A DNA stretch of 64,000 bases from Bryobacteraceae bacterium (GTDB taxonomy: Bacteria > Acidobacteriota > Terriglobia > Bryobacterales > Bryobacteraceae). The DNA lies in assembly GCA_026129905.1 (NCBI GenBank), contig JAHCHE010000010.1, positions 124,001 to 188,000 of the forward strand, in the 5' to 3' direction. A program made the translations under genes and the position numbers. The notes beneath the pieces were generated by a model, which saw only the letters and a program-made list of their open reading frames with translations, did not search any database and was not told the DNA's origin. This document shows, piece after piece, positions 1 to 64,000 of the stretch; the stretch's first letter is position 1; each line of letters starts with the position of its first letter.

Positions 1-70
1 GGCAAGTGAAGCGCCAAACTCCGTAACGCGATGCGGAAACAGGCGCTCTCCCGAGTGGGGGCCGCAACGC

Positions 71-100
71 AATTTCAGCGGTCGCCAAACGACCGAAATT
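71..100 (+). promoter_or_regulatory. Inverted repeat directly upstream of the DUF1328 ribosome binding site
   Basis: Two nested complementary arms are visible: AATTTC pairs with GAAATT and GGTCG with CGACC, with a 3-nt bulge and a CCAAA loop. The repeat ends where the GGGAGG ribosome binding site begins (101-106). It could be an mRNA hairpin controlling access to the ribosome binding site, or an operator; the sequence alone cannot decide. Confidence 0.4.
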
Positions 101-112
101 GGGAGGTTATCT

Positions 113-277
113 ATGCTCGGCTGGACACTGACATTCTTGATCCTGGCTTTGCTGGCGGCATTGCTGGGATTCGGCGGCATCGCGACGGCCTTCGCGGGAA
201 TCGCCAAGATCCTGTTCGTGCTGTTCCTGATACTGTTCCTGGTGAGCTTGGTGGCGCGCTCCGCGCGAGGCGTCTAG
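113..277 (+). CDS. DUF1328 (YtjA-like) small membrane protein
   Basis: The 54-residue product is almost entirely hydrophobic, with two predicted membrane segments (about residues 4-22 and 26-47) separated by a short glycine/alanine-rich turn, which is the usual look and length of the DUF1328/YtjA family. The ATG lies 6 nt after a GGGAGG ribosome binding site and follows an inverted repeat. The function of the family is not established; members are small inner-membrane proteins often seen under envelope stress. It runs towards the 3' end of carB, from which it is separated by 4 nt. Confidence 0.75.
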
Positions 278-281
278 CGCG

Positions 282-3200
282 TCACGCCACCGTCTTTTCG
301 CGCTGGTGAATCTGTTGGAGGCTCCACACGCGCACGGGGTCGCGGCGGCGGCTGGCGATTGCTTCGACGGCGGCTCGGGCGGCGCTCATCGTGGTAATGC
401 ACGGTACGCCATAGGAAAGGGCGGAGCGCCGGATGCGCCGCTCGTCGCTGAACGACTGCGCGCCGGCGGGCGTGTAGATGATGAGCTGAACGTCCCTGCC
501 CTTGATCAGGTCCACGACGTTGGGCCTTCCCTCGTTCACCTTGAAAACCCGCTTGCACGGCAGGCCCGCGCCCTCCAGCGCGGCCGCCGTGCCTCGGGTT
601 GCCACGAGTTCGAACCCGAACTCCAGGAACCGGCGCGCCGCCTCCAACATCGGCGGCTTATGCCGGTCGTTGACGCTCAGAAATACGCGGCCGCTATCCG
701 GCAGCGGCATGCCCGCGCTACGCTGCGCTTTCGCGAACGCCTCGCCGAAGTTCTCGCCCACGCCCATCACTTCTCCGGTCGAGCGCATTTCCGGTCCAAG
801 CGCCGGATCGACGCCCGGGAACTTGTGGAATGGGAACACGGGAGACTTGACGAACGAGAGCGGCGCCGGTAACACGCCCGAACTCATCCCCCCGGTGAGG
901 TGCGTCAGTTCCCGCAGTTTCTTGCCCAACATCAGGCCCACCGCCACCTTCGGCAGCGGCACGCCGGTGGCTTTCCCCACGTACGGAACCGTGCGCGAAG
1001 CCCGCGGGTTCACTTCCAGCACGTGAATCTCGCCGTCCTTGATCGCGTACTGAATGTTCATCAGTCCGATCACGTTCAGCGCCAACGCCAGCCTGGCGGT
1101 GTATTCCCGGATGGTCTCGATCTCGCGCTCGGACAGCGAAATTGCCGGCAGCACGCACGAGGAGTCGCCGGAGTGGATGCCCGCTTCCTCGATGTGCTCC
1201 ATGATGCCCGCGATCAGAACATCCTCGCCGTCGGCCAGCGCGTCCACGTCAATCTCGATGGCGTCTTCCAGGAACCGGTCGATCAGCACCGGCCGGTCCT
1301 GCGAAAACACCACCGCTTCCCGCATGTACCGGCGAACCGTGTCTTCGTCGTACGCGATCGCCATCGCCCGCCCGCCGAGCACGTAGCTGGGCCGCACCAG
1401 CACCGGATATCCGATCCGCCGCGCTTCGTCGCAGGCGCCCTCCACGCTCGCCGCCGATCCGTAAGCCGGCTTCGGAATCTCCAGCCGGTCGAGCAGCTTC
1501 CCGAACCGCTCCCGGTCCTCCGCCAGGTCGATGTTTTCCGGATCCGTCCCGATGATCGGCGCGCCTGCCCGCTTCAACGGCAGCGCCAGCGTCAGCGGCG
1601 TCTGCCCGCCGAACTGCACGATGATGCCGTCCGGCTTCTCGGTGTCGCAGATGTTGAGTACTTCCTCCAGCGCCAGGGGCTCGAAGTACAGCCGGTCGCT
1701 CGTGTCGTAGTCGGTCGACACGGTCTCCGGGTTGCAGTTCACCATGATCGATTCGTGCCCGAACTCCTGGAGCGCGAAGGAGGCGTGACAGCAGGCGTAG
1801 TCGAACTCGATGCCCTGCCCGATTCGGTTTGGCCCGCTGCCGAGAATGACCACCTTTCGGCGCGCGGTCGCCTCCGACTCGCACTCCGATTCGTAGCTGC
1901 TGTACAGGTACGGCGTGAAGCTTTCAAACTCCGCCGCGCAGGTGTCCACCCGGTTGAACACGGCCGTGATGCCCAGTTCCTTTCGCCGCGCGCGCACCGC
2001 CGCCGGGTCGCATTTCCACATCCGCGCCATGGCCGCGTCGGAGACGCCGCCGCGCTTGGCCTGGCGGAGCTTTTCGCGCGAGATCGTCGCCAGCGTTTCG
2101 CCGCTCAGTTCCTGCTCGAACCGCACCATGTCGCGCACCTGCGTGAGAAACCACGGGTCGATGGCCGTCATCTCGTGGATCTCTTCGATGGACCGCCCGC
2201 GCTCGAACGCGAACCGGATGTAGCGCAGCCGTTCCGGGTTCGGTGTGATCAGCCGCGACGGGATCAGGTGCTCCTCGAACGTGTCGGCGCCGGCGGACTT
2301 GCCGCTCTCCAGGCTCCGCATCCCCTTCGCCAGCGCCTGCCGGAATGTCCGGCCGATCGCCATGACCTCGCCCACGGACTTCATCTGCGTGCCCAACACC
2401 GGCTCGCTCCCCGGAAACTTCTCGAACTGCCAGCGCGGGATCTTCACCACCACGTAGTCGAGCGTCGGCTCAAAGCACGCCGGCGTCTTGCGCGTGATGT
2501 CGTTCGGGATCTCGTCCAGCCGGTAGCCCACCGCCAGCTTCGCCGCGATCTTCGCGATCGGAAAGCCTGTCGCTTTCGACGCCAGCGCGGAACTCCGCGA
2601 CACCCGCGGGTTCATCTCGATGATGACCATGCGGCCCGTCCGCGGATCGATGGCGAACTGAACGTTCGATCCGCCGGTGTCCACGCCCACCTCGCGCAGG
2701 CACGCGAGCGCGGCGTCGCGCATCATCTGGTATTCCCGGTCGGTCAGCGTCTGCGCCGGCGCCACCGTAATCGAGTCGCCCGTATGCACGCCCATCGGGT
2801 CGAAGTTCTCGATCGAGCAGATGATGATGGCGTTGTCGGCAAGATCTCGCATCACCTCCAGCTCGAACTCTTTCCACCCGAGCACGCTCTCCTCGATCAG
2901 CACTTCGTGCACCGGCGACAACTCCAGCCCGTAGGCCAGGATCTCCTCGAGGTCCTCCAGGTTGTACGCGATGCCGCTGCCGCTGCCTCCGAGCGTGAAA
3001 CTCGGCCGCAGAATCACGGGATAGCCGATCCGCGCCGCGAACGCCACGCCGTCATCGACGTTGTTCACCAGTTGCGACTGCGGCGTATCCAGGCCGATCC
3101 GCGTCATCGCGTCTTTGAACAGCAGCCGGTCTTCCGCCTTCTTGATCGCCTCCAGCTTGGCGCCGATCAACTCGACGCCGTAGCGGTCCAGCACCCCCGC

Positions 3201-3512
3201 TTCGGCCAGGGCCACCGACAGATTCAATCCCGTCTGCCCGCCCACAGTAGACAACAGCGCGTCGGGCCGCTCCTTCCGGATCACCTCTTCGGCGTACTCC
3301 ACCGTGAGCGGTTCCACGTACGTGCTGTCGGCCATGTTCGGGTCCGTCATGATGGTGGCCGGGTTGGAGTTGATGAGGACCACTTCATAGCCGTCCGAGC
3401 GCAGCGCCTTGCACGCCTGGGTGCCGGAGTAGTCGAATTCGCAGGCCTGGCCGATCACGATCGGCCCCGAGCCTACGATCAGAATGCGGTGGATGTCGGT
3501 TCGTCTAGGCAT
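282..3512 (-). CDS. carB: Carbamoyl-phosphate synthase large subunit
   Basis: At 1076 residues this is full length for CarB. It makes carbamoyl phosphate from bicarbonate, ATP and glutamine-derived ammonia for pyrimidine and arginine synthesis. Two homologous ATP-grasp halves are visible, each opening with a nucleotide-binding GSGP motif ([20 protein letters not shown] near residue 10 and [20 protein letters not shown] near 553), followed by typical GGQTGLNL and GGQTPLTL stretches; the last 130 residues form the MGS-like allosteric domain. The gene starts 8 nt inside carA, so the two subunits are translationally coupled. Confidence 0.97.
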
Positions 3513-4647
3513 TCCCGGACGGATTCCTGAATTCTTCCATTAACTTGACGAAATCGTCAAACAGGTAGCGCGAGTCGTGCGGCCCCGGCGAAGCCTCCGG
3601 GTGGTACTGCACGCAGAACAGCGGGTGATTCCGGTGGCGGAATCCCTCCAGCGTCTGGTCGTTGAGGTTGATGTGCGTCAGTTCGATCTCATTCGCATTC
3701 AGCGAATCCGGATCGATGGCGAACCCGTGGTTCTGCGAGGTGATCTCCACCCTGTTCGGCCGATAGTGCAGCACCGGATGATTCGCGCCGCGGTGCCCGA
3801 ATTTCAGCTTGAAGCTCTTGCCTCCCAGCGCCAGCCCCAGCACCTGGTGTCCCAGGCAGATGCCGAACATCGGCTTCCGGCCGATCAGCTTGCGTGCTTC
3901 CGCCGCCTGCTCCACCAGCGGCTCCGGATCGCCCGGGCCGTTGGACAGGAACACGCCGTCCGGGTTGAGCGCCAGGACGTCCTCGGCCGATGTGGCCGCG
4001 GGCACGACGGTGACCCGGCAGCCGGTCTGCACCAGCCGCCGCAGGATGTTGCGCTTGATGCCGTAGTCGTATGCGACGACGTGAAATCGCGCGGGCGGAG
4101 GAGGAGGAACCGGGTCCGAGGGCGAGCACGCCTCCGCCGGCTGCGTCCATTCGTAGGGCTGCTCGGTGGAGACCCGGGTCGCCAGCCCGAGTCCCTCCAT
4201 CGATGAAATCGCGCGCGCTTTCCGCACCAGTTCTTCCGGATCGCCGCTCGCCGCCACGACGCCCCGCATCACCCCGCGCGTCCGCAGCCGCCGTACCAGC
4301 GTCCGCGTGTCGACGTCGGAGATCACGGGTATGCCGTGTCCCGCCAGAAAGCGGTCCGCCGTCTCCTCGGACCGCCAGTTGCTCGCGATGGGCGAAAAAT
4401 CGCGCACCACCAGCCCCTCGATATACGGCCGGGCGGCTTCCTTATCCGCCATGTTCGCGCCGTAGTTGCCGATCTGCGGATTGGTCAACACGACGATCTG
4501 GCCGCAGTACGACGGGTCCGTGAAAATCTCCTGGTAGCCCGTAATGGAGGTATTGAAAACCACTTCGCCGGAGGACTCTCCGGACGCACCAAATCCCCGA
4601 CCCTCGAAGACCGTACCGTCCTCCAGGGCGAGCCAGGCTTTCCTCAA
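3505..4647 (-). CDS. carA: Carbamoyl-phosphate synthase small (glutamine amidotransferase) subunit
   Basis: The 380-residue protein has the CarA N-terminal domain (starting [18 protein letters not shown]) and a class I glutaminase domain with the nucleophile cysteine in [10 protein letters not shown] and the [10 protein letters not shown] motif carrying the catalytic His/Glu. It hydrolyses glutamine and channels ammonia to CarB. The start is a TTG preceded by AGGAG eight nucleotides upstream. It overlaps carB by 8 nt. No pyrimidine-responsive leader was recognised. Confidence 0.96.
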
Positions 4648-4681
4648 TCGGGTGACTCCTATGCCGGAAGGCGCAACCCGT

Positions 4682-4687
4682 ATTTTA
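4682..4687 (-). promoter_or_regulatory. Possible -10 box for carAB
   Basis: TAAAAT on the minus strand, about 35 nt ahead of the carA TTG start, would give a leader near 30 nt containing the AGGAG ribosome binding site. No convincing -35 partner is visible, so this is weak. Confidence 0.25.
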
Positions 4688-5134
4688 ACAGGCGTCCGCC
4701 AGCCTCGCGCCGGGGGCCGGCGGAAAGATCCCAGCGGCGTAGGCTCCGCGGCCCCGTTCCGCGGTCATGCAGGTCTTGCCGCGCCAGGTTTTCCTGCCGA
4801 GCCGGCCTGTGACTGCTTGGCCAATTGCCGCCGCCGCTGCCGGGCCGGTGGGTTTCGCGCGGGCGCGACGCATGTCGGGAATTTCTGCGAAAACCTGCCC
4901 GTCTCCGGAAGTCATTGTTCGCAAAGCATTTGCCGGCGCTTTCGGCAGCGCGACGCAACTTCCGCCGGCGATGCGTCGCGGCGCGCGATCGTGATCACGC
5001 GGCGGAGACGGTTGGAAGCTGGCGAAGGGCCGGCCGTCGTGGGAGCGGAAGACAGGGACGTGACGAGCGACGTCCCAGAGGCGCTGGTACTCGGAGGGGG
5101 GCCGGTGGTGGAGAGTGGAAGCGTAGTTCGACAT
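4685..5134 (-). CDS. Doubtful small ORF upstream of carA
   Basis: A 149-codon frame begins with ATG nine nucleotides after AGGA and stops 37 nt before carA. The composition is rich in Arg, Pro and Ala with no recognisable domain, signal peptide or membrane segment, and several frames are open here because of the high GC content. It may be spurious. Apart from it, the 617-nt interval 4648-5264 holds only a possible carAB -10 box and a purine-rich stretch (5150-5240). Confidence 0.2.
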   Translation of the reverse strand: MSNYASTLHHRPPSEYQRLWDVARHVPVFRSHDGRPFASFQPSPPRDHDRAPRRIAGGSCVALPKAPANALRTMTSGDGQVFAEIPDMRRARAKPTGPAAAAAIGQAVTGRLGRKTWRGKTCMTAERGRGAYAAGIFPPAPGARLADAC

Positions 5135-5253
5135 AAATCGGTTCCTGGTGAGGATTTTAAGGGGTAGGTGGAGGGAAATCGCTTTTGGGTCTTAGGGAAA
5201 TGGAGTGGAATGAGGGGGATAGAGGGAGGAAATGGGTTGTGACTGGTTGAAAA

Positions 5254-5278
5254 GCTGTCAGCTTTCAGCGGTCAGCCG
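5254..5278. repeat. Short tandem heptamer repeat
   Basis: Three and a half units of the pattern AGCNNTC follow one another (AGCTGTC, AGCTTTC, AGCGGTC, AGCC), equivalent to GCTGANN on the other strand. The array spans the 3' end of the neighbouring minus-strand gene. Such low-complexity extragenic units occur in many high-GC genomes; no function is implied. Confidence 0.5.
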
Positions 5279-5867
5279 CTTCTCGCGACGGCCACTCGGT
5301 TGGGCGATTGCGGACGCCGGGGTAGGTGGTGACGGCGCCGGTGCGGATGTCCCAGTAAAGGGACTTGTGCTCGGGGTGCTGCCAGTCGTCGGTGGTCCAG
5401 TCGGCGAAGGGTTTGTACCAGAGAGACTCGGCGGGCTGGAGAGCGTACTGGGAATCGATGGGGGCGAAGATGCCCTGTAGTTCTTCGGCGTGGTTGGGCC
5501 AGAGTTCGGCAAGGTTCGGAAGGAGAAATGGCAGTACGCCCAGGGGGCGGTATCTGCGGTCTTCGCGCCACTTTGGAAATTCGCGACGAAGGCGGCCGAG
5601 GGGGATGGCGGACATGGGGAAGCAGAGGTCGTAGCCGTGGCGAGAGAGCGCAGGCGGGAGGGCGCCGGACTGGTCGGCGAAGAGAACGCGGCGGCCGTCG
5701 AGCTTGAAGCTGAAGGCGGCTGGGGCGGTGAGAATTGCGTCGCCGATTTTGCCGCCCAGGGCTTGAAGGCCGAGGGGAGGCCAGCTCCGGGCGAGGTGAG
5801 GGAAGAAGGCTTCCTGGAAAGGATACCGGAAAGTCCGAACAGCGTTGATCGTGCGTTCCTCACTTCC
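5265..5867 (-). CDS. Uncharacterised protein; reading frame open but start codon unclear
   Basis: The frame reads as a plausible globular protein from about 5850 to the stop at 5265 (for example [47 protein letters not shown]). The only in-frame ATG is at 5615, which would cut away about 80 protein-like residues, and no ATG, GTG or TTG exists in frame above it before the TGA at 5868-5870. A GTG at 5863 overlaps the stop of the upstream DUF2200 gene (GTGA), exactly where a coupled start is expected, but it lies in another frame. A one-base indel near 5830-5860, or a non-standard start, would explain this. I do not recognise the family. Confidence 0.45.
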
Positions 5868-6210
5868 TCAGGATCTTGTCCATGGCCTTTCCCCTGGCCA
5901 GTTCATCCACCAGCTTGTCCAGATAACGGATCTGTTGCATGAGCTTATCCTCGATCTCCTCCACCCGGTAGCCGCAGATCACGCCCGTAATCCTGGAGAC
6001 GTTCGGATTGATCCGTGGCGCCTGGGCGAAGAAAGTCTCGAAGTCGACCTTCTTGTCGATCTGCTGTTGCAGCGTCCGTTCATCGTAGCCGGTTAGCCAG
6101 TGGATGATGGCATGCACCTCCTCCTTCGTGCGACCCTTCTTCTCCGCCTTGGCGATGTAATGCGGGTAGACGCTTGCGAACGCCATTCTGAATACTCTCG
6201 TGTTGTCCAT
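5860..6210 (-). CDS. DUF2200 family protein
   Basis: The 116-residue product opens [19 protein letters not shown] and contains the DUF2200 pattern of a small helical protein ([14 protein letters not shown], then [12 protein letters not shown] at the C-terminus). The function is unknown. I chose the ATG at 6210 because GAGGAG precedes it by about 10 nt and family members begin at this residue; the open frame extends further upstream only as low-complexity sequence. The next gene on the same strand overlaps its stop. Confidence 0.75.
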
Positions 6211-6306
6211 GGACGCGTTACTCCTCAGGACCTGCGCGCGATAGCGAAGATCGACCATTCCATTCGCCCCACGACGTGGGCAAAGGCAGGTACCGGGAGG
6301 GGCTGG

Positions 6307-6312
6307 TAGAAT
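6307..6312 (+). promoter_or_regulatory. TAGAAT -10 box of the SMP-30 gene (leaderless arrangement)
   Basis: TAGAAT ends 7 nt before the ATG at 6320, so transcription would start at or next to the start codon. No ribosome binding site lies close to the ATG. There is no clear -35. Confidence 0.35.
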
Positions 6313-6319
6313 CGAACGC

Positions 6320-7351
6320 ATGCGTACGAAACCCATCCTCCTCTCCCTGGTTCTGTTTACCATATTCATTCTGGCGTGCGGCTCCGAGGAGCCGGCGCGA
6401 GAAACGGCAACCATGCAGGAACAGGCATCCGCGGGTGAAATTGTCAGGCTCGATCCGGCTATGGACGAGATCGCTCCCGCTGCGGCGAGGATCGAGAAGC
6501 TCGGCGGCGGATTTCAGTTCACCGAGGGTCCGGTGTGGATGAAAGAGGGCTATCTTCTCTTCAGCGACATACCGGCCAACGTCATTCGGAAATGGACGCC
6601 GGACGGGGCGTTCACGGTTTTCCGTGAAAAGAGCGGGTACGAAGGAACGGACGCTCCGGCGGGGGCCTTCATCGGCTCGAACGGGCTGACGCTCGATGGG
6701 GAAGGCCGTCTCATCATTTGCGAGCACGGCAGCGGGCGGGTCACGCGACTGGAGAAAGACGGCAAGCTCACGGTGCTCGCGGCCCGCTATGAAGGCAAGC
6801 GGCTCAACAGCCCGAACGACGCCGTGTACAAGTCCGACGGGACGCTTTACTTCACCGATCCTCCGTACGGCTTCGTGAAGCAGGACGAGGATCCCAAAAA
6901 GGAGCTGAAGTTCAACGGGATTTACCGGCTGAAAAACGACAAGCTGGAACTGCTGGTCAAGGACATGACCCGGCCGAACGGGCTCGCCTTTTCGCCCGAC
7001 GAGAAGGTCTTGTACGTGGCCAATTCGGACCCGGCGCGAAAGGTCTGGATGCGGTTCGACGTGACGGGCGACGGGCGGCTAGCGAACGGCCAGGTGTTCT
7101 TCGACGTCACGGCGGAGACCGCGGAGGGCCTGCCGGACGGGATGAAGGTGGATCAGAAGGGCAACCTCTACTGCACGGGGCCAGGCGGGGTGTGGGTGTT
7201 TACGCCGGAGGGCAAACACCTGGGCACGATCAAGCCGGCGGAAGTTCCGGCCAACTGCGGGTGGGGCGACGAAGACGGCAAGACGCTGTACATGACCGCG
7301 CGCACGGGTCTGTATCGGGTGAAGCTGGGCATCGCCGGAATCCGGCCGTAG
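6320..7351 (+). CDS. Secreted SMP-30/gluconolactonase-like lipoprotein
   Basis: The 343-residue protein has a lipoprotein signal (hydrophobic [14 protein letters not shown], acylated Cys at residue 20) and an SMP-30/LRE six-bladed propeller. Visible family motifs include [62 protein letters not shown] and [17 protein letters not shown]; the Glu, Asn and Asp in these are the usual divalent-metal ligands. Such enzymes hydrolyse sugar lactones, here on the outer face of a membrane. It ends about 115 nt before the aldehyde oxidoreductase operon, which has its own promoter; joint sugar oxidation is possible but inferred. Confidence 0.85.
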
Positions 7352-7378
7352 CTCGCGGCGCCCGGCGCGCGAGGGGGC

Positions 7379-7407
7379 TTGATTGTCGCAGGGGCGGCGA
7401 GTATAGT
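7379..7407 (+). promoter_or_regulatory. Sigma-70 type promoter of the aldehyde oxidoreductase operon
   Basis: TTGATT and TATAGT are separated by 17 nt, matching four and five of six consensus bases. The predicted transcript starts near 7414, some 54 nt before the GTG start of the iron-sulfur subunit. Confidence 0.55.
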
Positions 7408-7467
7408 AGCGTTCGTGGACCAAATCAGATATATAGGTCCTGAAATGCCGCATACGGAGCCGCTGCC

Positions 7468-8097
7468 GTGAAACCAAACGACGATGAATCCGAACGAAGC
7501 GCGCTGAGCCGCAGGCGCTTCTTCAACTCGATGGCCGCCGGGGCGGGCGGGGCCGCCCTGATTGCCGGGCCCGGGGAGGGGCGCGATCCGCGGCTGGAGG
7601 CGCCGCCGGATCGCGCGGAGACGATCCGAATCCCGCTGACCGTCAACGGCCGCCAGCACAGCCTGACGGTGGAGCCGCGGTGGACCCTGCTGTACGCGCT
7701 GCGGGAACAGCTCGGACTCACGGGCACGAAGCCGGGCTGCGAGCGGGGCGAATGCGGCGCTTGCACGGTGCTGATCGACGGCCAGGTCCGCTACGCCTGC
7801 ATGACGCTGGCGGTGGAGGCCGCCGGCGCGAGCATCACCACGCTCGAAGGGCTGATGCGCGGAGAAGAACTCGGCCCGGTACAGCAGGCGTTCGCGCAGG
7901 AGGACGCCTTCCAATGCGGCTATTGCACGCCGGGTCAGGCGATGAGCGCCGAGGGACTGTTGCGCAAGAGCCCCAACCCCTCGGTGGATGAAATCCGCGA
8001 GGAGATGAGCGGGAACCTCTGCCGCTGCGGCGCATACCCGCACATCGTGAAGGCCGTCCAGCGCGCCGCGTCGATGAGGAAAGGAGGCGTGTCATGA
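7468..8097 (+). CDS. Periplasmic aldehyde oxidoreductase, [2Fe-2S] subunit (PaoA-like)
   Basis: The 209-residue protein begins with a Tat signal (LSRRRFFNSMAAGAGG) and then shows the two [2Fe-2S] modules of the xanthine oxidase family: the plant-ferredoxin-type cluster CERGECGACTVL plus a distal Cys, and the second cluster CGYCTPG with CRCGAYPHIVKA. It transfers electrons from the molybdenum subunit to FAD. The start is GTG with GGAG about 9 nt upstream. The Tat signal implies that the folded complex is exported, as for E. coli PaoABC. It overlaps the next gene by 4 nt. Confidence 0.9.
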   Translation: MKPNDDESERSALSRRRFFNSMAAGAGGAALIAGPGEGRDPRLEAPPDRAETIRIPLTVNGRQHSLTVEPRWTLLYALREQLGLTGTKPGCERGECGACTVLIDGQVRYACMTLAVEAAGASITTLEGLMRGEELGPVQQAFAQEDAFQCGYCTPGQAMSAEGLLRKSPNPSVDEIREEMSGNLCRCGAYPHIVKAVQRAASMRKGGVS

Positions 8098-10340
8098 ACC
8101 CCAAGCCCTGGGGCGACACCGCCGTTGTCGGCAAGCCGGTCTCGCGGATCGACGCGTATGAACGGTTGAGCGGGGCGGCCATCTACTCGCTCGACGTACT
8201 GCTGCCGGACATGCTTCACGCGGCGATTCTGCGCTGCCCGCACGCGCACGCGATCGTGAAGAAGGTGGACGCCTCGGCGGCGCTTGCAATGCCGGGCGTG
8301 CGCGCCGTGCTCACGGACGCCGACCAGGAAGCGCGGATCCCCTGGCATCCGGACGCGCAGGGGAAGCCGGTGAGCCGCCTGTTCGATCCCCACTGCCGAT
8401 GCGAGGGCGAGGAAGTGGCCGCCGTCGCCGCGGAGACGCCGCAGCAGGCGGCCGACGCTTTGCGGCGGATCCGGGTGGAGTATGAAACACGGCCGTTTGT
8501 GATCGAGATGGAGGCTGCGCATCGAGCGGGCGCGACCCAGGTACACGATGGCGGCAACTACGTCTATCCGCCCGGCACGGGCGATACGGAACGCGGCGAC
8601 GTGGCCAAAGGCTTCGCGGAGGCGGACGTCGTGCTCGAGGAGACCTACCGGACCTCGTGCGAGATCCACACGACGATGGAGGTCCACGGATCGGTGGCGA
8701 AGTGGGACGGCAAGCGCCTGACGGTTTGGAATACGACCCAAGGCGTCTTCGACGACCAGGCGGCGCTGGCGGCGGCGCTAAAGATGCCGCTGAGCGACGT
8801 TCGGGTGATCGGGCATTACATGGGCGGAGGCTTCGGCAGCAAGCTGAACCTGGGCAAGTACACGGTGATCGCCGCGCTGTTCGCGCGCAAGACGGGACGG
8901 CCGGTGAAGCTGTTCCTGTCGCGCGAGGAAACCTTTCTCTCGGTGGGAAACAGACCCGCGCACACTATGAAGCTGAAAGCGGGCGTGAGGAAGGACGGTA
9001 CGCTCACCGCGCTGGAACTCAACGGGATCGGAACGGTGGGCGCCTACACGGATTGGACGACGGTGGGTTACCAGGTGGCGGACCTGTACCTGTGTCCGAA
9101 CGTGCGGGTGAAAGAGCTACAGGTGTACACGCACGCGGGGCAGAGCCGGCCGTTCCGGGCGCCGGGGTTTCCGCAGTGCTCCTGGGCGCTCGAGCAGATG
9201 ATGGACGCGCTGGCGGAAAAGATCGGCATGGACCCGGTGGAATTCCGGCTGAAGAACATCGCCGCGGTTTCGCAGGCGGAAGAGAACAAGCCGTACACGT
9301 CCACCGGCTTCGCCGAATGCCTGCGGGAAGGGGCGCGCGTGTTCGGATGGCGCCAGGCGCGAGAGCGCAAGAAGGGCGATGGAGCGTGGGTGCGGGGCGC
9401 GGGCATGGCGGGAGGCATGTGGGGCTACGCCGGAGGTCCGCCGTCCACGGCCATCGTCAGGCTCTACGCCGACGGCAGCGTCAATCTGAACATCGGGGCC
9501 TCCGACCTGGGCACCGGAACCAAGACCGTAATGGCGATGGTGGTGGCCGAGGAGCTGGGGGTTCCGCTCGATCGGATTCAGATTGAGAGCGCCGACACGG
9601 CGACGACGCAGTACACGGGCGCCAGCGGCGGCAGCAAAACGGTGATGGTGGATTCGCCGGCCGTGCGCGCGGCGGCGCTGGAAGTGAAGGCCGCCCTGGT
9701 GCAGATGGCCGCCGGACAGTTGCAGGCCGCGGCTTCTGGACTTTCGCTGGTCAATGGCGAAATCGTCTCGGCGGACTCGCCGGATAAGAGAGTCAAAGTC
9801 CAGGACCTGAAGACGCTTAAGGAGCAGCAGGTGGTGGTCGGCGTAGGCCGGCGCGGGCCGAATCCCGCGGGAAAGGTCATCCGGCCTTTCGCGGCGCAGT
9901 TCGCCGAGGTGGAAGTGAACACGCGCACCGGCGAGATGCGCGTGCTGCGGATGGCGGCGGCGCACGACAGCGGACGGGTGATGAACCGGCTGACGTATGA
10001 AAACCAGGTCTTCGGCGGCATGACCATGGGCATCGGCCTGGCGATGACGGAGCAGCGGATCCTGGATCGCGAGACCGGGAAGATGGTGAACGCCAACTGG
10101 CACGACTACAAGATTCCGACGATGAAGGACGCGCCGGCCGACATGACGTGCGTGGCGATCGATCCGCACGATCACGAATGCGATACCACGAGCACAAAGG
10201 GATTGGGCGAACCGGCGATGGTGCCCACGGCGGCGGCGGTGGCAAACGCCTTCTACCATGCCACCGGCGTGCGGATGACGTCGGCGCCGATCACGCCGGC
10301 GGAGGCGATCGCCGCATTGTCGAAGCGGAGGAAGGGGTGA
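8094..10340 (+). CDS. Molybdopterin-binding subunit of the aldehyde oxidoreductase (PaoC-like)
   Basis: The 748-residue protein is the catalytic xanthine dehydrogenase-type subunit that binds the molybdenum cofactor and oxidises aldehydes or N-heterocycles. Family landmarks are GEEVAAVAAETPQQAADAL in the a/b hammerhead domain, YMGGGFGSKLN, SRPFRAPGFPQ, YTGASGGSKTVM and the C-terminal KGLGEPAMVPTAAAVANA, whose Glu is the catalytic base. The substrate cannot be read from the sequence. It overlaps the FeS subunit (ATGA) and is followed 3 nt later by the FAD subunit; the gene order A-C-B differs from E. coli A-B-C. Confidence 0.92.
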   Translation: MNPKPWGDTAVVGKPVSRIDAYERLSGAAIYSLDVLLPDMLHAAILRCPHAHAIVKKVDASAALAMPGVRAVLTDADQEARIPWHPDAQGKPVSRLFDPHCRCEGEEVAAVAAETPQQAADALRRIRVEYETRPFVIEMEAAHRAGATQVHDGGNYVYPPGTGDTERGDVAKGFAEADVVLEETYRTSCEIHTTMEVHGSVAKWDGKRLTVWNTTQGVFDDQAALAAALKMPLSDVRVIGHYMGGGFGSKLNLGKYTVIAALFARKTGRPVKLFLSREETFLSVGNRPAHTMKLKAGVRKDGTLTALELNGIGTVGAYTDWTTVGYQVADLYLCPNVRVKELQVYTHAGQSRPFRAPGFPQCSWALEQMMDALAEKIGMDPVEFRLKNIAAVSQAEENKPYTSTGFAECLREGARVFGWRQARERKKGDGAWVRGAGMAGGMWGYAGGPPSTAIVRLYADGSVNLNIGASDLGTGTKTVMAMVVAEELGVPLDRIQIESADTATTQYTGASGGSKTVMVDSPAVRAAALEVKAALVQMAAGQLQAAASGLSLVNGEIVSADSPDKRVKVQDLKTLKEQQVVVGVGRRGPNPAGKVIRPFAAQFAEVEVNTRTGEMRVLRMAAAHDSGRVMNRLTYENQVFGGMTMGIGLAMTEQRILDRETGKMVNANWHDYKIPTMKDAPADMTCVAIDPHDHECDTTSTKGLGEPAMVPTAAAVANAFYHATGVRMTSAPITPAEAIAALSKRRKG

Positions 10341-10343
10341 GCC

Positions 10344-11318
10344 ATGCTAAGCCAATTCGCGTATAGGAAGGCGGGTTCGGTTCAGGAAGCGATCGAACTG
10401 TCGAGCCGGCCCGGCGCGCGCATTCTGGCCGGCGGCTCGGACCTGCTCGGTTGCCTGCGGGACGGCGTTTTCTCCGCGGATCGCATCGTCAGCATCTCCG
10501 GGCTGAAGGAACTGAAAGGGGTGGCGGCGACCGCTGGGGGAGGGATGCGAATCGGCGCGCTCGCCACCCTGGCGGAGATCGCCGGCCACCCGCGGCTGCG
10601 GCAGGCGTACCCGGCATTGGCGCAGGCGGCGGCCGCGGCGGCCAGTCCACAGTTGCGGAACCAGGGCACGATCGGCGGCAATCTCTGCCAGCGTCCGCGC
10701 TGTTGGTACTTTCGGGGCGACTTTCCGTGCGCGCGCAAAGGCGGCGACACATGCTACGCCATCGCCGGGGAGAATCAACTGCATTGCATCTTCGGCGGAG
10801 AAGGATGTTACATGGTTCATCCCTCCGATACCGCGCCGGCGCTGCTCGCGCTGGACGCGAAGGTTCGGATTCAGGGACGCAAAGGCGCCCGAACCATTCC
10901 GCTCGCTTCGTTCTTCGTGTTGCCGAGCGTGGACCCGCGGAGGGAAAACGCGCTCGCGCCCGGCGAACTGCTGACGGAGATTCTGCTCGATCCGCCGGAA
11001 CCCGGCGCGCGGGGGCTGTACCGCAAAGTGCGAGAACGTGGAGCGTTCGACTTCGCTCTCGTCGGAGCGGCGATCGTCCTGGCGATCTCCGAAGGGACGG
11101 TGAAGAAGGCGCGGGTGGCGCTGAGCGGCGTCGCGCCGGTTCCGTGGCGGTCGGAGGAAGCCGAAGCGGCGCTGGCGGGCAAAAAGCTGGATCAGCAGGC
11201 GATCGCGGCCGCGGCGGCCGCGGCGGTGAAGGACGCGGAGCCGCTATCCGGCAACGGATACAAAATCCCGCTGGTCCGGGGCATGGTGGAAGACGCGCTC
11301 AGCGCGCTGGCGGGGTAG
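10344..11318 (+). CDS. FAD-binding subunit of the aldehyde oxidoreductase (PaoB-like)
   Basis: The 324-residue protein has the FAD_binding_5 motif ILAGGSDLLGCLRDG and the second FAD motif GTIGGNLCQRPRCWYFRG, followed by the CO dehydrogenase flavoprotein C-terminal domain. An insertion after RPRCW with cysteines spaced through CARKGGDTCYA and LHCIFGGEGC matches the extra [4Fe-4S] loop known from the PaoB/YagS branch. No MobA-like or PaoD-type maturation factor lies next to the operon. The ATG follows GGGGTGAGCC. Confidence 0.9.
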   Translation: MLSQFAYRKAGSVQEAIELSSRPGARILAGGSDLLGCLRDGVFSADRIVSISGLKELKGVAATAGGGMRIGALATLAEIAGHPRLRQAYPALAQAAAAAASPQLRNQGTIGGNLCQRPRCWYFRGDFPCARKGGDTCYAIAGENQLHCIFGGEGCYMVHPSDTAPALLALDAKVRIQGRKGARTIPLASFFVLPSVDPRRENALAPGELLTEILLDPPEPGARGLYRKVRERGAFDFALVGAAIVLAISEGTVKKARVALSGVAPVPWRSEEAEAALAGKKLDQQAIAAAAAAAVKDAEPLSGNGYKIPLVRGMVEDALSALAG

Positions 11319-11420
11319 AAGCGCGCGGAGATCGCGCTGGCCAAGAATACGTAATGCGGAGGTCGCAACGGAATAGGGCCAGCGGCGCATCAGATCCGCG
11401 CTGCTTCAGAAGCTGAATCG

Positions 11421-12581
11421 CTAGCGAGCCTGCTGCTCAGCCGGGGAGCGGAGCGGCAAACAGGATCCGGCGGGCGTGGGCGAGAGGCGTCTTGCCGGAC
11501 AAAGCGTAGGGACCTCTTTTTCGCGATACAGGAATTTGTCGGCGCGGCTGAACAGTTCTTCGCATGTTTCGCCGGGCCAGTACTCGGCGGCGCCGACGGC
11601 GGTTTCCACGTATACGGTCACTTCCTTGTTCTCGAACGAAATGCCGTAAACGCCGGAGCAGATCTCCGACAGGGATTTGGCTCGGTGGAGCGCGTTCTCG
11701 AGATTGCAGCCAACCAGGATTACCAGGAACTCGTCGCCTCCCCACCGGCAGACGGTGTCGCTCGGCCGGACGTGCCGCGCCAGGCGGGAGGAGAAGGTTT
11801 TGAGCACCAGGTCCCCCACCTGGTGTCCATAGCCGTCGTTGATGTGTTTAAACCTGTTCAGGTCGAACAGCAGGATGCTGAAACAGCGTCCCGATTCGAT
11901 GTTTTCGGCGAGCTTGGCCTCGCCTTCGGCGCGGTTGGCCACGCCGGTTAGGGTATCGGTGAAGGCAAGCCGTTCCGCTTTCTCGAGACGGCGTTGAAAG
12001 GTTTTCAACTCGCCCCGGAGCTGTTCGAGTGACTCCCGTTTCTGGTTTTCCGATTCGGCCAACCAGGATTTGAGCTGGCCGACCTCCTGTACCAGGCGAC
12101 AGCGAATCTCCGTCAGGCTGGTCATGCGGGAGACCGTTTCGATTTGCTTGGTGAACTCGCCGATCCGGCTGTCGTGCGCATCGTTCTGCGTCGTAAGGAT
12201 ACCCACCGCGTCGGCGATCACGCCAAGGATTGCTTTGATCTCGTTATCCTTCTTCTCGAGCACCTGGCAGGCGCTGTCGTGATAGTCCTTCAGCTCCTGC
12301 GCCAGGGACGCCCTGGACGCCCGCAGTTCTTCCGGCGTGGGGTTGGGGCTCAGCCCTTTCGAGATCGCGAGCAGGCGGCGCCGATGCTCATAGGCGAGTT
12401 CCTTGACGACGGGTACTAAGTGGGCTTCGACGCTGTCGATGGCCGAGATGTAGCACATCACGGCCTCCTGAAAACGAAGTTCCTGGCGTTCGAGCTTTTC
12501 GATTGATCGACGCAATGAAATCATGCACGCGGTCTCGGTCAGAGTCCTGATGGTTCTATCGGCGGTTTGAGGCAGCGGCAT
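11421..12581 (-). CDS. Diguanylate cyclase with N-terminal helical sensor region
   Basis: The 386-residue protein has a largely helical N-terminal half (about residues 20-215; coiled-coil rich, ending LRGELKTFQRRLEKAERLA) and a C-terminal GGDEF domain from FTDTLTGVANRAE to about residue 355. The active-site loop reads CRWGGDEFLVIL, and DLNRFKHINDGYGHQVGD carries the metal and substrate ligands, so c-di-GMP synthesis is expected. I see no membrane segment and no RxxD inhibitory site at the usual five residues upstream of GGDEF. A PilZ receptor gene lies at 43540, so c-di-GMP signalling is present locally. The last 30 residues look non-conserved. Confidence 0.9.
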   Translation of the reverse strand: MPLPQTADRTIRTLTETACMISLRRSIEKLERQELRFQEAVMCYISAIDSVEAHLVPVVKELAYEHRRRLLAISKGLSPNPTPEELRASRASLAQELKDYHDSACQVLEKKDNEIKAILGVIADAVGILTTQNDAHDSRIGEFTKQIETVSRMTSLTEIRCRLVQEVGQLKSWLAESENQKRESLEQLRGELKTFQRRLEKAERLAFTDTLTGVANRAEGEAKLAENIESGRCFSILLFDLNRFKHINDGYGHQVGDLVLKTFSSRLARHVRPSDTVCRWGGDEFLVILVGCNLENALHRAKSLSEICSGVYGISFENKEVTVYVETAVGAAEYWPGETCEELFSRADKFLYREKEVPTLCPARRLSPTPAGSCLPLRSPAEQQAR

Positions 12582-12665
12582 GGTGTAAAAAAGCTCTGAG
12601 GCGCGCGATAAGTGATTCGCCGTAGACCTTCACCCGCCAAAGCGGGGTCGGGCCGCGTGTCACGG

Positions 12666-12671
12666 CATAAT
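12666..12671 (+). promoter_or_regulatory. CATAAT -10 box close to the DUF362 start
   Basis: CATAAT ends 6 nt before the ATG at 12678, the same close spacing as at several other genes in this window, which suggests a leaderless transcript. Confidence 0.3.
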
Positions 12672-12677
12672 AGGGAC

Positions 12678-13874
12678 ATGCTTCGTCGTGATTTTCTTAT
12701 TCTTGCGGCGGCTTCGAAACTCGCCCGCGGGCAGCAGCCGCCGGCGGTGGAGGAATCCACCACCGCGTCGGCCACCGAAGACGCAACGCCGCGCGTCGCC
12801 ATTGTACCGTCGAGCTTCGACGGTTCCGAAGACCATGACGGGACGAACGTCGAAGGCTTGAAAAATCCCAAGCCGGTCGACGCGGACCTGAGCTACGAGG
12901 ACGTGGACGCCATGACCCGAAAGGCCATTGAAATCGGCGGAAGCCGGGACGGCGGCCTAAAGGCAATCATCGAACCCGACGATTGGGTGGTGATCAAGAC
13001 CAACATCGAAACATGCCACGGACTTGGGCCGGAGACGCAGGACGGCGGCGCCCACACGCCGTACATCCCCGGAACGGTCACCGATTTGAGGGTGATTCGA
13101 AGCCTATTGGGCTACATGGCCGACAACGGGCATGGACGCCGGTTTTCGATCGTGGAAGGCTCCGGAGAGTGGCTGCCGAAGGAGCGGTCGAAATCGCCCG
13201 TCGACGGCTGGACCACGGATTGGGGCGGCGCATTCGGCGGACTGACGTACGTGGCCATCGTCGAGGAGTTGACGAAGAAGTATCCGAAGCTGAAATTTGA
13301 GCTGATCGATCTGAATTTCGACCCCTCGCTGCCGGTCCCCGCGCCAGCGGGCGCCGCCGCCAAGCTGAACAAAGAAGGCATCTACCACGTACCGAAGACC
13401 ATTCAGGAATGCGACAAGCTGATCAGCGTCGCGCCGATGAAGACGCATCGCGAGATGGGCGCCGCGCTTTCCATCGCCAACTTTCTTGGCATCGCGCCGG
13501 GTTCGACGTACGGGTTTCCGAAGGAGAAGCTCATGAAGCTCGGGACGCCGGACGAACTGGCGGTGGACCTGTTTGGTTACCACCCGGCGGAGTTCGCGCT
13601 TGTGGGCGGCTGCTGGGGGATTGAAGGGGACGGTCCGGCGGCGCCCGGCGGCAAGAGCGTCCATTTCAACGTGGTGATCGCGGGCGGCAGCGCGTTGGCG
13701 GTAGACGCCGTGGCGTCATCGGTGATGGGTTTCGCGCCTAAGCAATTGAAATACTTGGATCTGGCGGAACTCAACGGGTTCGGGATCTGGGATACCGGCG
13801 CGATCTGGGTGAGGGGAAAGGAAATCGAGGAGGCACAGCGCCCCTTCGAGAAGCCTTCCGGCTGGAAAGCATAG
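12678..13874 (+). CDS. DUF362 domain protein, exported
   Basis: The 398-residue protein starts MLRRDFLILAAASKLARGQQP, a short twin-arginine or Sec-like signal. The body matches the DUF362 pattern (DDWVVIKTNIE, then ECDKLISVAPMKTHREMGAAL and SIANFLGIAPGSTYGFPKEK), a family with no settled activity that is common in secreted form in Acidobacteria and Planctomycetes. I moved the start 22 codons downstream of the longest frame because the signal sequence begins here and a CATAAT box sits 6 nt upstream. Its stop abuts the U-tract of an opposing candidate RNA. Confidence 0.75.
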   Translation: MLRRDFLILAAASKLARGQQPPAVEESTTASATEDATPRVAIVPSSFDGSEDHDGTNVEGLKNPKPVDADLSYEDVDAMTRKAIEIGGSRDGGLKAIIEPDDWVVIKTNIETCHGLGPETQDGGAHTPYIPGTVTDLRVIRSLLGYMADNGHGRRFSIVEGSGEWLPKERSKSPVDGWTTDWGGAFGGLTYVAIVEELTKKYPKLKFELIDLNFDPSLPVPAPAGAAAKLNKEGIYHVPKTIQECDKLISVAPMKTHREMGAALSIANFLGIAPGSTYGFPKEKLMKLGTPDELAVDLFGYHPAEFALVGGCWGIEGDGPAAPGGKSVHFNVVIAGGSALAVDAVASSVMGFAPKQLKYLDLAELNGFGIWDTGAIWVRGKEIEEAQRPFEKPSGWKA

Positions 13875-14013
13875 AAAAAAAGGAGCAGGGACATCCACTG
13901 AGGGTATGCCGTGGGCATGGAGGAGGTATGCCACAGCCGGGACGCCCCTGCTGGTGGAGTAACCGAACCAGAACCTTACCTGGTTCGGGGCTCAGCTACG
14001 CATTCTCGATTGT
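13875..14013 (-). ncRNA. Candidate small RNA with an anti-Shine-Dalgarno loop and intrinsic terminator
   Basis: On the minus strand, arms 13951-13940 and 13896-13885 pair over 12 bp using two G-U wobbles; the same arms on the plus strand would contain two A-C mismatches, which argues for minus-strand RNA. Seven U residues follow (13881-13875) after a 3-nt gap. Inside is a hairpin (13934-13911) whose loop is exactly ACCUCCUCC, complementary to a strong ribosome binding site. A separate perfect 9-bp hairpin (CCGAACCAG/CTGGTTCGG, 13988-13963) lies 5' of it. A possible promoter sits at 14020-14049. It could instead be an elaborate terminator for the SDR gene. I recognise no known RNA family. Confidence 0.4.
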
Positions 14014-14019
14014 TGCCTT

Positions 14020-14049
14020 ATGTTACAGCAAGTCCGCAGCCAATTGCAA
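14020..14049 (-). promoter_or_regulatory. Possible promoter of the candidate small RNA
   Basis: Minus-strand TTGCAA (14049-14044) and TAACAT (14025-14020) are 18 nt apart, each matching four of six consensus bases. The predicted start is near 14013. The surrounding sequence is clearly more AT-rich than the flanking genes. Confidence 0.3.
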
Positions 14050-14164
14050 TCACTTTGCGATTTAATGTAGAAGTTTCCGACAAGCTGTGGAAAAGTGCGG
14101 CATTTGCCCCTATCCCCGACCCAAGATGGTGGGTAACCCCCAAAAATGCCGAGTTCGAACCCCG

Positions 14165-14938
14165 TCAGATCGTCATCGCCAGGAAGCCGCCATCGACGCG
14201 GAGAATGGATCCGGTCACAAACGACGAGGCGCGTTCGGAAGCCAGATAGATGACGGCGCCGACCAACTCGCCGGCATCGCCGAAGCGGCCCATCGGCGTG
14301 TGGTTGATGATCTGCGCGGTCCGCTCCGGCGTTAGGAGTTTGCGGTTCTGTTCGGCGGGAAAGAAGCCCGGCACGATGGCATTGACCCGGACCTTTTGCG
14401 GCGCCCACTCGCGCGCCAGGAACTGCGTGATCTGGTTCACGCCGCCTTTGGCAACGCCGTAGGTAAACACCCTGGACAGCGGAGGTCCGGAAGAAACGGA
14501 AGAGATGTTGATTACGGCGCCGCCCCGGCCCGCGTCGATCATCGCCTTGCCGAAAATCTGGCAGCCGAGAAAGACGCTCGTCAAATCCACATCCAGGATG
14601 CGGCGCCATTCTTCTTCCGTAATCTCGAAGAACGGCGTCCCGGAGTTGATCCCAGCCGCGTTGATGAGGATATCGATGTGGCCATATTCGTTGAGGATAG
14701 CCGCCAGGGCCCGTTCGAGATCGTTTTTCCGGCTGGCGTCCGCCTGCGCCGCGAGGGCGCGGCCCCCGGCGGCGCGGATCGCTTGCGCCCGCGCTTCGGC
14801 CGCTTCCGCGTTGTAGTCGACCACGCAGATGCTCGCGCCGGCCTCTGCCAAGCCCATTGCCATCTCCCCGGCCAGGACGCCGCCTCCACCAACCACAGCG
14901 GCGACCTTCCCATTGAGGGAAAAAAGGTCTCGATACAT
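14165..14938 (-). CDS. Short-chain dehydrogenase/reductase
   Basis: The 257-residue protein has an SDR Rossmann fold: a glycine-rich nucleotide loop (VVGGGGVLAGEMAMGLAEAG), LINAAGINSGTPF, the Ser of VINISSVSSG and YGVAK as the catalytic Tyr-x3-Lys. The C-terminus SFVTGSILRVDGGFLAM is typical of the classical subfamily. The fold resembles sugar-acid oxidoreductases such as the D-mannonate group, but the substrate cannot be assigned. GGAGGAG precedes the ATG by about 10 nt. It reads towards the candidate small RNA. Confidence 0.88.
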   Translation of the reverse strand: MYRDLFSLNGKVAAVVGGGGVLAGEMAMGLAEAGASICVVDYNAEAAEARAQAIRAAGGRALAAQADASRKNDLERALAAILNEYGHIDILINAAGINSGTPFFEITEEEWRRILDVDLTSVFLGCQIFGKAMIDAGRGGAVINISSVSSGPPLSRVFTYGVAKGGVNQITQFLAREWAPQKVRVNAIVPGFFPAEQNRKLLTPERTAQIINHTPMGRFGDAGELVGAVIYLASERASSFVTGSILRVDGGFLAMTI

Positions 14939-15127
14939 GAATGCCTTACTCCTCCAACTGTTGTAGCACGGCGGACCGGCGCCCTACGCCCGCGCCGGGC
15001 CGGCAATATCCTTCCCAACGCGAGTTTCCTATTCCACAACGTACTAGACGATCGGTACTGAAACGAGCCACGGGCGAGTACTGTTGCCGCAGCCCGCCGG
15101 AAACCGAAAACTGGAACTTGGGCTGAA

Positions 15128-17059
15128 ATGGCCACAGTGGATCGAAAGACGGTGGAAATGCGTGAAGCGGCGCGGCTTCTTGCTCTGGTAGAGGCGGAGC
15201 GCCGCTATTTTCAGGAGATTCTGGCGAACGTGCCTGCCGGGGTCGCGGTGATCGCGTCGGATCTGTCGTTCGTCGCGGTCAACCGTAAGTTCCGTTTGAT
15301 GTTCGGACTCCGGGCCGAGGACGCGTCGCGGTTATCGCTGGAAGCAGTGGCGGGCGGCGAGGATGTCCGGACAGCGATTCGGGAGGCCATCGAGACCGGA
15401 ACGGCGCGCCAGGTGGCGGGCGCCGTTCTCCTCGGGGGCGCCACGGAACGGCGGGCCACGCTGACGGTGCAGCCGCTGGCCGGCTGGTCGGAGGAAACGG
15501 GCCGGGAAGCCGTTCTGTTGGTCGAGGAACGGGAGGCCGAAGCGCCCGACGCCGGCGCCGCACGGACCGGAGAGGTTCCGGCGCTGCTATGGGAGCGCGA
15601 TCCGAAGACGCTGGACTTCGTATGGATCGGCGGGAGTCCCGACGCGCGGCTCGGTTTCTCCGAACAACAATGGCTGAGCCGGGACTTCCATCTCCGCCGC
15701 CTTCATCCTCGCGACCGGGCGTGGATGGATGAATACTACGCCAAAGCGGCGTCGCGTCCCGGCCCCGGCGCTTGCGAATTCCGGGGCGTGCGGTTCGACG
15801 GGCGCCAGGTGTGGCTGCGAGATTACTTTCAGGTCATCCCGGCGCCCGACGGCCAGCCGGCAAGGATCGTCGGCCTGACGGTGGACGCCGGCGAGCAGAA
15901 CGCCCGAAGGGCAATGACGATCCAGGCGGAGAAAATGGCCGCGATCGGGCGGCTGACGGGCCGCATCGCGCACGAATGCAAGAGCCTGGTGGCGGCGTTG
16001 GCTCGCTACGGCGGTGAATTCCTGTCCACGCTGCCCGCGGATCACCCGGCCCGGAAGGGCGCCGAGGAGCTGGCGCCGCCCACGGAACGTCTACTCGCCT
16101 TGACGGCCGAACTGATGCCCCTGACACGCTTGCCGGCCCTCCCGATGCAGCGGGTGGAGCTGAATGGACTGCTGACGGCTCTCAAAGACGAACTTGGAGG
16201 GGCGCTGGGACCGGACGTCAGGGCCGAGTTCGAACTCGGGGAAGAGGCAACGGTCATAGCGAACGCGGAGGCCCTCTCGAACAGCATTCGGGAGATCGCG
16301 GAGCAGATACGCGAGTGGTTGAGCGGCGGCGGGCGCATCTTGATATCCGCCGCCCCGGCGGAGTTCAACGAAGCCTGCGCGGCGCCGGGCGAAGGCGCCA
16401 GACCCCGCCGCTACATGCGCGTCACGCTGAGTTCGCGGGAAGTGGAACTGGACCACGAGACGCGGAGCGGTCTGTTCGAGCCGGGGTTTGCGGGCAGGCT
16501 CGGCCGGAAAGGCCTGACCGGCGCATATCAGGCGGTTCGGGCAATGGGTGGAGACGCGCTGATCGCCGACGGACCGGGGGGCGGAACCGAATTCTCGATC
16601 TACCTCCAAAGGGCTCAAGGCGAACCGGCGGCGGGAGCGGTGAACCACGAGGAGACGCCGCGGCCGAGGACGATCCTGGTGGTCGAGGATGAACCCGGCA
16701 TCAAGGCCCTGCTGCGCAAGGTCCTGCAAAAGCAGGGCTACACCGTGATTGAAGCCAGCGGCGGCGAGGAAGCGGTGCGGGTCGCCGATGACCACAAAGG
16801 ACCGATTCACCTGCTTGTGACCGACGTGGTGATGCCGCGGATCAACGGTTACGAGCTTGCATACCGGCTCCGGACAACAAGACCATATCTGCGGGTGTTG
16901 TTCGTTTCCGCTTACGGCGCCCACGACCTCGGCGCCTATGGGTCGGCCCCATCCGGCGCCGCTTTCCTCCAGAAGCCGTTCAGCCTGGCGGCGCTGGCGG
17001 AACGGGCGAAGGCGCTTCTGGCGGAAGGAGCGGCCAGCTTTCAAGCCTGGGCCATCTGA
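15128..17059 (+). CDS. Hybrid histidine kinase-like protein with degenerate catalytic domain
   Basis: The 643-residue soluble protein contains two PAS-like regions (about 20-130 and 150-255), a HisKA-like dimerisation segment with a candidate His near residue 282 (RIAHECKS), a HATPase_c-like region (about 340-505) and a C-terminal receiver (about 520-636). The receiver looks intact: VVEDEP acidic pair, phospho-acceptor Asp in LLVTDVVMP, Ser in VLFVSAYG and Lys in FLQKPF. In the ATPase region the N-box Asn is replaced (IAEQIREW) and the DxGxG box reads SREVELD, although GGGTEFSIYL is kept. ATP binding is therefore doubtful. Its 3' end overlaps the convergent isomerase gene by 19 nt. Confidence 0.8.
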   Translation: MATVDRKTVEMREAARLLALVEAERRYFQEILANVPAGVAVIASDLSFVAVNRKFRLMFGLRAEDASRLSLEAVAGGEDVRTAIREAIETGTARQVAGAVLLGGATERRATLTVQPLAGWSEETGREAVLLVEEREAEAPDAGAARTGEVPALLWERDPKTLDFVWIGGSPDARLGFSEQQWLSRDFHLRRLHPRDRAWMDEYYAKAASRPGPGACEFRGVRFDGRQVWLRDYFQVIPAPDGQPARIVGLTVDAGEQNARRAMTIQAEKMAAIGRLTGRIAHECKSLVAALARYGGEFLSTLPADHPARKGAEELAPPTERLLALTAELMPLTRLPALPMQRVELNGLLTALKDELGGALGPDVRAEFELGEEATVIANAEALSNSIREIAEQIREWLSGGGRILISAAPAEFNEACAAPGEGARPRRYMRVTLSSREVELDHETRSGLFEPGFAGRLGRKGLTGAYQAVRAMGGDALIADGPGGGTEFSIYLQRAQGEPAAGAVNHEETPRPRTILVVEDEPGIKALLRKVLQKQGYTVIEASGGEEAVRVADDHKGPIHLLVTDVVMPRINGYELAYRLRTTRPYLRVLFVSAYGAHDLGAYGSAPSGAAFLQKPFSLAALAERAKALLAEGAASFQAWAI

Positions 17060-17934
17060 GCGGCGAAGTCGAGAAACTGCCGGGCATAACGGTCGAGGTT
17101 CCGTTCGCCGCCGCCGCCCAACAGCGGTGAACACATCTCGTACGCGATTCCGCCGGTGTAGCCGCCTTCGCGCAGAGCGGCGATGAATCCCCGATAGTCG
17201 ATGAAGCCTTCGCCCATCGGCACAGCCTGAATCCAGGCCGCGCGCGCCTCGTAGTTGACGAACTCGGGCAGGTAGCGGAAGCGCGGGCGTCGCTGGTAGT
17301 CGGCTACCGTGGTGTGGCAGGTCAGGGACGCCATCTCGCGGGCGGCGGCCAGGATATCGGTTCCGTGCAGGGCCGGCGACCAGGCGTCGAAGCACGCCCT
17401 GCAGTTGGGTTCGTCGACATCGGCGAGCAGGTCGCCGAGACTGCGATGGTCCGCCGCCAGGTCGTGGTGATTCTGAACGCCGATCGTGACGCCATACGCC
17501 GCGGCGCGCCGCGCGCATTCCTTCAGCGCATCGACCGTGATCCGCCATAACTGGCTGTACGAGACGGAGGCATGCTCGTAGCTGGTGAAGACGCGCACGA
17601 TCGGAGCGCCGAGGTCGCGGGCCATGCGGGCGAGTTCCGCGACGTGCTGAATCTGTAGCTCGCGCTGGGGGATCTCGCCGTGCTCGAGATCGGCGCCGAA
17701 GTTGGTGTAGCCGGCGATGACGCGGCACTCGATTGCGCGGGCATCGAGCGCCTCGCGCAAGCGGCGGCACTCTTCCGGAGGGAAATCGAGCGGGGAAAGA
17801 TGGGGCCGCTTGGCCATCAGCATGACGGCGGGAAAGCCGAGATCGGCTGCTTTACCAATGAACTGGTCCAACGTGAGACGAGTCTGGCCGGGCCATGCTC
17901 CGGCGTAGCTGACGGAATGTAGAATCGGCGTCAA
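17041..17934 (-). CDS. Sugar phosphate isomerase/epimerase-like TIM-barrel protein
   Basis: The protein (297 residues from the TTG at 17934) matches the xylose isomerase-like AP endonuclease 2 fold: LGFPAVMLMAKRP, YTNFGADLEHGEIPQRE, GVTIGVQNHHDLAADH, CFDAWSPALHGTD, CHTTVADYQ and the C-terminal YEMCSPLLGGGGERNLD. His, Asp and Glu in these positions are the usual metal ligands. I placed the start at TTG because GGAGGA lies 7 nt upstream and the conserved barrel begins there; TACAAT on the same strand at 17965-17960 is a likely -10. Substrate unknown; this family often serves inositol or rare-sugar catabolism. Confidence 0.82.
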   Translation of the reverse strand: MTPILHSVSYAGAWPGQTRLTLDQFIGKAADLGFPAVMLMAKRPHLSPLDFPPEECRRLREALDARAIECRVIAGYTNFGADLEHGEIPQRELQIQHVAELARMARDLGAPIVRVFTSYEHASVSYSQLWRITVDALKECARRAAAYGVTIGVQNHHDLAADHRSLGDLLADVDEPNCRACFDAWSPALHGTDILAAAREMASLTCHTTVADYQRRPRFRYLPEFVNYEARAAWIQAVPMGEGFIDYRGFIAALREGGYTGGIAYEMCSPLLGGGGERNLDRYARQFLDFAAQMAQA

Positions 17935-18032
17935 GGTTTTCCTCCAGGGCAAGCAAGCCATTGTACCTGGGTGAAGGAACCCGCGATCCACTTTTCTCGG
18001 CCAGGTAACGGAGCCCGGCGTAAAATTCGACG

Positions 18033-18311
18033 TTACTGAAAATATCCCGGGTATGGCTGCTGGCCGCAGCCTAGGTCCAGCAGCCGCCCCCTGGCAAGAT
18101 CAGCCCGCTCCTGAACCGCCCGTCGCAACAGCCGCTGGGCGACATGCCACGGGTGCGTCCAACCCCACGTCGACGAACCTCGCCCGGACAGCCGTCCCGC
18201 CGGATCTGAGCCCACGAAAAAAGGGATTTCGTCTTGCGCCTGCTCCGGCGGGATACGGCTTCCCTTCCGCGCAAGCCACGGTTGGACCAGACGACCTACT
18301 GCAACCAGCAT
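18033..18311 (-). pseudogene. Truncated class I SAM methyltransferase remnant
   Basis: An intact 92-codon frame ends in GRLLDLGCGQQPYPGYFQ and stop, i.e. it terminates just after methyltransferase motif I, where about 150 further residues would be needed. In the next frame the sequence continues FSNVEFYAGLRYLAEK, plausible as the following strand of the fold, so a frameshift plus loss of the 3' part is likely. The N-terminal segment (GRLVQPWLARKG, STWGWTHPWHVAQR) also looks coding. It lies antisense to the leader of the giant propeller gene. The interval 17992-18361 contains nothing else. Confidence 0.55.
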
Positions 18312-18361
18312 GTAAAGGATTGCGGGTTTCCGGTCGAAGGGAAGTTTGGGGGACCGATTGG

Positions 18362-21300
18362 ATGCCCGTGTATCCGCTCTTCAGGCAACGTTCGCTGAAC
18401 GTCTTTCGGGTCAATGACGCGCTGCCGTTCGGCCGGAGACCGCCTGCCGCGCCGCCGGCGCCTGGACGAGAACGCCGGCGGGGCCGGTTGCCGGCGTTGG
18501 CCGCCGTCGCCGTAAGCATGGCGTGGGGCGCGCCCGCGGGAATTTCAGACGGGCAGCCGGCCGCGGTCGAGGTCCCGCCGTTTTTTGTCGCGTCGCGCGC
18601 GCCGGACTCAGGCCGGCCGGTCTTCCTGTTGCAGACGCGGCGGTTCGGAGCGAATTTCGACCACGGCGGGGCGGTTTTCCACGTGAACGGGCAAACGTTA
18701 GCCGTGCGGTTCGCAGGCGCGAGCGCGGAGGCCGCCATCGAGGGCGTGGACCGCCTTGAAGGCTATGCGAACTTCCTGTTCGGGGACGATCCGAGCCAAT
18801 GGCGGACGGGGCTGCCCCTGTTCACCGGCCTGGTCTACCGGGAACTCTATCCGGGCATCGACCTGTCGTACTCGACAGCGCGCCGCGGCCTCAAAGGCGA
18901 ATTCGTGGCGCGGCCGGGTTCCGATCCGGCGGCGATCCGGCTTCGCTACCCGGACGCTTCTTCCCTTTGGATCGCGGAGGACGGGAGCCTGGTGGTGGAG
19001 ACGGCGGCGGGGCGGCTGCGCGAGTCTCCTCCCGTGGCGTATCAACTCAAAGACGGGGCGCGCGCGCCGGTGGCGGCGCGGTACCGGGTCCTGGAGCCGG
19101 CGGAGGTCGGTTTCGAAATCGGGGACTACGAACCGGCGCTGGCCCTGATCGTCGATCCGGAATTGCAGTTTTCGACCCTGCTGGGCGGAAGTTCGATCGA
19201 CTACGTTACCGACCTGGCGGTGAGTCCGGCCGGGGAGATACACCTGGCGGGCTGGACCGATTCTGCGAATTTCCCGGTCGTGAACTCGATCCAGAACCGG
19301 GGCGGCAGCGTCGACGCGTTTGTCGTGAAGTACAACGCCGCGGCGACCGACGTGGCTTGGGCGACGTTTGTTGGCGGCTCGGGAGACGACCGGGCCAACG
19401 GCGTCGCGTTGGACAGCGTCGGCAACGTGTTCCTGGCGGGCTACACAACATCCACGAACTTCCCGAAGCAGGCGCCGCGGCAAAGCACGCTGGCCGGCGG
19501 TCGCGATGCGTTCCTGTTGAAGCTGAATGCGGCGGGTACGATGCTGGCGTTCAGCACCTATTTTGGTGGCTCTGGGCAGGACGACGCGCGCAGCGTCGCG
19601 GTCGACAGCTCCGGCAACGCCTATATCGCGGGAGGGACGTACTCGCCGAACTTTCCGATCCTCAACGCGTTTCAGAATCTTAATGCGGGAGGGCAGGACG
19701 CGTTCGCGGCGAAATTCAGCGGAACGGGGACTCTCCACTTCAGCACGCTGCTCGGCGGACAGTCCGACGACCGGGCAAACGGCGTCGCGGTGGATTCGAG
19801 CGGAAACGCGTACCTGACCGGCTCGACGGAATCCGTCAACCTGCCGGCCACCGGCGCCTTCCAACCGAGCCTCGCCGGCAGGCAGGACGCCTTCGTAGCC
19901 AAACTGAGCGCCGGCGGCTCGCAGCTTCACTATTGCACCTACCTCGGCGGCAGCGGCGGGGGCGGCGGGTCGCCGGAGGAGGGAGTGGACATCGCGGTGG
20001 ACGTCGAGGGCAGGGCGTACGTGACCGGAAGCACGAGTTCCACCGATTTCCCGACGGCGTCTCCGGCGCAGGCCGTTCACGGCGGCGGCGTTATGGACGC
20101 CTTCGTGACCAAGCTGAGCGCGGCGGGAAACAGCCTGGTCTATTCGACCTACCTCGGCGGGCGCAGCGCCGATTACGGGTTCGCGGTTACGGTGGATCCC
20201 CTACGCCAGGCGTATGTGGTCGGCCAGACGGCCTCGACGAACTTCCCGACGCTAGACCCGTTGCAGGCGGCGAACGCGGGCTTGCAGGACGGGTTCATCA
20301 CGAAGCTGACCAGCGGCGGCAACGAACTGCTGTTCAGTTCGTACCTGGGCGGCAACGCGGCGGACGCCGCGGCCGGCGTTGGATTGGACGCCGCCGGTCT
20401 GCTGTATGTCGCGGGCGTGACGCAGTCCTCGAATTTCCCGAAAGTGAATGCCATCCAGCCCTGGCACGGGGGAGGGGTGGACTTGTTTGCGATCCGCATG
20501 CAGGACTATGTGCCTGCGCCACCGCAGGCGGTTTCCGTCAGCCCCTCGTCGGGAGCGGGCGTCTCGCAGACTTTCAGGCTCGTCTATTCCGATACTAACC
20601 GGTACCAGGAACTGGGCTGGGTATTCGTATTGTTCCAAGCGGGTCTGGAGCAGGCGAATTCCTGCTACGCCCAATACAGGCAAAGCGAGAGGGCGGTGTA
20701 CCTGCGCAGCAACGAGGGCAGCTCGTGGCTGGGCCCTGCCGAGATCGGAACGGCAGGAACGCTCGAGAACAGCCAGTGCGCGATCAACCTCCAGGGCACA
20801 ACAGCCTCGGGGAGCGGAACGACGCTGACGCTCGACCTGGCCGTGAGTTTCAAGGAGCCGTTCGCGGGCTCGAAGACCATCTACATGTACGCGTCGGACA
20901 CCTCCGGGCTGAACACGGGATGGGTCAGCCGCGGAAGCTGGAGCGTGTCGGGCTTTGCGCCGAAAGCGGTTTCCGTTACGCCTTCCAGCGGAAGCGCCAA
21001 CTCGCAGACATTCACCTTCGTCTATTCCGACGCCGATGGATACGCGCAGCTCGGGTGGGGATATGCGCTGTTCCAGACATCGATCCTCCAATCCAACGCC
21101 TGCTACGTACGTTACGAACGGGCGACGAACACCCTCTGGCTGAGGAACGACGCGGGCAATACGTGGGCCGGCCCGATCGCGCCCGGCGTCGCCGGGGCCC
21201 TCTCCAATTCGCAGTGCTCGCTGAACGGCGCCGGATCGAGCGCTTCCGGGTCCGGAACCACGCTGACGGTGAACCTGGCGCTCACCTTCGGCGGGGCGTT

Positions 21301-22267
21301 CATCGGTGCCAAGAACATCTACATGCTGGCCGGCGACCTCACGGGTCTGGACTCGGGATGGCAGACCCGCGGGGCGTGGTCGATTCCTGGCAATCCGCCG
21401 CAGGCCGCGTCGATGAACCCGTCAAGCGGGACGGGCGTGACCCAGACGTTCCAGTTCGTCTTCACCGACGCCGACGGCTTCGGACAAATCGCGTGGTCGT
21501 ACGCGCTGTTGCAAGCGAACCTGGTCCAGTCGAGCGCCTGCTACATCCAGTACAAGCAAACCGACAACACGCTGTGGCTGCGGGACGACGCGGGGACCGC
21601 CTGGCTGCCGCCGATCGCCGCCGGCGCCAGTGGAACCCTCCAGAACAGCCAGTGCATATTGAACGCGCAAACCTCGTCGGTGAGCGGCTCGGGCGTCACG
21701 CTGACGTTGAACCTGTCGATTACTTTCAAACCGGCGTTCCTGGGATCGAAGAAGGCGTACATGTACGCGATCGACGCCACGAACCTGAATTCCGGCTGGC
21801 AGCAGCGCGGGACCTGGACCGTAGGCGGGTGGGCGCCGGAGGCAGTTTCGGTCACTCCGTCAAGCGGGAGCGGGAATACGCGGTCCTTCCGCCTCGCTTA
21901 CAACGACAACGACGGCTTCACCCAACTGGGGTGGAATCTCGTTCTGTTCCAGACGCAAATCGTCGGCGCGAATTCATGTTACGTGCAGTACAAACGAAGC
22001 GACAACAGCTTGTGGCTGCGAAACGACGCGGATAATGGCTGGTTGGGGCCGGTGACGGCAGGCGCGTCCGGTACGCTCGAGAACAACCAGTGCCGGATCA
22101 ACGCGGCTACATCGGCCGCTTCCGGATCGGGAAGCACGCTGACCGTAGATGTCGATTTGACGTTCAAGGCGGCCTTTGCGGGCGTCAAGAACGTATACAT
22201 GCTCACGTCGGACACCACGGGACTGAGCTCCGGCTGGCAGACGCGGGGAACGTGGACGGTTCCCTGA
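18362..22267 (+). CDS. Giant secreted SBBP seven-bladed propeller protein with four C-terminal repeats
   Basis: From the ATG at 18362 the product has about 1301 residues. Order: signal region (basic stretch GRERRRGRLPALAAVAV), a DUF7948-type domain (NFLFGDDPSQWRTGLPLF, YRELYPGIDLSYS), seven SBBP repeats of about 58 residues (e.g. FSTLLGGSSIDYVTDLAV, ending in AGWTDSANFP) forming a likely seven-bladed propeller, and four tandem repeats of about 145 residues (codons from 20515 on). Each repeat carries two Cys about 38 apart (SNSCYVQYK and ENNQC) and ends SGWQTRGTWTV. Role unknown, probably surface or secreted. The frame is open 103 codons further upstream, but that part overlies the methyltransferase remnant. 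A paralogue lies at 23912. Confidence 0.85.
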   Translation: MPVYPLFRQRSLNVFRVNDALPFGRRPPAAPPAPGRERRRGRLPALAAVAVSMAWGAPAGISDGQPAAVEVPPFFVASRAPDSGRPVFLLQTRRFGANFDHGGAVFHVNGQTLAVRFAGASAEAAIEGVDRLEGYANFLFGDDPSQWRTGLPLFTGLVYRELYPGIDLSYSTARRGLKGEFVARPGSDPAAIRLRYPDASSLWIAEDGSLVVETAAGRLRESPPVAYQLKDGARAPVAARYRVLEPAEVGFEIGDYEPALALIVDPELQFSTLLGGSSIDYVTDLAVSPAGEIHLAGWTDSANFPVVNSIQNRGGSVDAFVVKYNAAATDVAWATFVGGSGDDRANGVALDSVGNVFLAGYTTSTNFPKQAPRQSTLAGGRDAFLLKLNAAGTMLAFSTYFGGSGQDDARSVAVDSSGNAYIAGGTYSPNFPILNAFQNLNAGGQDAFAAKFSGTGTLHFSTLLGGQSDDRANGVAVDSSGNAYLTGSTESVNLPATGAFQPSLAGRQDAFVAKLSAGGSQLHYCTYLGGSGGGGGSPEEGVDIAVDVEGRAYVTGSTSSTDFPTASPAQAVHGGGVMDAFVTKLSAAGNSLVYSTYLGGRSADYGFAVTVDPLRQAYVVGQTASTNFPTLDPLQAANAGLQDGFITKLTSGGNELLFSSYLGGNAADAAAGVGLDAAGLLYVAGVTQSSNFPKVNAIQPWHGGGVDLFAIRMQDYVPAPPQAVSVSPSSGAGVSQTFRLVYSDTNRYQELGWVFVLFQAGLEQANSCYAQYRQSERAVYLRSNEGSSWLGPAEIGTAGTLENSQCAINLQGTTASGSGTTLTLDLAVSFKEPFAGSKTIYMYASDTSGLNTGWVSRGSWSVSGFAPKAVSVTPSSGSANSQTFTFVYSDADGYAQLGWGYALFQTSILQSNACYVRYERATNTLWLRNDAGNTWAGPIAPGVAGALSNSQCSLNGAGSSASGSGTTLTVNLALTFGGAFIGAKNIYMLAGDLTGLDSGWQTRGAWSIPGNPPQAASMNPSSGTGVTQTFQFVFTDADGFGQIAWSYALLQANLVQSSACYIQYKQTDNTLWLRDDAGTAWLPPIAAGASGTLQNSQCILNAQTSSVSGSGVTLTLNLSITFKPAFLGSKKAYMYAIDATNLNSGWQQRGTWTVGGWAPEAVSVTPSSGSGNTRSFRLAYNDNDGFTQLGWNLVLFQTQIVGANSCYVQYKRSDNSLWLRNDADNGWLGPVTAGASGTLENNQCRINAATSAASGSGSTLTVDVDLTFKAAFAGVKNVYMLTSDTTGLSSGWQTRGTWTVP

Positions 22268-22273
22268 GTTCGC

Positions 22274-23011
22274 TCAGCTCGCGTTCACGGGAACGGAGCC
22301 GGCCCGGTAAGCGTCGATGACGTCGCCGGCCGCGCCTTGCATGATTACCGCGCCCGATTCGATCCAGAGGGCGCGTTCGCATAGCATTCGTAGCATGTCC
22401 GGTGCGTGCGAGACGCACATCAGGATCTTGCCTTCCTGTTTCATCCGGAGGATGCGGGTCAGGCACTTCTGCTGGAAGTCCTGATCGCCGACCACCAGAA
22501 CTTCGTCCAGCAGCAGGATGTCGGCTTCGACGTGGACGGCGATCGAAAAGCCGAGCCGGAGGATCATGCCCATCGAGTACGTCCGGAGCGGTTCGTTGAT
22601 AAACGAGCGCAGCTCCGAAAAATCGACGATCTGCTGGTAGCGTTCCTCCGTCTGTTTTTTTGTCAGCCCGCACAGCGCCGCGTTCAGCCGCAGGTTCTCG
22701 GCCCCGGTCATGTCGTAGTGGAAACCGGAGCCGAGTTCGAGCAGCGCCATCACGCGGCCTTCCACTTCCACCAGGCCGGACTCCGGCGTGGTCAGCCCGG
22801 CGACCAGACTGAGCAGTGTGCTCTTGCCGGCGCCGTTGTGGCCGATCACCGCCAGCGATTCTCCTGCGCCGAGTTCAAAGGTGACGTCGTTCAAGGCGCG
22901 GATCGGCTCACGAGGCTTGCGGCCCATGGTTTCGACAAAAAAGCGCCAGAAAAACTGCCGCGATTGCCTCGAATAAACTTTCGATACGTGATAGAAGCGA
23001 ACAAAAGGCAT
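22274..23011 (-). CDS. ABC-2 polysaccharide exporter ATPase (Wzt-like, short form)
   Basis: The 245-residue ATPase shows Walker A (GHNGAGKSTLLSL), the family's atypical signature (YSMGMILRLGFSIA in place of LSGGQ), Walker B (DILLLDEVLVVGD) and the switch His (CVSHAPDM). These traits place it with exporters of O-antigen, capsule and teichoic acid chains. It lacks the C-terminal carbohydrate-binding extension seen in the second Wzt gene at 58335. It follows its permease by 3 nt and ends 6 nt from the convergent giant gene. Confidence 0.9.
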   Translation of the reverse strand: MPFVRFYHVSKVYSRQSRQFFWRFFVETMGRKPREPIRALNDVTFELGAGESLAVIGHNGAGKSTLLSLVAGLTTPESGLVEVEGRVMALLELGSGFHYDMTGAENLRLNAALCGLTKKQTEERYQQIVDFSELRSFINEPLRTYSMGMILRLGFSIAVHVEADILLLDEVLVVGDQDFQQKCLTRILRMKQEGKILMCVSHAPDMLRMLCERALWIESGAVIMQGAAGDVIDAYRAGSVPVNAS

Positions 23012-23014
23012 GAG

Positions 23015-23779
23015 CTACAGATAATCTGCGAACTTCCTTTGGAGACGGCGGAACAATAAGAATCCGAGCGCCAGGAAGGACACGGAGACGACGGGCAACT
23101 TCACCAACAGGGACTCCGGCGGCATTCTTCCCTCCATGATGATGGCGCGGCACGCCAGCACGACGGCGGCGACGGGATTGTACTGGTAGACCGACCGATA
23201 CTCCGGCGGAATCATGGCGAACGAGTAGAAGATCGGTACCAGCCAGAACAGGACCGTGTTGGCGGATTCGACGACGTAGCGTACGTCCCGAAAATAGACA
23301 TCCAGCGCGGAAGTAACCAGCGCGAGGCCGCACACGAAAACGATCTCCAGCGCGAAGATTACCGGCAACAGGAGCCAGTACGCGTTCACCGCGTAGCCGG
23401 CCAGCAGCGCCAGAAACACGAGCAGCCCGATCTGAATGAGGAAATGCAGGCTGTTGGCGAGCACCGTAGCGACCGGCAGCAGTTCGCGCGCCAGTGGCAC
23501 GCGCTTAATCAGCCCGGAATTTCCGTAAATCGAAACGGTGGCCGACTGCCAGGAGAGAGAAAAGAAGTTGAAGATTACCAGACCCGACAGGATCGAGATG
23601 TGGAAATTCTTAACGGCGACATTCGGGAATATTCTGGTGAAGACGAACGTCAGCACCGCCATCATCACCAGCGGGTTCAGCAACGACCAGAACACGCCCA
23701 GCGACATGTTGCGGTAGCGGATCTTGAAATCGCGCGAGATCAGGTTGCGCAATACGAATCCATAGTTCTTACGGCGCAT
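23015..23779 (-). CDS. ABC-2 polysaccharide exporter permease (Wzm-like)
   Basis: The 254-residue integral membrane protein has six hydrophobic segments and the ABC-2 family start RDFKIRYRNMSLGVFWSLLNPL, with SATVSIYGNSGLIKRVP and the C-terminal amphipathic end FRRLQRKFADYL. It forms the channel for export of an undecaprenyl-linked glycan with the ATPase 3 nt downstream. It is flanked on both sides by the paralogous giant secreted proteins, which point the opposite way. Confidence 0.9.
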   Translation of the reverse strand: MRRKNYGFVLRNLISRDFKIRYRNMSLGVFWSLLNPLVMMAVLTFVFTRIFPNVAVKNFHISILSGLVIFNFFSLSWQSATVSIYGNSGLIKRVPLARELLPVATVLANSLHFLIQIGLLVFLALLAGYAVNAYWLLLPVIFALEIVFVCGLALVTSALDVYFRDVRYVVESANTVLFWLVPIFYSFAMIPPEYRSVYQYNPVAAVVLACRAIIMEGRMPPESLLVKLPVVSVSFLALGFLLFRRLQRKFADYL

Positions 23780-23911
23780 GGGAAGGCGCTAACAACCGGC
23801 GTTGCTCCCCATTATAACCGGGCGCCGGAGGGCTGCGGCTCGATTCGGCCCGAGGCGGCTAAAGGCGATCTCTGTTCCGGCCGAAGGGAAGGGAGAGGTA
23901 CGGCAAGACGT

Positions 23912-26900
23912 ATGCGCCGAATGCACGACTCTCGCTGCCTGTCGGGGGCGCTCTCCGGGCTGGTCATTGCGGTTGTCGCGGTGACGGCCGGCCCGGCCTG
24001 CCAGGGACAACAGCCCGCCGCCGCGACCATCCCGTCTTTCTTCATCGGCTCGCGGGAGCCCGCCGCGGACGGGCAGGATTTTCTGTTGCAGACGCAGCAA
24101 TTACGCGCCCGGTTCGATCGCGTGGGGGTCGAATTTCAGTTGCCCGGAGGGCAACTCTCGCTGCGATTCGCGGGAGCGGATGCCCGCGCGACAGCGGTAG
24201 GAACGCAACCGCTCCCGGGTCGGGCGAACTTCCTCATCGGCGACGAACCGCAAGGCTGGCGGACCGGACTGCCGCTGTTCTCGGCGATCGAGTACCGCGG
24301 CCTTTATCCCGGCGTCGACCTGCGCTACGCGATTTCGGAAGGGAGGCTGAAATCGGAATTCGTGATACGAGCCGGCGCCGATCCGGGCGACATCCGGCTT
24401 TCCTATACGAACGCCGCGCGCATCCGCATCGAGGCCGACGGGAGCCTCGAAGTCCAATCGGATACCGGACGGTTGCGCGAATCGCCGCCGGTGGCTTTTC
24501 AGAGGACGGGCGCCGGGCGGGTGAGCGTCGCCAGCCAATACCGGATGCTTCCGGATGGCGCGGTGGGCTTCCGGATCGGTCCGTACGACGCACGGTACGA
24601 CCTGATCATCGACCCCGAACTGCAGTTTTCGACCCTGCTGGGCGGGAGCTCGCTCGACTACGCCACCGATCTCGCCGTCACGGCCGAAGGCGAGATTTAC
24701 CTGGCCGGCTGGACCGATTCGGTGAACTTTCCGGCCGTCCAGCCGCTGCAAAATCGCGGCGGCAGCGTGGATGCGTTCGTCGTGAAGTTTAACGCGGCGG
24801 CAACGGAGATCCTCTACGCGACATACATCGGCGGCTCGGGAGACGACCGCGCCTCGAGCGTGGCCGTGGACGGCGCGGGGAATGTCTTTCTCACCGGCTA
24901 TACGAGTTCCACGAATTTCCCCAGGCAGGCGGCTCTTCAGAACTCGCTCGCCGGCGGACGCGACGCGTTCATCGTGAAGCTCGCCGCGTCCGGAACGAGC
25001 CTCCTGTTCAGCACGTACTGGGGCGGCGCGGGCCAGGATGAAGGGCGGTCCGTAGCCGTGGACGGGGCGGGCAACGCCTACGTTGCCGGGGGTACGTACT
25101 CCTCGAATTTCCCGGTTTCAGGCGCCTTCCAGAACCTCAACGCGGGCGGACAGGATGCGTTCCTGACAAAGATCGGGGCCACGGGGATCCTGCACTACAG
25201 CACGCTGTTTGGCGGCCAGGCCGACGACATCGCCAACGGCGTGGCGGTCGACGCCGGCGGATCCGCCTACATCACGGGCCGGACCCAGTCGGCGAATCTT
25301 CCGGCGCTCGGCGCTCTGCAACCGGCCCCGGGCGGCGGGCAGGACGCTTTCATAGCGAAGTTCAGCGCGGGCGGTTCGCAACTGGCTTACAGCACGTATC
25401 TGGGCGGCACGGGCGGCGGAATCGGGAGCATCGAGGAAGGCGTGGACATCAAGGTGGATGCCGCCGGGAGCGCCTACGTCGTCGGCAGCACGAGTTCGAC
25501 GGATTTCCCACTCTACAATCCAGTCCAGGGATATTACGGAGGCGGAGGCGTAGACGCGTTCGTCGCCAAGCTGACTCCGGATGGCCGCAATTTTGCCTAC
25601 TGCACCTACGTCGGCGGCAAAGGTTCGGACTATGGCACGGCGATCGTAGTGGACGCGGGAGGGAAGGCGATCGTCGCCGGGCACACGTCCTCCACGAACT
25701 TTCCGGCCGTCAACCCCATCCAGGCGTCCATGGCCGGGGTCACCGACGCCTACGTGGTGAAGCTTGACGCCATCGGCAGCGCGTTCCTGTTCGGCACGTA
25801 CCTGGGCGGATCGCTCTCCGATGGCGCGACGGCGGTCGGACTGACGCCGGGAGGCCTCATCCTGGCGGCTGGGACCACGCAATCGTCGAACTTTCCGGCG
25901 CGCGGCGCCTTACAACCCTGGCTCGCCGGGGGCGTGGACTCGTTCCTGGCCAGAATCGCGGACTACGCGCCTGCGGCGCCCCAGGCGGTGGCGGTTAGCC
26001 CGTCGGTGGGCGATGGTTCGGTCCAGACGTTCGATTTCTTGTACGCCGACCTCAACGGATTCGACGAGATCCAGTGGGCGTACGTTCTGTTCCACTCGCA
26101 ACTGAATCAAGCCGGCGGGTGTTACGTGCAATACAAGCAGAACGAGAACACGCTCTGGCTGAGGAACGACGCGGGCAATGCCTGGATGGGGCCGCTGGCG
26201 GCGGGGCTTCCAGGATCGCTTGAGAACAGCCAGTGCGCAATCCAGGCGCAGTCGGCCAGCGTCGCGCTCAGCGGGTTCAGTCTCGCCTTGCGTCTGACGA
26301 TCGCGTTCAACCCCGGTTTCTCCGGAACAAAGACGATTTACATGTACGCCGCGGATACCTCCGGACTGAACTCCGGATGGCAGTCCAGGGGGGCGTGGGC
26401 GACGCAACTTCCCGCGCCGCCGCAATCGATTGCGGCGGCCCCGCCGAGCGGAAGCGGCATCTCGCAGAGTTTCGCTTTCACGTTCGCCGACGACAACGGC
26501 TTCCAGCAGTTGGGATGGGTCTATGCCCTATTCAACACCCAACTGACAGGATCGAACTCCTGTTACATACAGTACCGGCAGAGCGATAACACTCTTTGGC
26601 TCCGCAACGACGCCGGCAGCGCGTGGATAGGGCCGGTGGCGGTCGGTTCGTCGAGCGCGCTGGAGAACGGCCAGTGCGCGATCAGCGCCGGAGCTTCGTC
26701 CGTCGCGCGGCAAGGCATCGCGCTGACGCTCACCACGACGTTGACGTTCAAGCCGGCCTTCGCGGGACCCAAGAACATCTATCTGTACGCGATTGACACG
26801 ACCGGTTTGAACTCGGGATGGCAGCAGCGCGGCTCGTGGACAACGCAGGCGCCGCTGGCGCCGGCCGCGGTTTCGGCGATCGTCCCCATGGTTGCCAGTA

Positions 26901-27298
26901 CTTTGCAGACGTTCAGCTTTGCGTTCTCCGACGGGAACGGATACCAGGATCTGAGCTGGACGTACGGGCTGATCCACTCGGTTCTCAACCAGGCCGGGGC
27001 CTGCTATGCGCAGTATAAGCGCAGCGACGCCACGCTGTGGCTGCGAAACGACGCCGGGACGGCTTGGATCGGCCCTCTCCCGGCAGGCGCCGCGGGAACG
27101 CTGGAAAACAGCCAATGCGCGCTGCACGGCCAGATGTCGTACGCTTCCGGCGAGGGTTCGACGATGATTCTCAACCTGGCCTTCTCCTTCAAGCCGGCGT
27201 TCAACGGGTCCAAGAAGGTCTACATGTACGCCATAGACAGCGCCGGACTGAATTCCGGATGGCAGCAACGCGGAACGGTATCCATCGCCGTTCCTTGA
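23912..27298 (+). CDS. Giant secreted SBBP seven-bladed propeller protein with three C-terminal repeats
   Basis: From the ATG at 23912 the protein has about 1128 residues. It has a signal peptide (LSGALSGLVIAVVAVTAG), a DUF7948-type domain (NFLIGDEPQGWRTGLPLF, YRGLYPGVDLRYA), seven SBBP repeats and three repeats of about 145 residues with paired Cys (GGCYVQYKQNENTLWLRND, then ENSQC; NSCYIQYRQ; GACYAQYKR). It is a paralogue of the gene at 18362, with one C-terminal repeat fewer. I rejected the 156 codons of open frame upstream because they overlap the permease gene and lack protein-like sequence. GGGAGAGG lies somewhat far upstream of the ATG. Confidence 0.87.
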   Translation: MRRMHDSRCLSGALSGLVIAVVAVTAGPACQGQQPAAATIPSFFIGSREPAADGQDFLLQTQQLRARFDRVGVEFQLPGGQLSLRFAGADARATAVGTQPLPGRANFLIGDEPQGWRTGLPLFSAIEYRGLYPGVDLRYAISEGRLKSEFVIRAGADPGDIRLSYTNAARIRIEADGSLEVQSDTGRLRESPPVAFQRTGAGRVSVASQYRMLPDGAVGFRIGPYDARYDLIIDPELQFSTLLGGSSLDYATDLAVTAEGEIYLAGWTDSVNFPAVQPLQNRGGSVDAFVVKFNAAATEILYATYIGGSGDDRASSVAVDGAGNVFLTGYTSSTNFPRQAALQNSLAGGRDAFIVKLAASGTSLLFSTYWGGAGQDEGRSVAVDGAGNAYVAGGTYSSNFPVSGAFQNLNAGGQDAFLTKIGATGILHYSTLFGGQADDIANGVAVDAGGSAYITGRTQSANLPALGALQPAPGGGQDAFIAKFSAGGSQLAYSTYLGGTGGGIGSIEEGVDIKVDAAGSAYVVGSTSSTDFPLYNPVQGYYGGGGVDAFVAKLTPDGRNFAYCTYVGGKGSDYGTAIVVDAGGKAIVAGHTSSTNFPAVNPIQASMAGVTDAYVVKLDAIGSAFLFGTYLGGSLSDGATAVGLTPGGLILAAGTTQSSNFPARGALQPWLAGGVDSFLARIADYAPAAPQAVAVSPSVGDGSVQTFDFLYADLNGFDEIQWAYVLFHSQLNQAGGCYVQYKQNENTLWLRNDAGNAWMGPLAAGLPGSLENSQCAIQAQSASVALSGFSLALRLTIAFNPGFSGTKTIYMYAADTSGLNSGWQSRGAWATQLPAPPQSIAAAPPSGSGISQSFAFTFADDNGFQQLGWVYALFNTQLTGSNSCYIQYRQSDNTLWLRNDAGSAWIGPVAVGSSSALENGQCAISAGASSVARQGIALTLTTTLTFKPAFAGPKNIYLYAIDTTGLNSGWQQRGSWTTQAPLAPAAVSAIVPMVASTLQTFSFAFSDGNGYQDLSWTYGLIHSVLNQAGACYAQYKRSDATLWLRNDAGTAWIGPLPAGAAGTLENSQCALHGQMSYASGEGSTMILNLAFSFKPAFNGSKKVYMYAIDSAGLNSGWQQRGTVSIAVP

Positions 27299-27365
27299 AG
27301 GCGCGCGCGTCTAGTTTAGTACACGCTCTCGCAAATACGGTCGCCGAACCTCCGTTTTCATCCAG

Positions 27366-27403
27366 GGTTGTGGCTTCCTGCAGTGAACGATTCACAACCT
27401 TTT
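27366..27403 (+). terminator. Weak candidate terminator after the second giant gene
   Basis: GGTTGTG pairs with CACAACC across a 20-nt loop, followed by TTTT. The stem is short and the loop is long, so this is weak. Nothing else is recognisable in 27299-27549 apart from the ribosome binding site of the next gene. Confidence 0.25.
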
Positions 27404-27549
27404 CAGCGCGCGCAAATCCAATGCTCCTAACCACTTGCCTCCCGCCGCACCCGTCATTCCTTGCCCTCCCGTGCTACCCTGTTACCGGGAGGCCCTCCTC
27501 TTTCCTCGCCTCCCGCCCCAATTCTTCGCATAAGGAGTTGTAATCCATC

Positions 27550-28176
27550 GTGTCTGACTACAAATCGTCCGCCGAATCGGCCAAACCCTCCGGCCCCACA
27601 GGGCCCCGCACGGACGCTGGCAAGGCTCGCTCGGCCCGTAATTCCCTGAAACACGGCCTGACCAGCCGCGAACTCTTCGTCCCGCCCGGCGAACTCGATA
27701 ACTTCGTCGATTTCAAGGCCACCCTGCTCGAGGAAATCCAGCCCAAGGGCGCCCTCCAGATGGCCGCCTTCAACCACCTCCTCCATGCCGCCTGGACCCT
27801 CGACCACATCCGCGCCATGGAAGCCAGCTACCTCGCCCTCGGCCCCGACGCCCTCGAAAGCAAGGAAACCCGGCACGGCCTCGACCTCGTGCTCCGCTAC
27901 CTCGCCCGTCACGAGCGCTCCTACTACCGCGCCCGCAAGGAGCTCGAGGAACTCCAAACGGCCGAGGCCGCTCGCGGAACCATTCCCCCCGACATCCTCC
28001 AGATCGTCCCTCCGGCCGCTAACCCCATGAAAGTAAATTCTGCGAAACGAACTGCCGATATCGCCTGGCCGATCGAGGAAATGATCACGATTACCCGCAC
28101 AAACCCCGAACTCCCCCCCGCCTCCGACCCCAACGGTCTCGATCCGGTGCCCGCGCCCATCCTTATGACCCGCTAA
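27550..28176 (+). CDS. Uncharacterised protein of a recurrent GPRTDAGKARSARNSLKHGL family
   Basis: The 208-residue protein starts at GTG with AAGGAG 14 nt upstream. After a low-complexity N-terminus it carries GPRTDAGKARSARNSLKHGL near residues 17-36, a motif I know from many multi-copy hypothetical proteins in Acidobacteria, Planctomycetes and Rhizobiales, followed by helical segments (FNHLLHAAWTLDHIRAMEA, LRYLARHERSYYRARKEL) and a proline-rich tail. Codons end in C more strongly than in neighbouring genes. The function is unknown; recurrence across genomes suggests a mobile or phage-derived origin, but no transposase lies beside it. Confidence 0.7.
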   Translation: MSDYKSSAESAKPSGPTGPRTDAGKARSARNSLKHGLTSRELFVPPGELDNFVDFKATLLEEIQPKGALQMAAFNHLLHAAWTLDHIRAMEASYLALGPDALESKETRHGLDLVLRYLARHERSYYRARKELEELQTAEAARGTIPPDILQIVPPAANPMKVNSAKRTADIAWPIEEMITITRTNPELPPASDPNGLDPVPAPILMTR

Positions 28177-28204
28177 ACCCCCTCCAATTCTCTTCTTCTT
28201 CCGG

Positions 28205-28233
28205 TCTCTGCGCTCTCCGTGTCTCCGCGGTGG
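28205..28233. repeat. Extragenic degenerate repeat of the CTCTGCG/CTCCGCGG type
   Basis: Three imperfect units of about 9 nt (TCTCTGCGC, TCTCCGTG, TCTCCGCGG) follow each other just downstream of the recurrent-family gene. Similar CGCAGAGACGC-like strings recur between genes in many bacterial genomes; I know of no assigned role. Confidence 0.4.
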
Positions 28234-28275
28234 ATTGAGAACCCCGAAAAATGGCGCGACCGAGCGCGGCGGAAG

Positions 28276-29232
28276 CTATGCGAAGCGCCTCGCTATCTCA
28301 CGATTTTCGGCAAGGAACCGGACTGTCCGAACAATGCCTTCCCGGATCGAATAGCGCGGTCTCCAGCCGAGGGCGCGGATCCGCGCGCAGTCGAGATAGA
28401 TGAACGGATTGTCTCCGATCCAGCCCCGGTCGCCGCCGGAGTAGGAGATCTCCGGCCGGACGCCGAGTTCCTCGCAGATCCAGCCGATCGAATCGTCCAC
28501 GGCGCAGTATTCATCCGTGCCGAGATTGAAGATGTTCACCCGCGCCGATGCCTTCTCGGTCGCTAGCAGTATGGCGTCCACGCAGTCCTGCACGTAGAGA
28601 TACGATTTCCGTTGGCGGCCATTGCCGAGCACCCTCAGCCGGTCCGGGTGTTCCGCCAGTTGGCGGTAGAAATCCAGCACGTGGCCGTGCTTGTACCGCT
28701 CGCCCAGGATCGACACGAACCGGAAGATGTGCGCCTGGAACCCGAATGCTTCGCAATAGGCTTCGATCAGGCCCTCGGCGGCCAGCTTCGAGGCGCCGTA
28801 TAACGAAGTCTGAATCGGGAAAGGCGCGTCCTCCGGCGTCGGAATCACCGCTGCTTCGCCATAAATCGATCCTGTGGAAGCGAAGCCGATGCGGCGGACG
28901 CCGCGCGTCCTCATCGCCTCGAGTAGGTTTGAGGTCGCGATGGTATTCTGTTCCAGGTCGATGCGCGGCCGCTCGACGCCGAAACGGACGTCGGCGTTCG
29001 CCGCCAAGTGGAACACCAGTTCGACGTCATCGAGCGCGGCCGCGATTGCAGCGGGATCGAGCAGGTCTCCGCGGACAAGGCGGAAGCGAGAGGACATGGA
29101 GGCCGAATCGAGGAACTCCAGGAATCCGGTGGAGAGGTTGTCGAAACCGGCCACGCCGTGTCCCGCGGCCAGGAGGCGGTCCACCAGGTTGCTCCCAATG
29201 AAGCCGGCGGCGCCGGTAACGAGTATCCGCAT
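28276..29232 (-). CDS. NAD-dependent nucleotide-sugar epimerase/dehydratase
   Basis: The 318-residue protein is an extended SDR: Rossmann motif VTGAAGFIGSNLVDRLL, catalytic Thr/Ser in FASTGSIYGEA and YGASK as the Tyr-x3-Lys pair, then FRFVSILGERYKHGHVLDFY. It is closest in pattern to UDP-glucose 4-epimerase-like enzymes that remodel nucleotide sugars for surface glycans. It lies 3 nt downstream of a glycosyltransferase on the same strand, so both probably form one transcript. Substrate not assignable. Confidence 0.88.
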   Translation of the reverse strand: MRILVTGAAGFIGSNLVDRLLAAGHGVAGFDNLSTGFLEFLDSASMSSRFRLVRGDLLDPAAIAAALDDVELVFHLAANADVRFGVERPRIDLEQNTIATSNLLEAMRTRGVRRIGFASTGSIYGEAAVIPTPEDAPFPIQTSLYGASKLAAEGLIEAYCEAFGFQAHIFRFVSILGERYKHGHVLDFYRQLAEHPDRLRVLGNGRQRKSYLYVQDCVDAILLATEKASARVNIFNLGTDEYCAVDDSIGWICEELGVRPEISYSGGDRGWIGDNPFIYLDCARIRALGWRPRYSIREGIVRTVRFLAENREIARRFA

Positions 29233-29235
29233 GGT

Positions 29236-29991
29236 TCAGACGTTGGCAGCCGCCGTCCGCGCACAGCGCTCCACCCCCCGGAGCGACCGGCGGATGCGGA
29301 GGATGTCGACGACGTTCTGAAGGTTGCCCTTGAACAGCTCGAGTCTGCTGTCGCCGTCGTCGCGCCACCGGATGGGCGCTTGCGCGATTCGGTATCCCAT
29401 GCGCTGCGCCAGCGCCAGGATCTCGACGTCGAACATGTAGCCGTCGATCTTCTGACAGGCAAAGATGCGCTTGGCCACGTCGCGGCGGAAGAACTTGAAG
29501 CCGCACTGCGAATCGTGAATGCCCGGAAGCCCGACCAGCGTCTGCATGAACAGGTGAAACCCCTTCGAGCCGACGCGGCGGTACCACGGCTGTCTGCGCT
29601 CGATGCGGGAACCCGACATGGCGCGCGAGCCGGTTGCCAGTTCGTACCCGGCGCGCAGGTACGGCTCGAGCTTTTCGAACTCCTCGACGGGAACTTTGTT
29701 GTCCGCGTCCATGTAGCCGATAATCGCGCCTTCAGCGATGGCGACCGCGTCGCGGATGCCAAGACCTTTTCCGGCGCGGCCGGGGCGGCCGAACACTTGA
29801 ATCGCGGGATCGGCGCCGGCCATCCGCCGGACCAGTTCGCGCGTGCCGTCGTCGCCGTCGGCGGCAACGATGATTTCGTACCGCATGCCGCGCCCGGCGA
29901 AGTAAGCCGCCACGTCCCGCACGGCGGTTTCGATGGCGGCGGCCTCGTTATACGCGGGAAGAATGACGGTGATATCGGGGGCGTGCTTCAA
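29236..29991 (-). CDS. Family 2 glycosyltransferase (dolichyl-phosphate mannose synthase-like)
   Basis: The 251-residue protein opens ITVILPAYNEAAAIETAV and has the GT2 metal-binding IIGYMDADNKVPVEEFEK, then GSRAMSGSRIERRQPWYRR and GFKFFRRDVAKRIF, matching polyprenyl-phosphate glycosyltransferases that load sugar onto a lipid carrier. No strong membrane helices follow the catalytic domain. Its start is only 30 nt from the divergent start of the heptose operon, so the promoters share this space. Confidence 0.88.
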   Translation of the reverse strand: MKHAPDITVILPAYNEAAAIETAVRDVAAYFAGRGMRYEIIVAADGDDGTRELVRRMAGADPAIQVFGRPGRAGKGLGIRDAVAIAEGAIIGYMDADNKVPVEEFEKLEPYLRAGYELATGSRAMSGSRIERRQPWYRRVGSKGFHLFMQTLVGLPGIHDSQCGFKFFRRDVAKRIFACQKIDGYMFDVEILALAQRMGYRIAQAPIRWRDDGDSRLELFKGNLQNVVDILRIRRSLRGVERCARTAAANV

Positions 29992-30021
29992 CGGGATTGC
30001 TTACAATCTCTACTGTAGTAC

Positions 30022-30906
30022 ATGCCCGAACCGGCAAACCGGCAACCGGACCTCTCCGGCCGGACCTGTATCGTCACCGGTGCCGCCCGAGGACTCGGCG
30101 CCGCGATCGCCGGGAAACTCTGGGCTTGCGGCGCCAGCCTGTTACTGGTGGGACGGGATCTTGTGCGTCTCGAAGAGCGGCTCGCGACCCTGCGGCGAAC
30201 GGAGAAGGCGGGTCGGAGCGGGCACGCGTTCGCGGCCGACCTTTCCGACCCCGGCGCCGCGGAGCGGATCGTGGCGGAGGCGCGCCGCGTTTGGCCGCGG
30301 CTGGACGGACTGGTGAATAACGCGGCGATCCAGGGTCCCATCGGACCTCTCGAAGATAACAACTGGGCGGAATGGACGCGGACGATACAGGTGAACCTGC
30401 TCGCGCCGGTGAACCTGTGCCGCCTGGCGGTTCCCTGGATGCGCGCCGGCGGCGGCGGCAGCGTCGTGAGCATGTCGGGCGGCGGCGCGACCTCCCCGCG
30501 TCCGAACTTCACGGCTTACGCTACGGCCAAGGCGGCGCTGGCTCGCTTCAGCGAGACCCTGGCGCGCGAGACAGAGGCGTTCGGCGTCCGGGTGAACTGC
30601 ATCGCTCCGGGCGCGATGAACACCGATATGCTGCGGGAGGTGATCGCGGCCGGCGCCGCCCGCGTCGGAAAGGCCGAGTACGAACGGGCATTGCGCCGCG
30701 ACATCGAGGGCGGCGACCCGCCCGAGCAAGCCGCCGAACTCGTGGCCTATTTGCTGTCCGAGGACAGCCGCCGCATCTCGGGGCGGCTCATCAGCGCCGT
30801 GTGGGATCCGTGGCGGGAGTTCTTTAAGGACGGCGATCCGTTTGAGGACGCCGATCTCTACACGCTCCGGCGCGTGACGCCCGACGCCAAGGAAGGCGGG
30901 CGCTGA
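30022..30906 (+). CDS. Short-chain dehydrogenase/reductase heading the heptose operon
   Basis: The 294-residue protein is a classical SDR with TGAARGLGAAIAGKL, NNAAIQGPIG, the Ser of VVSMSGGGA and YATAK. An extra C-terminal stretch (SAVWDPWREFFKDGDPF, then DADLYTLRRVTPD) is characteristic of SDRs found in sugar-modification clusters. It ends exactly one codon before the next gene begins, so the seven genes to 35406 appear to form one operon. It may modify a hexose or heptose intermediate; substrate unknown. TACAAT at 30002-30007 is a possible -10. Confidence 0.85.
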   Translation: MPEPANRQPDLSGRTCIVTGAARGLGAAIAGKLWACGASLLLVGRDLVRLEERLATLRRTEKAGRSGHAFAADLSDPGAAERIVAEARRVWPRLDGLVNNAAIQGPIGPLEDNNWAEWTRTIQVNLLAPVNLCRLAVPWMRAGGGGSVVSMSGGGATSPRPNFTAYATAKAALARFSETLARETEAFGVRVNCIAPGAMNTDMLREVIAAGAARVGKAEYERALRRDIEGGDPPEQAAELVAYLLSEDSRRISGRLISAVWDPWREFFKDGDPFEDADLYTLRRVTPDAKEGGR

Positions 30907-31884
30907 GTGCGGGTGGCAATCGTCGGATGCGGCTTGATTGGAGGCAGGCGGGCGCGCTCGCTGGGCGGCTGCCGGCTTGTGGCCTGCTGCGACTCGATCC
31001 CGGAGCGGGCGCTGGGGCTGGCGCGGCAATTCCCCGGCGCGGAATCTTCCGCCGACTGGCGCCAAACCGCGACCCGGCCGGACGTGGACATCGTGGTGGT
31101 CGCCGCCACGCACAACATGCTGGCGCCTGTGGCCGCGGAAGCGGCCGCCGCCGGGAAACACGTTCTCGTCGAGAAACCGGGCGCCCGAAGGCCGCGCGAA
31201 TTGGACGCGGCGCTTGACGCGGCGCGGCGGACCGGCGCCGTGGTGCGGGTCGGCTACAACCACCGGTACCACCGGGCGATGGTGAAGGCGCGCGAGATCT
31301 TCGACAGCGGCGAGCTCGGCGAGCCGATGTTCCTGCGGGCGCGCTACGGGCACGGCGGCCGGCCCGGCTACGAAAACGAATGGAGGGCGGACCCCGAGCT
31401 TTCCGGCGGCGGCGAGCTGCTGGATCAGGGCAGCCACCTGATCGACCTGGCGCGCTGGTTTCTCGGGGAATTCGTGGAAACGAAGAGCTATTTGGGCACG
31501 TTTTTCTGGAAAATGCCGGTCGAGGATAATTGTTTTCTGCTGCTGCGCACGCGGGATGGGAAGGTCGCCCAGTTGCACGCCAGTTGGAGCGAATGGAAAA
31601 ACACGTTCTCGCTGGAAATCTACGGGCGCGAGGGTAAGCTTGAGATCAGCGGCCTGGGCGGCAGTTACGGGGTTGAGCGGCTGGCGTTCTACCGCATGTC
31701 CGCGGCGATGGGGCCGCCGGAGACCACCATCTGGGAGTACCCCATGGCCGACAACTCCTGGGCCGCGGAGTTTGACGCGTTCCTCGAAGACATCCGGCTG
31801 GGACGCGAGTCTTCCCCGGGACTCGCCGACGCCCGGGCGGCGCTCACCATCATCGAAAGCGTTTATCGGGAGTCCGGTCTTTGA
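30907..31884 (+). CDS. Gfo/Idh/MocA family oxidoreductase
   Basis: The 325-residue protein starts at GTG immediately after the preceding stop. It has the Rossmann motif VAIVGCGLIGGRRARSL, the family Lys in VLVEKPGARRPREL and GGGELLDQGSHLIDLARWF, where Asp/His form the active site. Such enzymes oxidise or reduce nucleotide sugars or free sugars with NAD(P). Its place between an SDR and the heptose kinase suggests modification of a surface sugar. It overlaps the kinase gene by 4 nt. Confidence 0.88.
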   Translation: MRVAIVGCGLIGGRRARSLGGCRLVACCDSIPERALGLARQFPGAESSADWRQTATRPDVDIVVVAATHNMLAPVAAEAAAAGKHVLVEKPGARRPRELDAALDAARRTGAVVRVGYNHRYHRAMVKAREIFDSGELGEPMFLRARYGHGGRPGYENEWRADPELSGGGELLDQGSHLIDLARWFLGEFVETKSYLGTFFWKMPVEDNCFLLLRTRDGKVAQLHASWSEWKNTFSLEIYGREGKLEISGLGGSYGVERLAFYRMSAAMGPPETTIWEYPMADNSWAAEFDAFLEDIRLGRESSPGLADARAALTIIESVYRESGL

Positions 31885-32864
31885 TCATCACGCGCAGTCC
31901 GTTGCGTATCTCGCTGGGCGGGGGCGGCACGGATATTCCTTCGTATTACCGCGAGCACGGCGGCTTTCTCATCGCCGCTGGGATCGACAAGTACGTCTAC
32001 GTCACGCTGCACGAGACGTTCCGGCAGGAGATCATCGTCAAGTACTCGAAGACGGAACTGGTTCGTTCGGCCGAAGAGATCGCGCATCCGATCGTGCGGG
32101 AAGCGCTGCGCCTGATCCAGATCGAGGATCCTCACCTCGAGATCACCAGCATGGCGGACATCCCGGCAGGGACCGGGCTGGGGTCCTCCGGCAGCTTCAC
32201 GACCGCCCTGCTGCGCGCGCTGCACGCCTACAGGAAAAATTTCGTGCCTCCGCGGGAGCTGGCCGAGCAGGCCTGCCACATCGAGATCGACCGTTTGGGA
32301 GAGCCGGTGGGCAAGCAGGACCAGTACATCGCTGCGTTCGGCGGAATCACCTGCTTCACGTTTCCCCCCGACGGCGAGGTCCGGCCGGAGCCGCTGCGCA
32401 TATCGCCGGCGACCCTTCACGACCTTGAAGACGGCCTGGCGCTTTTTTTCACCGGATTCAGCCGTTCCGCGTCCGACATCCTGCGCGACCAGGACCAGCG
32501 GACGCGCGCGAACGACCCCGGCATGCTGGACAATCTCCACTACGTGAAGGAGCTGGGGCGCCAGTCCAAGCAGTGCCTCGAAGAAGGAGACTTGCGCGCC
32601 TTCGCCGGACTGATGCATACCCACTGGGAACACAAGAAAAAGCGATCGCGCGGAATGTCGAACTCCCTGATCGACGACTATTACGGCCTGGCGCGGCGGA
32701 ACGGCGCGTTGGGAGGGAAACTCATCGGCGCCGGTGGCGGCGGTTTCCTGATGTTCTACTCGGAAGACAAGGCGCGCGTGCGGCGCGCCATGCGCGAGGC
32801 GGGTCTGCAAGAGGTGCGCTTCCGGTTCGATTTCGAGGGCACCCGCGTCGTCGCCATCTCATGA
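31881..32864 (+). CDS. hddA: D-glycero-D-manno-heptose 7-phosphate 1-kinase (GHMP kinase, HddA-like)
   Basis: The 327-residue GHMP kinase begins IITRSPLRISLGGGGTDIPS, the motif 1 seen in heptose and fucose kinases, with the ATP loop PAGTGLGSSGSFTTALL, the conserved GKQDQYIAAFGG and the motif 3 GKLIGAGGGGFLMFY. It would phosphorylate the anomeric position of D-glycero-D-manno-heptose 7-phosphate. The TTG start overlaps the preceding stop as TTGA. The neighbouring GmhA, GmhB and nucleotidyltransferase genes support the heptose assignment over L-fucokinase. Confidence 0.88.
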   Translation: MIITRSPLRISLGGGGTDIPSYYREHGGFLIAAGIDKYVYVTLHETFRQEIIVKYSKTELVRSAEEIAHPIVREALRLIQIEDPHLEITSMADIPAGTGLGSSGSFTTALLRALHAYRKNFVPPRELAEQACHIEIDRLGEPVGKQDQYIAAFGGITCFTFPPDGEVRPEPLRISPATLHDLEDGLALFFTGFSRSASDILRDQDQRTRANDPGMLDNLHYVKELGRQSKQCLEEGDLRAFAGLMHTHWEHKKKRSRGMSNSLIDDYYGLARRNGALGGKLIGAGGGGFLMFYSEDKARVRRAMREAGLQEVRFRFDFEGTRVVAIS

Positions 32865-33571
32865 GCGCGGATCTGTTCCCGGTGGCGATTCTGGCCGGCG
32901 GCCTGGCGACGCGGCTGCGGCCGCTGACCGAAAACCGGCCCAAGGCGCTGGTGGAGATCAACGGGGAGCCGTTTCTGGCGCATCAATTGAGGCTGCTGAA
33001 GCGGCGGGGCATCTCCCGGGTAGCGCTGTGCGTCGGCTACCTTGGCGAGGCGGTCCGGGATTTCGCGGGCGACGGCAGGGCGTTCGGGCTGCGAATCGAG
33101 TACTCGCAGGACTGGCCGGATCTGCGGGGCACGGCGGGCGCGGTCGCCAAGGCTTTGCCGCTGCTGGGCGAGCGATTCTTCGTCCTGTACGGCGATTCGT
33201 ATCTTCCGTGCGATTACTGCGCGGCGCAGGAAACCTTCCTCGCCAGCGGCCGGGCGGCGATGATGACCGTGTTTGCCAACGACGGCCGGTGGGATGCCAG
33301 CAACGTGGAGTTTGCCGGCGGACGAATCGTGGCTTACGATAAGAAACAACGATCCGCGCGCATGCGCCATATCGACTACGGTCTCGGCGCGTTCCATCGC
33401 TGGGCATTCGAGAACCTGGCGCCGGACAGGAGTCACGATCTCACGGACATCTACCAGGATCTTCTGCGGCGCGGCGAGCTGGCCGCGTTCGAGGCAGGCG
33501 AGCGCTTCTACGAGATCGGATCGTTCGAGGGCATCCGGGAACTGTCCGAATATCTGAAGACGTCCACATGA
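32861..33571 (+). CDS. hddC: Heptose 1-phosphate nucleotidyltransferase (HddC-like)
   Basis: The 236-residue protein begins at the ATG overlapping the kinase stop (ATGA). It has the nucleotidyltransferase signature AILAGGLATRLRPLTENRPK and metal-binding FVLYGDSYLPCDY, with DWPDLRGTAGAVAKAL in the middle. In this operon it most likely attaches GMP to D-glycero-alpha-D-manno-heptose 1-phosphate to give GDP-heptose. A longer open frame reaches back into the kinase gene but is not needed. Sequence alone does not separate GDP- from other NDP-transfer. Confidence 0.85.
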   Translation: MSADLFPVAILAGGLATRLRPLTENRPKALVEINGEPFLAHQLRLLKRRGISRVALCVGYLGEAVRDFAGDGRAFGLRIEYSQDWPDLRGTAGAVAKALPLLGERFFVLYGDSYLPCDYCAAQETFLASGRAAMMTVFANDGRWDASNVEFAGGRIVAYDKKQRSARMRHIDYGLGAFHRWAFENLAPDRSHDLTDIYQDLLRRGELAAFEAGERFYEIGSFEGIRELSEYLKTST

Positions 33572-34164
33572 GTTTTGTCAAGCAGTATCTGGAGGAAGCG
33601 GCGGCGATCGTGGCGCGCCTGGACGTGGAGGCGATCGACCGCCTGGCGGAACTGCTGGCCGAGACCCGGCGCCGCGGCGGACGCCTGTTCATTCTGGGCG
33701 TCGGCGGAAGCGCGGCCAACGCTTCACACGCGGTGAACGACTTTCGAAAGATCGCCGGAATGGAAACGTATGCGCCGACGGACAATGTTTCGGAATTAAC
33801 GGCGCGGACGAACGACGACGGCTGGTCTACGGTGTTCGAGGCGTGGCTGCGCACCAGCCGGCTGAACGGCGACGATGCGGTCCTGGTTCTCTCCGTGGGC
33901 GGCGGCAGCGAGGAGAAGAACGTCAGCCCGAACCTGGTTAGGGCGCTGAAGCACGCCAGGAGTGTGGGCGCCCGGGTTGGCGGCATCGTCGGCCGCGACG
34001 GGGGCTTCGCGGCCACGGTGGCGGACGCCTGCGTCGTCGTGCCGGTGGTGAATCCCGCGCACACGACGCCGCATACCGAAGCCTTTCAAGCGGTAGTGTG
34101 GCACCTGCTGGTGACCGACCCCAGGCTCAAGCAGGCCGAGACCAAGTGGGAGTCCGTACGTTGA
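33568..34164 (+). CDS. gmhA: Sedoheptulose 7-phosphate isomerase (GmhA-like SIS protein)
   Basis: The 198-residue SIS-domain protein has LFILGVGGSAANASHAVNDF, the phosphosugar-binding Ser-rich loop VLVLSVGGGSEEKNVSPN and a C-terminal VVNPAHTTPHTEAFQAVVWH with the conserved His/Glu. It converts sedoheptulose 7-phosphate to D-glycero-D-manno-heptose 7-phosphate, the first committed heptose step. It is slightly diverged from E. coli GmhA, but length and context agree. It overlaps the genes on both sides by 4 nt. Confidence 0.87.
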   Translation: MSFVKQYLEEAAAIVARLDVEAIDRLAELLAETRRRGGRLFILGVGGSAANASHAVNDFRKIAGMETYAPTDNVSELTARTNDDGWSTVFEAWLRTSRLNGDDAVLVLSVGGGSEEKNVSPNLVRALKHARSVGARVGGIVGRDGGFAATVADACVVVPVVNPAHTTPHTEAFQAVVWHLLVTDPRLKQAETKWESVR

Positions 34165-34706
34165 GCCGCAGGGCCGTCTTCCTGGACCGCGACGGAGTAC
34201 TGAACCGCCCGGTGATCCGCAACGGGAAACCGCATCCGCCGCCTTCGAGGTCGGAATTCGAGATACCGCCCGAAACGGAGACCCTCCTCGGCCGGTTGAA
34301 GGAGCGAGGTTTCCTTCTGCTGGTGGTGACCAACCAACCGGATGTCCGCCGCGGTCTGCAATCGCGGGACGAAGTGGAGCGGATGCATGCGCTATTGCAG
34401 GCGCGGTTGCCCATCGACGGCATCTTCACCTGCTACCACGACGACGCGGACGAGTGCGAGTGCCGCAAGCCGAAGCCCGGCCTGTTGCGCCAGGCGGCCA
34501 GCGCGCACGGAGTGGACGTCGCCGAAAGCTATTTGGTGGGCGACCGGTGGCGCGACGTGGACGCCGGACGCGTGGCGGGCTGCCGCGTCGTGTGGATCGA
34601 TTACGGCTATCGCGAGCGTGGTCCGGCCGCTGAGCCCGACGCCCGCGTGAACTCGCTCGAGGCGGCGGTCGCGTGGATCGCGGAGCAGGATGAAAAGCGT
34701 CGCTGA
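34161..34706 (+). CDS. gmhB: D-glycero-D-manno-heptose 1,7-bisphosphate 7-phosphatase (GmhB-like)
   Basis: From the TTG at 34161, which overlaps the gmhA stop as TTGA, the product has 181 residues. HAD motifs are clear: nucleophile in VFLDRDGVLNRP, motif II VVTNQPDVRRG, the Zn-binding knuckle CYHDDADECECRKPKPG and the acidic motif YLVGDRWRDVDAGR. It removes the 7-phosphate before nucleotide activation. The longer open frame upstream lies inside gmhA. It overlaps the transaldolase gene by 17 nt. Confidence 0.88.
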   Translation: MSRRAVFLDRDGVLNRPVIRNGKPHPPPSRSEFEIPPETETLLGRLKERGFLLLVVTNQPDVRRGLQSRDEVERMHALLQARLPIDGIFTCYHDDADECECRKPKPGLLRQAASAHGVDVAESYLVGDRWRDVDAGRVAGCRVVWIDYGYRERGPAAEPDARVNSLEAAVAWIAEQDEKRR

Positions 34707-35406
34707 CCTTCGGGTAAAGCTGTTCGCCGACGGCGCCGACGCGGCGTCGATGATCCGGCTCGCCGCCAACCCGCTCATCCGGGGATTCACCACGAACCCG
34801 TCGTTGATGCGCAAGGCGGGCATCGCCGGCTACGAGGGTTTCGCCCGGCAGGTTCTGTGCGCCATTCGAGATGCGCCGGTGTCGTTTGAGGTATTGTCGG
34901 ACGATTTCAAGGAAATGGAGCGCCAGGCAAGGAAAATCGCGGCCTGGGGCGCCAATGTCTACGTAAAAATCCCGGTGACGAACACCTCCGGCGCGTCGTC
35001 GGCCGGACTTGTCCGCCGGCTCAGCGGCGACGGCTTGAAGCTGAACGTGACCGCGGTGATGTCCCTGGACCAGGCGCGGAAAGTGAACGAGGCGCTGGCG
35101 GGGGATGCGCCGGCGATCGTCTCCATATTCGCGGGACGAATCGCCGACACCGGGCGCGACCCTGCGCCAATCATGTCGGCGGCGGCGGAGATGCTTGCCC
35201 CCCGGCCGCATATCGAGCTCCTGTGGGCGAGCCCTCGCGAGGTCCTGAATATCTTCCAGGCCGACGCGGCGGGATGCCACATCATCACCGTCACGAACGA
35301 CCTTCTTGCCAAACTTTCGACGGTGGGGAAGGACTTGGACGAGTTTTCGCGGGAAACAGTGCGGATGTTCTACGAAGACGGGCGCGAATCCGGCTACGAG
35401 CTGTAG
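34690..35406 (+). CDS. Transaldolase family protein
   Basis: The 238-residue protein matches the short transaldolase/fructose-6-phosphate aldolase group: IRGFTTNPSLMRKAGI, the Schiff-base Lys in VYVKIPVTNTSG, LNVTAVMSLDQA and SIFAGRIADTGRDP. As the last gene of the operon it could form sedoheptulose 7-phosphate, the substrate of GmhA, in place; that role is inferred from position. A mycofactocin- or aminosugar-specific aldolase is a less likely alternative. It overlaps gmhB by 17 nt and has no separate promoter that I can see. Confidence 0.85.
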   Translation: MKSVADLRVKLFADGADAASMIRLAANPLIRGFTTNPSLMRKAGIAGYEGFARQVLCAIRDAPVSFEVLSDDFKEMERQARKIAAWGANVYVKIPVTNTSGASSAGLVRRLSGDGLKLNVTAVMSLDQARKVNEALAGDAPAIVSIFAGRIADTGRDPAPIMSAAAEMLAPRPHIELLWASPREVLNIFQADAAGCHIITVTNDLLAKLSTVGKDLDEFSRETVRMFYEDGRESGYEL

Positions 35407-35543
35407 AGAGCCCGTTCCAAACCGCGGGTGTGGGGCAGGCGGCAACCTCCCCTGGCGCATGATATGCTCGCGGGTGGAAGCGTCCCGCCGGAGTCGTGGC
35501 AGCGGCGCCGCGGATCGCGCTCATTGACTGGGGAACCCTTGAG

Positions 35544-36746
35544 ATGGCAGCGTACGATATCGTCACTGTGGGCGGCGGCGTGGCCGGTTCGGTCCTCGGC
35601 AAGGCGATGGCGGAGCGGGGCTATCGCGTACTCATCGTCGAACGCGAGACGGAGTTCAAGGACCGGGTTCGCGGGGAGTTCGTATTCCCGTGGGGAGTTG
35701 CCGAGGCGAAGCATCTGGGCGTTTACGACGCTCTTATCCAGGCCGGCGGCCATCACCCGAAGTACTGGACCGATTACGCCGGCCCGGATCCGTTGCCATC
35801 CCGGGATTTCGCCGAGGACACGCCCCAGAGACTGCGAGGTCTGTGCATCTATCATCCGCGGATGCAGGACGCGCTGATCGAGGCCGCGGAAGCTGCCGGC
35901 GCCGAGGTTCGGCGGGGAGTTCGGGTGCGCGCGATCGAACCGGGCCGCCAGCCGAGAGTCCTCCTGGACGGACACGGCGGCCCCGCCGCTGTAACCGCCC
36001 GCCTGGCGGTCGGCGCAGACGGGCGGTCGTCCCTGGCGAGGAAGTGGGGTAGCTTCGATGCGCGCGAGGACCCTCCCGGCAATCTCTTCGCCGGCGTGCT
36101 GGTCGAGAACGCGCCTGCTTCCGCCGAGAACAGCATCTGCATGCTGAATCCGTCTCAACTGCGGATTGTCCTTTACCTTCCTCAGTCCGACCACTCCGGC
36201 CGCGCCTACCTGGGGTCCCGGGGGGACACCGCCGTTCGGCTGAGCGGCGGCGGTTTCCTCTCGTTCCTCCGGGAGTGCGCCGCCAGCGGGCTGGCGCCCG
36301 GGTTGCTCGACGGCGCGCGCCAGGCAGGGCCGCTGGCCACTTTTGACGGCGCCGAATCCTCGGTCGGCCATCCCTACAAGAACGGCATCGCGCTTGTGGG
36401 CGACGCCGCCGCGACCAGCGATCCGACCTGGGGCCAGGGCCTCTCGCTGACTCTGCGGGACATTCGCGCGCTGCGCGACGCGTTGCTGGCGGACGACGAC
36501 TGGGATGCCGCCGGGCACGCCTACGCCGCGGCGCATGACTACTATTACGATAAGGTTCGGACGGCCGTGTCCTGGTTCACTCAGCTTTTCATGCAGCCTG
36601 GGCAGGAAGCCGACGCCCTTCGCGCCCGGGCGCTGCCGCAGATGGCATCCGACCCGTTCTTCCTGCCCGACACGCTCATCGCCGGCCCCGACCTGGCGCC
36701 GCCGACACCGGAATACCGGGCGAAGCTATTTGGGGAGCGGCATTAG
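35544..36746 (+). CDS. FAD-dependent monooxygenase/oxidoreductase (geranylgeranyl reductase/halogenase-like)
   Basis: The 400-residue flavoprotein begins YDIVTVGGGVAGSVLGKAM (dinucleotide fold) with ERETEFKDRVRGEFVFPWG, LAVGADGRSSLARKWG (DG motif) and GIALVGDAAATSDPTWGQGL (GD motif), the three signatures of group A flavin monooxygenases. No WxWxIP halogenase motif is present. The last 60 residues are helical. I set the start 16 codons into the open frame at the ATG where the fold begins. It lies 137 nt downstream of the heptose operon; whether it belongs to it is unclear. Confidence 0.8.
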   Translation: MAAYDIVTVGGGVAGSVLGKAMAERGYRVLIVERETEFKDRVRGEFVFPWGVAEAKHLGVYDALIQAGGHHPKYWTDYAGPDPLPSRDFAEDTPQRLRGLCIYHPRMQDALIEAAEAAGAEVRRGVRVRAIEPGRQPRVLLDGHGGPAAVTARLAVGADGRSSLARKWGSFDAREDPPGNLFAGVLVENAPASAENSICMLNPSQLRIVLYLPQSDHSGRAYLGSRGDTAVRLSGGGFLSFLRECAASGLAPGLLDGARQAGPLATFDGAESSVGHPYKNGIALVGDAAATSDPTWGQGLSLTLRDIRALRDALLADDDWDAAGHAYAAAHDYYYDKVRTAVSWFTQLFMQPGQEADALRARALPQMASDPFFLPDTLIAGPDLAPPTPEYRAKLFGERH

Positions 36747-36764
36747 CGCGGTTCCCCGCCGGGC

Positions 36765-38054
36765 TCACTTTTCCCTCAGGATCCGGTCGATCCGTTCGGT
36801 CAGCATGTCCACGAAGCGGTCCGGGATGAAGCCGACGATCCGGCTGGCGACTTCGCCGCGTTTGTCGAAGATGATGGTGGTGGGGATCGAAGAAACGTTC
36901 AGCGCGCGCTGGAGCCCGTCCTCGAAATACACTTTCTTGCTCCAGCCGTACGTTTCCAGGAAGGGATTCACCGCGTCGCGTTCCTGGTCGGAGTTGATGT
37001 TCAGGAACACAACGTCGTCGCGTCCTTCGTACTTCGCCATCGCCTCCTCGTAGAGCGGTTGTTGGGCGCGGCAGGGCTGGCACCAAGTGGCCCAGAAGTC
37101 GGCCACCACCACCTTTCCGCGCAGCGACGATAGCTTCAGGCTCTCCCCTTCCAGCGCCGACAGCACGAACTCCGAGGGCGTGGAGAGGTCGTAGTTCGGG
37201 TCCGCCTTCCGGATGGCCGCCCGCTTGGCTTCCAGCAGGCCGGCGGCGCGGTCCCAGGCTTCCAGGATCAGGTCGCCCAGGCCGGCCTCGGAGTCGTGAT
37301 GCTTCAAGTACAGCTCGTTCATGCGGGCGCGGTCCGCCGCCTGCATGGCGTCCGTGCGGTCCGGATCCGCGATGGCGAACGCCTCGGCGTAGGCGCGAAT
37401 CGCTTCCTCGTCCCGGCCCAGCCGCGACAGCCACCGCCCGGCTTCGCGCGCCGACTCGGCGGTCGGACTGGTCTGGTAGCTCCTCCGCGCCAGTTCCACG
37501 GCTTCCTCCCGTTTGCCGAGGTTGCCCGCGGCCCGCGCCTGATAGAGCAGCGCCTTGCCCATGCGCATCTCCAGTTGGCGCATCAACTCGCCCCGGTTGG
37601 ACACGGGCGGCGGCCCGGATTCCTCCAGCTTGCGCAGCGTCGCCTCGTACTGGCGGGCGTAAACGAGGGCTTTCTCCGACTCCGGTTGGGCGTCGTTGCG
37701 AAGCAGCGCGCGCGTCACCCGCTCGAGCACCGTGAAGTTGTCCGGCTCGCGGGTCAGCACGCGCTCGCCGAAGCGGATCAGGCGCGCGTGATCGCGGGCT
37801 TCCATGGCCGCCTGTACGATCGAGCGTTCGATTACCGGCCGGCGCGGCGTCTCGGGGTACTTCTCCAAGTGCTGTTCGAGCGCCCGGGCATAATCGATCG
37901 GGCTAGTTCCCGCTTCGGCCATCGCCCGGTTGAAATGGTCGCGCTCGGCGTCTTCGGGCGAGAGTTGCTGGCCGAGACAAGCGGCGGCGGATGCCGCCAG
38001 CAGCAGGAGGTTCCGCGCGGACGCGGCAGCCAATCGGCGGGCCGGCCGCCTCAC
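36765..38054 (-). CDS. Exported TPR-like protein with C-terminal TlpA/ResA thioredoxin domain
   Basis: The 429-residue protein has a signal sequence (NLLLLAASAAACLGQQ), a helical repeat region resembling TPRs (about residues 40-280; e.g. AREAGRWLSRLGRDEEAIRAY) and a TlpA-like thioredoxin domain with the redox pair in VVADFWATWCQPCRAQQ and the cis-Pro loop VSSIPTTIIFDKRG. It would act as a periplasmic disulfide reductase for an unknown client. The GTG start overlaps the stop of the upstream gene (GTGA), making it the last gene of the yebC-ruvC operon. Confidence 0.85.
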   Translation of the reverse strand: MRRPARRLAAASARNLLLLAASAAACLGQQLSPEDAERDHFNRAMAEAGTSPIDYARALEQHLEKYPETPRRPVIERSIVQAAMEARDHARLIRFGERVLTREPDNFTVLERVTRALLRNDAQPESEKALVYARQYEATLRKLEESGPPPVSNRGELMRQLEMRMGKALLYQARAAGNLGKREEAVELARRSYQTSPTAESAREAGRWLSRLGRDEEAIRAYAEAFAIADPDRTDAMQAADRARMNELYLKHHDSEAGLGDLILEAWDRAAGLLEAKRAAIRKADPNYDLSTPSEFVLSALEGESLKLSSLRGKVVVADFWATWCQPCRAQQPLYEEAMAKYEGRDDVVFLNINSDQERDAVNPFLETYGWSKKVYFEDGLQRALNVSSIPTTIIFDKRGEVASRIVGFIPDRFVDMLTERIDRILREK

Positions 38055-38707
38055 TGCGCTTCTTTACCCTTATTGCCGCCGTTGGAGGCGTTATTGGAGC
38101 GGATGTAGGCGGCGAGGGCCCCGGCGCGGTCCCGCGCCATGTTCAGATAGCTCTGGTTGGCCACTACCCGGTCCAGCAACGGCAGAAACTGCTCGTACGC
38201 CACCAGCCGGTTCCGTTCGAGGGAGGCCTGCATTCGCAGGAGAACCTGGTTTACGCCCAGCTTGTCGAACCGCACGGTTCGCTCCAGGTTGATGAAGTGC
38301 TGCTCCGATTCGATGATGCGGGCGAACCAGTCGGCCAGCAGCGCGGCGTTCGGGTCCTGCGAGTAGTTGAACTTGACCTCGTTCTTGTGGCCGCCGGACT
38401 CGTAGCGGAAGACTTTCATCCCCATGTTGGCCACTTTGAGGCCGGATTCAAGCGGCTTTCGGAAATGGTCGAGCTTCGCCGCGAGGTCGAAGATCTCGTC
38501 CACCTCGGTTTTGCGGAGCTGGAACTCGAGGGGAACCTCATCCGGGTCGCTGACGCTTTCGCGGTAGGAGGCGCGGCCGTCCCGTTGCAGCGTCACCTGC
38601 GCATACGCCGGAACGGCGCCGGGCATGGTGCGGGAAAAGAAGATGTTCGGCGCCTCTTCCGCGCCAAGCGCGGCCGCGAAGCACAGCAGCAGACCTACTA
38701 CCTTCAA
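38051..38707 (-). CDS. Uncharacterised exported protein
   Basis: I place the start at TTG (38707), which overlaps the ruvC stop as TTGA and has GGAGG 9 nt upstream. The 218-residue product then begins with a signal peptide ([18 protein letters not shown]). The mature part is mixed alpha/beta, with [19 protein letters not shown] and a long helical C-terminus ending in a low-complexity [14 protein letters not shown] tail. I do not recognise a family. Its position between ruvC and an exported thioredoxin suggests an envelope role. Confidence 0.7.
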
Positions 38708-39216
38708 CGCAGTACCTCCATACGAGACGCCTGCACGCGCCGGCGGGTTGCGGCCGTTGTGGCGTGGCAAATCGCCACCGCCAGCGCATCCGACGCGTCT
38801 TCGGAAGCCAGTGGAGCTTCCAGCCCGAGCACGGAGGCCACCATCATCTGGACTTGCCGCTTCTCGGCCCGCCCGTAGCCGACCACGGCGGTCTTGATCG
38901 CCAGGGCCGAATACTCCGCGCACGGCAATCCGGCCTCGGCCACCGCCAGCAACGCAACGCCCCGGACATGCGCCAGTTTCAACGCGGTTTTCACGTTGGC
39001 GGCGTAGAAAACCTCTTCCACGGCCGCGGCGGCGGGCGCGTTCCGAGCGATCACCGCCCGGAGCGCCTCGGCGATCGCCTGCAAGCGGGTGGACAGCGGG
39101 TCCGCGGGTCGCGTGCGGACGACCCCCCAGTCGACCAGCCGGTGCGCGCGTCCGTCGCTTTCAATGACCCCGTAGCCTGTGCGCTCCGCGCCACAGTCGA
39201 TCCCCAGTATTCGCAT
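38704..39216 (-). CDS. ruvC: Holliday junction endonuclease RuvC
   Basis: The 170-residue protein shows the RuvC active-site acidic residues: Asp in [17 protein letters not shown], Glu in [10 protein letters not shown], and the C-terminal [14 protein letters not shown] Asp pair. It resolves Holliday junctions during recombination. ruvA and ruvB are not in the window. It follows yebC by 32 nt, the usual pairing, and its stop overlaps the TTG start of the next gene. Confidence 0.95.
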
Positions 39217-39248
39217 CCCGGTTGCCCTTAGCCGGCCGCCGCCCGGCG

Positions 39249-39995
39249 TCAGGCGGTCAGCCGCTCCAGTTCCGTTTCGTCGATATCGAAGTTTGAGTAG
39301 AGGCTCTGGACGTCTTCGTGCTCTTCGAGCGCCTCGCTCAGCTTCAGCATGCCGCTGGCGTTCTTGCCTTCGAGCTTAACCAGGTTCTGCGGAATCATGC
39401 CGATCTCGACTGTCGCCGCCGGAATCGAAGCCTGCTCGAGTGCGGCGACGATGGAATCGTGCGTCTCGGTGGGCCCGACCACCTCCCAGTGGCTGCCGTC
39501 GTTTCGGATGTCGTCGGCGCCCGCCTCCAGCACCGCCGCCATCAGGTCGTCTTCGCTGGTCTTGTCCAATTCGATCAGGATATGACTCTTGCGCTCGAAC
39601 ATCCACGCGACCGCGCCCTGCTCGGCCAGGTTGCCGCCGTGCTTGCTGAACAGGTGACGGATCTCGGCCACCGTCCGGTTGCGGTTGTCGGTGACCACGT
39701 GCACCAGCATCGCGGCGCCGCCGGGCCCGTACCCTTCGAACATGACTTCATCGAGCCGCCCGCCTTCCAGTTCACCGGTACCGCGCTGGATGGCCCGCTT
39801 GATATTGTCCTGGGGCATGCTGGCGGCCTTCGCCGCCGCCACCGCCGCGCGCAACCGCGGATTGGCGGCCGGATCGCCGCCGTTCCGCGCGGCAATCGTG
39901 ATTTCCTTGATCAGCCGCGTAAAGACCCGCCCGCGCTTAGCGTCGGTGGCGGCTTTCTTGTGCTTGATGGTGGCCCATTTTGAATGACCTGACAT
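39249..39995 (-). CDS. yebC: YebC/PmpR family transcriptional/translational regulator
   Basis: The 248-residue protein opens with the family hallmark [20 protein letters not shown] and carries [30 protein letters not shown] and [12 protein letters not shown]. Members bind DNA and some assist ribosomes on proline stretches. Full length; upstream of ruvC as in many genomes. The 262 nt between its start and the next plus-strand gene (39996-40258) hold no recognisable feature beyond the box at 40247. Confidence 0.95.
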
Positions 39996-40246
39996 GAGAG
40001 AACCTTCTTGAAAGGAAGGGGATTGGGCTTAACAACCCACCCCTGAGAATAACAGAAGGAACCGGATGCCTCAACCAATCCGGCGGCGGGACTGGTCGAT
40101 CTCCGCAGTCATCCCCTCGCGACGTGGTTGTCTTTGTTCGCCCCCAGGATTTGTACGGCCGCGGCGTCGGTTGGATCGGCATCTACCTGCTGGCATCAGC
40201 GATCGTCGACCGGGTGGAAGCCCAACCGCCTGCGCGGCAGCAGGCA

Positions 40247-40252
40247 TAGAAT
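40247..40252 (+). promoter_or_regulatory. TAGAAT -10 box 6 nt before a start codon
   Basis: TAGAAT precedes the ATG at 40259 by 6 nt with no room for a ribosome binding site, again consistent with leaderless transcription. No -35 is evident. Confidence 0.35.
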
Positions 40253-40258
40253 GTTTCC

Positions 40259-40705
40259 ATGGCGGAAGCGGCGGTGGCCGTGCTGATAGCGGCCGCCTCT
40301 GCCGTCTTGCTATTGGTCCTTTTCCGAGGCGCGGCTTGGCTCTTCGGCGAACTCAGCGGCTGGCGCAAGCTGGAACTGCCGTTTGCGTGCAATGTCGATT
40401 CGCGCGTCTGGACTCGCGCCGGGGAGACGATTCGCGTCAATTCGGTTCGCTTTCGCCGCTGCGCGAGCGCCGGAATCGGCGCGGACGCGCTTTACCTGAA
40501 GGTTTCGTCGATCTTCCGTCTACGGCCGATTCGAATCCCGTGGGACCGGATGTCGGCCTTTCAACCCGACCGGCTCTACGGCCGTCCCGCCATGCGCTTT
40601 GTCGCGTACACAGCCACGGTTGCCGTCGGCGAGGGGATATATGGCGAGATGCTCCCGCACCTCGACGCTCTGCGCGCCTCACCTAATAAGGCGCAGCATT
40701 CGTAA
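40259..40705 (+). CDS. Uncharacterised membrane-anchored protein
   Basis: The 148-residue product has one N-terminal membrane helix (about residues 5-30, LIAAASAVLLLVLFRGAAWL) and a soluble remainder with alternating strands (RVNSVRFRRC, GADALYLKVSSIFRL, RIPWDRMSAF) that could be a small beta-barrel of the PH-like kind. I do not recognise a family. It begins 6 nt after a TAGAAT box and has no ribosome binding site. It ends 47 nt before a convergent gene. Confidence 0.6.
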   Translation: MAEAAVAVLIAAASAVLLLVLFRGAAWLFGELSGWRKLELPFACNVDSRVWTRAGETIRVNSVRFRRCASAGIGADALYLKVSSIFRLRPIRIPWDRMSAFQPDRLYGRPAMRFVAYTATVAVGEGIYGEMLPHLDALRASPNKAQHS

Positions 40706-40752
40706 ATACGCCCGGGATGGCCGTGCGGACGGCTTCTCCGCGCGGGAGTCGG

Positions 40753-41865
40753 TCACTTGTCCGGAAACCGTTTCCGCACCGGGCTGCGCTGAAACCCCTC
40801 GAGGCCGCTGCGTTTCGGGTCGTAGTTAGGATCGTCGGAATAGACCGCTTCACCGTGCTCGTTCACCCACCGGTAGTTCCAGGCATTGGAGCCGACTTCC
40901 ACCTTCTTCGAGATGGGGTTGACGTACTCCTCCGTGCCCATCAGGTTGTGGAACATCTGATTGTTGATCTCGGCGTTGGTGCGGCGGCGATGTTCCACGA
41001 TCTCCCGATCCAGCCGGGCGATCTCCTCCTGCGTGCGAATCGCGATTTCGCTCCGCCGGATCTGCCCCTGGATTTCACCCTGAACCCAGCGAGGATTGAG
41101 TTGAACAGAGTTGAGGACGATGGAGACGATCCTCCCGGTCTTCGCCAGACCTCCGGCGGGCGCTCGCACGCTGAATGTGTCCTTGTTGCACCACAACCCC
41201 GCGCCGGCGTCACCGAAATCCTGGACCGCCGTGTAGAGCGCCTCTTCCCAGGCGACGCCGTCGTCCTGGTATTCGACAACCAGCAGGCCCGCGTCGAATC
41301 GGGCCGGGATGGGGACGCGCATGAAGCGCGCCACCGCCGCATAGGAGTCGGCGACGCCCGGAAGCGGATAGCGGCCCTTCACCGTCAAACCGGCGGCGCG
41401 CGGATGGATGTGGCGGAACCCCTGCTCCAGGTACCCGAAGGCGTTGAGCAGCGGCAGGACCATCGCCCCGTTGTAGTTGCTGCCAACCGGGAACATGGCC
41501 GCGGCGGGCATCCGGCGCATGTCGACGAACATCGTCTCGGGATACCAGCGCAGGCTGATACCTCCGTCGGGGCTCGATAACGTGAAATCGAGCTTGGCCG
41601 CGATGGCGTTCAGCGGGCCTCCCGCCGTGGCGGCGTTCACGCGCACGATGCCGCCGGAGGCCCGCCAGCCGACCGGCGCCAGCAATGTGAACGCGCCCTC
41701 CTTTGGCTCGGCCATGCGCTTGAAGTGAACCGCGCCGGGCTGCGCCCAGCATGCGGCCGTGAGAATCGGCAGAAGCGCGAAGAGCCGGCGCTCGAACGGA
41801 CAACTTCGGCGCCTCGAAGCAGTGTCGGCGGTACTCGAATCGCTGGGCAGGGCTGACCGGCGCAT
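40753..41865 (-). CDS. Uncharacterised secreted protein
   Basis: From the ATG at 41865, preceded by GAGGAG at 5-6 nt, the product has 370 residues with a signal peptide (FALLPILTAACWAQ, near residues 27-40). The mature region contains HFKRMAEPKEGAFTLLAPVGWRASGG (split here only by length), a hydrophobic core with LRWYPETMFVD and a C-terminal helical part rich in charged residues (EEIARLDREIVEHRRRT). Family not recognised; length and codon use look genuine. Possibly a periplasmic stress or surface protein. Confidence 0.65.
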   Translation of the reverse strand: MRRSALPSDSSTADTASRRRSCPFERRLFALLPILTAACWAQPGAVHFKRMAEPKEGAFTLLAPVGWRASGGIVRVNAATAGGPLNAIAAKLDFTLSSPDGGISLRWYPETMFVDMRRMPAAAMFPVGSNYNGAMVLPLLNAFGYLEQGFRHIHPRAAGLTVKGRYPLPGVADSYAAVARFMRVPIPARFDAGLLVVEYQDDGVAWEEALYTAVQDFGDAGAGLWCNKDTFSVRAPAGGLAKTGRIVSIVLNSVQLNPRWVQGEIQGQIRRSEIAIRTQEEIARLDREIVEHRRRTNAEINNQMFHNLMGTEEYVNPISKKVEVGSNAWNYRWVNEHGEAVYSDDPNYDPKRSGLEGFQRSPVRKRFPDK

Positions 41866-42040
41866 GCGTCCTCCTCGTATTCGTTTCATTGCCCTAAACA
41901 GACCTGAAACTGCCGGCCGGGACATCGCACATTATGCCACTTACTCGCAGCCGCCGCATCTACGGCGGGTTTCGGCGGTTTCATCGGCCGCCGGTCGCCA
42001 GAGAGGGTGTAGAATTGGAGCGGTTTCAAGGAGCCGCGCC

Positions 42041-43381
42041 ATGTCAGACCAGAAGAACCTTACACAGACGACGACCACCCGAAGAGCATTCGTGCAAACG
42101 GGCGGCGCGATTGCCGCCACCGGACTCGCCGGCGCCGCCTATTCCCGCCCGCGCCGCGACAGCCTCGCCCTCGACGGAGGATCGAAGGCGGTAGCTATCC
42201 CCGCCACCGAGCACAAAGAGATCACTCGCTGGCCGCGTTTGGGCCAGCGGGAAAAAGACGCCATCGCCCGGCTGATCGACGCCAACAGCTACTACGACGA
42301 ACTGGGCCGCTTCGAGGAGGACTGGAAGAATTATCTCGGCGCGGCGTACGTGAAGTCTCACGGCAACTGCACCAGCGCGCTCACCTCAATGTTCTTCGCG
42401 ATCGACTTGCCGCCCGGCAGCGAGATCATGACGCCGTCCTATACGTTTTTCGCCACGATACTGCCGATGCGGTTCTTCGGATACGTCCCGATTTTCATCG
42501 ACGTCGACCCGCGCACCTGCTGTTTCGATCTCGAAGACGCGCGGCGGAAACTCACCTCGCGCACGAAGGCCATGATTCCGATGCATGCCTGGGGTCTGCC
42601 GTGCGAGATGGACCGCATTGGAGAATTCGCCCGCGAGCACGGGCTGTTGGTGCTGGAGGACGCGGCGCAGGCGCACGGCGCGTCCATGCAGGGAAAGAAG
42701 GTCGGAACGTGGGGCTCCATCGGGGCCTTCAGCTTCCAGCAGAGCAAGGTGCTTCCCACCATTGAAGGGGGCGTCGGCGTCTACCAGACCGAGCAACTGT
42801 ACGAGCGCGCAACGGCGTTCGGCCACTACGAAGCCGTTCCGCATTTTGCCAAGGGAAGCCCCAACCGGAAATACGAAGGGACGGGCTTCGGACAGAAATA
42901 CCGGATGCATCCATTCGCCGCCGCCGTCGCCAGAACGCAACTGCGCAGCCTGGACGAGCGCAACGCCCTGGTGGCTTCGCAGGTCCGAAAGCTGAACGAC
43001 CGCCTGCTCGCGCTGCCGGGCTTGTCCGAACCGCGCTGCCGGCCCGATCAGACTCGCGCCTACTACTACGCCAACATGCTGTTCCTCGATGAAGCCAAAG
43101 CCGGCTTTTCGCGGGACAACCTGGTGAAAGCCCTTCAGGCCGAGGGCGTGCGCGCCAGCGTCTGGATCTATCCCGAGCAACACAAGTTCAAGATCTACTC
43201 GGAGGAGAAGTGGTGGCATCATAAACCAGACGTCCCCAACGTGCTGAACGGCTGCGAGCAGGTGAACCGGACGCACATATTCCTCGCGCTGATGTACCAG
43301 GAAGCGCCGGAGCTGATCGACCAGTATGTGAAGGCCTTCGAGAAGATCTGGGCGGGCCGCGAGCGGGTGCGCAAGGGCTGA
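42041..43381 (+). CDS. Tat-exported DegT/DnrJ/EryC1-type PLP aminotransferase
   Basis: The 446-residue protein starts after AAGGAG and opens with a twin-arginine signal (TTTTRRAFVQTGGAIAATG) in front of a complete DegT fold. Landmarks are SHGNCTSALTSMFFAID (phosphate-binding), MTPSYTFFATILP, VLEDAAQAHGAS (Asp for PLP N1) and SFQQSKVLPTIEGG, whose Lys should carry PLP. Family members normally aminate nucleotide sugars in the cytoplasm, so the signal is unexpected. TAGAAT at 42010-42015 is a likely -10. Two palindromes follow its stop. Confidence 0.85.
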   Translation: MSDQKNLTQTTTTRRAFVQTGGAIAATGLAGAAYSRPRRDSLALDGGSKAVAIPATEHKEITRWPRLGQREKDAIARLIDANSYYDELGRFEEDWKNYLGAAYVKSHGNCTSALTSMFFAIDLPPGSEIMTPSYTFFATILPMRFFGYVPIFIDVDPRTCCFDLEDARRKLTSRTKAMIPMHAWGLPCEMDRIGEFAREHGLLVLEDAAQAHGASMQGKKVGTWGSIGAFSFQQSKVLPTIEGGVGVYQTEQLYERATAFGHYEAVPHFAKGSPNRKYEGTGFGQKYRMHPFAAAVARTQLRSLDERNALVASQVRKLNDRLLALPGLSEPRCRPDQTRAYYYANMLFLDEAKAGFSRDNLVKALQAEGVRASVWIYPEQHKFKIYSEEKWWHHKPDVPNVLNGCEQVNRTHIFLALMYQEAPELIDQYVKAFEKIWAGRERVRKG

Positions 43382-43383
43382 GA

Positions 43384-43400
43384 CCGGACAAGCTGTCTGG
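43384..43400. promoter_or_regulatory. Operator-like inverted repeat, first copy
   Basis: CCGGACA-AGC-TGTCTGG, arms matching at six of seven positions. It starts 3 nt after the aminotransferase stop. The 3-nt centre is too short for a good RNA hairpin, which favours a dimeric protein-binding site. Confidence 0.45.
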
Positions 43401-43416
43401 CGCGGTTCGGCCGAGG

Positions 43417-43433
43417 CCGGACACCGTGTCCGC
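43417..43433. promoter_or_regulatory. Operator-like inverted repeat, second copy
   Basis: CCGGACA-CCG-TGTCCGC contains the same GGACA-N3-TGTC core; its central 15 bp are a perfect palindrome about one base. Its centre lies 33 bp from that of the first copy, close to three helical turns. Confidence 0.45.
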
Positions 43434-43539
43434 GAGATCGGGCGCGGCCGTCGGGATCTCCAGCCTTTTCAGCGACCGGTTACGCTTCTGCTTGTGGCCT
43501 CTGGCGTGCTTTCCGTTTCCACGAAAGGACGGGACTGCA

Positions 43540-43851
43540 ATGATGCACGCCGTTGAGCTTCCGGCGCCAGCCGGCCAACTGGCCTTCTCGATCGTGGATC
43601 ACCGCAAGGAGCCTCGTTTCGTCTGTCAGGGCGACGTCCGCATCACCGCGTTTGAGCCCGGTTCGCGCCATTTCGGCGGAGAACTCCTCGACATCAGCAA
43701 TCACGGGTTTCGGGTCTCCTACAACGCCGAAATGTTGCCATCCGGCGCCGAGGTTTCTTTCGCACATCGATTCTTTCGGGGCAGGGCGCGGGTGATGTGG
43801 TCCCGCCATCTACCGGACCACAATGAAAGCGGGTGCATGGTGCTTCGCTGA
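43540..43851 (+). CDS. PilZ domain c-di-GMP-binding protein
   Basis: The single-domain protein of 103 residues has both PilZ ligand motifs: HRKEPRF (RxxxR) near residue 22 and DISNHGF (D/NxSxxG) near residue 52, with the remaining strands after it (GAEVSFAHRFFRGRARVMW). It should bind c-di-GMP and act on an unknown partner; a diguanylate cyclase gene is at 11421. I took the ATG at 43540 (AAAGGA upstream; a second ATG follows at once). Two phased palindromes lie about 110-155 nt upstream. Confidence 0.85.
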   Translation: MMHAVELPAPAGQLAFSIVDHRKEPRFVCQGDVRITAFEPGSRHFGGELLDISNHGFRVSYNAEMLPSGAEVSFAHRFFRGRARVMWSRHLPDHNESGCMVLR

Positions 43852-43900
43852 ACGGAGCAGCCAGGGAGGACGGAGCGCCGTATTGCCTCCGGGCCGGCGC

Positions 43901-43929
43901 TCAGAACTCGATGGTCGCTTTCTTGATGT
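43901..43929 (-). repeat. Vestigial 3' end of a cyclophilin gene (repeat copy 1)
   Basis: This stretch repeats, with one mismatch in 29 nt, the last codons and stop of the cyclophilin gene at 44871-44899. In frame it reads DIKKATIEF-stop. No cyclophilin domain precedes it; the M55 peptidase gene ends 39 nt upstream in another frame. It looks like a leftover of a local duplication. Confidence 0.55.
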
Positions 43930-43967
43930 CGCCGGTCGAGGAACCTGCTGTTGCTGTGGGCGGCCGT

Positions 43968-44813
43968 TTACCGCATGTTCCAGAGCGTCCAGGCTTCCAT
44001 GAAATCCCTGCCGGAGCAGCGGATCTTGCGGGCATCTACCCGTTCGATTCCGGGGGCCAGCGGCGCTTGCGGGAAGGGAGTGCTGCGCGTGGAGTACTCG
44101 GTTTCGATCGTAACCGGGCCTTCGAGACGGTACGGGCGGATCCGGCCAAGCTTGGCGAGGCCGGCGGCGGCCTTCTCCTCAATCAACTTCTGCGCCTCTT
44201 CGGCGGAAAGCGAGAGGCAGGAGTAATAGCCGAGTCCCTCCTTCACTACCGCGACTTCGGCGTCCGGGACGATGGCCAGCAGGTCGTCCGCCGCGGCCTG
44301 GTCGCCTGCCAGGAAGATGACCGGCACGCCGAACCAGCCGGCCAGGGCGGCGCGCGTCTCTACTTCGCCCACTTCCTTGCCGTTCATCAGCACCTTCTGA
44401 TACCCGAGGGAACTGTAGCTGTGGGCCATCACCGCGGCGGAACGGTTGGCGCGAGCATGCTGACCGATGAAGGCGACAGCGGAATACTTGCGTTCGAGCA
44501 ACATCGAGGGGCCGAGGGCGCCGATGATCAATTTCGCGCGTGGGTGAATGGTCAGAGCGGAGAGAGTGCGGCTGCCGTCGTGGCCGTCCCACACGATCAC
44601 CTCGTCCGCTCCAGCGTTGAAGAAGCCGCGAACGGCGGCGTTGATCTCGCCGGTGAGCAACTTCTGCATCTCCGCGTTGGTGGGCTCCACCTGCTCCTGG
44701 CGGCAGACGCCGGCAACGCCTTCGGCGTCGGTGATCACAAAGACGCTTTTGCGATTCTGGGCGAAGGCGGATGACAGGGCAACGAGCGAAACGACGGCGG
44801 CTTTAAGCAACAT
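43968..44813 (-). CDS. Exported M55 (DppA-type) D-aminopeptidase
   Basis: The 281-residue protein has a signal peptide (LLKAAVVSLVALSSAFAQ) and the M55 zinc-site motifs: VFVITDAEGVAGV (Asp-x-Glu), VIVWDGHDGSRT, FIGQHARANRSAAVMAHSYS and the C-terminal RPYRLEGPVTIETEY. It would release D-amino acids from peptides in the periplasm, probably peptidoglycan fragments. Family members are about 270 residues, so it is full length. It follows the cyclophilin gene by 57 nt on the same strand. Confidence 0.88.
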   Translation of the reverse strand: MLLKAAVVSLVALSSAFAQNRKSVFVITDAEGVAGVCRQEQVEPTNAEMQKLLTGEINAAVRGFFNAGADEVIVWDGHDGSRTLSALTIHPRAKLIIGALGPSMLLERKYSAVAFIGQHARANRSAAVMAHSYSSLGYQKVLMNGKEVGEVETRAALAGWFGVPVIFLAGDQAAADDLLAIVPDAEVAVVKEGLGYYSCLSLSAEEAQKLIEEKAAAGLAKLGRIRPYRLEGPVTIETEYSTRSTPFPQAPLAPGIERVDARKIRCSGRDFMEAWTLWNMR

Positions 44814-44870
44814 GGGAATACTGTAGCCGATCCCGCGAGGCGGGGCGGAAAGGGCGAAGCCTTTGCTCCG

Positions 44871-45662
44871 TCAGGACTCGATGGTCGCTTTCTTGATGTA
44901 GTCCAGATTGGGGAATCGGCTGTTGAGGTACTCGTTGCCTCGCTGCTGGATCATTCCCTGATCGGGCCCTTCGCCGTAGCCGGAATAGAGGCTCTCCACA
45001 ACTTCCATCCCTTCGACGATCTGGCCGAACGGCGCGAACCCCTGCTGATCGAGGAACGCGTTGGCCTTGAGGTTGATGAATACCTGGGTCGTGCGCGAAT
45101 CCGGTCCCGACGTGGCGAAGGTCAATGCGCCCTTTCGATTCGTCTTGGTCACCGGGTCGTCGGGAATGTTCGCGTTGCGCCAGGCGGCGCCGATTTTCGG
45201 ATCGCCGGGCATCCCGAACTGGACGACGAAGTTCGGCACAATCCGGAAAAACCGGCAGCCGTCGTAGAAGCCGCTCCGCACCAGGTTGTAGAAGCGGTCC
45301 ACGCCGCGCGGGGCCCACGACCTGGTTACCTGTATCTTGATGTTCCCCTTCGTGGTGTCGAAATTCACCATGAAGGTCTCGGGGGCCTGTTCGGTCAGTT
45401 TTGATGGATTCATGAGATTTGCGGTTGATGGCGCTTTGGGCGCGGCCGGTTTGGCTGCCTCCGGTTTGGCCGGTTCGGGCTTGGCTACTTCGGGTTTCGC
45501 CGGCTCCGGCGCGGCCGGCTTCGGTTCCTCCGGCGGCCGGGCCGCGCGCTCGGTTTCGGCCGGGGGCTGGCGCTGTTCGCCGCAACCAGTCACGAGGAAG
45601 GAAAGCACGGCCACGGCCGCTACCGGCAAGCGCAGGATGAAGTAGGCTTGGTTGCTCGTCAT
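44871..45662 (-). CDS. Cyclophilin-type peptidyl-prolyl isomerase, lipoprotein with Pro/Ala/Lys linker
   Basis: The 263-residue protein has a lipobox (SFLVTGC, Cys 27), a linker of KPEPAKPE-type repeats (about residues 45-78), and a cyclophilin domain with TTKGNIKIQVT, FYDGCRFFRIVPNFVVQFG (catalytic Arg and Phe), TFATSGPDSRTTQVFINL and GFAPFGQIVEGMEVV. It should fold exported proteins while tethered to a membrane; the linker would span cell-wall space. Its last 29 nt are repeated downstream of the neighbouring M55 gene. Confidence 0.92.
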   Translation of the reverse strand: MTSNQAYFILRLPVAAVAVLSFLVTGCGEQRQPPAETERAARPPEEPKPAAPEPAKPEVAKPEPAKPEAAKPAAPKAPSTANLMNPSKLTEQAPETFMVNFDTTKGNIKIQVTRSWAPRGVDRFYNLVRSGFYDGCRFFRIVPNFVVQFGMPGDPKIGAAWRNANIPDDPVTKTNRKGALTFATSGPDSRTTQVFINLKANAFLDQQGFAPFGQIVEGMEVVESLYSGYGEGPDQGMIQQRGNEYLNSRFPNLDYIKKATIES

Positions 45663-45726
45663 ACGGGTCTCTCTCGACAGGCGGTGAAATTCTCGAACTA
45701 TATTACCTCGCCCCTCGAAGATCCCG

Positions 45727-48700
45727 TCAATTGACCTGCACCGGCCGGTCGGCGCAGACCTGTTTCGGCGTCGCGTCGGAATCGGTAACGCAAACCTTAA
45801 GCGTGTGGGCGCCTTTGGTCACGTTCCCCGTGTTCCACTGATACGAGTAGCCGACATTGGGGCAACCCGGCCGGCCGGGAACCAGCGCGCAAACATCCGG
45901 CCGCGGAACGCCGTACTGCGCGTTGCCTATCTTTACGTTGTCCAGGAAGATCTCCACCAGCTTGATGGCGGTCTCCGGCGCCGAGAGGTTGTCCACCGCC
46001 CAGCCGTAGACCTCGGTTGTCCCCGAGACGCCCGGCGCGTTCAGAGGGGGCAAGTCGATCCAGAGGAAGGGCGGTCCGGACGAGTTGCTCACCCGCACCG
46101 GTTGTTCGAAGCAATTTTGCTTGGGCGTGATGTCGGAGTCGGTGGCGCAAGCGCGCAGCAGGTGAGCGCCGTTGGACGCCGCGTATGTGTTCCACTTGTA
46201 GGCCCAGCCTACGTCCGGGCATCCGAGGCGATTCGGTAGCAGGGCGCAGACGTCCGGCCGCGGAAGCCCGTATTGCGCCGTGCCCACCTTCGTGGAATCG
46301 ACGAATATATCGACCGCCGCAATGGGACTTTCCACCGCCGCTGCGTTGTCAAGCGCCCAGCCGAACACATCCACCACGCCGGACACCGTCGAATCTCGCG
46401 GCGGCAGATCCAGCCACGCCGTCGGCGCAAGTCCGTTCACCGGCTTGCTGACTTGGACCGGGTACTCCACGCAGGTCTGCTTGGGCGTGATATCGGAATC
46501 GGTGGCGCAAACGCGAAGCTGGTGGACGCCGTTGGAAAGGCTCGAAGTGTTCCACTGATACGCGTAACCGACGTTCGGACAGCCGAGCCTGTTTGGAACC
46601 AGCGCGCAAACGTCGGGACGCGCGGCGCCGTACTGCGCGTTGCCCACTTTGACGTTGTCGACAAACACCTCGACGGCCGCAATGGGGGTTTCGATTGCCG
46701 TTATGTTATCGACAGCCCAACCCTGAAGACCGACCGTGCCCGAGACGAATGTGTCGCGAGGCGGCAGGTCGGGCCAGAGGAACGGCGGCAATCCGTTCAC
46801 CGGGTTGTTCACCCAGGCCGTTTGCTGAGCGCACGTCTGCCTGGGCGTGGCGTCGGAATCGGTGGCACAGACGCGAAGGGTGTGCGCGCCGTTGGCATGA
46901 CCGGCGGTGTTCCACTTGTAGGCCCAGCCGACATTCGGGCAGCCGGGGCGACCGGGGTATTGCGTACAGATATCGGCGCGCGCCGAGCCGTACTGGGCCT
47001 CGCCCACCTTGGCGCCGTCCACAAACACTTCGACCCGCGCGATGGCCGAGCCGATTCCGTACGTATTGTCGAGCGCCCAGCCGGTCACGTCGACCGATCC
47101 CAAAACCACGGCGTTCGATGCCGGAGCGTTGATGGCCAGCGCCGGCGCGGCCGGATTCACGGTCAGCGCCTGCACTTTGGAAACGGACCCGAGTTTGGCC
47201 GTGATATTGACCGTGACCGGCGCCGTCACCGCCGAAGTTGTGATGGTGAACGGCGGAGACTCCTTGGCGCCGGCCGGCACCGAGACGCTCGCGGGCGTCT
47301 TCGCAATGGACGTATTGGCGCTGCTCAGCGTCACCATGGTTGCCGACGCCGGAGCGATGCTGCTCAATGTCACGAGATTCGCGGCGGTGGAAACGCCGCC
47401 GAAGACGGCGGAAGGCGACAGGGTAAGCGAAGAGAGATTGAACGGCTGCACCGTGAGCGTCGAGGACTTGGTCATACCGCCCCCGGCCGCCTGGATCGTG
47501 ACCGAGGTTTCAGCCGTGACGGTGGACGTGGTGATTTCGAATTGTCCGGCGTTCTTTCCCGACGCGATCTGAACGCTGGCCGGGACCTGCGCCACGGCCG
47601 GCTTCGAGCTGGTCAGGGCCACCTGGAAGCTGCCGCCTGACGCCCCGCTCAGGGTCACTTCGTTGCCGGGCAGAGGATTGCCGCCGCCCACTACCGATGA
47701 GGCCAGCGCCACCGCCACCATCTCCGGCGGGCTCACCGTCAGGACGGCGGTCGCGGTGCTGCCGCCGCGAGACGCGGAGATCGTGACCGGGATGGACGCC
47801 GAGGAGTCGCCGTTGACAGCGATGGAAAAGGTAGTGGACTTGCCGCCCGCCGGAATGGTCACGCTGGCCGGCACGGACGCGCGTGTGGCGTCAGAGCTTG
47901 CCAGCGTCACTACCGCGCCTCCCGACGGCGCCGCCGACGGCAGGGCGACCGTGTTCGCCTTGGTGGTGAGCGATCCGACGACTGTCTGCGGACTCAGGGT
48001 GATACTTAGTTGCTGCGCGGGCGGCGCGCCCAGCTCGACGTTGTCGGAAACGTAGGCGCTAAGGCAGCTCAGCACGCAGGACGTCTCCGTGAAGTCGGTC
48101 GGAACCGACGGGCCCCACAACGCGGGACTCGTCTGGCGTTGAAAGTGGAGGTGGTCCCCGCAGTTGCGATATTTTGTTGGGCTGTTGGCCGAGCCCGAAT
48201 GGCCCTGGTCGGCCAGGTAAGCTCCCTGCAAAACCGTCTTATTTGCGGCAACCTGCACGCTGCCGGACTTCAGGTGGGCGTAGAGGGAATACGAGCCATC
48301 CGAATGCGCCAGGACGACGTAGTTCCCGGCGCCGTCGTTGGATGGGCAAGGTTTGGCATAGTCGTCGTAGCCGACCAGGCAAGCCGTATTGACGCTGTTG
48401 CAGGTAATGTTGTTGGCGATGGCGACCACGGTTCCGTCGGCGATGGCAAGCATGTGCTGATTGCCTTGGCCCTCCTCGGTGGTCTGCTGCCAGTCCAGGG
48501 CGGCCGCCAGCGCATTCTTGTGGGCGATGACCAGACAGCGCCGCCCGTCGCAAACCGCACCGCTGGTGTACGCGTCGCCTCCTTGCACCAGGTAGGCCGA
48601 ACCTTGAAAAGGCAGCTTGAACGTGAGGTCGCCGGCAAAGTTTTCCGATGGCTCCTCCGCGCCGTCCTCAATGTACTGGTATTGCACGCCGTCGGCGCGG

Positions 48701-49617
48701 AAGCGGCGAACAACGACGCCTTCCTCCGTTGCGGCGTAAACGTCTCCGGGCGCAACCGCGGTCCAGGCGCCGGTGGCGGCGTCGAGCCTCTTGGCCATCG
48801 GAGCGCCGCTTTCCACAACGGTTGCGAAAGCCCGGCGGCCGCTCGAGATGAAGTTGCGCATGTGTCCTTCGCCGGATGTGACGAGTCCGCGACGGGACCG
48901 CAGCCGTTCCGGCGCGGAACGGGCCTGCGCCGGAGGGGAGACCGCGCCGTCGAGCGGGAGGCTGTTCGTTCGGGCGTACACGTCGTACTCGCGCAATTGG
49001 TACGCGTAGGTCTGGTCCTCGAACGCGGTGTCCGTCGCCGTGACAACGGAAACGTATCGAAGCTGGTTTCCGTCTTCGGACCACTCCAGGTAGTCCGTGC
49101 TCAGAGGGCCGGTAAACACCGTCTCCGAGGCGCCGGACGCCGGGTCATGCACCCGCAGCTCGAAACGGGCCTCTTCGTCGAGTGAAATGTAAGCAATTTT
49201 CAGTGAAGCCGGCGACCAGACGGCGTGGTGCACGCCGTTCGCGATGAATCGCTCGGACCTCTCAATCAAGTTGTAGCGGTAGAGCGCGAAAGAGGGCAGC
49301 CGGCCGTTCGATTTGAGATATAGAAAATTCCGGGAATCGTACGAAAAGCCGAATGCCTTGAAAACCCCGGGCAGGAACGGAGCCTTCGTCACTCCAGCCG
49401 ACGGATTGAACAGATAGGAATCGCCGTCGAAGGCGATCACGAACGATTTTCCGGCGGATATCGCGGATGCAGGAAGCGCCGCCAAGCGTTCCACCGCTGT
49501 CGCCTGAGCTGTTTCCGCCGCTGGTGCGGGACTCCGGGCCGCCAACAGCGCCAGCAAGCCCATCAAAAGGGACAACGCAGCCGGGCGGCCTTTTGGATAG
49601 GTATCTTCTTGTTGCAT
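45727..49617 (-). CDS. Large secreted M23-domain protein with Ig-like and cysteine-rich tandem repeats
   Basis: From the ATG at 49617 the protein has 1296 residues: signal peptide (LSLLMGLLALLAARSPAPAA), an N-terminal region resembling WD/TolB-type propeller strands (about 40-330), an M23 metallopeptidase-like domain with HKNALAAALDW and YAHLKSG and GDHLHFQ supplying the zinc ligands, three Ig-like repeats of about 95 residues, and four C-terminal repeats of about 120 residues. Each of these carries about four Cys (DVCALVP, LGCPNVGYAY, LRVCATDSD, KQTC). It may cleave peptidoglycan or bind surfaces. No ribosome binding site precedes the chosen ATG, so the start is uncertain; the frame is open 36 codons further. 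Confidence 0.82.
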   Translation of the reverse strand: MQQEDTYPKGRPAALSLLMGLLALLAARSPAPAAETAQATAVERLAALPASAISAGKSFVIAFDGDSYLFNPSAGVTKAPFLPGVFKAFGFSYDSRNFLYLKSNGRLPSFALYRYNLIERSERFIANGVHHAVWSPASLKIAYISLDEEARFELRVHDPASGASETVFTGPLSTDYLEWSEDGNQLRYVSVVTATDTAFEDQTYAYQLREYDVYARTNSLPLDGAVSPPAQARSAPERLRSRRGLVTSGEGHMRNFISSGRRAFATVVESGAPMAKRLDAATGAWTAVAPGDVYAATEEGVVVRRFRADGVQYQYIEDGAEEPSENFAGDLTFKLPFQGSAYLVQGGDAYTSGAVCDGRRCLVIAHKNALAAALDWQQTTEEGQGNQHMLAIADGTVVAIANNITCNSVNTACLVGYDDYAKPCPSNDGAGNYVVLAHSDGSYSLYAHLKSGSVQVAANKTVLQGAYLADQGHSGSANSPTKYRNCGDHLHFQRQTSPALWGPSVPTDFTETSCVLSCLSAYVSDNVELGAPPAQQLSITLSPQTVVGSLTTKANTVALPSAAPSGGAVVTLASSDATRASVPASVTIPAGGKSTTFSIAVNGDSSASIPVTISASRGGSTATAVLTVSPPEMVAVALASSVVGGGNPLPGNEVTLSGASGGSFQVALTSSKPAVAQVPASVQIASGKNAGQFEITTSTVTAETSVTIQAAGGGMTKSSTLTVQPFNLSSLTLSPSAVFGGVSTAANLVTLSSIAPASATMVTLSSANTSIAKTPASVSVPAGAKESPPFTITTSAVTAPVTVNITAKLGSVSKVQALTVNPAAPALAINAPASNAVVLGSVDVTGWALDNTYGIGSAIARVEVFVDGAKVGEAQYGSARADICTQYPGRPGCPNVGWAYKWNTAGHANGAHTLRVCATDSDATPRQTCAQQTAWVNNPVNGLPPFLWPDLPPRDTFVSGTVGLQGWAVDNITAIETPIAAVEVFVDNVKVGNAQYGAARPDVCALVPNRLGCPNVGYAYQWNTSSLSNGVHQLRVCATDSDITPKQTCVEYPVQVSKPVNGLAPTAWLDLPPRDSTVSGVVDVFGWALDNAAAVESPIAAVDIFVDSTKVGTAQYGLPRPDVCALLPNRLGCPDVGWAYKWNTYAASNGAHLLRACATDSDITPKQNCFEQPVRVSNSSGPPFLWIDLPPLNAPGVSGTTEVYGWAVDNLSAPETAIKLVEIFLDNVKIGNAQYGVPRPDVCALVPGRPGCPNVGYSYQWNTGNVTKGAHTLKVCVTDSDATPKQVCADRPVQVN

Positions 49618-50016
49618 CTGATTGGAGTAGTGCCTGGTTTGCCTCCACCTGCTCAGTCGACTCGTCGGAAGAGCTTGTGAACGCTTTACGTTACATCTGG
49701 ACGCAGCCATACCTCGAGTCGACACACCAGGAGCGTTGGTTTAAGGCGCGGCCCTCACCTGACTGCCGCAGGCTAATCCGCTGCGCTTCGCCCGCTCCGG
49801 GTCTCCCTGTTCCCCGCAGCGCGGCGGCGCCGAGCCCTACAAGCGCGCTCCACCTCGCTTGTACTTTCCCGCATTCTATCGCCAAACCTGGGCCGGTGTC
49901 TTCGAGATGCGGATGCGGCCACCCCGCCGCGCGAGCCGTTTCATGGCGGCGACGACGCGTTTAAAACAAAAAAAACATTTGTGTTTTACCTCGGATTCGA
50001 GTACATTGGGGATACA

Positions 50017-50664
50017 ATGCGGATGTTCGTTGTCGGGACGACGCCCGTCGTGTTCTTGCTGGCTCTTGCTCCCGAGGCCGTCGCGGAGAGCGCCTACCTG
50101 CTTCGCGCGACGATTCGCTCGCAGACGGTCCAGAACAAGCGCGCCGACGCCGAAAACCTCTCCCGGATTTCCGACAAGGCGATGCTCGAGCGATTCCGCA
50201 AAGCGGGACTTCTGGTCCGCGTACCGAACAGCGGCCGCCACCATTACACGAAATACATCACGGCGGACTATTCGTACCTGCGGCCCTGGAGCAAGCTGTT
50301 TCTGGAGGACATCAGCCGGCAGTACCATGCGCGCTTCAAGAAGCGGCTGCGCGTCACCAGCATGGTGAGGACGGCGTCGCTTCAGCGAAGCCTGGCGAAG
50401 CGAAACGGCAACGCCGCGGCGGCGACGGGCGCGCGGCGGTCCTCACACCTGACCGGCGCGACGCTGGACATTTCCAAGAACGGCATGTCCGCCGCCGAGA
50501 TCGCGTGGATGCGGAAGAAGTTGCATGCGCTGAGACTACAAAAACACATCTACGCGATCGAGGAATTCAGCCAGCCGACATTCCACATCATGGTGCACAA
50601 GGACTATGCCACCGCGAGAGCGGCGAAACCCCGGACAACCGCGCGCGCCAGGCCGGGCGGTTAA
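50017..50664 (+). CDS. DUF5715 family exported protein (peptidase M15-like)
   Basis: The 215-residue protein has a signal peptide (FVVGTTPVVFLLALAPEAVA) and a domain with SSHLTGATLDISK and PTFHIMVHKDY, together resembling the His/Asp/His zinc site of D,D- or L,D-carboxypeptidases of the M15/hedgehog fold. RVTSMVRTASLQRSL precedes it. It probably acts on peptidoglycan. TACATT at 50002-50007 with TTGTGT 17 nt upstream is a possible promoter and would put the transcript start near the ATG. The 399 nt before it (49618-50016) hold no other recognisable feature. Confidence 0.78.
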   Translation: MRMFVVGTTPVVFLLALAPEAVAESAYLLRATIRSQTVQNKRADAENLSRISDKAMLERFRKAGLLVRVPNSGRHHYTKYITADYSYLRPWSKLFLEDISRQYHARFKKRLRVTSMVRTASLQRSLAKRNGNAAAATGARRSSHLTGATLDISKNGMSAAEIAWMRKKLHALRLQKHIYAIEEFSQPTFHIMVHKDYATARAAKPRTTARARPGG

Positions 50665-50671
50665 GTTCTCG

Positions 50672-52627
50672 TTACCAGGCGCGGCACCGGTTCTCGGGCG
50701 CCATCGGTTGACCCGTTTTGCACCCAAACGCGCGCTGGAATTCGGGCATATTCGAGACCACGCCGTTCACCCGATACTTTCCGGGCGAATGCGGATCGAT
50801 CGCGGCGCGCAGTCTTGACTCCTGCTCGCGAACGTTCTGGCACCAGATCTGTCCCCAGCCGAGGAAGAAGCGCTGCTCGGGCGTTTGTTCCGCGCCGCCC
50901 CGCGAGCCGTCCGACATCGAGTCCGCCAGCGCCATGAGCGCGATCCGCAAACCGCCATTATCCGCCACGTTCTCGCCGAGCGTGAGTTTGCCGTTGAGCG
51001 TCACGCCTTCCACCGGGCTATAGGCTTCGTACTGGTCGACGAAGCACTGCGTGCGTTCCTCGAACCTCTTCGCATCTTTCGGAGTCCACCAGTCTGCCAG
51101 GTTGCCCTTGGCATCGAACTGACGCCCCTGGTCGTCGAAGCCATGCGTGAGTTCGTGCCCGATCACCGCCCCGATCGCGCCGAAGTTCACCGCGTCGTCC
51201 CGCCTCGCGTCGAAGAACGGGGGCTGGAGAATACCCGCCGGGAAGTTAATGTTGTTCTCCAGGGGATTGTAGTAGGCGTTCACGGTCGGTGGAGTCATGA
51301 GCCACTCCGTCGGGTCCACTTTGCGACCGATCTTCGCCAACTGGTATTGCGTTTCGTAAGCTGAAGCCCGCATCGAGTTGCCGAGGGCGTCCCCTCGGAC
51401 AATGGAGACCGGACCGTAGTCCCGCCATTTTTCGGGATATCCGATCTTGTTCGTGATGGCGTGCAGTTTTTCGAGCGCCTTATTCTTCGTCGCCTCCGTC
51501 ATCCACGAGAGCTGCTGGATGTCCTTCTCCAAGGCTTTCTCAATCGCGCGAACCATGGCGAGTGTCCGCTGTTTGCTCTCGGCAGGGTAAGCGCGCTCGA
51601 CGTACTCGCGGCCAAGGGCCTCGCCAAGTTCGGCGTCTACCATCTCCGTACAGCGCTTCCACCGCGGCTTGATCTCCTCGGCGCCGCGGAGCGTCTTACT
51701 GTAGAAGTCGAAGTCAGCGTTGACGAACGCTTGCGGCAACAGCGGCGCGGCGGCTCGAACCAGGTGCCAAGTCAGGTAGACCTTCCAGTTGTCGAGGCTT
51801 TCCGTCCGCAGGAGTTCGTCGAGCTTTTGCGCGAATTCCGGAACGGCGACGTTCAGGCTGTCGAACCGCGGCGCCTCGGTTTGCCGGAAGTACGCGTTCC
51901 AGTTGAAGGACGGCGCAAGCTCCTCCAGTTCGCGCCGGGATAGTTTGTGATAGACGTTGTTTGGGTCCCGCCGAGCCACCCGGTCCAGCGAGCCTTCCGC
52001 CAGCGCCGTTTCCAACTTCATGACAACCTGCGCCTTGGCTTTCGCTTGTTCAGGCCAGTCTCCGAGCAACCGGAACACGCGGCGCAGGTGATCCTCGTAT
52101 TTCCCGCGCAGTTCCACCGAGCGCCCGTCGGTCTTGAAATAGTAGTCGCGGTCCGGCAGTCCGAGTCCGCCCTGGTCCACTTCCGCGATCACCAGGGTGG
52201 CATTCTTGAAATCCGGACCGGAGGTGAACCGGAACATCGGGCGTGCGCCGGGATCGCGGAGCGCGGCGATCTTCTCGAGTTCGGCTTTGATCGGCTCGAT
52301 GCCCTTCTTTTCAATGCCGGCTTCGTCCATGCAGGACGCGTAGTAGTCGCCGATCTTCTGTTTCCCCGGCGACCGTTCCTGTCGGGGCGCCGCCGCCTGC
52401 TCCAGAATCTCCCGGAGGAGCGCGTTATTTCGCTCCACCAGTTCGTTGAACCGGCTCCAGCGAGTCTGGTCGGGCGGAATGGGATTCGACTTCATCCAGT
52501 TGCCGCACGCGTACTGGTAGAAGTCGACGCACGGCTCCGCGGCCGGGTCGATCCAGGTGTTGAGGACGTCCTGCGCCAGCAGGGGGCCGCCAGCCAGCAG
52601 GCCGAACGCGAGCAAGAGTGACTGCAT
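50672..52627 (-). CDS. pepO: M13 family metallopeptidase (PepO/neprilysin-like)
   Basis: The 651-residue exported enzyme has a signal peptide (LLLAFGLLAGGPLLAQ) and the M13 signatures: VIGHELTHGFDDQG with the HExxH zinc site, ENVADNGG with the third ligand and the NAYYNPLENNINFPAGIL substrate-binding stretch; it ends in the family CRAW. It cleaves oligopeptides outside the cytoplasm. Length agrees with bacterial homologues. It converges on the DUF5715 gene, 7 nt apart. Confidence 0.95.
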   Translation of the reverse strand: MQSLLLAFGLLAGGPLLAQDVLNTWIDPAAEPCVDFYQYACGNWMKSNPIPPDQTRWSRFNELVERNNALLREILEQAAAPRQERSPGKQKIGDYYASCMDEAGIEKKGIEPIKAELEKIAALRDPGARPMFRFTSGPDFKNATLVIAEVDQGGLGLPDRDYYFKTDGRSVELRGKYEDHLRRVFRLLGDWPEQAKAKAQVVMKLETALAEGSLDRVARRDPNNVYHKLSRRELEELAPSFNWNAYFRQTEAPRFDSLNVAVPEFAQKLDELLRTESLDNWKVYLTWHLVRAAAPLLPQAFVNADFDFYSKTLRGAEEIKPRWKRCTEMVDAELGEALGREYVERAYPAESKQRTLAMVRAIEKALEKDIQQLSWMTEATKNKALEKLHAITNKIGYPEKWRDYGPVSIVRGDALGNSMRASAYETQYQLAKIGRKVDPTEWLMTPPTVNAYYNPLENNINFPAGILQPPFFDARRDDAVNFGAIGAVIGHELTHGFDDQGRQFDAKGNLADWWTPKDAKRFEERTQCFVDQYEAYSPVEGVTLNGKLTLGENVADNGGLRIALMALADSMSDGSRGGAEQTPEQRFFLGWGQIWCQNVREQESRLRAAIDPHSPGKYRVNGVVSNMPEFQRAFGCKTGQPMAPENRCRAW

Positions 52628-52682
52628 GCTTCCAGGGTACCTTGCGTTCGGGACTCGAACGGCGCAGGAGAGACCGAAGGGG

Positions 52683-52759
52683 TGGTAGGGACGGGCAGAT
52701 TCGAACTGCCGGCCTGTCGCTTAGGAGGCGACCGCTCTATCCAACTGAGCTACGTCCCC
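52683..52759 (-). tRNA. tRNA-Arg (anticodon CCT)
   Basis: All arms are visible on the minus strand: acceptor GGGGACG with CGTCCCT, D-stem GCTC/GAGC, anticodon stem GTCGC/GCGAC around CTCCTAA, T-arm GGCAG-TTCGAAT-CTGCC, and an encoded 3' CCA. It reads arginine AGG codons. The first acceptor pair is G-U. No integration scar is evident next to it. Confidence 0.95.
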
Positions 52760-52775
52760 GGTCTTCTTATTAATT

Positions 52776-53990
52776 CTACCAGCGCCGCAACCCTTTTCTG
52801 CCGATATCCCGGCGGTAGTGCATTCCCTCGAAATGGATCTTTTCCACAGCTGCGTACGTATTGGCGATTGCGCTTGGAAGATCCGGGCCCGATGCCGTCA
52901 CGCCAAGGACGCGGCCGCCGCCGGTAACCAGGCCGTTGGCGCCTGCCCGCGTGCCGGCGTGGAACACCGTGGCGCCGCACGCGTCGATTCCGGTGATCGG
53001 GTCGCCGGTCCGCGGCGTTCCGGGGTAGCCGGCAGCCGCCAGCACGACGCATACGGCCGGGTCAGGCCGCCATTCCATCGGGGCTCCCTCGGCCAAAGTC
53101 GCCAGGAAGTCGCTCTTCATGCGGTACATCAACGGTTGCGCTTCCGGATCACCAAGCCGGACGTTGAACTCCAGCGCCTTGGGACCGTCGGCGGTCATCA
53201 TCAGGCCCGCGTACAGGAAGCCGGTGAACGGAGCGCCTTCCCTCCGCATTTGGTCGAGGGTGGGCTGGATAATGCGATCCATCACGCGCCGTCGGTCCTC
53301 GTCGCTGAGAATCCTGGGATCGCAGTAGGCGCCCATGCCGCCGGTGTTCGGCCCCCGGTCGTCGTCGAAGACGCGTTTGTGGTCCTGGGTCGGCTCGAAC
53401 GGGATGGCCGTGTCGCCGTCACAGAAGGCGATGAAACTGACTTCCTCGCCCGTGAGGCATTCCTCCACCAGGACGCGACCCTTCGGCAAGCGTTGGAGCG
53501 CCTCGGCGGCCTCGCGGTCGTCCCCGGCGATGATGACGCCTTTGCCCGCCGCCAGACCATCCGCTTTGAGGACGGCAGGAAAGCCGAACGCGCCGGCAGA
53601 CTGGCAGGCCTCTTCCGCCGAGTCGAAAACGAGAAATCGCGCGGTGGGGACGCCCGCGCGCTCCATAAAACGCTTGGCGAACACCTTGCTGCCCTCGAGC
53701 TGCGCCGCCCTGGCGGTGGGGCCGACGATGCGGCGTCCGCGGGCCTGGAAGAGGTCGACTACCCCGTCGACCAGAGGCGCCTCGGGACCGACAACCGTCA
53801 GGTCCACCTCGCGCTCCTGGGCGATTCGCAGGAAGCTCTCCGGATCGCTTCGCGGCGGCTGGATGCGTTCCGCGGGGGCCATCCCCGGGTTGCCCGGCGC
53901 GGCGTAGACTTTGCTACAAAGAGAACTTTGCGACAGTTTCCAGACCATCGCGTGCTCCCGGCCGCCGCTGCCGATGACCATTACCTTCAT
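52776..53990 (-). CDS. purD: Phosphoribosylamine-glycine ligase
   Basis: The 404-residue ATP-grasp enzyme begins [19 protein letters not shown], the standard PurD start, and has [38 protein letters not shown] and the metal-binding [16 protein letters not shown]. It performs step two of purine synthesis. The open frame extends 62 codons further but overlaps mnmG on the other strand, so I use the conserved start. The divergent mnmG start is only 9 nt away. Confidence 0.95.
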
Positions 53991-53999
53991 AGCGATACA

Positions 54000-55871
54000 A
54001 TGATAGCAATGCTGCGGAAGTACGACGTGGTCGTCGTCGGCGCTGGGCACGCCGGCTGCGAAGCTGGCCGCGCTTGCGCTCGGATGGGGCTCAACGCCGC
54101 CATCATCACGATGAACCTCGACCTGATCGCGCAGATGTCCTGTAATCCGGCGGTCGGAGGTATCGCCAAGGGTCACCTGGTCCGAGAAGTGGACGCGCTC
54201 GGAGGCGCCATGGGCGAGGTAACCGATGCGGTGGGGATCCAGTTTCGGCTACTGAATACCAGCCGCGGTCCGGCGGTGTGGTCCCCGCGGGCCCAATGCG
54301 ACAAGAAGTTGTACCGGCTGAAGATGCGGGAGGTCCTCGAGCGGGAGCCAAATCTTCGGATCGTACAGGCAGAGGTCGGCGCGCTGGTGATCGAGGAGGG
54401 GCGCCCGCGGCGGGTCGTTGGGGTGCAACTCCGCGACGGCCGCATCCTCCGGACAGGCGCTGTGATCATCACGACCGGCACGTTCCTGAACGGGCTCGCG
54501 CATGTTGGTGAGATGAAGTACACGTGCGGGCGGAACGGCGAAGCGCCGTCCAACCTCCTGGGCGAGCAACTCCGCAACTCCGGTCTGCGCTGGAGCCGTC
54601 TCAAGACTGGCACGCCGCCGCGGCTGGATGGGAGGACGATCGACTGGTCGAAGTTTGAACCGCAGCCGGGAGACGCGGTTCCGACGCCGTTCTCCTTCCT
54701 GACGGAGGCCATCGATAGAAGCCAGGTTCTCTGCCACATCGGGTACACGAACGAGGCGACCCGCGCGATCATCCGGGAGAACATCCATCGCTCCCCGCTT
54801 TACAGCGGTGAAATCAACGGCGTGGGTCCAAGGTACTGCCCGTCGTTCGAAGACAAGGTAGTGAAGTTCCCGGACAAGGTCCGCCACCAGATATTCCTCG
54901 AGCCGGAAGGGCTGGACACGTACGAGGTCTACGTCAACGGCATGTCGACGAGCATGCCGATTGACGTTCAGGAGGCTATCGTGAGCTCTGTGCCGGGACT
55001 GGAGCGAGCGGAGATGATCCGCCCCGGCTACGCCATTGAGTATGACGCGATCGATGCCCGGGAGCTGAACCACACCCTGGAAGTGAAAGCCATCGAGAAC
55101 CTGTACCTCGCGGGGCAGATCAACGGCACCTCCGGCTACGAGGAGGCAGCATGCCAAGGGCTCGTGGCGGGGCTGAACGCCGCCTGCAAACTCGGGGGGC
55201 GCCCGGCGGTGATTCTGGCCCGGTCCGATGGCTACTCCGGCATATTGATCGACGACTTGATCACGAAGGGAACCGACGAGCCATACCGAATGTTCACGTC
55301 CCGGGCCGAGTTTCGGCTTCACCTTCGCATCGACAACGCGGACGAGCGCCTGACGGAGATTGGCCGCAGCGCCGGGCTAGTGGACGATGGCCGTTGGCGG
55401 CTGTACTGCCTGAAGAAGGAACAGAAACGAAAGCTCCAGCGTCTGCTGGCCGAGACCAGGTTGACGCCGGACATCCTTTCGTCGGCGCCAGGAGTTGCGG
55501 AGCGCCCAACCTTGGCGCAATGGCTCAAACGCCCGGAAAGCCGGATTGCTGAACTCCGGAACTGGATGGAACAGGCGCTTGGAGCGGCTCCCGTGCACGG
55601 ACTGCTGACGACGCTGGAAACCGAGATCAAGTACGAAGGGTACCTCGCGCAGCAGGAGCGCCAGATCAGAAAGCTGCACGGCGCCGGAGACAGGCCCATT
55701 CCCGCCGCGTTCCGTTATGTCGATATACCCGGCCTTTCGCGGGAGGTTTCGGAGAAGCTTGGCCGCGTCGGCCCGCGAACACTGGGCCAGGCCGCACGGA
55801 TACCGGGAATCACGCCTGCCGCGATTGCCGTCCTGGACGTGTACCTTAGTCTCGCCCGCCCTTCGGCATGA
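54000..55871 (+). CDS. mnmG: tRNA uridine 5-carboxymethylaminomethyl modification enzyme, FAD subunit
   Basis: The 623-residue protein has the FAD fold [56 protein letters not shown] and the helical tRNA-binding C-terminus. With MnmE (not in the window) it modifies the wobble uridine of several tRNAs. The start may be the ATG at 54000 or the second ATG at 54009; neither has a ribosome binding site, and the divergent purD start is only 9 nt away. It overlaps rsmG by 4 nt. Confidence 0.95.
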
Positions 55872-56494
55872 ACTCCTTCCGGTCTCTCCTGTTGGAGCGC
55901 CTTCGTGGCGTGAGGGACCTTAGCGATTCGGAGCTCTCGGTCTTGGAAAGGCACTACCTACTTATGCGGCGGTGGAACGAGCGGGTGTCGCTAACTTCCA
56001 TCACGAGGCTGGAGGACGTGGTGGAGCGGCACTACTGCGAATCCGTGTTTCTATGCAATGCGCTTCCTGTCGAGCCCCTGACGTTAGTGGACGTTGGATC
56101 GGGCGCGGGCTTTCCTGGTTTTCCCATTGCGGCGCTTCGGTCGGACTGCCATGTTACGCTTGTCGAGTCGAACGGGAAGAAAGCCGTGTTCCTGCGCGAG
56201 TGCGCGCGTGCGTTGGGCAACATTTCCGTCTTGGAGGTCCGGGCGGAAAGGATCGTGAGCCAGTTCGATTGGCTGGTGTCGCGCGCGGTGCAATGGCGTT
56301 CGGTGATGGGAGTTGCGTTTGGGCGGGCGGCCCGTGTTGGGCTGCTTGTCGGGGAAGACGCGGCGGCCGAAATCGTTCACGTGCCCGGGGTCAAGTGGTC
56401 CGTTCCGGTTGGGCTGCCGTGGGGACGGCGACGGGTGCTGATTCTAGGGAGCGTGTTTCACGTGGAACACATCAGTCCTCGTGGTAGGATGTGA
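55868..56494 (+). CDS. rsmG: 16S rRNA (guanine-527-N7) methyltransferase
   Basis: The 208-residue protein has the RsmG motifs [16 protein letters not shown], the SAM loop [37 protein letters not shown] and the late [11 protein letters not shown]. The C-terminal residues VFHVEH are encoded by a parS site, which is the reason they look conserved among rsmG genes upstream of parA. It overlaps mnmG (ATGA) and ends 7 nt before parA. Confidence 0.95.
56454..56469. promoter_or_regulatory. parS centromere site
   Basis: TGTTTCACGTGGAACA agrees with the chromosomal parS consensus TGTTNCACGTGNAACA at every defined position. It lies inside the 3' end of rsmG, 33 nt before parA. ParB should load here for origin segregation. 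Confidence 0.9.
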
Positions 56495-56501
56495 GTTTTA
56501 G

Positions 56502-57320
56502 ATGGGCCGCGTTATCGCCGTAGCCAACCAGAAAGGCGGGGTAGGGAAGACTACCACCGCCGTGAACTTGGCGGCTGCCCTCGCGTCCGAACAGCGATCT
56601 GTACTTCTCGTCGACTCCGATCCGCAGGGCAACGCCACTACCGCGTTGGGACTGCCTAAGAAGAACGCGAACCCGAAACTCTACGACGCCGTCGTCCACC
56701 AGCTTCGTTTGGACGCCGTGATTCGGCCTACCGTTTACCCGAACCTCTTTCTTGCGCCTGCGGACAAGAACCTGGTGGCGGCAAACATCGAGTTAATCGG
56801 CGTTCCGCGACGCGAGTTCCGCCTTAGCGATACTATCGACCCAATTCGCCAGAGCTATAGCTTCATCCTTATCGACTGTCCACCGGCGCTCGACCTCCTC
56901 ACCCTCAACGCCCTGATGGCGGCGGACTCGGTCCTGATTCCCATCCAATGCGAGTTCTTCGCCCTTGAGGGCATCTCGCAACTCATGGACACGGTCGATC
57001 GCGTCCGCGAATCCTTTCACCACCCCCTCCGCGTAGAAGGAATCCTCCTGACGATGTACGACGAACGCACCAATCTCTCCCGTCAGGTCGCTCAGGACCT
57101 GCGGGAGTTCTTCGAGGGCGACGTCTTTCGCACCGTCATTCCCCGAAGCATCCGGTTGGCTGAAGCGCCGAGCCACGGCAAGCCGATCCTCCTCTACGAC
57201 AGCCGCTCCCGCGGCGCGGAATGCTACGCTCAGCTAGCCAAGGAGATCCTGCAACATGACCAGACCGACAGACCATCCGAGGAAAGCCCTTGGCAGAGGC
57301 CTTTCGGCCCTATTTCCTGA
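56502..57320 (+). CDS. parA: Chromosome partitioning ATPase ParA (Soj)
   Basis: The 272-residue protein has the deviant Walker [39 protein letters not shown] (Walker B) and [20 protein letters not shown]. It forms the gradient that moves ParB-parS complexes. Family members usually end near the QLAKEILQ stretch; here about 17 extra residues result from reading the start of parB in another frame, giving a 65-nt overlap. Confidence 0.95.
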
Positions 57321-58155
57321 GCGGTCCGCCCCGCGCACCGAACCGTCGCCGCTGCCATCCGGCAACGCGGTGATCTCGCTCGCGATTGACGCTATCTCCC
57401 CAAACCCCCTCCAGCCGCGCACGGTGTTCGAACCGGAGCGTCTTGCGGAACTGGCGCAGTCGATACGTTCCAACGGCGTCCTTCAGCCCCTGATCGTCCG
57501 GAAGAAGGACGACCGCTTCGAACTGGTCGCCGGAGAGCGCCGCTGGCGGGCGGCTAAGCTCGCAAGCCTGACTCACGTCCCCGTTCTCGTTCAGGACTTC
57601 GCCGACGACCGTCTGCTGGAAGTCACACTGATCGAGAACATCCAGCGTGAGGACCTGAACCCCGTCGAACTCGCGCAGGCCTTCGACCGCATGAGCCGCG
57701 AGTTTCACCTGAGCCACGAAGATATCGGCCAGCGAACCGGCAAGGACCGCACGACGATCACCAACCTGCTGCGTCTTCTTAAGCTGCCGGACGACGTACA
57801 AATCCTGATCGCGGAGCGCCGAATCTCGCCCGGCCACGCGCGGGCGATTGTAGGACTGCCCACGCCATCGCTCCAGCGCGAAGCCGCCGAGCGCGTGGTG
57901 GCGCAAGGGCTCTCCGTACGCCAAGTGGAGCGGCTGGTTCAGCGCATGAGCGAGCCCCGCGAGCCCAAGTCTCCAGAGCAGCTCGACGACGATCCCAACG
58001 TAAAGGCCGCCGTCCAGGAACTGGAGCGCGTCCTCGGGACTCGCGTACGAATCGTCCCACGGTCCGAGCAACGCGGAAGGATCGAAATCGACTACTACTC
58101 GCAGGACGACCTGGACAGGATCTACGGCCTTATCGCGGGCAACGACAAGGACTGA
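57256..58155 (+). CDS. parB: Chromosome partitioning protein ParB (Spo0J), CTPase clamp
   Basis: The 299-residue protein starts with the ParA-stimulating peptide [14 protein letters not shown], followed by the CTP-binding N-domain ([35 protein letters not shown]), the helix-turn-helix DNA-binding part ([19 protein letters not shown]) and a C-terminal dimerisation domain ([17 protein letters not shown]). It recognises parS at 56454. It overlaps the end of parA by 65 nt, and the ATG at 57256 is fixed by the conserved N-terminal peptide. Confidence 0.96.
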
Positions 58156-58159
58156 CTGA

Positions 58160-58235
58160 TGGTGCCGGCGGTAGGACTTGAACCTACGACCTACGGATTA
58201 TGAGACCGTCGCTCTAACCGCTGAGCTACGCCGGC
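58160..58235 (-). tRNA. tRNA-Met (anticodon CAT), elongator type
   Basis: Minus-strand arms: acceptor GCCGGCG/CGCCGGC fully paired, D-stem GCTC/GAGC, anticodon stem ACGGT/TCCGT around CTCATAA with a T-T mismatch typical of elongator Met tRNAs, T-arm GTAGG-TTCAAGT-CCTAC and an encoded CCA. It is not initiator-like because the first pair is intact. A lysidine-modified Ile2 tRNA cannot be fully excluded. Confidence 0.9.
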
Positions 58236-58270
58236 TTCATTCAACAGCGTACGAGCCCCCCTTCACCATT

Positions 58271-58301
58271 GTCAACGCCGCCTGCCTGCGCGATCGTTGA
58301 C
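58271..58301. promoter_or_regulatory. Inverted repeat overlapping the -35 of the wzt promoter
   Basis: GTCAACG and CGTTGAC are perfect 7-bp arms 17 nt apart. The right arm covers the TTGAC of the -35 hexamer, a position from which a bound repressor would block RNA polymerase. No T-tract follows, so a terminator is unlikely. Confidence 0.4.
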
Positions 58302-58326
58302 ATGGCCGACCCCCCTATCTTAGATT
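58297..58326 (+). promoter_or_regulatory. Promoter of the wzt operon
   Basis: A perfect TTGACA and TAGATT lie 18 nt apart. The -10 ends 8 nt before the GTG start at 58335, so the transcript would be leaderless or nearly so. Confidence 0.5.
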
Positions 58327-58334
58327 CGTCTTAG

Positions 58335-59660
58335 GTGTCCGAGGTTGCTGTCGAGTTCCAGAAGGTTTCCAAGAGCTACCCCGTATATGACAGCCCCGGC
58401 GACCGCCTGACCGAACTCGTCACCCTGAATCGCGTCCGCCGCCGCAAAGAGTTTTGGGCGCTGAGGGACGTGTCGCTCCAGATCCGGCGTGGAGAAACCT
58501 TCTGTATCGTAGGCGAGAACGGGGCGGGCAAGAGCACCTTCCTGCAGCTCATTGCCGGGATCCTCCAGCCAACCAGCGGTGAGGTCCGCGTCGACGGCAG
58601 GGTTTCCGCTCTGCTCGAACTCGGTTCCGGATTCAACCCGGAGTTCACGGGCCGCGACAACGTCTATCTCAGCGGCGCCATTCTGGGCTTCTCGAGCCAA
58701 GCGATGGACGCCAAATACCGCAGCATCGAAGAGTTCGCCGAAATCGGCCCGTTCATCGACCAGCCGGTGAAAACCTACTCGAGCGGCATGATCGTCCGCC
58801 TGGCGTTCGCCGTCGCCATTCACGTCGATCCCGACATTCTGCTGGTCGACGAGGCGCTCGCCGTGGGCGACATCTACTTCCGCCAGCGCTGCATGCGCAA
58901 GGTTCACGAGCTTCGGACTTCGGGCGTCACCATCCTTTTCGTGTCCCATTCTATCGGCGACGTAAAGGCCCTCGGCGACCGTACCTTGTGGCTGCACGCT
59001 GGAGCCGTACGGGAGCTTGGACCGACCGACGAGGTCGTGTCGAAGTACCTCGCGGCGATGGTAGAAAAGGACGCGGCGTACCTCGAACTCAAAGGCATTC
59101 AACCGTCTTCCTCTCCCGGCGGCACTGCCGCCGAACCTCCGCCGGAAGTGATAACCACCATCCCCAACATCGATCATCGGCATGGGGACCGGCGCGCGGA
59201 GGTCATCGGCATCGCCGTGCTCGACGACCGGCAGTCCCCCGCGGCGCTGCTGAACCCCGGATCGAGTATCGTCATTCGCATCAGCGTTCGGGCGAACGAT
59301 CGCATCAGCCAGCCGAATGTCGGCTTCATCATGCGGAATCACCTTGGCATCGACTTCGCCGGTACCAACTCGCTTCGCGAGGGCTTCCCACTGCCGCCCA
59401 TGTCGGCGGGCGATCTCTACACGGTGGACTTCCACGTCGACCTTCCCGTCCTCTATCCCTCTCATTTCTCCTTCTCTCCCGCGATTGCCGACGGCTCGCT
59501 GGTGAGTTATAAAATATGCGATTGGATCGACAATGCGATCACGCTCCAGATGGGCCACGCGGAGGGGCCCGTTTATGGCTACATTCACCTACCGTGCCGG
59601 GTCCAGCTCAACAGCCGCCTTTCCGGTCTCGTCCAGGTAGCTGCGAGTGAGCTTGGCTGA
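58335..59660 (+). CDS. wzt: ABC-2 polysaccharide exporter ATPase with C-terminal glycan-binding domain (Wzt)
   Basis: The 441-residue protein has an N-terminal ATPase (Walker A GENGAGKSTFLQL, degenerate signature YSSGMIVRLAF, Walker B DILLVDEALAVGD, switch His FVSHSI) and, from about residue 275, a beta-sandwich Wzt_C-type domain (IVIRISVRANDRISQPNVGF, then GDLYTVDFHVDLPVLYP) that in homologues recognises the capped end of the glycan. No permease gene lies next to it, so it may use the Wzm-like protein at 23015 or one outside the window. It overlaps the methyltransferase gene by 14 nt. Confidence 0.93.
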   Translation: MSEVAVEFQKVSKSYPVYDSPGDRLTELVTLNRVRRRKEFWALRDVSLQIRRGETFCIVGENGAGKSTFLQLIAGILQPTSGEVRVDGRVSALLELGSGFNPEFTGRDNVYLSGAILGFSSQAMDAKYRSIEEFAEIGPFIDQPVKTYSSGMIVRLAFAVAIHVDPDILLVDEALAVGDIYFRQRCMRKVHELRTSGVTILFVSHSIGDVKALGDRTLWLHAGAVRELGPTDEVVSKYLAAMVEKDAAYLELKGIQPSSSPGGTAAEPPPEVITTIPNIDHRHGDRRAEVIGIAVLDDRQSPAALLNPGSSIVIRISVRANDRISQPNVGFIMRNHLGIDFAGTNSLREGFPLPPMSAGDLYTVDFHVDLPVLYPSHFSFSPAIADGSLVSYKICDWIDNAITLQMGHAEGPVYGYIHLPCRVQLNSRLSGLVQVAASELG

Positions 59661-60849
59661 ATTCACGGGCGAGCGGGTCATCCCGGGAAAGGTCGACATC
59701 GATCTTTGGAATGAACACCGCGCCCGATATCTGTTCGCCGCCCGGCTTGGCCGGCGGAAGCGGGTTCTCGATCTTGGCTGCGGCTCCGGATACGGCAGTT
59801 CGGAGATGGCGCCCTCTTCCCTCTCGGTTGTCGGCGTCGACCGCTCGGCAGAAGCGATAGCCTACGCCGCGCAACACTACCGGGCATGGAACGTCCGCTT
59901 CCTGCAGGCAGCCGCCGAGAGTCTCCCTCTTCGTAATGGGGCATTCGACCTCGTCGTCGCCTTCGAACTCATCGAGCACTTGGCCGACTGGCGGGCCCTG
60001 CTTGACGAAGCCAGACGGCTGCTGGCGCCGAACGGGCAGTTCATCGTGTCCACCCCCAACCGGCTCTACTATGCCGAATCGCGCCGCCTATCTGGGCCGA
60101 ACCCGTATCACCAACACGAGTTCGAGTTTGAGGAGTTCCGCGAGGCCTTGGCCCCCTATTTCCCGCACGTTTCGTTCTTCCTTCAGAACCATAGCTCCGG
60201 CGTCGTCTTCCACCCGTTGCGAGGCGACTCGACGGCCGATGTGCGGGTGGACCCCCATGCCGTACCGGCGGAAGAGTGTAGCTTCTTCCTGGCGGTCTGC
60301 GCGCTGACTCCGCAACTGGGCGCGCCTACTTTCGTCTACATGCCGACGGCGGCCAACGTTCTGCGCGAACGAGGCGAACACATCCGGCTCCTGGAATCCG
60401 AACTCGAAACCAAGAACGAGTGGTTGGCCGACCTGCGCCAGAAGCACCAGCAGATGGTAGAGCGATTTCGCCAACTCGAGGCCGAACTGGAGGAGCGAAA
60501 CCAATGGGCGAACGAACTGAATCAGGAGCTCGATGGCGCCCGCGAGGAAATCGCTCGTTTGAATGACGACCTTGCCGAAAGAGCGCTTGCGCACGAGGCG
60601 CAGGTCGTACGCCTGGATAGAGAAAAGAGCGTTATTCATCAACAGCTTGAAGCCAGTGTCCAGGAGCTTGCCCAGTGCGTCGAAATCCTACACGCGACGG
60701 AGAAGACGGTGGAGGAACGGACCGCCTGGGCTCAGAACCTGGACGCCAGGGTGCGGCAGCTCGAGGGAATGGTCAGCGCGATCGAGGCATCGCGGTGGTT
60801 CCGGTTCGGGCGGGCCTTTCGGTTGGGGCCTGAACTACGACAATTGTAG
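59647..60849 (+). CDS. SAM methyltransferase with C-terminal coiled coil (possible glycan-capping enzyme)
   Basis: The 400-residue protein has a class I methyltransferase domain (motif I RVLDLGCGSGYGSSEMA, FDLVVAFELIEHLADW, FIVSTPNRLYYAES) and from about residue 240 to 385 a long heptad-rich coiled coil (LESELETKNEWLADLRQK and similar). The layout resembles WbdD-type chain-terminating methyltransferases that measure O-antigen length through a coiled coil, and the adjacent Wzt with glycan-binding domain is exactly their usual partner. A kinase domain is absent. The GTG start overlaps wzt. Confidence 0.87.
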   Translation: MSLAEFTGERVIPGKVDIDLWNEHRARYLFAARLGRRKRVLDLGCGSGYGSSEMAPSSLSVVGVDRSAEAIAYAAQHYRAWNVRFLQAAAESLPLRNGAFDLVVAFELIEHLADWRALLDEARRLLAPNGQFIVSTPNRLYYAESRRLSGPNPYHQHEFEFEEFREALAPYFPHVSFFLQNHSSGVVFHPLRGDSTADVRVDPHAVPAEECSFFLAVCALTPQLGAPTFVYMPTAANVLRERGEHIRLLESELETKNEWLADLRQKHQQMVERFRQLEAELEERNQWANELNQELDGAREEIARLNDDLAERALAHEAQVVRLDREKSVIHQQLEASVQELAQCVEILHATEKTVEERTAWAQNLDARVRQLEGMVSAIEASRWFRFGRAFRLGPELRQL

Positions 60850-60852
60850 GAG

Positions 60853-63216
60853 ATGAGTCGGTTCCTGCGGGCGCTTCCGTACCTTATCCTGGCTCCGTTC
60901 CTGAGCATCATTGCGATTGCAGCGCTAGCGATCTCCGACTTGGCGTCGCGTCTGCGCCGCCGACCGGCGCCGCCTTTGGACCGGCAGCCTGACACGACCG
61001 CCGCTTCGGTCGTAATTCCGTCGTGGAACGCGCGCGATCTGCTTGAGAAGTACCTCCCCTCGGTTATCGAGGCCCTCGCCGCCAACGGAAAAAACGAACT
61101 CATCGTGGTGGATAATGCCTCCACGGACGGCAGCGCCGACTATGTGAAGGCTGTCTTCCCAGGCGTTCGCGTTCTTACGCTAGAGTCGAACCGAGGCTTC
61201 GGCGGCGGCTCGAACGCCGGCTTCGAAGCCGCAACGAACGACATCGTCGTCCTGCTCAACAACGACATGCGGGTTGAGCCGGATTTCCTCGGACCACTAT
61301 TGGAAGGGTTCACCGACGAGAAGGTGTTTTCCGTCTCTTGCCAGATCTTTTTCAGCGACACGGAGAAGAAACGGGAAGAGACCGGCCTCACGCAGGGGTG
61401 GTGGTCGAACGGCGGACTACGCGTCCGGCATCGGATAGACGAGGCCGTGAACCGCGTCTTTCCCTGCTTCTACGGCGGTGGAGGCTCGACCGCGTATGAC
61501 CGCCGAAAATTCCTCGAACTCGGCGGCTTCGATCCCCTTCTGGCGCCGTTCTATCTGGAAGACACCGACTTGGGCTACATGGCGTGGAAGCGCGGCTGGA
61601 AGGTCCTATACGAGCCCCGAAGCAAGGTCTTCCATGAACACCGGGGTACGATCGGCAAGCGCTTCACCCCGGAGCAGATCCAGAATGTCCTTCACAAGAA
61701 CTTCATTCTCTTCTGCTGGAAAAACATCCACGAGTGGCCACGGCTGCTGTCTCAATTCCTGTTTGCCTTCGCCGGCGCGATCGTCAGCGCGGCGTTCGGG
61801 AACTCGCCGGAGCGGCCGACCGCATCGGCCATCTGGCGGGCGTTCATCCAACTACCGGCTGCGCTGTCCTCCAGATCCCGGGCGCGCCGGCTCGCCTACG
61901 TAAGCGACACGGAGGCCTTCCTCCGTCCGCTGGGAGGGTACTTTCGCGACCGCTTCGAGGCGCGAGATCCCTCACCCGATCCGCTGCGCGTGCTGTTCGT
62001 CTCGCCATACCCCATTTCGCCTCCGACTCATGGCGGCGGGGTCTTCATGCTCCAAACGTGCCGTCAGCTACTCCGCCATTGCGAACTGCACCTGGTTGTC
62101 CTACTCGACCATCCGCCGGAACGGGACGCGCATGAGGAACTTGCGGCCGCCTGCGCCTCCGCCGAATTCCTGCTGCGGCCAATCGGGCAAGCGAGGAGAA
62201 TGGCGTCGCTGTTGCCCCACGCCGTACGCGAGTTTCAGATCGACGAACTCGACTGGCTCATCCACCGGAAGATCTGCCTCGACCGCGTTGACGTATTACA
62301 ACTCGAATACCTGACGATGGGTCAGTACGCCGGGCGCTATGACCGTTTGGTCTGCGCCCTGTTCGAGCACGACGTCTATTTCCAATCAATCGCGCGGAGT
62401 CTGCTGAGGATGCGGGGGACGCTGGCCCGGTTCAAGGCCGCCTACGAGTACATGACCGCGCTGCGGTATGAACTCCGTCTGCTCCCGCGGTTCGATATGG
62501 TCCAGGTTTGCAGCCCCGACAATGGGGCGTACCTCCGAGGCTTTCTGCCGAAATTGGCCTCTCGGCTCGACGATCGGCTCCGGGCAGGCATCGACGTCGC
62601 CGCCTACGAGTTCCGCCCGGATGGGCGGGAGGCCGACACCATGCTGTTTCTGGGGAGCTTCCGTCACCAGCCCAATCTCCAGGCACTGGACTGGTTCGCC
62701 GAAGAGATTCTCCCGAGGGTCCTTGCCGCTCGGCCGCAAGCCCGCCTGGTGGTCGTCGGAAGCGAGCCTCCCCTGCGGCATTACCTGGCGGACGCGAGCG
62801 CCGCCGTCGAGTTTCGCGGGTTCGTGCCCGACGTAAGAGAGCCGCTCTCCCGCTACGGGGTCTTCGTGTGCCCGATCCTCAGCGGCTCCGGCGTGCGGGT
62901 GAAGTTGCTGGAGGCCTTCGCCTCGGGCATGCCGGTGGTCTCCACGCGACTCGGCGCGGAAGGCCTGGCGAGCGGAGACGGCGCGATTTGCGCGCTGGCG
63001 GACGATGCGGAGACATTCGCCCGCCGGGTCGTGGAACTCCTCGCGGATCCGGAGCGCGCGGCGGAGATGGCGGCGCGCGCGCGGGCGCAGGTGGCGGAGC
63101 ATCGCGACATCGGCCCGCTCACCGCTCGCCTGGCGGAGGCGTACAGGGCGCTTGTGGAGGCCAAGCGGATCCCTACGCAGACTGCTGCCGCTGACTCCGC
63201 AGCGTTCAGTCGCTGA
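60853..63216 (+). CDS. Fused GT2-GT4 double glycosyltransferase
   Basis: The 787-residue protein has an N-terminal membrane segment (LILAPFLSIIAIAALAIS), a family 2 glycosyltransferase (about residues 52-290: VVIPSWNARDLLEKYLPS, VLLNNDMRVEPDF, the acceptor Asp in LAPFYLEDTDLGYMAWKR) and a family 4 / group 1 transferase (about 375-780: VSPYPISPPTHGGG, MLFLGSFRHQPNLQALDWF, FVCPILSGSGVRVKLLEAF with the Glu-x7-Glu type site). Two sugar additions in one chain fit elongation of the glycan exported by Wzt. It starts 3 nt after the methyltransferase gene and overlaps the cytochrome gene at its end by 11 nt. Confidence 0.92.
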   Translation: MSRFLRALPYLILAPFLSIIAIAALAISDLASRLRRRPAPPLDRQPDTTAASVVIPSWNARDLLEKYLPSVIEALAANGKNELIVVDNASTDGSADYVKAVFPGVRVLTLESNRGFGGGSNAGFEAATNDIVVLLNNDMRVEPDFLGPLLEGFTDEKVFSVSCQIFFSDTEKKREETGLTQGWWSNGGLRVRHRIDEAVNRVFPCFYGGGGSTAYDRRKFLELGGFDPLLAPFYLEDTDLGYMAWKRGWKVLYEPRSKVFHEHRGTIGKRFTPEQIQNVLHKNFILFCWKNIHEWPRLLSQFLFAFAGAIVSAAFGNSPERPTASAIWRAFIQLPAALSSRSRARRLAYVSDTEAFLRPLGGYFRDRFEARDPSPDPLRVLFVSPYPISPPTHGGGVFMLQTCRQLLRHCELHLVVLLDHPPERDAHEELAAACASAEFLLRPIGQARRMASLLPHAVREFQIDELDWLIHRKICLDRVDVLQLEYLTMGQYAGRYDRLVCALFEHDVYFQSIARSLLRMRGTLARFKAAYEYMTALRYELRLLPRFDMVQVCSPDNGAYLRGFLPKLASRLDDRLRAGIDVAAYEFRPDGREADTMLFLGSFRHQPNLQALDWFAEEILPRVLAARPQARLVVVGSEPPLRHYLADASAAVEFRGFVPDVREPLSRYGVFVCPILSGSGVRVKLLEAFASGMPVVSTRLGAEGLASGDGAICALADDAETFARRVVELLADPERAAEMAARARAQVAEHRDIGPLTARLAEAYRALVEAKRIPTQTAAADSAAFSR

Positions 63217-64000
63217 GATCCGGCTTCGGCGTTTTCGCCGTGCTTTCGGGAAGCTTCGGCTCCTTGATGTAATCCATCGGGAGTTCGCCTGTCAGCGCGT
63301 TCAGGAAGGTCACGATGGCATCCCGTTGCGTGGCGGTCAACTCCTTGCCCAACTGGTATTCGCCCATCGCGGCCACAGCTTCCTGGAGCGTCGCAATGCT
63401 CCCGTTGTGGAAATACGGACCGGTTTTCTCCACATTCCGCAGCGACGGCACCTTGAACATCATCCGGTCGGCCTGCGAACCGGTGTGCTTTTCACGGCCG
63501 GGGTCGGTCGCGTCCGGCCACGATCTCACCAGTCCGAGCTTCTGGAACGTGGTGGCGCCGAGATAGGTCCCCATGTGGCAGGTCTGGCAATTCGCCTTGA
63601 GGAACTCATTCAGCCCGGCCTTTTCTTCCTTGGTCAGGGCGTTGGCGTCGCCGGCCAGGAACTTGTCCCAGCGCGACCGCGTGATTAGCTTCCGCTCGAA
63701 TGCGCCGATGGCTTTGGCGAAATTCTCATAGGTGATCGGGTCCTTATCCTCGGGGAACGCGGCCTTGAAAGCCTCGACATATCCGGGCATCGACTTCAGC
63801 ACCGCCACGACATGCTTCTCGGTGCGCATGGCCATTTCGACGGGATTGAGTACGGGACCTTTCGCTTGTTCCTCGACGTCGGGAGCGCGCCCGTCCCAGA
63901 ATTGGACGAAATGGCCGGCGGCGTTGTAGACCGTGGGCGAGTTCCGGTCGCCCCGCAGGCCCTTGTGTCCTTCGGATGTGGGCTCGTTATCGACGCCATA
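63206..64000 (-). CDS. Di-haem cytochrome c peroxidase (MauG/CcpA family), N-terminus outside the window
   Basis: About 265 residues of the C-terminal part are present. The second haem site is CQTCHMG, with FKVPSLRNVEKTGPYFHNGS (distal ligand region) and NSPTVYNAAGHFVQFWDGR (substrate/haem contact) as family hallmarks, and a C-terminal tail rich in Pro and Lys. The enzyme reduces hydrogen peroxide in the periplasm. The first haem site and the signal peptide lie beyond 64000. It ends inside the last codons of the convergent glycosyltransferase gene. Confidence 0.9.
   Translation of the reverse strand, partial: YGVDNEPTSEGHKGLRGDRNSPTVYNAAGHFVQFWDGRAPDVEEQAKGPVLNPVEMAMRTEKHVVAVLKSMPGYVEAFKAAFPEDKDPITYENFAKAIGAFERKLITRSRWDKFLAGDANALTKEEKAGLNEFLKANCQTCHMGTYLGATTFQKLGLVRSWPDATDPGREKHTGSQADRMMFKVPSLRNVEKTGPYFHNGSIATLQEAVAAMGEYQLGKELTATQRDAIVTFLNALTGELPMDYIKEPKLPESTAKTPKPDLSD

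Follow-up and report, generated by a model that had tools for sequence, protein, structure and literature searches.

A conserved candidate small RNA with an anti-Shine-Dalgarno hairpin loop in Bryobacteraceae

Background

The question raised by the locus described here is whether a short intergenic gap in a Bryobacteraceae genome holds a small RNA gene in its own right, and whether the C-rich loop of such an RNA would serve to cover the Shine-Dalgarno (SD) sequences of messenger RNAs. Regulation by small RNAs is little described in Acidobacteria, where an RNA that is conserved and whose pairing loop can be recognised would offer a concrete entry point; in the accessible part of one survey, the table of annotated small RNAs holds 4 distinct entries for Acidobacteria versus 345 for Proteobacteria (PMC9029176). 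RNAs with anti-SD motifs are known from other phyla. According to the available excerpts of one paper, alpha-r14/NfeR1 RNAs silence mRNAs at the translation start by means of such motifs, as established with reporter assays and seed mutants, and the RNAs of this "cuckoo" group present the invariant anti-SD motif CCUCCUCCC in unpaired hairpin regions, on stems that are very different in sequence; the same excerpts describe the anti-SD motifs of AbcR1/AbcR2 of rhizobia as similar to those of NfeR1 (PMC10746234). A second paper, likewise available in part, links CcsR1-4 of Rhodobacter sphaeroides to this group through the cuckoo paper that it cites, and describes them as four RNAs co-transcribed with a DUF1127 protein, a DUF1127 neighbour being frequent at CIN1 loci (PMC10253847). 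In Firmicutes, going by partial descriptions, RsaA and RsaE/RoxS carry C-rich stretches, and RsaA pairs with a Shine-Dalgarno sequence.

The window analysed in this study is a stretch of 64,000 nucleotides, in which a sequence-only reading had proposed a candidate small RNA on the minus strand at 13875-14013. We followed up this proposal by folding the element on both strands, by searching related genomes for homologs, and by comparing the pattern of conservation within the element with that of its surroundings.

Results

Locus and predicted anatomy

The element lies in an intergenic gap of 290 nt with convergent genes on either side. One is a DUF362 gene (12612-13874, plus strand; Pfam PF04015), whose stop codon directly abuts the U7 tract of the element, and the other a short-chain dehydrogenase (SDR) gene (14165-14938, minus strand; Pfam PF13561/PF00106), in whose 3' flank the RNA gene is found. 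The GGAGGAG that had been pointed out ahead of the SDR start is indeed present (14955-14949, minus strand), and is a possible target of the loop of the RNA.

Read on the minus strand, the predicted RNA is about 139 nt long; its 5' end would lie at 14013, give or take a few nucleotides, with a start predicted to read AACAAUCGAG, and its 3' end at the U-tract. It begins with the segment AAUCGAGAAUGCGUAG (14011-13996), unpaired down to 14000 in the minimum free energy (MFE) fold, and continues with hairpin 1 (13999-13959), two features that were missing from the original description. Hairpin 2 (13952-13884) has a closing stem of 13 bp, one more than first counted, in which 13952-13940 pairs with 13896-13884 and which includes the two G-U wobbles already recognised. 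Its inner stem (13937-13908) folds with 10 bp and one bulged nucleotide; the bulge had been read correctly, the length of 7 bp had not, and the 9-nt sequence ACCUCCUCC (13927-13919), which is complementary to Shine-Dalgarno sequences, makes up the whole loop, as proposed. The closing stem is followed by CC and then by the expected seven U (13881-13875), a terminator-like tail.

In agreement with the earlier view that recognised RNA families do not fit, a cmscan of the whole window against Rfam 15 at the gathering score gave two tRNAs only, and a search of 13600-14300 up to E = 10 added only sR49 and SAM-SAH, both far below threshold and outside the RNA. Rfam 15 includes alpha-r14, suhB, 6S and Acidobacteria motifs. 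A mobile or repeated element was considered and rejected: the element is single copy in its own genome, where the six other matches are 15-25 nt long with E of 2.2-7.8.

Homologs in two further genera

A DNA search of 101 genomes, including the window's own (G000), gave matches in three, i.e. the own genome, G055 and G012, of which G012 was dropped, its 25-nt match lying inside apparent coding DNA. In G055, which belongs to another genus of Bryobacteraceae, the complete element (L009 1389-1529) has a relative of the DUF362 gene on one side and one of the SDR gene on the other, and the 27 nt at 13986-14012, the 5' end of the RNA, are identical. A covariance model built on these two sequences (R1) and run over 237 family genomes yielded a third homolog in G204 (L074 1461-1597; 19.5 bits, E 0.04), which was accepted after reading its sequence. 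From the SDR stop codon to the start of the RNA core there are 154-160 nt in all three carriers (the window, G055 and G204). That stem and loop would be conserved in relatives was borne out in two further genera, at the same place, with a 9-nt loop containing CUCCUCC on stems of changed sequence.

By eye, a DUF362-like neighbour is also seen in G055, while G204 has a transporter-like gene instead, which we take to be EamA. Upstream of the SDR gene, the window has a PAS/response-regulator gene (15128-17059, plus strand) between the SDR gene and a TIM-barrel gene (PF01261); a similar TIM-barrel gene directly precedes the SDR gene in G055, and a similar PAS-type gene is found in G204, again by eye. 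As a separate observation, on the minus strand at 13992-14003 the 5' segment runs into AUG CGU AGC UGA (Met-Arg-Ser-stop) in both the window and G055, and the counterpart frame in G204 has nine codons; this might be a mini-ORF, with no Shine-Dalgarno sequence at the usual distance.

Fold and strand

The minus strand of 13875-14013 folds at -58.0 kcal/mol (z = -4.38), with none of 200 shuffles equally stable, and the plus strand reaches z = -2.42, with 5 of 200 shuffles equally stable. The minus strand of G055 alone forms the second hairpin with a 9-nt loop (z = -4.33; opposite strand, z = -1.08), and that of G204 has the same design, although its fold is unexceptional (z = -1.83; 10 of 200 shuffles equally stable, in a longer folded stretch). 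Hairpin 1 is a hairpin in all three folds, although its sequence is poorly conserved (identity 26-45%). Seven letters of the 5' segment are paired with the U-rich tail in the MFE fold of G055, and the segment is partly paired in that of G204 too.

These folds bear on the possibility that the plus strand is the functional one, encoding a CsrA/RsmA-type decoy with the loop GGAGGAGGU. GGA in hairpin loops is a CsrA-type binding site, the complementary loop does have a GGA, and, by complementarity, most of the window's inner stem could also form on the plus strand. The plus folds of the window and G055 are, however, less exceptional than the minus folds, and the plus MFE fold of the window pairs other letters around the GGA run. 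Moreover, the closing stem has two G-U pairs in the window and two in G055, at different positions, all of which become A-C on the plus strand, and the U-tract and the promoter-like block both belong to the minus strand, leaving the decoy a very improbable reading. The proposal that selection acts on the minus RNA, originally argued from the window's two A-C mismatches, is strengthened by G055, where the G-U positions, as in the window, pair on the minus strand only.

Changed stems around an invariant loop core

The 13 of 13 pairs of the closing stem are kept in G055, where two pairs have both partners changed and four have one partner changed; the closing stem of G204 is shorter and of other sequence. 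The inner stem, also of changed sequence, has 8 bp without a bulge in G055 and 10 bp with one bulge in G204. When the closing and inner stems of the window and G055 are taken together, 18 of 18 pairs form (both partners differ in two of them, one partner in five), versus 33-50% paired when the partner is slid by 1-3 columns; in the three-way inner stem, both partners differ in two pairs, and 86.7% of cells are paired, versus 30-40% when slid. In shuffle controls (133/500 for window-G055, 107/500 for the three-way inner stem) the covariation is not above shuffles and, with just two or three sequences, it is consistent support, not proof.

The loops themselves (ACCUCCUCC in the window, CACUCCUCC in G055 and UCCUCCUCC in G204, the next letter being A or G) are 78-89% identical over their 9 nt, with CUCCUCC invariant in three of three. 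ACCUCCU is the core of the 16S 3' end, and it is contained in the window loop, which, rather than pairing with mRNAs, might mimic that end and bind a ribosomal or RNA-binding protein, with the surrounding stem as a possible handle, or the RNA might be a sponge that sequesters other RNAs. The full ACCUCCU is nevertheless lost in both G055 and G204, and the part common to the three is CUCCUCC only; we hold mimicry of 16S rRNA, or action as a sponge, to be quite improbable.

Own start or SDR 3'UTR

Upstream of the predicted RNA, the promoter-like pair that had been placed at 14020-14049 on the minus strand exists, with TTGCAA (14049-14044), a spacer of 18 nt and TAACAT (14025-14020), but it is weak, and a consensus scanner that needs 9 of 12 lists no promoter in the region. 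TTGCAT and TAATAT are found nearby in G204, and all three carriers share an unchanged TTGCT ahead of the -10. With this weak block more conserved than the SDR 3'UTR across the three genera, an own transcription start seems likely on sequence grounds. We are unsure of the 3' end: the U-tract is U7 in the window, UUUUU in G055 and absent in G204, and a terminator scanner does not list the long-looped stem with its U7.

A different account would make the element part of the SDR mRNA, namely its 3'UTR with the terminator, from which a small RNA may be processed, without a separate promoter. In all three genomes it does follow the SDR stop at a distance of about 150 nt, its stem and U7 form a plausible terminator, and the promoter match is weak. 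The distribution of conservation, however, speaks against it. Pairwise identity in the SDR 3'UTR is 32-37% among the three carriers, and the 40 nt before the RNA exceed the rest of that UTR in every pair (55-58% versus 36-37% in the pairs with the window, 41% versus 32% for G055-G204). Identity then rises to 94-100% in the 5' segment (16/16 with G055, 15/16 with G204), and in hairpin 2 it is 48-70% in the 5' arm and 58-65% in the rest and beyond. The strongest conservation therefore falls in the 5' segment, over 100 nt ahead of the terminator; furthermore, G204 retains the loop and not the U-tract, and a terminator requires neither CUCCUCC nor the 5' segment. We regard an origin as SDR 3'UTR as unlikely, and transcription as mere read-through from the SDR gene, which the sequence-only reading had named as an alternative, is weakened by the conservation of those 40 nt.

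Rarity of the element

Accepted carriers number three of the 237 family genomes, in three genera. At E <= 1, R1 matched 40 places in 37 of the 237 genomes, 30 of which became loci, and among the 28 loci below the top two (25 read) the 5' segment and the loop occur together in G204 only. A 21-nt block with up to 3 mismatches matched 45 of the 237 genomes (about 30 for the reversed word) and is exact in G000 and G055 only. A gapped pattern matched five of 237 genomes (G000, G055, G204, G134 and G243); on reading, we accepted neither G243 nor G134, where the match is at a contig end beside apparent coding DNA. An exact 14-nt core was found in 12 of 399 class genomes, and in 4 for the reversed control; none of the nine besides the known three was accepted on reading, so that this sample gave no carrier from another family. 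A model of all three sequences (R2) gave 159.7, 149.1 and 136.4 bits for its own training sequences and 22.2 for the next match, and at E <= 0.5 it matched in 71 of 237 family genomes, from which 26 weaker places were read. Patterns of this kind would miss diverged 5' segments, and weak matches drop out of the model searches when large sets are run with stricter filters.

A close SDR gene is present in 67 of 237 family genomes, and the RNA stands behind 3 of the best 30 SDR loci, whose downstream flanks were examined over up to 450 nt (28 at full length, two cut by contig ends). Behind 80 named SDR loci no core with up to 2 mismatches occurs within 600 nt, some flanks being short; the 3' flanks of 23 of the 80 were read. 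We also built a tree of SDR proteins, 30 from the family plus one outgroup. The best tree requires three changes to account for the three carriers, and 0% of 200 bootstrap trees unite them, but only one change is forced by the well-supported branches. The tree is too poorly resolved to separate one origin with losses from transfer.

A second CUCCUCC hairpin and the chance rate

Weak R2 matches in the genus g44 led to a different element, with the stem GGCUGGGG/CCCCAGCC and CUCCUCC in its loop, which is single copy in G043, G205, G206, G207 and G208 (1501-1531/1532 of L286-L290). CUCCUCC is present in five of five loops while the adjacent loop letters vary; the stem is invariant, and hence without covariation signal. 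A stem-only pattern with any loop of 8-18 nt matched once in each of the five g44 genomes and nowhere in five further genomes of the family, the reversed control matching one place in G000. A model of the five g44 sequences (R3) gave 140-171 bits in the genomes it was built from and no more than 23.7 in the others of the family; at E <= 0.1 it matched 19 of 237 genomes, five of them g44, and none of the 13 read out of the 14 others was accepted, with CUCCUCC occurring in three of the read non-g44 places (L296, L301 and L304). The two RNAs are alike in having a -10-like element (TANAAT lies 84-87 nt from CUCCUCC in five of five g44 genomes; the distance is 94 nt in the window), a CUCCUCC hairpin loop and one copy per genome, but they have no common 5' segment, and stem and place differ. 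The g44 element is, as judged from its sequence, a second, apparently unrelated anti-SD RNA candidate, and the anti-SD device may have arisen twice in Bryobacteraceae.

Hairpins around such words are common under lenient rules: in sampled DNA, 0.7-3.5% of permuted C-rich 7-mers (six words) fall in a lenient hairpin of at least 10 bp. Hairpins of at least 10 bp around CUCCUCC were found in 17 of 345 unique contexts, or 9 without the eight that come from the two RNA families, and the opposite-strand GGAGGAG control gave 14 of 345, i.e. no enrichment. As CUCCUCC hairpins are not enriched overall, the argument rests on the two conserved cases. This background rate, together with the small number of carriers in the family, would suit a hairpin that arose by chance, or an inverted repeat at the level of the DNA, neither functioning as RNA; yet loop, 5' segment, design and place are all kept in three genera amid low identity. 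On account of this conservation in relatives we take the hairpin to be real beyond chance, an accidental origin to be extremely improbable, and the element to be, very probably, a real conserved structured RNA gene. A CUCCUCC hairpin at L244 of G204 lies inside an ORF.

Discussion

Proposed mode of action and targets

On balance, the element probably encodes a trans-acting small RNA in its own right, one that would mask the Shine-Dalgarno sequences of mRNAs and thereby repress them. What we infer in this model (transcription, exact ends, repression, targets and the role of the 5' segment) would run as follows. The minus-strand gene at 13875-14013 would be transcribed from the weak promoter at 14049-14020, and in the window genome the transcript would end at the stem with its U7. 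The second hairpin would keep the 9-nt loop open, the loop would initiate pairing with the Shine-Dalgarno region (GGAGGAG or GGAGG) of a target mRNA, and this pairing would block ribosome entry, while the 5' segment may add specificity as a second seed or serve as a binding site for a partner, for instance Hfq. The loop and the tested behaviour of NfeR1 both suggest that ribosome binding sites would be masked and translation repressed. Hfq is above the Pfam cut-off in five of five genomes queried, the three carriers included.

With the GGAGGAG of the SDR gene, the loop region forms a computed duplex of 8 bp (-14.9 kcal/mol), and the SDR gene is the only one of the 44 window ORFs of at least 200 aa with GGAGGAG before its start, the 5-nt core being found in 13 of the 44. 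Elsewhere, the Shine-Dalgarno sequence of the SDR gene is GAGGAG in G204 and none is seen in G055; with the match lacking in G055, a conserved role in feedback on the SDR gene is improbable. Near-complements of the 5' segment (up to 2 mismatches) number 24, 22 and 10 in G000, G055 and G204, versus 4, 4 and 3 when the word is reversed; common coding words presumably account for this excess. We read 55 of the 56 sites, including three that are the RNA gene itself, and saw none that is start-proximal in orthologs of all three genomes. One near-complement common to G000 (L284) and G055 (L262), at about position 1501, lies in coding sequence near the N-terminus of one gene, presumably YihY-like, and is possibly shared only through protein conservation.

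Relation to known anti-SD RNAs

As far as the available excerpts describe the cuckoo/alpha-r14 RNAs, the window RNA resembles them in carrying an anti-SD motif in an unpaired hairpin loop on variable stems, here with CUCCUCC in three of three. It differs from them in that the cuckoo motif is absent from all three loops and in having one motif hairpin per RNA rather than three, as well as by its other phylum, its conserved 5' segment and the lack of an Rfam match. In CcsR and AbcR, as in the cuckoo group, an anti-SD motif persists on changing stems; unlike the CcsR RNAs, to judge from the partial account of them, the window RNA is a single RNA behind an SDR gene, with DUF1127 in none of six neighbouring window proteins. 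AbcR1/AbcR2 share the anti-SD property, a likeness by (partial) description only, and the window RNA has no match to them in Rfam. RsaA and RsaE/RoxS, on the parts of their descriptions at hand, share the C-rich stretch, but they are Firmicutes RNAs, again without an Rfam match here. Both differ from the window RNA in sequence and structure.

The window RNA looks like a new RNA family of a known anti-SD type, and not like one of the cuckoo/alpha-r14 RNAs. In the open-licence literature searched, which leaves subscription journals mostly outside, no such RNA was described for Acidobacteria/Acidobacteriota. A recurrence of the same 7-nt loop on unrelated stems would make the convergent evolution of anti-SD repressors testable. 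Tentatively, and with rather more doubt than confidence, we raise the possibility that Bryobacteraceae evolved anti-SD hairpin RNAs at least twice, independently of the proteobacterial cuckoo RNAs; if true, the anti-SD loop would be a recurrent, convergent route to small-RNA repressors, and these RNAs would be, as far as our search reached, the first regulators of the kind in Acidobacteriota. As a further observation, CUCCUCC also lies in the loop of a strong GC-rich hairpin of G204, at L259 2826-2858, which appears to be intergenic.
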